Notes under the pieces: model-generated
What the model saw: the letters and a program-made list of their open reading frames with translations, nothing else
What the model was told of the DNA's origin: nothing
The model's database searches: none
NCBI GenBank assembly: GCA_001275005.1
Contig: JWZX01000911.1
Coordinates: forward strand, 1-22,486
Direction: 5' to 3'
Length of the DNA stretch: 22,486 bases
Origin: Chrysochromulina tobinii
Taxonomy: Eukaryota; Haptophyta; Prymnesiales; Chrysochromulinaceae
Program-made: the position numbers and the translations under genes
Shown: positions 1 to 22,486 of the stretch, in pieces
How positions within the stretch are numbered: the stretch's first letter is position 1
How the letters are laid out: each line of letters starts with the position of its first letter

Positions 1-12
1 GCGAGCGGTAGT

Positions 13-98
13 GCGTAAACACAGCGGGTGCGTATACGTACCCCCTCGCGTATACACAGGTTTCTGCGTATACGCACCCCCGACCGCGTAAACGCAGG
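13..98. repeat. Five imperfect units of GCGTAWACRCA
   Basis: Units start near 13, 30, 48, 66 and 86, giving a period of 17-20 bp. The units at 30 and 66 are close to the palindrome TGCGTATACGCA. The spacers are C-rich. The array may continue beyond the left edge. No function can be assigned; it could be a minisatellite or a cluster of binding sites. Confidence 0.7.
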
Positions 99-461
99 AA
101 ACGACAAACCGTAATGGCAAGACTTGAACGTTGAAGTCACGCATAGAACGGAGCGAGTATGTTCGGCATGTCTCTCGTCTCGCACAATCATCAACATCAT
201 CACAAGAGCCAGCGGCAGCGCGGAGACCGGAGTAGAGATGTTGACCGCTCCGGCCGCGGCCCGCGGGCGACGGGCGTGGGCCTCCGTGGGGCGACCGCGG
301 CGGGCGCGGGACCGCGAGCGAGAGCAGAGAGAGATCGCTTTTGTTTTGCCGTGCGCACTCGCGGGCGGGCCGGGCGCGCTCTCCAAGTGCTCATATCGTC
401 ATATTGCCTTGCCTTCGAAGGCGGTGCATCTAAAACTCATATTTCCTCTGTCCAATGCGTC
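99..461. other. No supported gene
   Basis: This stretch is very GC-rich, especially 240-400. Short open frames exist on both strands, but they are Arg/Ala/Pro-rich as expected from GC bias alone, and none shows a recognisable domain. The start of a real transcript cannot be excluded. Confidence 0.5.
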
Positions 462-1558
462 TCACAGGCGATCCCGTTGGCCTCGTCGTTGCCCGTGCCC
501 CGTATGGACGCTGCGAGAATGCGTGAGAATCGAGACGCAAGAAACCGTAATGCTGTGTACTAACGAAGCAGGCCGAATGCAGGAGAGCCAGGTGGAGCGG
601 CGAGCGCACTTATTGGAGTGTCTCGCTGCAAGCCGTACAGAAACCTCCGTAGCCGGAAGCATCACGCCACCACGCTTGGACCGAACTGGCTTGCTCACCC
701 ACATGTTGGCGAGCTGGGGCGCAGACTTCGATTTTGGCATGAGCGGCGGCAGTCTGAGCGCGGGCCGGCTGGTCGCATCCGCGTAGAAGTGTGCAGCTTC
801 GGCATGCGCATGGTCAGAATCCACCTCTGATTCGTGCGACGTCTCAGCTTCCATCTTCCTCGTTATGGGGTCATCCATGTGCCATTTCGCCCGATACCTG
901 TTCATGAAGGCTTCCTCGCTCTGACGGGCCGCCCTCATGAGCTCCTCTTCCGCCGCTCTTGCTTCTGCCGCCTCCGCTACCCGCTTGGCTGTCTCCCTCT
1001 TGGACTCCTCCTCAGCTGCTGCCCTCGCAGCCCACTCCTCCTGCATTCGCATCGAGCGTTGCGTTGGCCTGCGGAAGGACCGACAACCAAGCTGGCTCAG
1101 AGAGAATTATTTAGGGAAAGGTAAGCAGAGTAGGCATGCATGCTTGCGCGCCTTACGGGTGATAAACGGGGGCAGTCTGCTCACCTGCCGTACGCCTCTT
1201 CGCGCTGGAGCCAAAGTGCTGCTGTGCGATCAGCGACGGCCACAGCTTTCTGTGCACGTGGCGCTAGAATCTTAATGTCGCAACCACGGTCGCAACTCGG
1301 TCGCGCCACGACTTCCATGCCTCTGAATCCACACACGATGTCCATGTCTTCGTGCACGCGAGGGCCGGGCTGCGCCGTGCGTTCTCGGCGACCGTCGCAG
1401 GGGTCACCGCCGGCGGCTCGTACAAAACGCTTGACTGCCTCGAGCTCAAACAAAATCAAGCGCCGTTTTGGGCCATTTTTTGCTTCGCTATTGGTAGATA
1501 CACATACAACAGTCCATATCATTAACCTTTGCATAATGCACCTTACACGATGCATCAC
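462..1558 (-). CDS. Hypothetical Ala/Glu-rich coiled-coil protein, two exons (tentative)
   Basis: I do not recognise a family. The downstream exon (1068 to 462) encodes a charged helix (EEWAARAAAEEESKRE and following, many heptad-like Ala/Glu/Arg runs) about 60 residues long, then a polar tail with Ser/Pro (LRLPPLMPKSKSAPQL). The upstream open frame (1558 to 1185) joins it in frame through a GT-AG intron at 1069-1184, giving EEAYGRPTQRSMRMQEEW across the junction. The start is uncertain. ATG codons lie at 1558 and near 1360, and a second minus-strand frame at 1264-1449 looks about as plausible, so another intron may be missed. The last ~65 residues, after about 655, look less coding, and the true stop may lie in an unseen exon. 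The coiled-coil exon is the firm part. Confidence 0.35.
1069..1184 (-). other. Candidate intron in the coiled-coil gene
   Basis: Read on the minus strand, the donor is GGCAG|GTGAGC and the acceptor is TTCCGCAG|GCC. Removing 116 bp fuses two open frames in phase 2. An A/T-richer stretch (AAATAATTCTCTCTGAG) lies upstream of the acceptor, consistent with a branch-point and pyrimidine region. Confidence 0.5.
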
Positions 1559-2214
1559 CTTTTGGAGAGCTATTAGATGACATATCGAGATGACACACTG
1601 TTTTGCGTTTTAGATGTCTCCACTGAGAGTCTGAGACCTCGTCTGTGAGTACTGATCTCCGCAGAGAGCTCCACTGAGGACTGAGCTGTGCACTGGCGCC
1701 ACTGCGCACACGCACAAAGACAAGGACCACCTTCGAGGTCTCTGTCGTCCAGTCACCGAGCAGAGTCAGGGACTGTGGCTCTGCCCGGATACTTGCCCCG
1801 AAAAGGCAACCATGAACTCGTGGACACGAACATTTGGACAACCTCGATCATACGACGATGATCGGTAGATCGGTACTTACATCCATAGACAAGGTTACAG
1901 ACAACCACCACTATTCACACATGAACACATCGGTTGTGTCAACCTTAGACATCAAAGTCCATCCCACAACGGTGAATGGCAGCGTCTGGCCAGCACAAGC
2001 GGGCCCCCGAGCGCTCTTTCAAGCTCAGTGACCTCAGGGTTGGAGGCTGTCGGCTGACTCCAGCCACTCGACCACACGCACTGCGACAGACATAAGGTTA
2101 CATGTAAAGTCGACCGACTCACTCCAGACCGACTCACTCCACCCGACCTACAGAATGTAGCTCGATACCTGCCCTCGAACGAAGCATTTTTCACGGTTCA
2201 AGTCATGCTGAAGT
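1559..2214. other. Intergenic, no supported gene
   Basis: This lies downstream of the glycosyltransferase gene and upstream of the coiled-coil gene. The open frames are short and have no domain. A 15-bp unit, GACCGACTCACTCCA, occurs twice in tandem at 2112-2126 and 2127-2141. Base composition is less GC-rich than in the neighbouring coding regions, as expected for UTR or promoter DNA. Confidence 0.5.
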
Positions 2215-4383
2215 TTAATAGCTGAAGTTGCCCTCGTACATGAAATCGCCTCCGCGGCACAGGCGAGCCATCTCTCTGCGGCACTGCTCCGTCACCGGGA
2301 AGGCACGCTGCAGCCGACCAGGCGGAGTGAATCGAGTATCTGATGTGGCACAGCAATGGCGTGAGTAAGAGAGGTTGATCCACTTCAATTCAAGCTCATG
2401 GAAGTATTTCGTCAACGTGGGGGTATAGGTTGGTATGGGTGAGGTATGGGTGAGGGAGCAGGCAGAGGATGAGGACCCAGACATATGTGGATGGAGGCAT
2501 GGAACATGGCGCGAGTCCGCGAGAAGGCAGAAGCAAATGTGATGAGGTCGCGTTGCACGACCGCGGGGCGTGGAGCGTTGGGCGTGCGCACAAAGGTTAT
2601 CATTCTTCCAGCCCGGTCGCAGTGAGCAGCCGAGTACGGGCCCTCCGAAATGCTGATGCATCATTTGGAGGGTGACTTGCGACCACGCCGAGCCAAACGA
2701 GCCGATCAGCGCGACGCCGTGCTGGGCGATCGCGAGGTTGAGGATCGAGTGCCATCCGATGTGATGGAGCATTTCGCGAGTAGAGCTGAAAGGACGTGCA
2801 GGGGACGGTTGCTCTGTACTGCTGTCGTCGACGCCGAGTCCTCGAGCTCGACGAGCTCGCGTTGCATCTGCCTCGGGTGCTGCCGAGGGTACCGATCGGT
2901 CACTCGGCCTGCTCGTGCGCGAGGATGACACATCGCCATCGCCTGCTGCAATTGGTGTGCCGTTGCGCGAGTTGGCGCCAAAAGCCATTTGCAGCAGCTT
3001 CTCACGCTGCTCTTCGCCGTATTGGTTCCGATAGTCACCCGGATTCCACGGGTCGATCTTGAGGTCAAAGCGGCGTTGGTCTGTCCAAAAGCAATTCCAG
3101 CTGCGCTGCTTGCACTCGGCGCTGAAATTGGCGACGACGGCGGCTGTCTCAGTGACCAGCAGCACGTGGCGCGTTCCGAAGCAAGTGGAAGACAAGAGCT
3201 TTGCCAGGGGAGGCAGGTACTGTTTGAGCAGCAGAGGCTTTTCCTCGACGTGCTTACCGCCCATACGCACGAGCACAACCACGAAGGGCTCCACCAGCAA
3301 GGTTCCATCGGCTTCTGCCACCGTTTGCGCATGGCGAAGCCGAGCGGATGTGGACAGCACGCCTGCTTGCGAGGAGGAAGCATCCCGACTTCCGCCTATG
3401 CGATGGCGACCAATTGAGCGACCACCTACGATGCGTGCCTCGCCGACCCGGCTGCCGCCGCCGCCACCGCCGCCACCGCCGCCGCCGCCGCCGCCGCCAC
3501 CGCCGCCGCCGCCGCCACCGCCGCTGCCGCTGCCACCACTGCCGCCACCGCCGCTGCCACCGCCGCTTCCACGGCCGCTGCCACCGCCGCCGCCGCCACT
3601 TTCGCTGCCGCCACCGCCACCGCTGCCGCCACCGCTGCCGCCTCCGCTGCCGCCTCCGCTGCCGCCTCCACCGTTTCCGTTCAACATGCCACGACTGCTG
3701 CTGAGCAGCCGCACGCCGTGCTCGTGCAGGAACTCAAGGGACGTTCGGTGCACCCACGGCCGAAACTTGAGGAGCACGTCCCAGCTCGCACCGAACCAAA
3801 AGCTGCGGCCGAGCGCCGGTATGCAGTGCATCCAGCGTGCGTAGAGCGCGAAGATGCCGAGGGAACGGTCGTCGTTGGCAAAGCTCAGCCGCACGACTGC
3901 ATGCTGAAGCGTTGCTTTGCCAAAGCTCGGAGCATCCCATTGCACAGGCGGTCGCCGACGAGTAAGAAAGTCGGCGATCAGATTTGGGTCGTCCTCGCAC
4001 GTCGACCAGGGCTCGAAGTAGCAGCCATGGGATTGTGGGCCTTCGTCGCACCATCGCCATGAGTGGCCACGCATGAACGCTGAGGTCGAAAGAAGTGTGC
4101 GATTCTCCGACATCGCCTGCAGTAGGAGGGCATGGAGAACAAGGAATGAGAAGCCCATGCCCGACTGCTCGTTGAATTCGTCCAGCAGCAGCACGCGTGA
4201 GTTGCTGCAATCGACAGGGTTCTGTGCTCTGTGTAGAGCATCAAGGAGGAGCGCCCTGTCTGGACCGTGCATAAACCAGTGACACGTGCCGTCGACGCCC
4301 TCGGCGGCGAGGCCGAGCAAGGGCTTGTGACGACCGACGCAGACGCAGCAGCAAAAGCCGAGCAGCGAGGCAATGCGCAGCAT
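2215..4383 (-). CDS. Putative secreted/Golgi GT23 (FUT8-like) glycosyltransferase
   Basis: A 722-residue single open frame. The N-terminus (MLRIASLLGFCCCVCVG) is a hydrophobic leader or signal anchor. Residues ~62-128 hold LLLDEFNEQSGMGFSFLVLHALLLQAM followed by a Trp/Cys segment ending CYFEPWSTC. This resembles the donor-binding start of alpha-1,6-fucosyltransferases (G-G-hydrophobic, QL/H, then RTL). Residues ~368-400 (LVRMGGKHVEEK, then LLVTET) match the FUT8 pattern HVRxxDK followed by L-A-T-D. Residues ~548-582 (ALIGSFGSAWSQVTLQMM) match the third fucosyltransferase motif (TFSSQVCRVAYEIM). A Gly/Ser tract (~236-310) splits the catalytic region. Residues ~590-650 look like untranslated sequence, so an in-frame intron around 2420-2600 is possible. 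The C-terminus (LELKWINLSYSRHCC onward) again looks like protein. The family is probable; the acceptor sugar is unknown. Confidence 0.6.
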   Translation of the reverse strand: MLRIASLLGFCCCVCVGRHKPLLGLAAEGVDGTCHWFMHGPDRALLLDALHRAQNPVDCSNSRVLLLDEFNEQSGMGFSFLVLHALLLQAMSENRTLLSTSAFMRGHSWRWCDEGPQSHGCYFEPWSTCEDDPNLIADFLTRRRPPVQWDAPSFGKATLQHAVVRLSFANDDRSLGIFALYARWMHCIPALGRSFWFGASWDVLLKFRPWVHRTSLEFLHEHGVRLLSSSRGMLNGNGGGGSGGGSGGGSGGGSGGGGGSESGGGGGGSGRGSGGGSGGGGSGGSGSGGGGGGGGGGGGGGGGGGGGGGGSRVGEARIVGGRSIGRHRIGGSRDASSSQAGVLSTSARLRHAQTVAEADGTLLVEPFVVVLVRMGGKHVEEKPLLLKQYLPPLAKLLSSTCFGTRHVLLVTETAAVVANFSAECKQRSWNCFWTDQRRFDLKIDPWNPGDYRNQYGEEQREKLLQMAFGANSRNGTPIAAGDGDVSSSRTSRPSDRSVPSAAPEADATRARRARGLGVDDSSTEQPSPARPFSSTREMLHHIGWHSILNLAIAQHGVALIGSFGSAWSQVTLQMMHQHFGGPVLGCSLRPGWKNDNLCAHAQRSTPRGRATRPHHICFCLLADSRHVPCLHPHMSGSSSSACSLTHTSPIPTYTPTLTKYFHELELKWINLSYSRHCCATSDTRFTPPGRLQRAFPVTEQCRREMARLCRGGDFMYEGNFSY
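3451..3672. repeat. CCG/CCA/GCT triplet repeat coding a Gly/Ser tract
   Basis: About 220 bp of near-continuous CCGCCACCGCCG-type triplets. On the minus strand this gives ~75 Gly with scattered Ser inside the glycosyltransferase. On the plus strand it reads as poly-Pro. Interruptions (CTT, ACT, TTC) become more frequent toward the minus-strand 5' side, where the unit is GGCGGCAGCGGA-like. Confidence 0.9.
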
Positions 4384-4677
4384 GTTCTGTCTCTACGATT
4401 CGATTTTAGCAATAATCCTCAAGGTGGGTCAATATCCGGATAGGTCTCCACAGGTAAGAAAGGAAACCGAATGCATGCATAGACCCATATAGATTCCTTC
4501 CGAGAAATCCATTTTCTAAATTTCTGTCAGCCCCACAGCTAAATTTTTGTTTTGGTGAGCTTGATGCCTTGATCATTTTCAGTGATGGCAACCATTCCTC
4601 TAGAGAGCGAGCGCTGCGCAACAAAGACGTCCGTCGCTACACGGTACGGCTTTCAGCTGTAGACGTCTGTATGCGCT
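4384..4677. other. Divergent intergenic region, probable shared promoter area
   Basis: 294 bp separate the starts of the minus-strand glycosyltransferase and the plus-strand thioesterase gene. The stretch 4500-4570 is markedly A/T-rich compared with both genes. ATGCATGC-type palindromes occur near 4470. No specific promoter element can be assigned. Confidence 0.45.
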
Positions 4678-7600
4678 ATGGTTGCACGTCGAGGTTACAC
4701 GGTGGCCGCCGCGATAGAAATTTTTGATGTGAATTTCAGAAAGCGCGCCGTGGCGGTGAGCCGCCCTCGGTCAAACCAAGACCCGCGTCCTCTCCTGTTC
4801 AATACACTGAGCCGAACCAGCATGGCGGCCAGCAGCGCAGCTGACCCGTGGGCCCTGCCCGAGGACGCTGCCGCTAAGTACGATGCCTTCTTCACTATCT
4901 GCGCAAGTGGCGGCAGCCACGTCAATCGTACGCAGGCAGGGCCGCTCTTCGAGCGTGCGGAGCTGCCGCCGCAGCAGATGGCCATCATCTGGTCTCTCTC
5001 TGACATCGACCTCGACGGTCGCCTCAATAGTAACGAGTTCCGCGTGGCCATGCATCTTGCGACGCTCGCCGTGGCAGGGCAGCCGCTTCCTTCGCGGCTG
5101 CCTCCCGTACTTGAGCTCATCGCCCGTCCCCGACGAGCGAGCGACGAGCGATCCACGAGGATGACGACGCAGCCGCCCCATAGTCCCGAGACCAGTTCGG
5201 GCACGAACCTGATCGCTGACTCACGAATCACCATGTACAAGGTCGTGACCTCCGCGTTCGTCAATGCACAGGACTTGCTTGATCCGGGCGTGATTTTGAT
5301 GTGGATGGACATTGCGGCGTGCTTGGCAGCCGAAAGGCACACAAAGACGAGCTCCGTGACGCTCTCGATGGACGATCTCCACTTTGACACGATGGTGCGT
5401 CTCGGAGCGACCGTGCACTTGGAAGCGACGCTCCACAAAGTCTTTGGCACATCGATGGAGGTCGGATGCACCGTGTCTACATCGCAACCATCGGGCCGCG
5501 ACAAGTTCGTGTGCGCCGCATGCTTCACCTTCGTGGCGCTCGGTACCGACGGCAAGAAGATGCGCGTCGCCGAGGCGCTTGCAGTGACGCCCGAGGAGAA
5601 GTTTTTGTCGACGATTGCGACTGAGCGTCGCGCGTGGCGGCTGAAGCGCTCGGCGCTGGAGCTCGAGGCGCGCGAGGGCGCCGAGTCGAGCCAATCGCTA
5701 GACGTGGCCATCGAGGAGGATGCGGTGCTAAGCGGCGGTTGTGCCGCCGGTGGCAGCTGCTGTGAAGGCGGCGTGGAAGAAGCGGCGCCGACGCCCTTGG
5801 TGACCTACTCGATGACTCAACTCGTGCTGCCTAATATGGCCAACCACCACGGCAATACCTTCGGAGGTCAAGTGATGGCGTGGATGGCCGAGGCCGCGAC
5901 AGTCGCCGCCAACCGCCAGGCGTTCGAGTCGGTACCCGCCTCCCACCTCGGCGCGATCTCGCACGTCGAGATCGCGCTCGTGGATGCGCTACAGTTTCAT
6001 GCCAAGTCAGTCGTAGGCGATCGCGTCGTGCTGCATGCAAAAGTGACACGTGTCTTCGGCTCGTCGATGGAGATCTGCGTCACCGTCGAGGCGTACGGCG
6101 CGACCAGCACCGAGGTGCGCCAGCCCCAGCACGGCCTATTCACAGCACGGCCTATTCACAGCACGGCCTATTCACGACGACGCATGCGACCTTGAACCCT
6201 TCGCATGCCAAACCCAGCCCTCGTCCGCATCCAGGGGCGCCTTCTGATGGCCACTGATGGCCACTAATTGCATCCAGGGGCGCCTTCTGATGGCCACTGA
6301 TGGCCACTGATTGCCTCCCTCATTGCCTCCAGGTGCGTCACATCAACACGGGCTACTTGACGATACATGTGAAGGCCCAGAGGCGCCGAGGTGGGCGCTA
6401 CCTCGACCTGCCCCTGCGCCCGTCGCGCGCGCCACCCGCGACGGACTTGGATGCGCATGCGGCACACGCGGGGGCGCTCGTGCGTCTCCGCGTGCGTGTA
6501 CAGCGTCGCCAGATGCTCTCGTTACGCTCGGACGCAATGACGTGGAGCCCGTTGCTCACAGGTGCGCCCTGCGTCCGAGTGCCTCTAAGTGCCTCTCTAA
6601 GTTCCGCTGATGGCCTCTCTAAGTGCCGCTGATGGCACCTCTCTAAGTACTCTGCGCGATTGCTGACTCGCAAAGGAGCCCTGATGACCGCTGATGACCA
6701 CTGATAACCGCTGATGACCTCTGATGACCGCTGATGACCGCTGACTCGCAGAGGAGCTTTGCATTTGCAACGTGCTCGGGCTGCTCCGGGTGGTGGGCCA
6801 GCAGCCACCGGCCGTGCACTGGGAGGTCCTCTCGTTGACCTTCCCCGGGCAGGTACTCACCTGGACTCGAACCTGGACTCGAACCCGAACCCTAACCCGA
6901 GCCCGGAGACCCTGCCTGGAGACCCCCCTGCGGCAAATAGTTGATGGCCGCTGATGACCTCTGATGACCTCCCAGGGCAGATGGTGCGCCCTGATGACCG
7001 TTGATGACCGTTGATGACCGCTGATTATACCGCTGATGACCTTCCCCGGGCAGGTTGTGCGCCGAGGTTCGCTACCCTTTGACGGCTCGCTCAGCGCAAG
7101 CGACGTGATTTGCGTCGCGCATGCAACTGATCTCTTCGGGCGTGGCACGCATGCGCTCAAGGCGGTCACTGTCGTGCAGGCGAGCACGACGCGCACCTTC
7201 GCGGCGGTGACGGACCTGCAGCAGCGCGTGCGCTGGGATAGCCTCCTCGAGGCGGGCAAAGTCCATCGCACCCTTGATGAGAAGAACGCTCTCGTGTACT
7301 TCAAGATGAAGCCCCTCATTACGGGCGGCCGACCACATGACTACACGTTGCTGCAGTCTTGGCGGCGGGAGGCGGACGGCAGCTACGTGATTGCATCTCG
7401 CTCGGTGGTGACTCCCGAGCTGCCCCCCGTGCGCGGCTGCACGCGCGGAGCGGTCCTCCCCTCTGGGTTTCAGTTAGAGCCTCTGGACGACGGGCGTACG
7501 CGGGTGACGTACATCGTCCAGATGCAGCAGCAGCGCGGCATCACCGGCGCCTTCGGCTCGGCCATCCTGCGGCGCGGCGCCGAGCTCATGCGGCGCAGGT

Positions 7601-7776
7601 TCGTGCTGCTCGAGGAGCTGCTGCGCACGGAGGCGGCGCCCAAGACGGCGCCGACTGCGAGCTGGGCGCCGCGCTGGGGCGCTCGCGGCTCGGGCATTTC
7701 GGCCGTACCCACGCCCGCGCCCGTGGCGCTTGAATTGATGATGCCGGGCGCGGCCGCGAGTGCGACGGACCAGTAG
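4678..7776 (+). CDS. EH domain + tandem hotdog acyl-CoA thioesterase + START domain protein
   Basis: Exons 4678-6114, 6333-6561, 6752-6852 and 7054-7776 join in phase to give 829 residues. Residues ~57-150 form an EPS15-homology domain: Trp start, IWSLSDIDLDGRLNSNEF with a full EF-hand loop (D-x-D-x-D-G-x-L-x-x-x-E), then AMHLATLA and LPSRLPPVL. Residues ~183-330 (VILMWMDIAACLAAERH, FGTSMEVGCTV) and ~375-500 (NHHGNTFGGQVMAWM, FGSSMEICVTVEAYG) are two hotdog thioesterase domains arranged as in ACOT11/ACOT12. Exon 2 continues the second one (VRHINTGYLTIHVK). Exon 4 is a START lipid-binding domain (RVRWDSLLEAGK, SYVIASRSVVTPELPP). The expected role is hydrolysis of fatty acyl-CoA to free acid plus CoA, gated by a lipid bound to START. 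The EH domain could recruit it to NPF-bearing endocytic proteins. ATG 4822 (MAASSAADPW) is an alternative start just before the EH domain. Confidence 0.85.
6115..6332 (+). other. Intron 1 of the EH-thioesterase gene
   Basis: The donor is ACCGAG|GTGCGC and the acceptor is CCTCCAG|GTGCGT, phase 0. Splicing restores ATSTEVRHINTGYLT, the expected end of the second hotdog. AGGTGCG occurs at both junctions (6113-6119 and 6331-6337). Inside are three copies of CAGCACGGCCTATTCA (about 6127-6172), then a 43-bp unit in tandem (6227-6269 and 6270-6312) containing TGATGGCCAC. The 3' end carries CTGATTGCCTCCCTCATTGC, which is shared with an intron of the monooxygenase. Confidence 0.88.
6562..6751 (+). other. 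Intron 2 of the EH-thioesterase gene
   Basis: The donor is CTCACAG|GTGCGC and the acceptor is GACTCGCAG|AGGAGC, phase 1. The 5' half repeats CTCTCTAAGTGCC-like units. The 3' half is a CTGATGACCG array (6681-6749). An 18-bp sequence spanning the acceptor (6740-6757) has a 17/18 copy at 6662-6679, on the other side of the array. Splicing gives LLTGEELCICNVLGLL. Confidence 0.78.
6853..7053 (+). other. Intron 3 of the EH-thioesterase gene, flanked by a 19-bp direct repeat
   Basis: TGACCTTCCCCGGGCAGGT is present perfectly at 6836-6854 and 7037-7055. The AG|GT in the first copy is the donor and the AG|GT in the second is the acceptor, phase 0, so splicing leaves one copy (TFPGQ|VVRRG). A degenerate third copy lies at 6964-6990. 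The interior also has GGACTCGAACCT repeats and CTGATGACC or GTTGATGACC arrays. Confidence 0.9.
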
Positions 7777-8275
7777 GAGGCACATACGATGAACCGAGGG
7801 GCTGGCTCACGGGTCGTACCAGGGGGACCGACTGCGCCAGACAGTCTGGAACCGTCTGGAAGCTCTACTTGGCGGCTTTCGGTCGCCTGCTCTCGTCTCT
7901 TTGTATAGCTGTGTGCGAATGTCTGGTTTTCGATATTGTGCTGATCCGATCGTGCAGATCAGGGGGGATCGGATGGCTTGTGACGTGAAGCGAGACCCTA
8001 GCGAGACCCGTCAGACCTGTGAAACGCTCCTTGAATCCCACATAGGCGACCCGAAGGGAAGAACAGACTGCATCAGTGTGCCGCTGACACACACTCTCTC
8101 ACACAAACCCCAAAGAAGGGACACATTCGACCCAGCAGCAATACGCCAAGTTATGGTACGAAAGTGTTCAACAGTGCGTGCAACCATCTCTGCAGATGAG
8201 TAGATGCCCAACTTGAAGCACAATGTGTTTGCATGCATTCATTCCTGAAAGAGCTTCCAGATCACAAAGTTGGAC
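7777..8275. other. Intergenic, no supported gene
   Basis: About 500 bp between the thioesterase stop and the kinase start. It contains an 8-bp-arm inverted repeat, ATCCGATC (7944-7951) and GATCGGAT (7967-7974), a repeated GTCTGGAA near 7840-7860, and a short CA/CT-rich run near 8088-8106. The open frames are short and featureless. It presumably holds the 3' UTR of one gene and the promoter of the other. Confidence 0.5.
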
Positions 8276-11200
8276 ATGCGCGTAGCGTTCATGGATGCGT
8301 TGTCGCTGCGGGGCCGCAAAGCCAAGGCTTCACCACCACCAGACATCGCTCTGCCGGCGACCACGCCAGCCTGCGCCGAGCCACAGACCATGGCATCGCA
8401 ATTGTTACAAGGCGCACTGGATAACGAGTTGACCAGCACGCTCGTCCTTGCGCGGCAGCACTCAACAATCATGGACGAGTCAGTCGACGAGGCTAGGAAC
8501 CTCGCGCCGGATCCGCATCGGCGCGAAACAGGAGTGGCCGTGGAGGCCGCGAGATGGGTTGCCGCACTCACGGGCGCTGCACTGCCCCAGGCGGTGGAGG
8601 ATGGCGACAAGGTGCTTGATAGCCTACACGAGTGGCTGCGCGACGGCGTCATCCTATGCCGCCTCGCTCATCGGCTCGGCGCGATGCCGAGCCTGCTGCG
8701 CGCAGAAAGCAACGGCAGCAGTAGCAGCAGCGGCGGCGGCTGCAGCAGTAGCAGCAGCGGGAGCGCCAGCAGCAGCGGCAGTGGAAGCGGCAGTGGCAGC
8801 GGCAGCGGCAGCGGCAGCGGCAGCGGCTGCAGAAACGGGAGCGACGCGCTGCACAAGGCCAAGAGCCTCGACCGTATCTCCCAGTTCGTTGAGGCGTGCC
8901 GCAAGCTAGGGATGCCTGAGCCTGACCTCCTATGCGGAGCCGACCTCGCCGAGGGCAAGAACATGCAATCGGTCGTGCGCAGCCTCCACTCGCTCGGGCG
9001 CGTCGTGCAGCGGCTCGACAGCTACGAGGGCCCCACGCTTGGCGTCAAGCTGGCTGTGAAGAATGAGCGCTCCTTCACAGCGCAGCAGCTCGCCGAGGCG
9101 CGGGCGATGCCCACGAGGCTCGGGCGCGACCAAGCGGCCGCGGCGAAGGCGGCGGGCGGGCCTGGCCTCGTCTCCGCCCCTAGGCAAGTCTCCTCTGGGG
9201 TCGGAGGCTGGGGCTCACCATCCTCGTCCGTATCGGAGGTCATCTCGGAGGTCATCTCGGGCTCACCATCCTCGTCGGTACATGTGGTCTCACCGTCAGT
9301 CATCAGTCTGGAGCCGCCCTCATCGCCGCAGACAGCTGCGCCGGGGACGATACAGAAGCTGCACGGGCACAAGGGCAGCCGGTCGGTGGAACCAGCGGAC
9401 GTGACAAAGCAGTCGGAGGCGATACAGATGGGCCGGAGTCAAAAGATGGCCTTCGAGCAGAAGCGCGCGGCCTTCGAACGCTCGATGGAGCCAAGTGGAG
9501 ACGAAGCAGGCGCCGTGACGGGCGCGCCAGAGGCCGGCGCGATGCCGCCGCCGAGCGGCGGTCGTATGGCGCTCGGTACGGCGCGCAACTGTCGAGGGAC
9601 GGCCGAGCCCGCGCCGTACCGAGCGCCCACGCCCACCCCGGCCGTCCTGTACAGTCGTCCTCATATGTCGCCCATGGAGCGCAGGGAGATGCGCCATGGG
9701 GCAGAGGCGCTCGCCGGGGAGGTCTCCGCCAGGGCGGCGCAGCTGCTGCAGCTCAGGCCGGCGACGCTCGATGAGCTGCCCGAGCCGCGAGAGCCGGCCC
9801 CGCTCAAAGTCTACTCGCGCTCCATGCATGGCGCCATGCATGCACGGGCCCTTCCGCCGGTGGCTGCCGTAACCTCAACGGCTGCCGTAACCTCGAAAGC
9901 TGCCGTAACCTCCACGGCTGGGACCCCATCGCTGGCGGCGCCCCCGCCCCGTGCAAGAGTGGATGTGACGCCTTTCTCAACGAGCGCGCCGGTGGCTGCA
10001 ACGGCGGCGCCGACTGCGCCGGTGGCTGCAACGGCGGCGCCGACTGCGCCAGCGGCTGCGACTCTTTCGCTCGAGGAGGAGTCCGCGGCGGTGGAGGGGG
10101 CAGCGGAGGCACCGGCGGCGGATACGGAGGTGATGATGGCGCCGGCGAAGCACCCTGCCGAGGCGGAGGCACAGATCATCTCGGAGGTAATCTCGGACCC
10201 TGCCGAGGCAGAGGCACAGATCATCTCGGAGGTAATCTCGGACCCTGCCGAGGCGGAGGCACAGATGATCTCGGAGGTAATCTCGGACCCTGCCGAGGTG
10301 GAGGCACAGATGATCTCGGAGGTATTCTCGGGGGCGCGGGAGCGAGTGGACCGGATGCGAGCAGCCCCAGTCCCGGCTAAGACGCCCACGACGCTGCAAG
10401 CCATGAGCCCGTGCAAGGATTCGCGCTCGGTGCTGCGCTTGGAGCTCGAGATCGTAGCGAAGGAGGCGAAGGAGGCGAAGGAGGCGAAGGAGGCGGCGGC
10501 GGAGGCGGAGGCGGAGGAGGTGGAGGAGGCAGAGGAGGAGGAGGCGGCTGCAGCTACTACAGCCTTGCCGCCGCCAACTGCCACCTGCAATGCAGCACCC
10601 TGCGACTCAGAGCCTGCCAAAACCGAGGCCATCGCTCCATGGCTGGTCGTGTCGGCGGAGGCGCTTGAGACGGCGCCCGACGCGTCCGACGCGCCCTTGC
10701 GGCCTTCGGCAGCGGAGCGACAAGCGCCGTCTCAAGCGCCCTCGGGGGAGGCAGGCCTGAAGCGATCGCCAGTGCTAGCTGAGACGGCAGCTACGAAGGC
10801 CACTTCAACGGCGGATCAAGTGACTGTTGAAGCATCAGAGGTTGCTCCGAGAGCAGAAGACGCTCCGAGATTACCTCCGAGATTACCTCCGAGATTACCT
10901 CCGAGATTACCTCCGAGATTACCTCCGAGATCACCTCCGAGAGCAAAAGACGCCATCGACCTCGCCACGGCCCCCAAAACTTCAAGCTCCGCTGCGGCAG
11001 ATTCTCGTGCCAACGCCACAGCTTTGTCAATTGCTTCGTCGGTGAGCACGCCGCCGGCCGGCCCCGCCGCTGCTCCGTCGTGTACCGGTACGCTGCCAAA
11101 GACAGCCCCACAGCCATCGCCGAAGACGCCCCCGCAGCTGCCGCCGGACGTGCAGCAGCCAGTCGCTCGTCAAGAGAGCCCTGCCGAGCGCGCGGTGCGT

Positions 11201-12575
11201 CTCTCTGGCGAGCGGCTTGAGTTGCTACACTCGTCTCGCTCGTCACGGCGCTTGACCCGTAGAGCTTGTGGGGACTTGAGCAGCCAGGGCAGTGGGGACT
11301 TGAGCAGCCAGGGCAGTGGGGTCTCGAGCAGCCAGGGCAGTGGGGTCTCGAGCAGCCAGGGCAGTGGGGTCTCGAGTGGCCAGGGCCTGGGCTCGCCGCG
11401 GCGGCTGCCCTTCAATCTCGTGACCCGAGATCGCCCCTCGTGGAACAATCATTCGACCCAAGATCGCCACTCACCGAGCTCTGAGCAACTTGAGTCGCCG
11501 ACGGGACGGCCCTCGCTCCCACCGCCGGCGGGACGGCCGCTCTCGCTCAAACCGCCCTCGCTCCCGCCGCCGCTGCCGACAAAGGTGCTCCCCTCGCCAG
11601 CGGCAACGCCACAGCCGCCAACGACAGCTTGGGAGCCGATACTCCCCCCACCGATACTCCCCCCACCGCCGACACTCCCCCCATCGCCGATACTCCCCCC
11701 ACCGCCGCATTTAACGGCCGCACTGACATCGTCGTCGGTGCCATCGGCGCAGTGGAAGGAGCCCTCAATTCGATTGGCACTGCCATTGGCGCCCCCTGCG
11801 CCATTGCCGCCAGTTGCAACGGCGGGAGAGGCGTGCGGCGTGACGCCGATGGCAAAGTTGCCGACGCCAACTATGGCGGCGGTCACGGCGCAAAGGTCCC
11901 CATCACCATCACTCGCTACGCCAGCCTCTTTACCGCCTCAGCCATCTCCACCACGCGTCCCGTCAACACCGCTGCCGCTTGAGCGACCACCACCACCAAG
12001 CCTCATGCCAGCATTGTTGCCGCTCGAGCTACCACCTCGCGCGACGGCGGGCGGGACGGCGCTCGGGACGGCGCTCGGTGCCTCGGAGGCGGCAGATGAG
12101 GATCTCGCCGATCAGGATCTCGCCGATCAGGATCTCGCAGATGAGGATCGACGAACGGCGAGCGTCCAGAAGCTTTGCGACGCGTCGGCGGCCGACATCT
12201 CGACCCTGTACACAGTGCAGGACCTGCTCGGCGAGGGCCGCTTCTCCAAGGTCTATTCGGTCGTGGAGGAGGCGACTGGGCAGGTGCTTGCGCTCAAGGA
12301 GCTCGACAAGGGCGCGATCGTTGAGGATGAGGAAGGCCTCGAGATGCTCGAGGCGGAGGTGCTGGCGCTGAAGCGCGCGGGCAATGCACCGCACGTCGTA
12401 CGGCTCCAAAAGGTCATCGCCTCACCCGATGCCATCTATCTCGCCATGGATCGCGTGCCCGGCCGCGCGCTCGTCGACGTGATAGACGAGCGCGGCGCGC
12501 TCGAGTGCAGCTACGTGCGCCACCTGATGCTGCAGCTGCTCACGGCTTTGGCGGCGCTCGCCGAGGTCGGCGTGG

Positions 12576-12607
<32 letters not shown>

Positions 12608-13528
12608 GTGAGCGAGGAGGAGACGGAGCGGCCGCACCTGACGCTCATCGACTTTGGGTACGCGGCACTGCTGGGCGGCGGCGACGCGCCCAATGAGCTG
12701 ACGGGCGTCGCCGGCTCGCCCGAGTACGCGGCGCCCGAGGTGCTCTCGTGGATTGCGGCGGAGGCAGACGAGACGGGCGAGGTGGTAGGCGAGCCATACG
12801 ACGCGGGCTGCGACGTGTGGAGCGTGGGTGTGACGGCGCACGTGCTGCTGTGCGCTGAGCTTCCCTTTGACCTGCCCAAGGAGGCGACCGAGGAAGCGCT
12901 CGTCGCCGCCGCGCGCCACGTTGACCTCTCCTTCCGTCGTCTCAAGGGTGAGGCGAGGGTGAGGCGAGGAAAGGTGATGGCGACGCTGGAGGGCGAGGCG
13001 GCGATGGCGCCGGCGCGCGCGTTTGTACGCGCATGCATGGCAGTGGCGCGCCCGGAGCGCCCTTCGGCACAGCAGTTGCTGGACCACCCGTGGCTTGGCG
13101 GCAAGGCAGTAGCGCAGGTGGCATCGGTGGAGGTGGTGTACGTGTTCACCGCCGAAGCGGCCTCCGACGTGAGAGAGCAGCTGGGCGTGACGCTGTCCGC
13201 GGGCGATCCGCTGACGGACCCGCTGCTGGCCGCAATGCGTGAGGGTCTCCAAGTGCCGGCAAGCATGACGAACGACCAACTCAAGGCGGCATTGGTGGCC
13301 CAGGGCTTTCTCGAATGCAAGACCGACGAGAGCGGCCTCAGTCACGGCCTCCGCGCCACCCCGTCTGCTCCGACCCTTGCACCCAAGCCGCTGACGGCGC
13401 TGGCGACGACGGCGCTGGCGACGCCTGCATCTGGCCCTGGCCAGAGCGCGACGCACGCGGGTCCCGCGAGGTCTATCCAACGCACGTACGGTGCGCCGCA
13501 CTATTGTAGCCCGAGACAGGCCCCGTAA
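8276..13528 (+). CDS. Calponin-homology domain plus CAMK-like Ser/Thr protein kinase, giant intronless ORF
   Basis: 1750 residues from ATG 8276. Residues ~88-245 form a calponin-homology (actin-binding type) domain: LHEWLRDGVILCRLAHRL, ISQFVEACRKLGMPEPDLL, GADLAEGKNMQSVVRSL, then GPTLGVKLAVKNERSFTAQQL as in transgelin/calponin. It is interrupted by a Ser/Gly tract at ~144-184. Residues ~250-1290 are disordered, Pro/Ala/Glu-rich and built of in-frame tandem repeats. Residues ~1310-1608 form a complete kinase: GEGRFSKVY, catalytic Lys in LALKEL, HRDVKPEN, DFG, SPEYAAPEV, DVWSVGV and DHPWLGG. The activation loop and HRDVKPEN style fit CAMK-group kinases. A ~140-residue tail of unknown fold follows. 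The likely role is a cytoskeleton-linked signalling kinase. No introns are needed across 5.25 kb, in contrast to both neighbouring genes. An in-frame TTG lies two codons upstream and is unlikely to be the start. Confidence 0.85.
8703..8828 (+). repeat. AGC/GGC triplet tract splitting the calponin-homology domain
   Basis: AGCAGC and GGCAGC triplets encode a Ser/Gly run with a few Cys and Ala, inserted between the two halves of the CH domain, where it would form a long loop. The phase is preserved. Confidence 0.85.
9211..9280 (+). repeat. Direct repeat flanking a 12-bp array, in frame in the kinase
   Basis: A 22-bp sequence beginning GGGCTCACCATCCTCGTC occurs at 9211-9232 and 9259-9280 (21/22 identical). 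Between the copies is TCGGAGGTCATC repeated about twice. The offset between copies is 48 bp, a multiple of three, and the insert encodes SEVISEVIS. Confidence 0.85.
9568..9627 (+). repeat. 18-bp perfect inverted repeat inside the kinase CDS
   Basis: GGCGCTCGGTACGGCGCG (9568-9585) is the exact reverse complement of 9610-9627, with a 24-bp spacer. It could form a strong RNA hairpin. A near match of the unit, GGCGCTCGATACGGCGCC, occurs in the monooxygenase gene at 14635-14652. Confidence 0.85.
10154..10333 (+). repeat. Four 45-bp tandem units in the kinase CDS
   Basis: Units start at 10154, 10199, 10244 and 10289 and encode PAEAEAQIISEVISD with minor changes. Each ends in CTCGGAGGTAATCTCGG, related to the 12-bp array at 10864-10934 in the opposite orientation. 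Confidence 0.92.
10845..10953 (+). repeat. Direct repeat flanking a CCGAGATTACCT array in the kinase CDS
   Basis: A 19-bp sequence, CTCCGAGAGCARAAGACGC, occurs at 10845-10863 and 10935-10953 (18/19). Between the copies the 12-mer CTCCGAGATTAC repeats about six times and encodes LPPR units. The offset is 90 bp, so the frame is kept. Confidence 0.9.
11270..11389 (+). repeat. Five 24-bp tandem units in the kinase CDS
   Basis: The unit is GGGG, then ACTTGAGCAGCCAGGGCAGT or TCTCGAGCAGCCAGGGCAGT, starting at 11270. It encodes an eight-residue repeat (GDLSSQGS or GVSSSQGS). The last unit is diverged. Confidence 0.9.
12092..12149 (+). repeat. 15-bp array bounded by a 13-bp direct repeat, just before the kinase domain
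   Basis: GCAGATGAGGATC occurs at 12092-12104 and 12137-12149 and brackets GATCAGGATCTCGCC units encoding DLADQ. The offset is 45 bp and in frame. Confidence 0.75.
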
Positions 13529-13918
13529 CCAGAGGTGGGGCCATGGAGTGTGAGCCCACCTCGCGTGATCCCGTGTAAGTAAGTAAGTAACTCACGCCTA
13601 TCGGCAGCGTACACGTGGCGAGAGCCCACCTCGCGTGATCCCGTGCAACGCCTGATGAGCCCGCTGTGCGACCACGGGACCTGATGATCATGTTTTGCCG
13701 TAAGTACTCAGAGTGATGACGAGACTTACTCAGATCTCAGTAGAGTGCTGTCTTCTGGGACTAGGAACTGTGCATATTAGTGTGTGCTGGATATGCAGTG
13801 AAATCACACTTCACGGGAGGGTGGTGCTGCGCTGACGGTCGTTAGCGGGACCCGGCACGAGCGCGAGCGTGGCTGTGATTCCTGCAGCTTCCCTCGGATG
13901 ATTTTATACAACAACTCG
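13529..13918. other. Convergent intergenic region between kinase and monooxygenase 3' ends
   Basis: 390 bp hold the 3' ends of two convergent genes. No coding frame is supported. The main feature is a direct repeat around a TAAG run at 13552-13645. The remainder (13650-13918) shows nothing further. Confidence 0.6.
13552..13645. repeat. 24-bp direct repeat around a (TAAG)n run
   Basis: A 24-bp sequence beginning GAGCCCACCTCGCGTGATC is perfect at 13552-13575 and 13622-13645. The 46-bp spacer starts with TAAGTAAGTAAGTAA. This is the same duplication-plus-array architecture as in the genes, here in non-coding DNA. Confidence 0.9.
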
Positions 13919-16847
13919 CTACCCGCGCGTATCACCGCGCGCCGCGGCGGCTCGGGTCACCGACGCAGTCGCCACGGCGCGTGCGGCAGGCGAGTGCAGC
14001 AGCGTCGTAACCTCGCGCGACGCGACGACCTTGCGCGCGGCGCGGCAGCCAGCGGAGTACTCAAACTGTCGCAGCGCGCTGCTCAGCGCTTGGCGGGAGC
14101 GGGCACGCCTCTTAAGCGGATGCATGCGCATGTCGACGCCCTCGCACCGGATCGCCGCGGCTTCATTGGCGGCGGCGGCTACGTCACCGAGTCTCGCGTC
14201 CAAGAGCACGCTCGCGAGCTCGGCTGCATCGAGCAGGGCCTGGTTGGCGCCTTGTCCTTTGAATGGTGCCATCGGGTGCGCCGCGTCGCCGATGAGGGTG
14301 GTGCACGAGGCGAGCCCAGATTGCATCTCGTCGCGCGAGATGGCGCCGTCGCCGTTGAGGGTGGCGGCGCTAGCCAGCATTGGCGGTGCTGGCCCCTGCG
14401 TTGGCGGCGCATGCAACGAAGTCGGCGGCGCACCCTCAACGGCGCGCGGCATGGCCGTTGGAAGCGAGGCCATCAGAGGTCATCAGAGGCCATCAGAGGT
14501 CATCAGAGGTCATCAGAGGCAATCAGAGGTCATCAGAGGCAATCAGAGGTCATCAGAGGATGACGATCACCTGCATGGCCGTTGGAAGCGAGGCCACTGA
14601 CGCCGCGGAGGCCGGCAGCGCTCCACCCGGGGTCGGCGCTCGATACGGCGCCCCTAAATAGGCAGGTGGTGCTCGATACGGCGCTCCTTCCGGAGGCACG
14701 GGTGCTGCTGCAGCCGCGCTCGAGACGGCGCGCTCATACGGACTCAGCCGGTCGTAGATTGGGTAGCCCGTCACGTCGTTGGCACGTGTGGCCGCTAGCA
14801 GCGCGTGCACCGCAGGCGAGCACCATGCGCTACAGCGCTGCCGGGCCTCAGCGAGCAGAGCCCCGCCGCCGCGAGATGAGAGCTCCCGCGCCGCCTCCTC
14901 GGCCATCGGGAATGAGAACTGCCACATGGTGGCGCTCGCCATGTCGCTCGTCGTGTCGCTCGTCGTGTCCACGCTCGCATCCGAGGCCACGCCCGCGCGC
15001 TCAAATGGCATCGCGTACATCCGATTGGCGCCATCGACCCATTCCACGACAGTGTGCGCGTCGAAGAGCGACGTGACGTGCGACGTAACGTGCGACGTGC
15101 TGGGCGCCGTGCTGGGCGTCGTGCTGGGCGTCGTGCTGGGCGCCGTGCTGGGCGCCGTGCTGGGCGTCATCTCCTCGGCCTGCGCTCGCAGGGCGGCCGT
15201 TGCAGCGATGCCGAGGATGACGATCACCTGCATGCAATGAGGGAGGCAATCAGAGGTCATCAGAGGCCATCAGAGGTCATCAGAGGATGACGATCACCTG
15301 CAACGCGCGCAGCGGCGCGCTGTCTGCCTCGCCGCTCTCCTGCACGAGTGCCGCGCGCACTGCGGACCGAATCCCATCGGCACCGACGAGAACCTTTGCC
15401 CGGACGGTGCGGCAGGTAAGCGGCAGTGGCGCTGCCTCCTCTGCACCCTCTCCATGGCCGCCGATTGCCACTGATTGCCTCTGATTGCCTCTGATTGCCT
15501 CTGCACCCTCTCCATGGCCGCCGTGCTGTGCTTGATCGCGGTACTGCTCGACCGTCACTTGGACGATGTTGCATGGCCTGGTGGACGCCGCCACGCCCGC
15601 CGCCGCCACGCCCGCCGCCGCCACGCCCGCCGCCGCCACGCCCGCCGCCGTCACGCCCGCCGCCGCCTCGCCACACATCTCTTTCTCATCATCAGGAGCC
15701 GCCTCGTCCAAAGGCGTGACGCTGATTGCATCGCTGATTGCATCGCTGATTGCATCGCTGATTGCATACTGATGATCTCCCTCATCAGGAGCCGCCACGT
15801 CCATCGGCGCTTCGCCGCTCGACCCTTCCCTACGCACACGTGCCCCGCGGAACCGGAAGCCCCAGCGCACCGTACCCGGCGACAGGCCCGCGTACAAGAG
15901 CGCGCGCAGCGACTGGCGTGGAAGGTGAACCTGTGGGGAAGTGGCGCGCCGTGGTGAGCACGTGCATGCAAGGCGTACAAGAGAGCTCGCAGCGACTGTC
16001 GCGGGAGGTGCACATTTTGCTTGTGTGCTGCCGTCGAGCCCGCCCGCTTGCACTGTGCCGCCATCGAGCCCGCCGCCGGCGCGCCACTGGCGGAGGCCAC
16101 GCCCGTGCACGCGCTCTCGGCCGCAGCCGCCGTCCCGTCAATTGCCCTAGGAGCCTCGATGGGTTGCTTGCCCGACGCCAAAGCCAAAGCGCTGTCGACT
16201 CGCGTCGCCGCGTCAGGCGCAGCGGCGCGCGTGGCGGCGCCATGGCTGCCAATCAGAGCGCCGGAGAGCGCGTCGAAGGAGTAGTGTGCCGTGCTGTGCA
16301 GCCCGGCCGTCGTGACCGCCTGCGTAAGCCCAATGGCGCGCAGCGCGGTACCCCCCTGCTGCATCGTGAGCCCGTAGCCCTGACTGCGCTCGCCGATCGA
16401 CTTGTCACGCTCGTACACGGCGCATCGCACCCCTCGCTGCTGCAGAGCGAGCGCTAGCGCGAGGCCTCCGATCCCGCCGCCGATGATCGCGACGTCCACG
16501 GACTCGATGACCATGCCGTCCGCTGGAAGAACACGGCCGCCATTCTCTGCACCGCCACTTACCTCGTTGGCGTCGGCACTTTGGACCGCGTCGCCGCGCT
16601 CCGCATCTGAAATCGGGCTCCGAAGCATCAAGCCACTGCCGCTGCAGGCCGAGCAAGGCACCATGGGCGGCGGAGTGGGCGGCGCAGTGGCGACTTTGCG
16701 CTTCTTTTGATGAGGCACCTGGCCCGTGCCATGGCAAGCGACACAGCTTCGATAAGCAGGGATCGCAAGTTTGCACAGGCGAACCCATTGGGGCTCGTGC
16801 TGACTAGCTGCAAGAGCTGGCGCGTCGCTCCACGCTGGCGACGCCAT
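13919..16847 (-). CDS. FAD-dependent aromatic/epoxidase-type monooxygenase with N-terminal CxxCxGxG pair
   Basis: Exons, read on the minus strand: 16847-16014, 15930-15298, 15227-14571 and 14395-13919, giving ~866 residues against ~400-450 for the usual family member. Residues 35-42 (CVACHGTG) and 65-72 (CSACSGSG) are DnaJ-type zinc motifs. Residues 118-140 (VDVAIIGGGIGGLALALAL, then YERD) are the FAD dinucleotide fold. VHLPRQSLRALLYA (~279) is the substrate-side motif. GADGIRSAVR (~460) is the DG motif. WVDGANRMYAMPF, MWQFSFPM and GYPIYDRL follow. TLIGDAAHPMAPFKGQGANQALLDA (~743) is the second FAD motif. It should insert oxygen using NAD(P)H and FAD; the substrate is unknown. The kynurenine 3-monooxygenase/zeaxanthin epoxidase superfamily fits best. 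The extra length is low complexity, including AAGVA 15-bp repeats (~15587-15665), an ISDA array and PYRAP repeats. ATG 16995-16997 is an alternative start with 50 more residues. Confidence 0.82.
14396..14570 (-). other. Monooxygenase intron 3 (introner-like)
   Basis: The donor is ATGCAG|GTGATCG, phase 0, followed by a long CTCTGATGACC/CTCTGATTGCC array that contains no AG or GT. The 24-bp sequence at 14573-14596 (exon 3 end) is repeated perfectly at 14449-14472 after the array. The preferred acceptor is ACGCAG|GGGCCA at 14396. GTTGAG|GGT at 14435 would also be in frame. Splicing connects LPTAMQ to the GDAAHP exon. Confidence 0.7.
15228..15297 (-). other. Monooxygenase intron 2, bounded by a perfect 20-bp direct repeat
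   Basis: On the plus strand GAGGATGACGATCACCTGCA is present at 15213-15232 and 15283-15302. On the coding strand both copies contain CAG|GTGATCGTC. The first supplies the donor and the second the acceptor, leaving LRALQ|VIVILGIAA. The 70-bp intron is mainly a CTCTGATGACC array and would otherwise introduce a stop. Confidence 0.9.
15438..15523 (-). repeat. 26-bp direct repeat flanking a GAGGCAATCA array in the monooxygenase
   Basis: A 26-bp sequence starting CCTCTGCACCCTCTCCATGG on the plus strand is perfect at 15438-15463 and 15498-15523, an offset of 60 bp. The array between the copies is CTGATTGCCT on the plus strand, opposite in orientation to the intronic arrays relative to the gene. It is open in the gene frame (GHGEGAEAIRGNQRQS), so I treat it as coding. 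A 66-bp GT-AG intron at 15441-15506 would also keep the frame. Confidence 0.85.
15689..15802 (-). repeat. 21-bp direct repeat flanking a 12-bp array in the monooxygenase
   Basis: TCATCAGGAGCCGCC followed by TCGTCC or ACGTCC occurs at 15689-15709 and 15782-15802 (20/21). Between the copies, CTGATTGCATCG repeats four times. The offset is 93 bp, so the frame is kept, encoding SDAISDAI. An in-frame intron here cannot be excluded. Confidence 0.85.
15931..16013 (-). other. Monooxygenase intron 1, containing a copy of the downstream exon
   Basis: The donor is CAAAAT|GTGCAC and the acceptor is CCCCACAG|GTTCAC, phase 0. The first 42 nt of the intron match the first 42 nt of exon 2 at 35 positions. 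This donor is the only one nearby that keeps phase with the acceptor and leaves a single VHLPRQSLRALLYA. The array-type repeat seen in the other introns is absent here. Confidence 0.68.
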
Positions 16848-16872
16848 GGGGCAGCCGAGGCGTCGTGCACCA

Positions 16873-16894
16873 GGTGTGAATTGCTGTTCACACC
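16873..16894. promoter_or_regulatory. 8-bp perfect inverted repeat upstream of the monooxygenase start
   Basis: GGTGTGAA (16873-16880), a 6-nt loop, and TTCACACC (16887-16894) lie 26 bp upstream of ATG 16847, with an A/T-rich patch (TTCATTATAATTT) about 50 bp further upstream. It could be an operator-like dyad or a 5' UTR hairpin. If the longer start at 16997 is used, it would be coding instead. Confidence 0.35.
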
Positions 16895-17041
16895 TTTGAT
16901 ACTGTACCCCACGTTTTGGCAGGTTACTAGTAAAACAACACTTCATTATAATTTCTCCTCGCGTTTTCGAGCGGAGGTGCGGAGCGTTCACGTCCATATA
17001 ACAATCTTAGATCGGCCAAGCGTGCGGCGCAAACTCGCCCA

Positions 17042-17635
17042 CTACGCACGCCTTCGCGCGTGCACCCTCCCACTCCACGGGTCCTCGTCGCGGTGGTGGC
17101 GCGGCAGCCGTCGGGCGTGCCTCTCAAGCCCTTCGTGGAAGACCTCGTCAGTGAGCCCTTGCGATCGTGGACAGTGAACAGCGGTGCAGCCCAGCTGTTC
17201 GACGTGCAAGATGTCCTTGTAGGAATCGTCGAAGAAGAGCATGTCTTCGAACGGCACTTGCGCACGCTTCGAGATTTCTCGTAGGTGGGAGGCCTTCGCT
17301 CCGTCGGTGATCACAATGGGCGAGCTGCCCACGACAGCTGCCAGCGTTCGAGATTCGTCAACACGTAGAATCTGCATCCACTCAAGCGCCCATCTCTTTC
17401 GGTGGGTCCTCGACGCCAATGCGACGGGCACTCCCAGATCTGCAAGCGTTGCAAGCGCGCGGGCGGCCCCGTCATAGAGACGTAGCGTCTCGCCGCTTGA
17501 TGCGCGAATGCCGCCGAGCCCATCATCAATAGACACCCATGGTGGCCCGTTTCGAAATCGTGGACGCGCCCAGAGCGTCCAGTCAAGGTCGCAAACGACG
17601 AGGGTTGGTAGCGGCGACGGCAGAGGACGCACCAT
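17042..17635 (-). CDS. Magnesium-dependent phosphatase-1 (MDP-1) like HAD phosphatase
   Basis: 197 residues, close to the usual MDP-1 length, in one exon. HAD motif I is VVCDLDWTLW with nucleophile D16 and acid/base D18. Motif II is LASRT (S85-R86-T87). K124 sits in GAKASHL, and motif III/IV is FFDDSYKDI with D146-D147. The stretch LGCTAVHCPRSQGLTDEVFHEGLERHAR matches the family C-terminus. The family are cytosolic phosphatases reported to act on protein phosphotyrosine, sugar phosphates or fructosamine-6-phosphate; the substrate here is unknown. The start ATG is followed closely by the first strand, so no targeting peptide is visible. The last ~15 residues are Arg/His-rich and diverge. It lies head-to-tail with the monooxygenase, 194 bp upstream of it. 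Confidence 0.88.
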   Translation of the reverse strand: MVRPLPSPLPTLVVCDLDWTLWARPRFRNGPPWVSIDDGLGGIRASSGETLRLYDGAARALATLADLGVPVALASRTHRKRWALEWMQILRVDESRTLAAVVGSSPIVITDGAKASHLREISKRAQVPFEDMLFFDDSYKDILHVEQLGCTAVHCPRSQGLTDEVFHEGLERHARRLPRHHRDEDPWSGRVHARRRA

Positions 17636-17781
17636 TATTCTTGTGGACGGCGAGCGCCGTCACGGGCGTTTCGAAAAGATAGATCGCAAAAAAGCTCCGC
17701 ACCACCTACCCATCATACGATGGTCCGAAAACGCTACGTTCACATACATGTAGCGCCCCCAGGGCCCCTATGCGCGTACAT

Positions 17782-19062
17782 TCATGCGTCCAATGATGAC
17801 TGCGTTTGAGAGTGTGGAGAGGTTTTGTGATTCGATGCAGGGGGAGTTGGCGGAGGTATGCTCAACTTCAGTGCCGCCGGCTCGACACGGGAGGTGCCAT
17901 CGATCGCCCTTGGCGCGACGCCCGTCAGACGGGTCGCAATGCCGTGGCGGTCAGTCGGAGCCCTGGCGGTGGCATTCCCGAGCGCATAGGCGGCGTCACA
18001 GCTCTTCTTGTATTCATTGAGCTCATGCCGCAGGGCTCCGGTCAGACCGCAGCACAGACCGCCCTGGGTCAGTCCGCCCCTCCATTTGCCCCACGCCTTC
18101 TTCAGAAACGTCCCAAGGCGCGGCGGGTAGACCTTCGGGTTCGCCGCCATTACCTTGTCCTCCGCCTTCTCCTGAACCTTGCCCGCGGCGACGGCGCACA
18201 CGATCGAGGTGATAAAGGGCACGTTCTGTGCGAAGGCGCCCGGCCACGTCTGACCCTCAACGTAAGTGTGATAGATCACGTGCGTGGTCTGCGACACGTA
18301 GTGCAGGATGTACGCGAGGTTGAGCAGCACCGAGATCACGCGCCGATCGCGCACGGGCAGCTGGAACCAGAGGGTTTTGGTCCTTCGCCCGTAAAAGTCA
18401 AAACCAGGCTCCCGGGTCCGGTGGCTGAGCCACACGTGATGAAAGATCGCGAGCCGCCACGGGATGGGCAGGAAGTTGATGTAGCTGAAGCAGCCGGTGA
18501 ACCACTTGATGGACAAGTTGAACAACCTCTGACTCTCGTTGCAATAGTCGACTGGGCTGTCCCGACTCCAGCCCCATCGAGCTCCAGGTGGCCGTGGAAC
18601 GTCCTGTGGCCTGAGGGTCTGATTATACGACGCGGCCAGCTCCAAGCACTCCAGTGACATCTGTGTCCCGCCATTGTCACGGTTGAAGTACAGGCCGAAA
18701 ATGGACCAGACGATAACCACACCCCAGCAACCGATCAGCACGAAGACGCACTGCGCGAAGAAGATGAAGATGCTTGCCACCAACGGACGGCAGAAGAAGG
18801 CGAGCGTGTGGTCACGGCACTTCTCGAGACAAGTCGCGTTTCTCGGCGGTGGCACGGCTACCAGGTCATTCCTTGTGTCGGTCGTGTCGGCCACAGGCAC
18901 TGCTACCTTGAGATCACGAAAAACGTCCTTGATGAGATAACGAAAAACGTCGAGCAGCCATTGCGCCTGCTTTCCCCCCGGCTGGACTTCAACGATGGCT
19001 GGGGCAGCGGTGGCGTCCTCGAGGACGGCCACAGACGTCACCATGCAAGAATGATTTTTCAT
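17782..19062 (-). CDS. Multi-pass membrane protein of unknown function
   Basis: 426 residues from ATG 19062. About four hydrophobic segments are visible: LVASIFIFFAQCVFVLIGCW onward, a segment at INFLPIPWRLAIFHHVWL, VISVLLNLAYILHYVSQTTH, and NVPFITSIVCAVAAG. The loop after the first segment has Cys residues and N-glycosylation sequons (NQT, NES, NLS). A charged cytosolic-looking stretch (KVQEKAEDKVMAANPKVYPP) and a Ser/Thr/Pro-rich C-terminus follow. I recognise no named family; the WRLAIFHHVWLSHRTREPG style resembles uncharacterised multicopy haptophyte proteins, a weak impression. The frame is open to ATG 19404, which would overlap the divergent gene at 19403. I prefer 19062 because the upstream stretch lacks domain features and leaves room for promoters. 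Confidence 0.65.
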   Translation of the reverse strand: MKNHSCMVTSVAVLEDATAAPAIVEVQPGGKQAQWLLDVFRYLIKDVFRDLKVAVPVADTTDTRNDLVAVPPPRNATCLEKCRDHTLAFFCRPLVASIFIFFAQCVFVLIGCWGVVIVWSIFGLYFNRDNGGTQMSLECLELAASYNQTLRPQDVPRPPGARWGWSRDSPVDYCNESQRLFNLSIKWFTGCFSYINFLPIPWRLAIFHHVWLSHRTREPGFDFYGRRTKTLWFQLPVRDRRVISVLLNLAYILHYVSQTTHVIYHTYVEGQTWPGAFAQNVPFITSIVCAVAAGKVQEKAEDKVMAANPKVYPPRLGTFLKKAWGKWRGGLTQGGLCCGLTGALRHELNEYKKSCDAAYALGNATARAPTDRHGIATRLTGVAPRAIDGTSRVEPAALKLSIPPPTPPASNHKTSPHSQTQSSLDA

Positions 19063-19402
19063 TTTTTCCTGCGGAATTCCCCTTATCAAACGATGGAATT
19101 TCCGTTTCGCCAAAATTATCAAATGAGTTCTGAACGGAGTACTGTACGCGGCAGATATTCTCGTTGCGCTTAGCGAATGTGAGGCCTTCACGGAAGCGAT
19201 GGCCACAGGAAGGCCTCTGCCACCTTGCTCTGCCATCGATGCCTCTGCAGAGCGCGCAGCCATCGAGGCGGTCGGCCCCGCGGGGCTACTTGTAACCGTA
19301 CCTCGAGTCCTCGAGACTTCGTCTCCCACGGAGAGAAGTGAGGTCCAGATCGCAATCTGGCAAAACTCTCCACGAGTGTGAACGTGCCTGATTAGCCACC
19401 TC
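19063..19402. other. Divergent intergenic region
   Basis: 340 bp between the membrane protein start (19062) and the plus-strand start at 19403. The part 19050-19135 is A/T-rich (TTTTTCATTTTTTCC, CAAAATTATCAAATGAG), unlike the rest of the window, which fits a promoter. The minus frame stays open throughout, so part of it could be coding. Confidence 0.45.
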
Positions 19403-20608
19403 ATGCTGCCCAGTCACCTCCTCTGCCTTGCCGCGGCTGCGTTCGTCAGCACAAGCCTCGGCACCGCTCGGCAGTCTGCTACTCGATGGACGTCTCCTCA
19501 ATGCCGCGTAGTCCAGTACACGAGGGAAGGAGGCGACACCGCAGCGATCGACATCGCCAAGGTGGAGGAGCTCCTCTTCCAGAGGTCGCAGTCTCGTCAG
19601 GACCGGAATTTTGCAGAGTCCGATCGGATTTACAACGAGCTCAGTCAGATGGGCGTCACCGTCTTTGACCGCGAGATGAAGTGGTTCGTCGGCCGAGGTG
19701 GGCGCGGGCGCGGCGGAGCGGGGCGCGGCGGAGCCGGGCAAGGCAGAGGCGGAACGTTCCAGAGCGGGTTCCAGCGTCGCGCTGCAACGAGGCAGGTGTA
19801 TACTCGCGAGAGTGGAGACGTGTACCCAGTCGACGTCGCGGCGGTCGAGCAGCTCATCGAGCAGCGAGTGGCGCTGCGGCTCTCGCGTGACTTTGAAGGT
19901 GCCGACCGTCTGCGAGACCGTCTCAAGGAGGAGTTTGGAGTGTACGTGGTGGACCCGGAGCTCAAGTGGTACGTGGGCAGCGGCGCACGAGCGCGCGACC
20001 GAGATTTGTACGCCGACGGCGAGCGGTCCGAGCGTCGCAGCGCACAGTCGGAGTCTGCGCGCGGGCTGCCTGCCGATCCGGATTTCGAGCGCTCGGCACG
20101 GCGGACGCAGGGCAAGCGCGAGCGGCAGTCGGTGACCCGCAGCAGCAAGGCGGAGCCTTACAGGCGCGCGCCGAGCGATCGCGCCACGCTGAGCGCATCC
20201 ACCGTCGCCGAGATCGAGGAGATGGTCGACCGGCGCCTCCGGGCCAAGCTCGGGAAAGACTTTGGGGCTGCTGACGCTCTGCTCGACGAGTTGCGGAGCA
20301 TGCACGGCGTGGCCATCTCGGACGATCAACGGCTCTGGCGCGCCGACGGTGAGCAGTTCGAGCTGCACGAGTACCACGAGGAGGGGAGTCCGACGAATCC
20401 GACGCCGCCATGGATTGCCGAGGCCATCGCGAGGCGCGGCGAGGCGCGCAAGGCGCGGGACTTTGAGCTCGCGGACGAGATCTTGGCGAGCCTGGAGAGC
20501 GAGGGTATCGGGCTCGACGACGCGCAGCGGACGTACCGGTACCTGCCGCCGCCGCCGGGTGGCTACAAGCGGCCGCCCATGAGAGACCGGCTGGCTGGTG
20601 GTGAATAG
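19403..20608 (+). CDS. Probable plastid-targeted protein with four CysRS-C-terminal-like helical modules
   Basis: 401 residues in one exon. The leader MLPSHLLCLAAAAFVSTSLG looks like a signal peptide, and the AAA-Phe junction followed by Ser/Thr/Arg-rich sequence fits a bipartite plastid presequence. Four modules of ~48 residues lie at ~50-97, 144-192, 266-313 and 336-381. Each follows the pattern V/I-E-x-L/M-x-x-x-R-x-x-x-R/K-x-x-R/K-D/N-F-x-x-x/A-D-x-x-x-x-x-L, then GV/GI, then D, and ends near W or Y. This resembles the C-terminal anticodon-side module of cysteinyl-tRNA synthetase (AR-x-x-KDF-x-x-AD-x-IR). Modules 1 and 2 share an extra lead (YTREGGD, YTRESGD), so they arose by a longer duplication. 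A Gly/Arg (RGG-like) tract at ~98-117 separates them and suggests RNA binding. No catalytic domain is present. The role is unknown; RNA or tRNA binding is inference. Confidence 0.75.
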   Translation: MLPSHLLCLAAAAFVSTSLGTARQSATRWTSPQCRVVQYTREGGDTAAIDIAKVEELLFQRSQSRQDRNFAESDRIYNELSQMGVTVFDREMKWFVGRGGRGRGGAGRGGAGQGRGGTFQSGFQRRAATRQVYTRESGDVYPVDVAAVEQLIEQRVALRLSRDFEGADRLRDRLKEEFGVYVVDPELKWYVGSGARARDRDLYADGERSERRSAQSESARGLPADPDFERSARRTQGKRERQSVTRSSKAEPYRRAPSDRATLSASTVAEIEEMVDRRLRAKLGKDFGAADALLDELRSMHGVAISDDQRLWRADGEQFELHEYHEEGSPTNPTPPWIAEAIARRGEARKARDFELADEILASLESEGIGLDDAQRTYRYLPPPPGGYKRPPMRDRLAGGE

Positions 20609-20701
20609 TGCGACAACGCGCGCGCGCAGCGTGTCGTCTCGTTCGTGAGGCGTCGCGCGGCCCCGCGGTCACACCCGGAGCAGTAAAGTTACTCCGAAAG
20701 T

Positions 20702-20743
20702 AGAGTGTACACCGAGCAGTAACGCCTTACAGCTGTACACTCT
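20702..20743. repeat. 10-bp perfect inverted repeat downstream of the plastid-like gene
   Basis: AGAGTGTACA (20702-20711) and TGTACACTCT (20734-20743) are separated by 22 bp. GAGCAGTAA occurs both before it (near 20680) and inside it (near 20714). It lies about 100 bp past the stop codon and could be a 3' UTR structure. Confidence 0.75.
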
Positions 20744-21106
20744 GGTCTTGCCGCTTTACGTATGTAGTTACGGTGTCATGAATCAATTTACGTATTCCCG
20801 TCCCCCGCCTAGACGCACACGATGCCACTTACGTTACGCGTTTGGTAGTTTTTTGCATCACCCCTCCGCGGCAACGCGGCATTGTCGGCCTTTACAATTT
20901 ACAGCCTTACACTTGTTATTTCCTGTTCCCCGGTTCCGGCTTCGATTCTGCTACGCATGCTCCACGTCCGTGGACATCACGCCCGAACAACCCCCGCGCG
21001 ATTCCCATTCCGAGAGAGCCTGCGACGCTCGGAGCTCACACACGTCACACGTTGCGACCAGGTTCACACTTGGTCCTCCCCGAACGTCTGAGGGCTTCTT
21101 GCCCCT

Positions 21107-21142
21107 TCATCATGCCTGCATCATTCTATGCAGGCATGATGA
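21107..21142. repeat. 15-bp perfect hairpin with 6-nt loop
   Basis: TCATCATGCCTGCAT (21107-21121), loop CATTCT, then the exact reverse complement (21128-21142). A further half-copy, CATCATGCCTACATG, follows at 21158-21172. Arms this long with so short a loop would fold strongly in DNA or RNA. It is not a recognised terminator type for a nuclear gene. Confidence 0.9.
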
Positions 21143-21386
21143 ACAGTTTGGCGCCTCCATCATGCCTACATGCTCCCCGACGCGCCGCTGCTGCTGCCGG
21201 AGGCGCGGCGCCCTCCATTGCCCCCGCCGTCGCCCCCTCCATCGTCCCCTTCCTTGCGAAGCTCATAGCCGCTCAGTTTTTGCTTGCCTGCGTCGACGTG
21301 ATAGTCATGACAGTCGATAACGACGGTGAGGTCATGTGTAGCCGATTACCAGCCGACCAAAGTATCCCCCATCGCCCCCCAGCATG

Positions 21387-22484
21387 TCACAAATAATGGT
21401 CAAGATGGTGCATACGGCTGTCAAATTTCCCCAGATTCACACCCTGCGTCGGCGGTGCCTGTGTGTGCTTCGAGGACTCCGGGTCCGTCGCGCCAGGGTT
21501 GAAGGTTCTGAGCTCGAGCTCGGACCCAGAGTCGGGCTTCGGGGCCGTCATTGCGAACGCGGGTTCTGGCTCCGGGTCCGCCGTTACAGTCACCATCACC
21601 GCCGTTTGAATCGGTTTAGGCACATGGGCCTTGATCGTAACATGTTTGTTGATCTCCTTGATAATCTCATCCAGAGTACTGGGCACGTTGAGCAACGTGC
21701 CGGGGTTTGGGATGTCGTTGATCTTGCCCAGGTGCTCCTGCACATTCGCTATCATCAGCTCCGATCGTTCGTCCGTAAACTTTGCCCACTGCTGTCTTCT
21801 TACGGGCAGATTCTTCTCCTGGAAGCAAATCGGTATGAGGGGGATTTCTCGTTCAATCGCGCTGTTGATCTCTTCCAAGCACGGCTTGGACTCGTACAGT
21901 GCTGCAGTCTTGATGATGATGAGCACCTTGGCGTTTGCTAGTCGCCCCTTCAGTCGCAGCATGAATACCTTCCAGTCCCTCCCAACAGGAACGTGCAGCC
22001 CGCTGAAGCATTGCAGGCCGCACTCGTGGAGGATCCGGACGACACCAGCCGCATAATACATGCCTGGGCCTGCGCCTGGGCAATCCTGCTCACGGCGACC
22101 CGTCGCATATGACAGCACCACTTCAGGATAGTATTCATCGAACGCCGTGCTCTCCGGTATGAGCGAGCGCACGTAGCTCTTCACTTCCTGCGTCAACTCC
22201 TCTGTGATAGTGGGAGGCACCATGAAGACCTCAGCAACATACTTGGCCAACCAAGCGGCCCTCTCCGCTCTCGCTTTCCGAGCTTCGGGCTGGAACACGA
22301 CTGTGCTCATGGACATGTTGCGGAGCCAGTGGTTGACGTCTGCGCGCCGCAGCTGGACTTGTCTGCGCCTCGTCCACCAGCCAACCATCGCCAGGCAGCA
22401 CAGCACAATAATCGCCGCGGGCACGGCGATTGCGAGGATGGTGATGGCGCCACCACCGGCGCTATTTAGCGCGTCCGGCGGCTG
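21387..22484 (-). CDS. Membrane-anchored TIR-domain protein (5' end beyond window)
   Basis: 365 residues are visible and the frame is open to the right edge. Near the visible N-terminus a ~25-residue hydrophobic helix (AITILAIAVPAAIIVLCCLA) is followed by WWTRRRQ, a stop-transfer signal, so whatever lies upstream is probably extracytoplasmic. After a linker (~100 residues) comes a TIR-like domain: EVVLSYATG (strand A), GLQCFSGLHVPVGRDWKVFM (BB-loop region), AKVLIIIKTAALYESKPCLEEINSAI and IPLIPICFQ. The Glu of SKPCLEEINSAI aligns with the catalytic Glu of NAD-cleaving TIR domains such as SARM1. The tail is acidic and Pro-rich. TIR proteins signal by scaffold assembly or NAD cleavage; which applies here is not decidable. 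The codon at 22422-22424 is GTG, so it is not a convincing start. Confidence 0.68.
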   Translation of the reverse strand, partial: QPPDALNSAGGGAITILAIAVPAAIIVLCCLAMVGWWTRRRQVQLRRADVNHWLRNMSMSTVVFQPEARKARAERAAWLAKYVAEVFMVPPTITEELTQEVKSYVRSLIPESTAFDEYYPEVVLSYATGRREQDCPGAGPGMYYAAGVVRILHECGLQCFSGLHVPVGRDWKVFMLRLKGRLANAKVLIIIKTAALYESKPCLEEINSAIEREIPLIPICFQEKNLPVRRQQWAKFTDERSELMIANVQEHLGKINDIPNPGTLLNVPSTLDEIIKEINKHVTIKAHVPKPIQTAVMVTVTADPEPEPAFAMTAPKPDSGSELELRTFNPGATDPESSKHTQAPPTQGVNLGKFDSRMHHLDHYL

Positions 22485-22486
22485 TT

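What the first reader, a model, noticed from the sequence alone, without database searches (positions are those of the whole stretch)
14542..15302. Two introns of one gene share 34 bp across the 5' splice site, with a readable direction of copying
Seen directly: on the coding strand of the monooxygenase, the sequence from TGCAG|GTGATCG through TCCTCTGATGACCTCTGAT is identical at 15302-15269 and 14575-14542. At the 15228-15297 intron, the first 15 intronic bases are native to the site, because the same bases encode VIVIL in the next exon. At the 14396-14570 intron they have no exonic counterpart; instead a 24-bp piece of local exon is duplicated on either side of the insert. Inference: part of intron 2 was copied, with its donor, into a new exon position, making intron 3. 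This would be an introner-like gain event with a traceable source.
Basis: partly seen in the sequence, partly recalled or inferred. Interest (0 to 1): 0.88.

Follow-up and report, generated by a model that had tools for sequence, protein, structure and literature searches.

The report
Introns born by copying exon pieces
In an alga related to Chrysochromulina, one intron of a gene was evidently copied in part from its neighbour, and both belong to a swarm of young introns whose first part is a duplicate of the exon that follows, which offers a readable record of how new introns arise.

Summary
The 34-bp identity is exact. Its first 20 bp occur only at this locus (three copies); the other 14 bp belong to a 10-bp repeat found throughout the genome. 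The direction holds: the 15 bp after the donor are native at intron 2, where the next exon repeats them, and foreign at intron 3, which lies in a 100-bp insert between two 24-bp copies of local exon.

Intron 2 is one of many. Intron 1 carries a cassette of about 41 bp (branch point, pyrimidines, 3' splice site) with 2,184 near-copies in the genome, reversed control 0. A copy of the downstream exon, starting with GT, precedes 16 of 24 such cassettes against 2 of 526 control pairings. Of 561 cassettes with exact core and CCACAG end, 474 are followed by GT. Intron-less paralogues exist for 3 of 13 sites searched.

I read this as an introner variant with long, variable exon duplications, which the published pipeline would filter out. 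Splicing of intron 3 and the molecular mechanism are not proven.

The parts
13919..16997 (-). FAD-dependent monooxygenase gene holding the three introns (start codon not certain)
   Evidence: Pfam FAD_binding_3; spliced CDS open; homologues
15931..16013 (-). intron 1, 83 bp: exon copy plus type-A cassette
   Evidence: homologue P0001 has one copy of VHLPRQSLRALLYA
15972..16013 (-). intronic copy (42 bp, diverged) of the start of the following exon; supplies GT donor
   Evidence: 35 of 41 aligned bases identical; 7 mismatches over 42 bp, all at third positions in the homology-supported frame
15931..15971 (-). type-A cassette TTGCATGCACGTGCTCACCACGGCG...CCCCACAG (branch-point-like CTCAC, pyrimidines, 3' splice site)
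   Evidence: family size
15889..15930 (-). exonic copy matching the intron-1 5' half
15228..15297 (-). intron 2, 70 bp
   Evidence: homologue P0001 reads LEVMVILGF where the spliced protein reads LQVIVILGI
15283..15297 (-). first 15 bp of intron 2 = copy of next exon start (GTGATCGTCATCCTC)
   Evidence: row L014
15213..15227 (-). native exonic copy of the same 15 bp
15234..15252 (-). type-B 3' end TGATTGCCTCCCTCATTGC
   Evidence: 388 places in genome with up to 1 mismatch, reversed control 0
15269..15302 (-). 34-bp identity, source copy
14542..14575 (-). 34-bp identity, derived copy across the intron-3 donor
14573..14596 (-). 24-bp exon duplication, first copy
14473..14572 (-). 100-bp insert: AGGTGATCGTCATCCTC plus decamer array
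14449..14472 (-). 24-bp exon duplication, second copy

Best explanation
The gene carries three products of an ongoing, genome-wide intron-creating process. In the usual event (introns 1 and 2), a short stretch holding branch point, pyrimidine tract and 3' splice site is inserted into an exon together with a duplication of about 15-50 bp of that exon. The duplicated piece begins with GT, so its upstream copy becomes the donor and the 5' part of the intron, and splicing removes insert plus extra copy, restoring the old protein. Intron 3 is a variant of the same event whose template was intron 2, about 0.7 kb away: the copy started at intron 2's donor, ran into the decamers, then resumed on the exon 24 bp behind where it had left. 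It brought its own donor and now uses a cryptic exonic acceptor. Shown: anatomy, copy numbers, GT rule, intron-less paralogues at three type-A sites elsewhere, continuous spliced proteins. Inferred: that template switching during DNA synthesis or repair is the physical step (about 50%), that intron 3 is spliced (about 75%), and the branch-point role of CTCAC/CTGAT (recalled consensus, not tested).
For: Locus-unique 20-mer and one exact 34-mer pair. Microhomology at both intron-3 junctions: TGC with the donor side of intron 2 (CATGC with its acceptor side), and TGGCCTC, which also occurs in the decamer array. Type A: 2,184 copies with up to 3 mismatches in 24 bp, reversed control 0. Cassettes with exact 15-bp core and CCACAG end are followed by GT in 474, GV in 57 (31 of them GC, an alternative donor by general knowledge) and a non-G base in 30 cases (GC count). 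An exon copy beginning exactly at the acceptor with GT was found in 16 of 24 elements (score at least 28) against 2 of 526 pairings between loci; without the position and GT requirement it is 19 of 24 against 24 of 526. Four of the 16 are tandem copies in one locus, L029. 3 of 13 joined-flank queries found intron-less paralogues: C2155 and C2242 for the C560 intron, C1905 for C670, C2204 for C37. The hand-joined AXS-like protein of L016 aligns through three intron joints to PDB 6h0n without a gap at the joints.
Against: No RNA. No intron-3-less allele or orthologue. 8 of 24 type-A elements did not meet the strict duplication test, some because they are tandem copies or diverged, but I cannot assign all. 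Type B, the class of intron 2, is weaker: 26 of 53 scored elements had an upstream copy scoring at least 13 (control 7 of 265), but only 11 of those 26 copies begin with GT, and many type-B ends lie in tandem arrays. The left end of type A looks well defined (TGCATGC), which fits a discrete mobile unit better than random template switching. Nearby cassettes share spacers only moderately more than distant ones. In the assumption-free scan, AG|GT was no richer in direct repeats than AG|TG (12 of 1,425 against 12 of 1,388 sites).
Confidence: 0.72

Rival explanations
1. Type A/B cassettes are non-autonomous mobile elements (introners) moved by a transposase or integrase that makes widely staggered cuts; the exon copies are long target-site duplications, and intron 3 is an aberrant repair product.
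For: Recurrent ends TGCATGC...CACAG and thousands of copies; some pyrimidine spacers recur on different contigs, e.g. C37 and C421; known introners also carry the 3' splice site and borrow the donor from the duplication (PMC9860276, section 4 part 1).
Against: Duplications of 16-52 bp vary widely, unlike the 3-9 bp flanking repeats that PMC9860276 gives for cut-and-paste elements; no terminal inverted repeats seen by eye; intron 3 copied sequence beyond the cassette.
Confidence: 0.4
2. Plain tandem genomic duplication: an exon piece with AGGT, or an intron 3' end plus exon, was duplicated in tandem and became an intron.
For: Potato RdRp case duplicates an intron 3' end with the next exon (PMC4974935, passages); tandem cassette arrays occur here (L029, L023).
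Against: Introns with a GT-starting copy hold about 35-70 bp of other sequence in most rows, shared for type A with about 2,000 places; intron-less paralogues exist at 3 sites, so no prior intron is seen there to duplicate.
Confidence: 0.1
3. Both introns are old and the shared bases come from gene conversion between them.
For: Same gene, same strand, exact identity.
Against: The 24-bp exon duplication around the intron-3 insert looks like an insertion scar; the single-copy version is open and in frame; conversion would not create it.
Confidence: 0.05
4. RNA route: an excised intron piece was reverse-spliced or reverse-transcribed into DNA.
For: Cassette equals the branch-point-to-acceptor part of an intron and ends at CAG; intron 3 fits equally the donor side or a joined acceptor-donor of intron 2.
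Against: Intron 3 holds AG upstream of the donor, most simply from DNA; reverse splicing by itself makes no exon duplication (general knowledge).
Confidence: 0.1
5. Chance or low-complexity artefact.
For: 14 of 34 bp are a ubiquitous decamer.
Against: The other 20 bp are unique to the locus; cassette counts of 388-2,482 have reversed controls of 0-22.
Confidence: 0.01

Closest known systems
Introners (Gozashti et al. 2022, PMC9860276; e.g. Micromonas, Aureococcus, Symbiodinium, a Chrysochromulina sp. MAG)
   Same: Repeated short elements that create introns on insertion; [quoted passage not shown] aquatic alga.
   Different: Duplications of 15-52 bp instead of 3-9 bp, making up a large part of each intron; no terminal inverted repeats seen by eye; their pipeline requires similarity to begin near both intron ends, so this class should be filtered out. 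Their Chrysochromulina family carries the 5' splice site and has 4-bp duplications, the reverse of this one.
[quoted passage not shown] potato RdRp, PMC4974935, passages)
   Same: Exon piece duplicated, intron copy begins with GT, protein unchanged.
   Different: Here a repeated cassette sits between the copies and supplies branch point and acceptor.
[quoted passage not shown]
   Same: Direct repeats around a filler sequence.
   Different: Short direct repeats there, with filler of varied origin (recalled); here long repeats and a filler shared by about 2,000 places.
Amoebophrya introner elements (PMC7789003, passages)
   Same: Repeated introns with direct repeats at the borders.
   Different: Those have 3-5-nt direct repeats and 8-20-nt inverted repeats.

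Membership tests
Introner | many introns of one genome share sequence although they lie in unrelated genes | tested here: met
Introner | insertion into an exon creates the intron; empty homologous site known | tested here: met
   3 of 13 sites with intron-less paralogues, all three type A; none found for introns 2 and 3 of the window gene
Introner | similarity extends to near both intron ends (published search criterion) | tested here: not met
   5' part is a copy of the local exon and so differs from site to site; criterion
Introner | spliced out in mRNA | not testable with these tools
   only indirect: proteins continuous at joints; 13 of 13 copy mismatches at third codon positions in five introns with a settled frame, four introns dropped
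DNA-transposon introner | short fixed-length target-site duplication | tested here: not met
   lengths 16-52; 15 for intron 2
DNA-transposon introner | terminal inverted repeats | tested here: inconclusive
   none seen by eye in the cassettes; no systematic search made
Tandem genomic duplication intron | intron consists only of duplicated exon (or intron end plus exon) adjoining its source | tested here: not met
   type-A cassette is shared with about 2,000 places across the genome

The most novel reading that the evidence does not exclude
This genome makes introns by replicative template switching. A copying fork leaves an exon, copies the branch-point-to-acceptor end of an existing intron, often a near one, returns at an upstream GT by microhomology and re-copies 15-50 bp of exon. 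The GT donor rule then follows from the return step itself, and introns spread without any transposase.
Probability: 0.33. Interest if true: 0.92.

Novelty: new variant of a known kind. Interest (0 to 1): 0.78.

Why it matters
How introns arise is a long-standing question, and most candidate gains have lost their scar. Here the scar is kept: a young intron of this class carries a copy of its own downstream exon, so insertion point, direction, relative age and reading frame can be read from one genome, and intron 3 names its donor. If the class is common it may have been missed, because the published search that I read demands similarity at both intron ends. It also makes a direct test possible: widely staggered cuts and microhomology-driven template switching predict different junctions in fresh insertions.

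Tried and rejected
Generic scan for GT-starting direct repeats: AG|GT sites gave 12 of 1,425; 17 other dinucleotide combinations gave 0-13 hits each. Not informative, the genome is too repeat-rich, so cassette-anchored tests replaced it. Exact-repeat scan: 151 pairs over both strands, only 3 with the intron signature; it drops repeated words and diverged copies. A loose 15-mer core with up to 4 mismatches gave 349 hits, 278 without an acceptor; the 24-mer was used instead.

Search for an allele or paralogue of the window gene: only itself and repeat arrays among the rows listed.

IMG/VR scans (3): one contig, L059, ends in a type-A cassette; its other reading frames look bacterial or viral by eye (no family search), so I take it for a chimaera. 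No hit for a 30-bp decamer trimer.

Local-donor test: mean spacer similarity of 25 near pairs (150-1,500 bp apart) 0.33 against 0.20 shuffled; 1 of 2,000 shuffles as high. It used 113 of the 561 rows (the 100 listed of 474 GT rows and 13 of 57 GV rows), and the near pairs include one allelic duplicate (C101/C235) and one tandem pair (C90); suggestive only.

Codon-position count: five introns counted (L017a, L053a, L056a with one open frame; W_i1 and L038a with three open frames, the frame taken from homologues or paralogues). Dropped: L039a, L012a and L038b (two or three frames open; 4 mismatches) and L008a (no open frame in the flank).

An 8-mer count showed decamer words at about 8-16 times expectation and TGCATGCA at 3.8 times; not pursued.
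Full report
Source. The window is G000:C307:1-22486 of an unnamed 53.15-Mb, 2,253-contig genome; GC of the window is 63%. For one window protein the named relatives are a "Chrysochromulina_OHIO" (Chrpa1) protein at 71% and a Chrysochromulina tobinii protein at 68% over a third of the query; unnamed metagenome proteins are closer, up to 98%. For the monooxygenase the best C. tobinii protein is 40% identical. I infer a relative of Chrysochromulina that is evidently not C. tobinii; that Chrpa1 means C. parva is recalled.

Observation. The coordinates in the finding are right. The 34-mer has two places in the genome. Its parts differ in weight: 20 bp are unique to this locus, with three copies, and 14 bp are part of a decamer repeat with thousands of places. 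The third copy of the 20-mer is the exon after intron 2, which makes the direction readable.

Gene structure. The gene encodes an FAD monooxygenase. Introns 1 (16013-15931), 2 (15297-15228) and 3 (14570-14396) are all phase 0; the spliced CDS of 2,751 bases is open. Homologue P0001 reads NVHLPRQSLRALLYARL and LEVMVILGF, matching our spliced NVHLPRQSLRALLYAGL and LQVIVILGI, which supports introns 1 and 2. Intron 3 lies in a poorly conserved linker, so the homologues I read (seven) do not settle it. Its insert must be removed, or the C-terminal part is lost: it holds an in-frame stop, and insert plus extra copy add 124 bp. Five AG sites within 360 bp leave the frame open (14435, 14396, 14327, 14240, 14219); 14396 (CAACGCAG) is my choice by eye.

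Intron 3. The insert is AGGTGATCGTCATCCTC followed by decamers, between two 24-bp exon copies. The left junction shares TGC with the donor side of intron 2 and CATGC with its acceptor side. The right junction lies in TGGCCTC, a heptamer present both in the exon and in the decamer array. These signs fit a copy that left the exon, used intron 2 as template and came back 24 bp upstream. The decamer stretch is longer than in intron 2 (90 against 40 bp by the pattern), so it expanded or came from another array.

The genome-wide class. The 3' end of intron 2 (TGATTGCCTCCCTCATTGC) has 388 places with up to one mismatch, reversed control 0. Intron 1 ends in another cassette, TGCATGCAAGTGCTCACCACGGCG plus pyrimidines plus CACAG: 2,184 places with up to three mismatches in the 24-mer, reversed control 0. 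The 15-bp core alone has 2,482 places with up to one mismatch, control 22. CTCAC is branch-point-like (recalled consensus).

Exon copies. With gapped alignment, 16 of 24 type-A elements have an upstream copy of the exon that starts exactly at the acceptor, begins with GT and scores at least 28, against 2 of 526 pairings of upstream and downstream sequence from different loci; at score 36 it is 15 of 24 against 0 of 526. Without the position and GT requirement the score of 28 is reached by 19 of 24 against 24 of 526. Four of the 16 are tandem copies in L029. The 24 are those with a recognisable acceptor among 25 elements not at a locus edge; 5 edge cases were left out. Most loci were fetched because they held type-B ends or exact type-A matches, so the set is not random. 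In the 20 evenly spaced contigs plus the window, 4 of the 6 elements listed there pass at 28; two more elements of contig C670 were counted under the overlapping loci L027 and L028 and pass too. Copies that pass are 16-52 bp long, and their introns 66-96 bp. An earlier ungapped test gave 15 of 25 for type A (14 starting GT; control 4 of 125) and 26 of 53 for type B (11 starting GT; control 7 of 265). Type B is thus less regular, and many of its ends lie in tandem arrays. Intron 2, with 15 bp, is one of the type-B cases that start with GT.

The donor rule. Counting cassettes with an exact core and a CCACAG end over the whole genome, the next bases are GT in 474, GV in 57 and a non-G base in 30 cases. 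Of the 57, 31 are GC, an alternative donor by general knowledge. At least two of the 30 are second matches downstream of a GT case (C502, C1101). So about 84% of these exons start with GT, which is what one expects if the downstream exon and the donor are copies of each other.

Intron-less relatives. I joined the flanks of 13 introns and searched the genome. Insertion sites in C560, C670 and C37 have paralogues that run through the joint: C2155 (85% identity) and C2242 (79%) for C560, C1905 (68%) for C670, and C2204 (85%, 78 bp) for C37; I fetched and aligned these. A second short match for C37, C2168 (83%), was not fetched. For C560 the DNA alignment shows the intron as one clean gap. For C670 and C37 the aligner placed the gap elsewhere, and the evidence is the unbroken match and the open translations. 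In protein, C560 SAYSWWATDPVVIEG matches C2155 SAYSWWAGDVLIIEG, and C37 HCQQGVSRSASLVIAYVMW matches C2204 HCQHGVSRSATLVIAYIMW. The other ten queries gave only themselves.

Protein evidence. In locus L016 a protein like UDP-apiose/xylose synthase is interrupted by three introns. I joined the exons by hand at GT and AG sites; the product aligns to PDB 6h0n without a gap at any joint (FTIVRPYNWIGPRMD, FNVGNP, YGKGYEDSD; E 3.8e-120). In five introns with a settled frame, 13 of 13 differences between intronic and exonic copies fall at third codon positions, as expected if the exonic copy is translated; four introns were dropped, as told under tried and rejected.

Comparison with print. Searches for introner, introners with target site duplication, Chrysochromulina with intron gain, introners with haptophyte, intron gain with direct repeats and template switching, haptophyte, spliceosomal introns and direct repeats, Chrysochromulina with introns, genome assembly and repeats and introner with target site duplications, splice site and tandem repeat listed no paper that, from title and start of abstract, describes introns with such long exonic copies. 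Only open-licence papers are held and not all hits were listed, so this is not proof of absence. Of PMC9860276 I read the abstract and opening, part 1 of section 4, passages, and sections 23 and 15; of PMC7789003, PMC3443670 and PMC4974935 passages; of PMC11782384 the abstract (direct repeats of 4-30 bp, mean 11.4, at 213 introns). Section 15 of PMC9860276 requires similarity to begin near both intron ends, which this class should fail by construction; I did not run that pipeline.

Mechanism. Two readings remain: a mobile cassette with widely staggered cuts, or template switching. The recurrent left end and the large copy number favour the first. The spread of copy lengths, the microhomology of intron 3, its near donor and copying beyond the cassette favour the second. 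I give template switching a slight edge for intron 3 and leave the general case open.

Noticed in passing
window 6242-6326 (+): Near a second gene (ORF 4678-6195; thioesterase-like by my reading, not tested) lies the same type-B 3' end, preceded by a tandemly repeated GCATCCAGGGGCGCCTTCTGATGGCCAC block; it may be another intron of the class.
   Followed up: partly
L059:4495-4554: A contig listed as viral in IMG/VR (IMGVR_UViG_3300027760_000958) ends in an exact 21-bp match to the type-A cassette followed by CCACAGGTGAG; probably a chimaeric assembly with algal DNA.
   Followed up: partly
G000 contigs C101/C235, C65/C498, C29/C977, C609/C1003, C692/C760: Identical or nearly identical cassette spacers suggest allelic or duplicated contigs; C101 and C235 differ by 71 bp between two shared cassettes, possibly an intron presence/absence pair.
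   Followed up: no
window 9000-11250, both strands: The same decamer lies inside open reading frames and would encode runs such as SEVISEVISEVI, so the repeat is not confined to introns.
   Followed up: no
L029:800-1800: Whole units of exon copy plus type-A cassette are repeated in tandem, giving chains of near-identical mini-exons and introns.
   Followed up: no
window 16013-15972 and 15930-15889: The intron-1 copy differs from the exon at 7 sites, all synonymous in the homology-supported frame (VHLPRQSLRALLYA in both); few intron-side changes for a neutral copy, though the numbers are small.
   Followed up: partly
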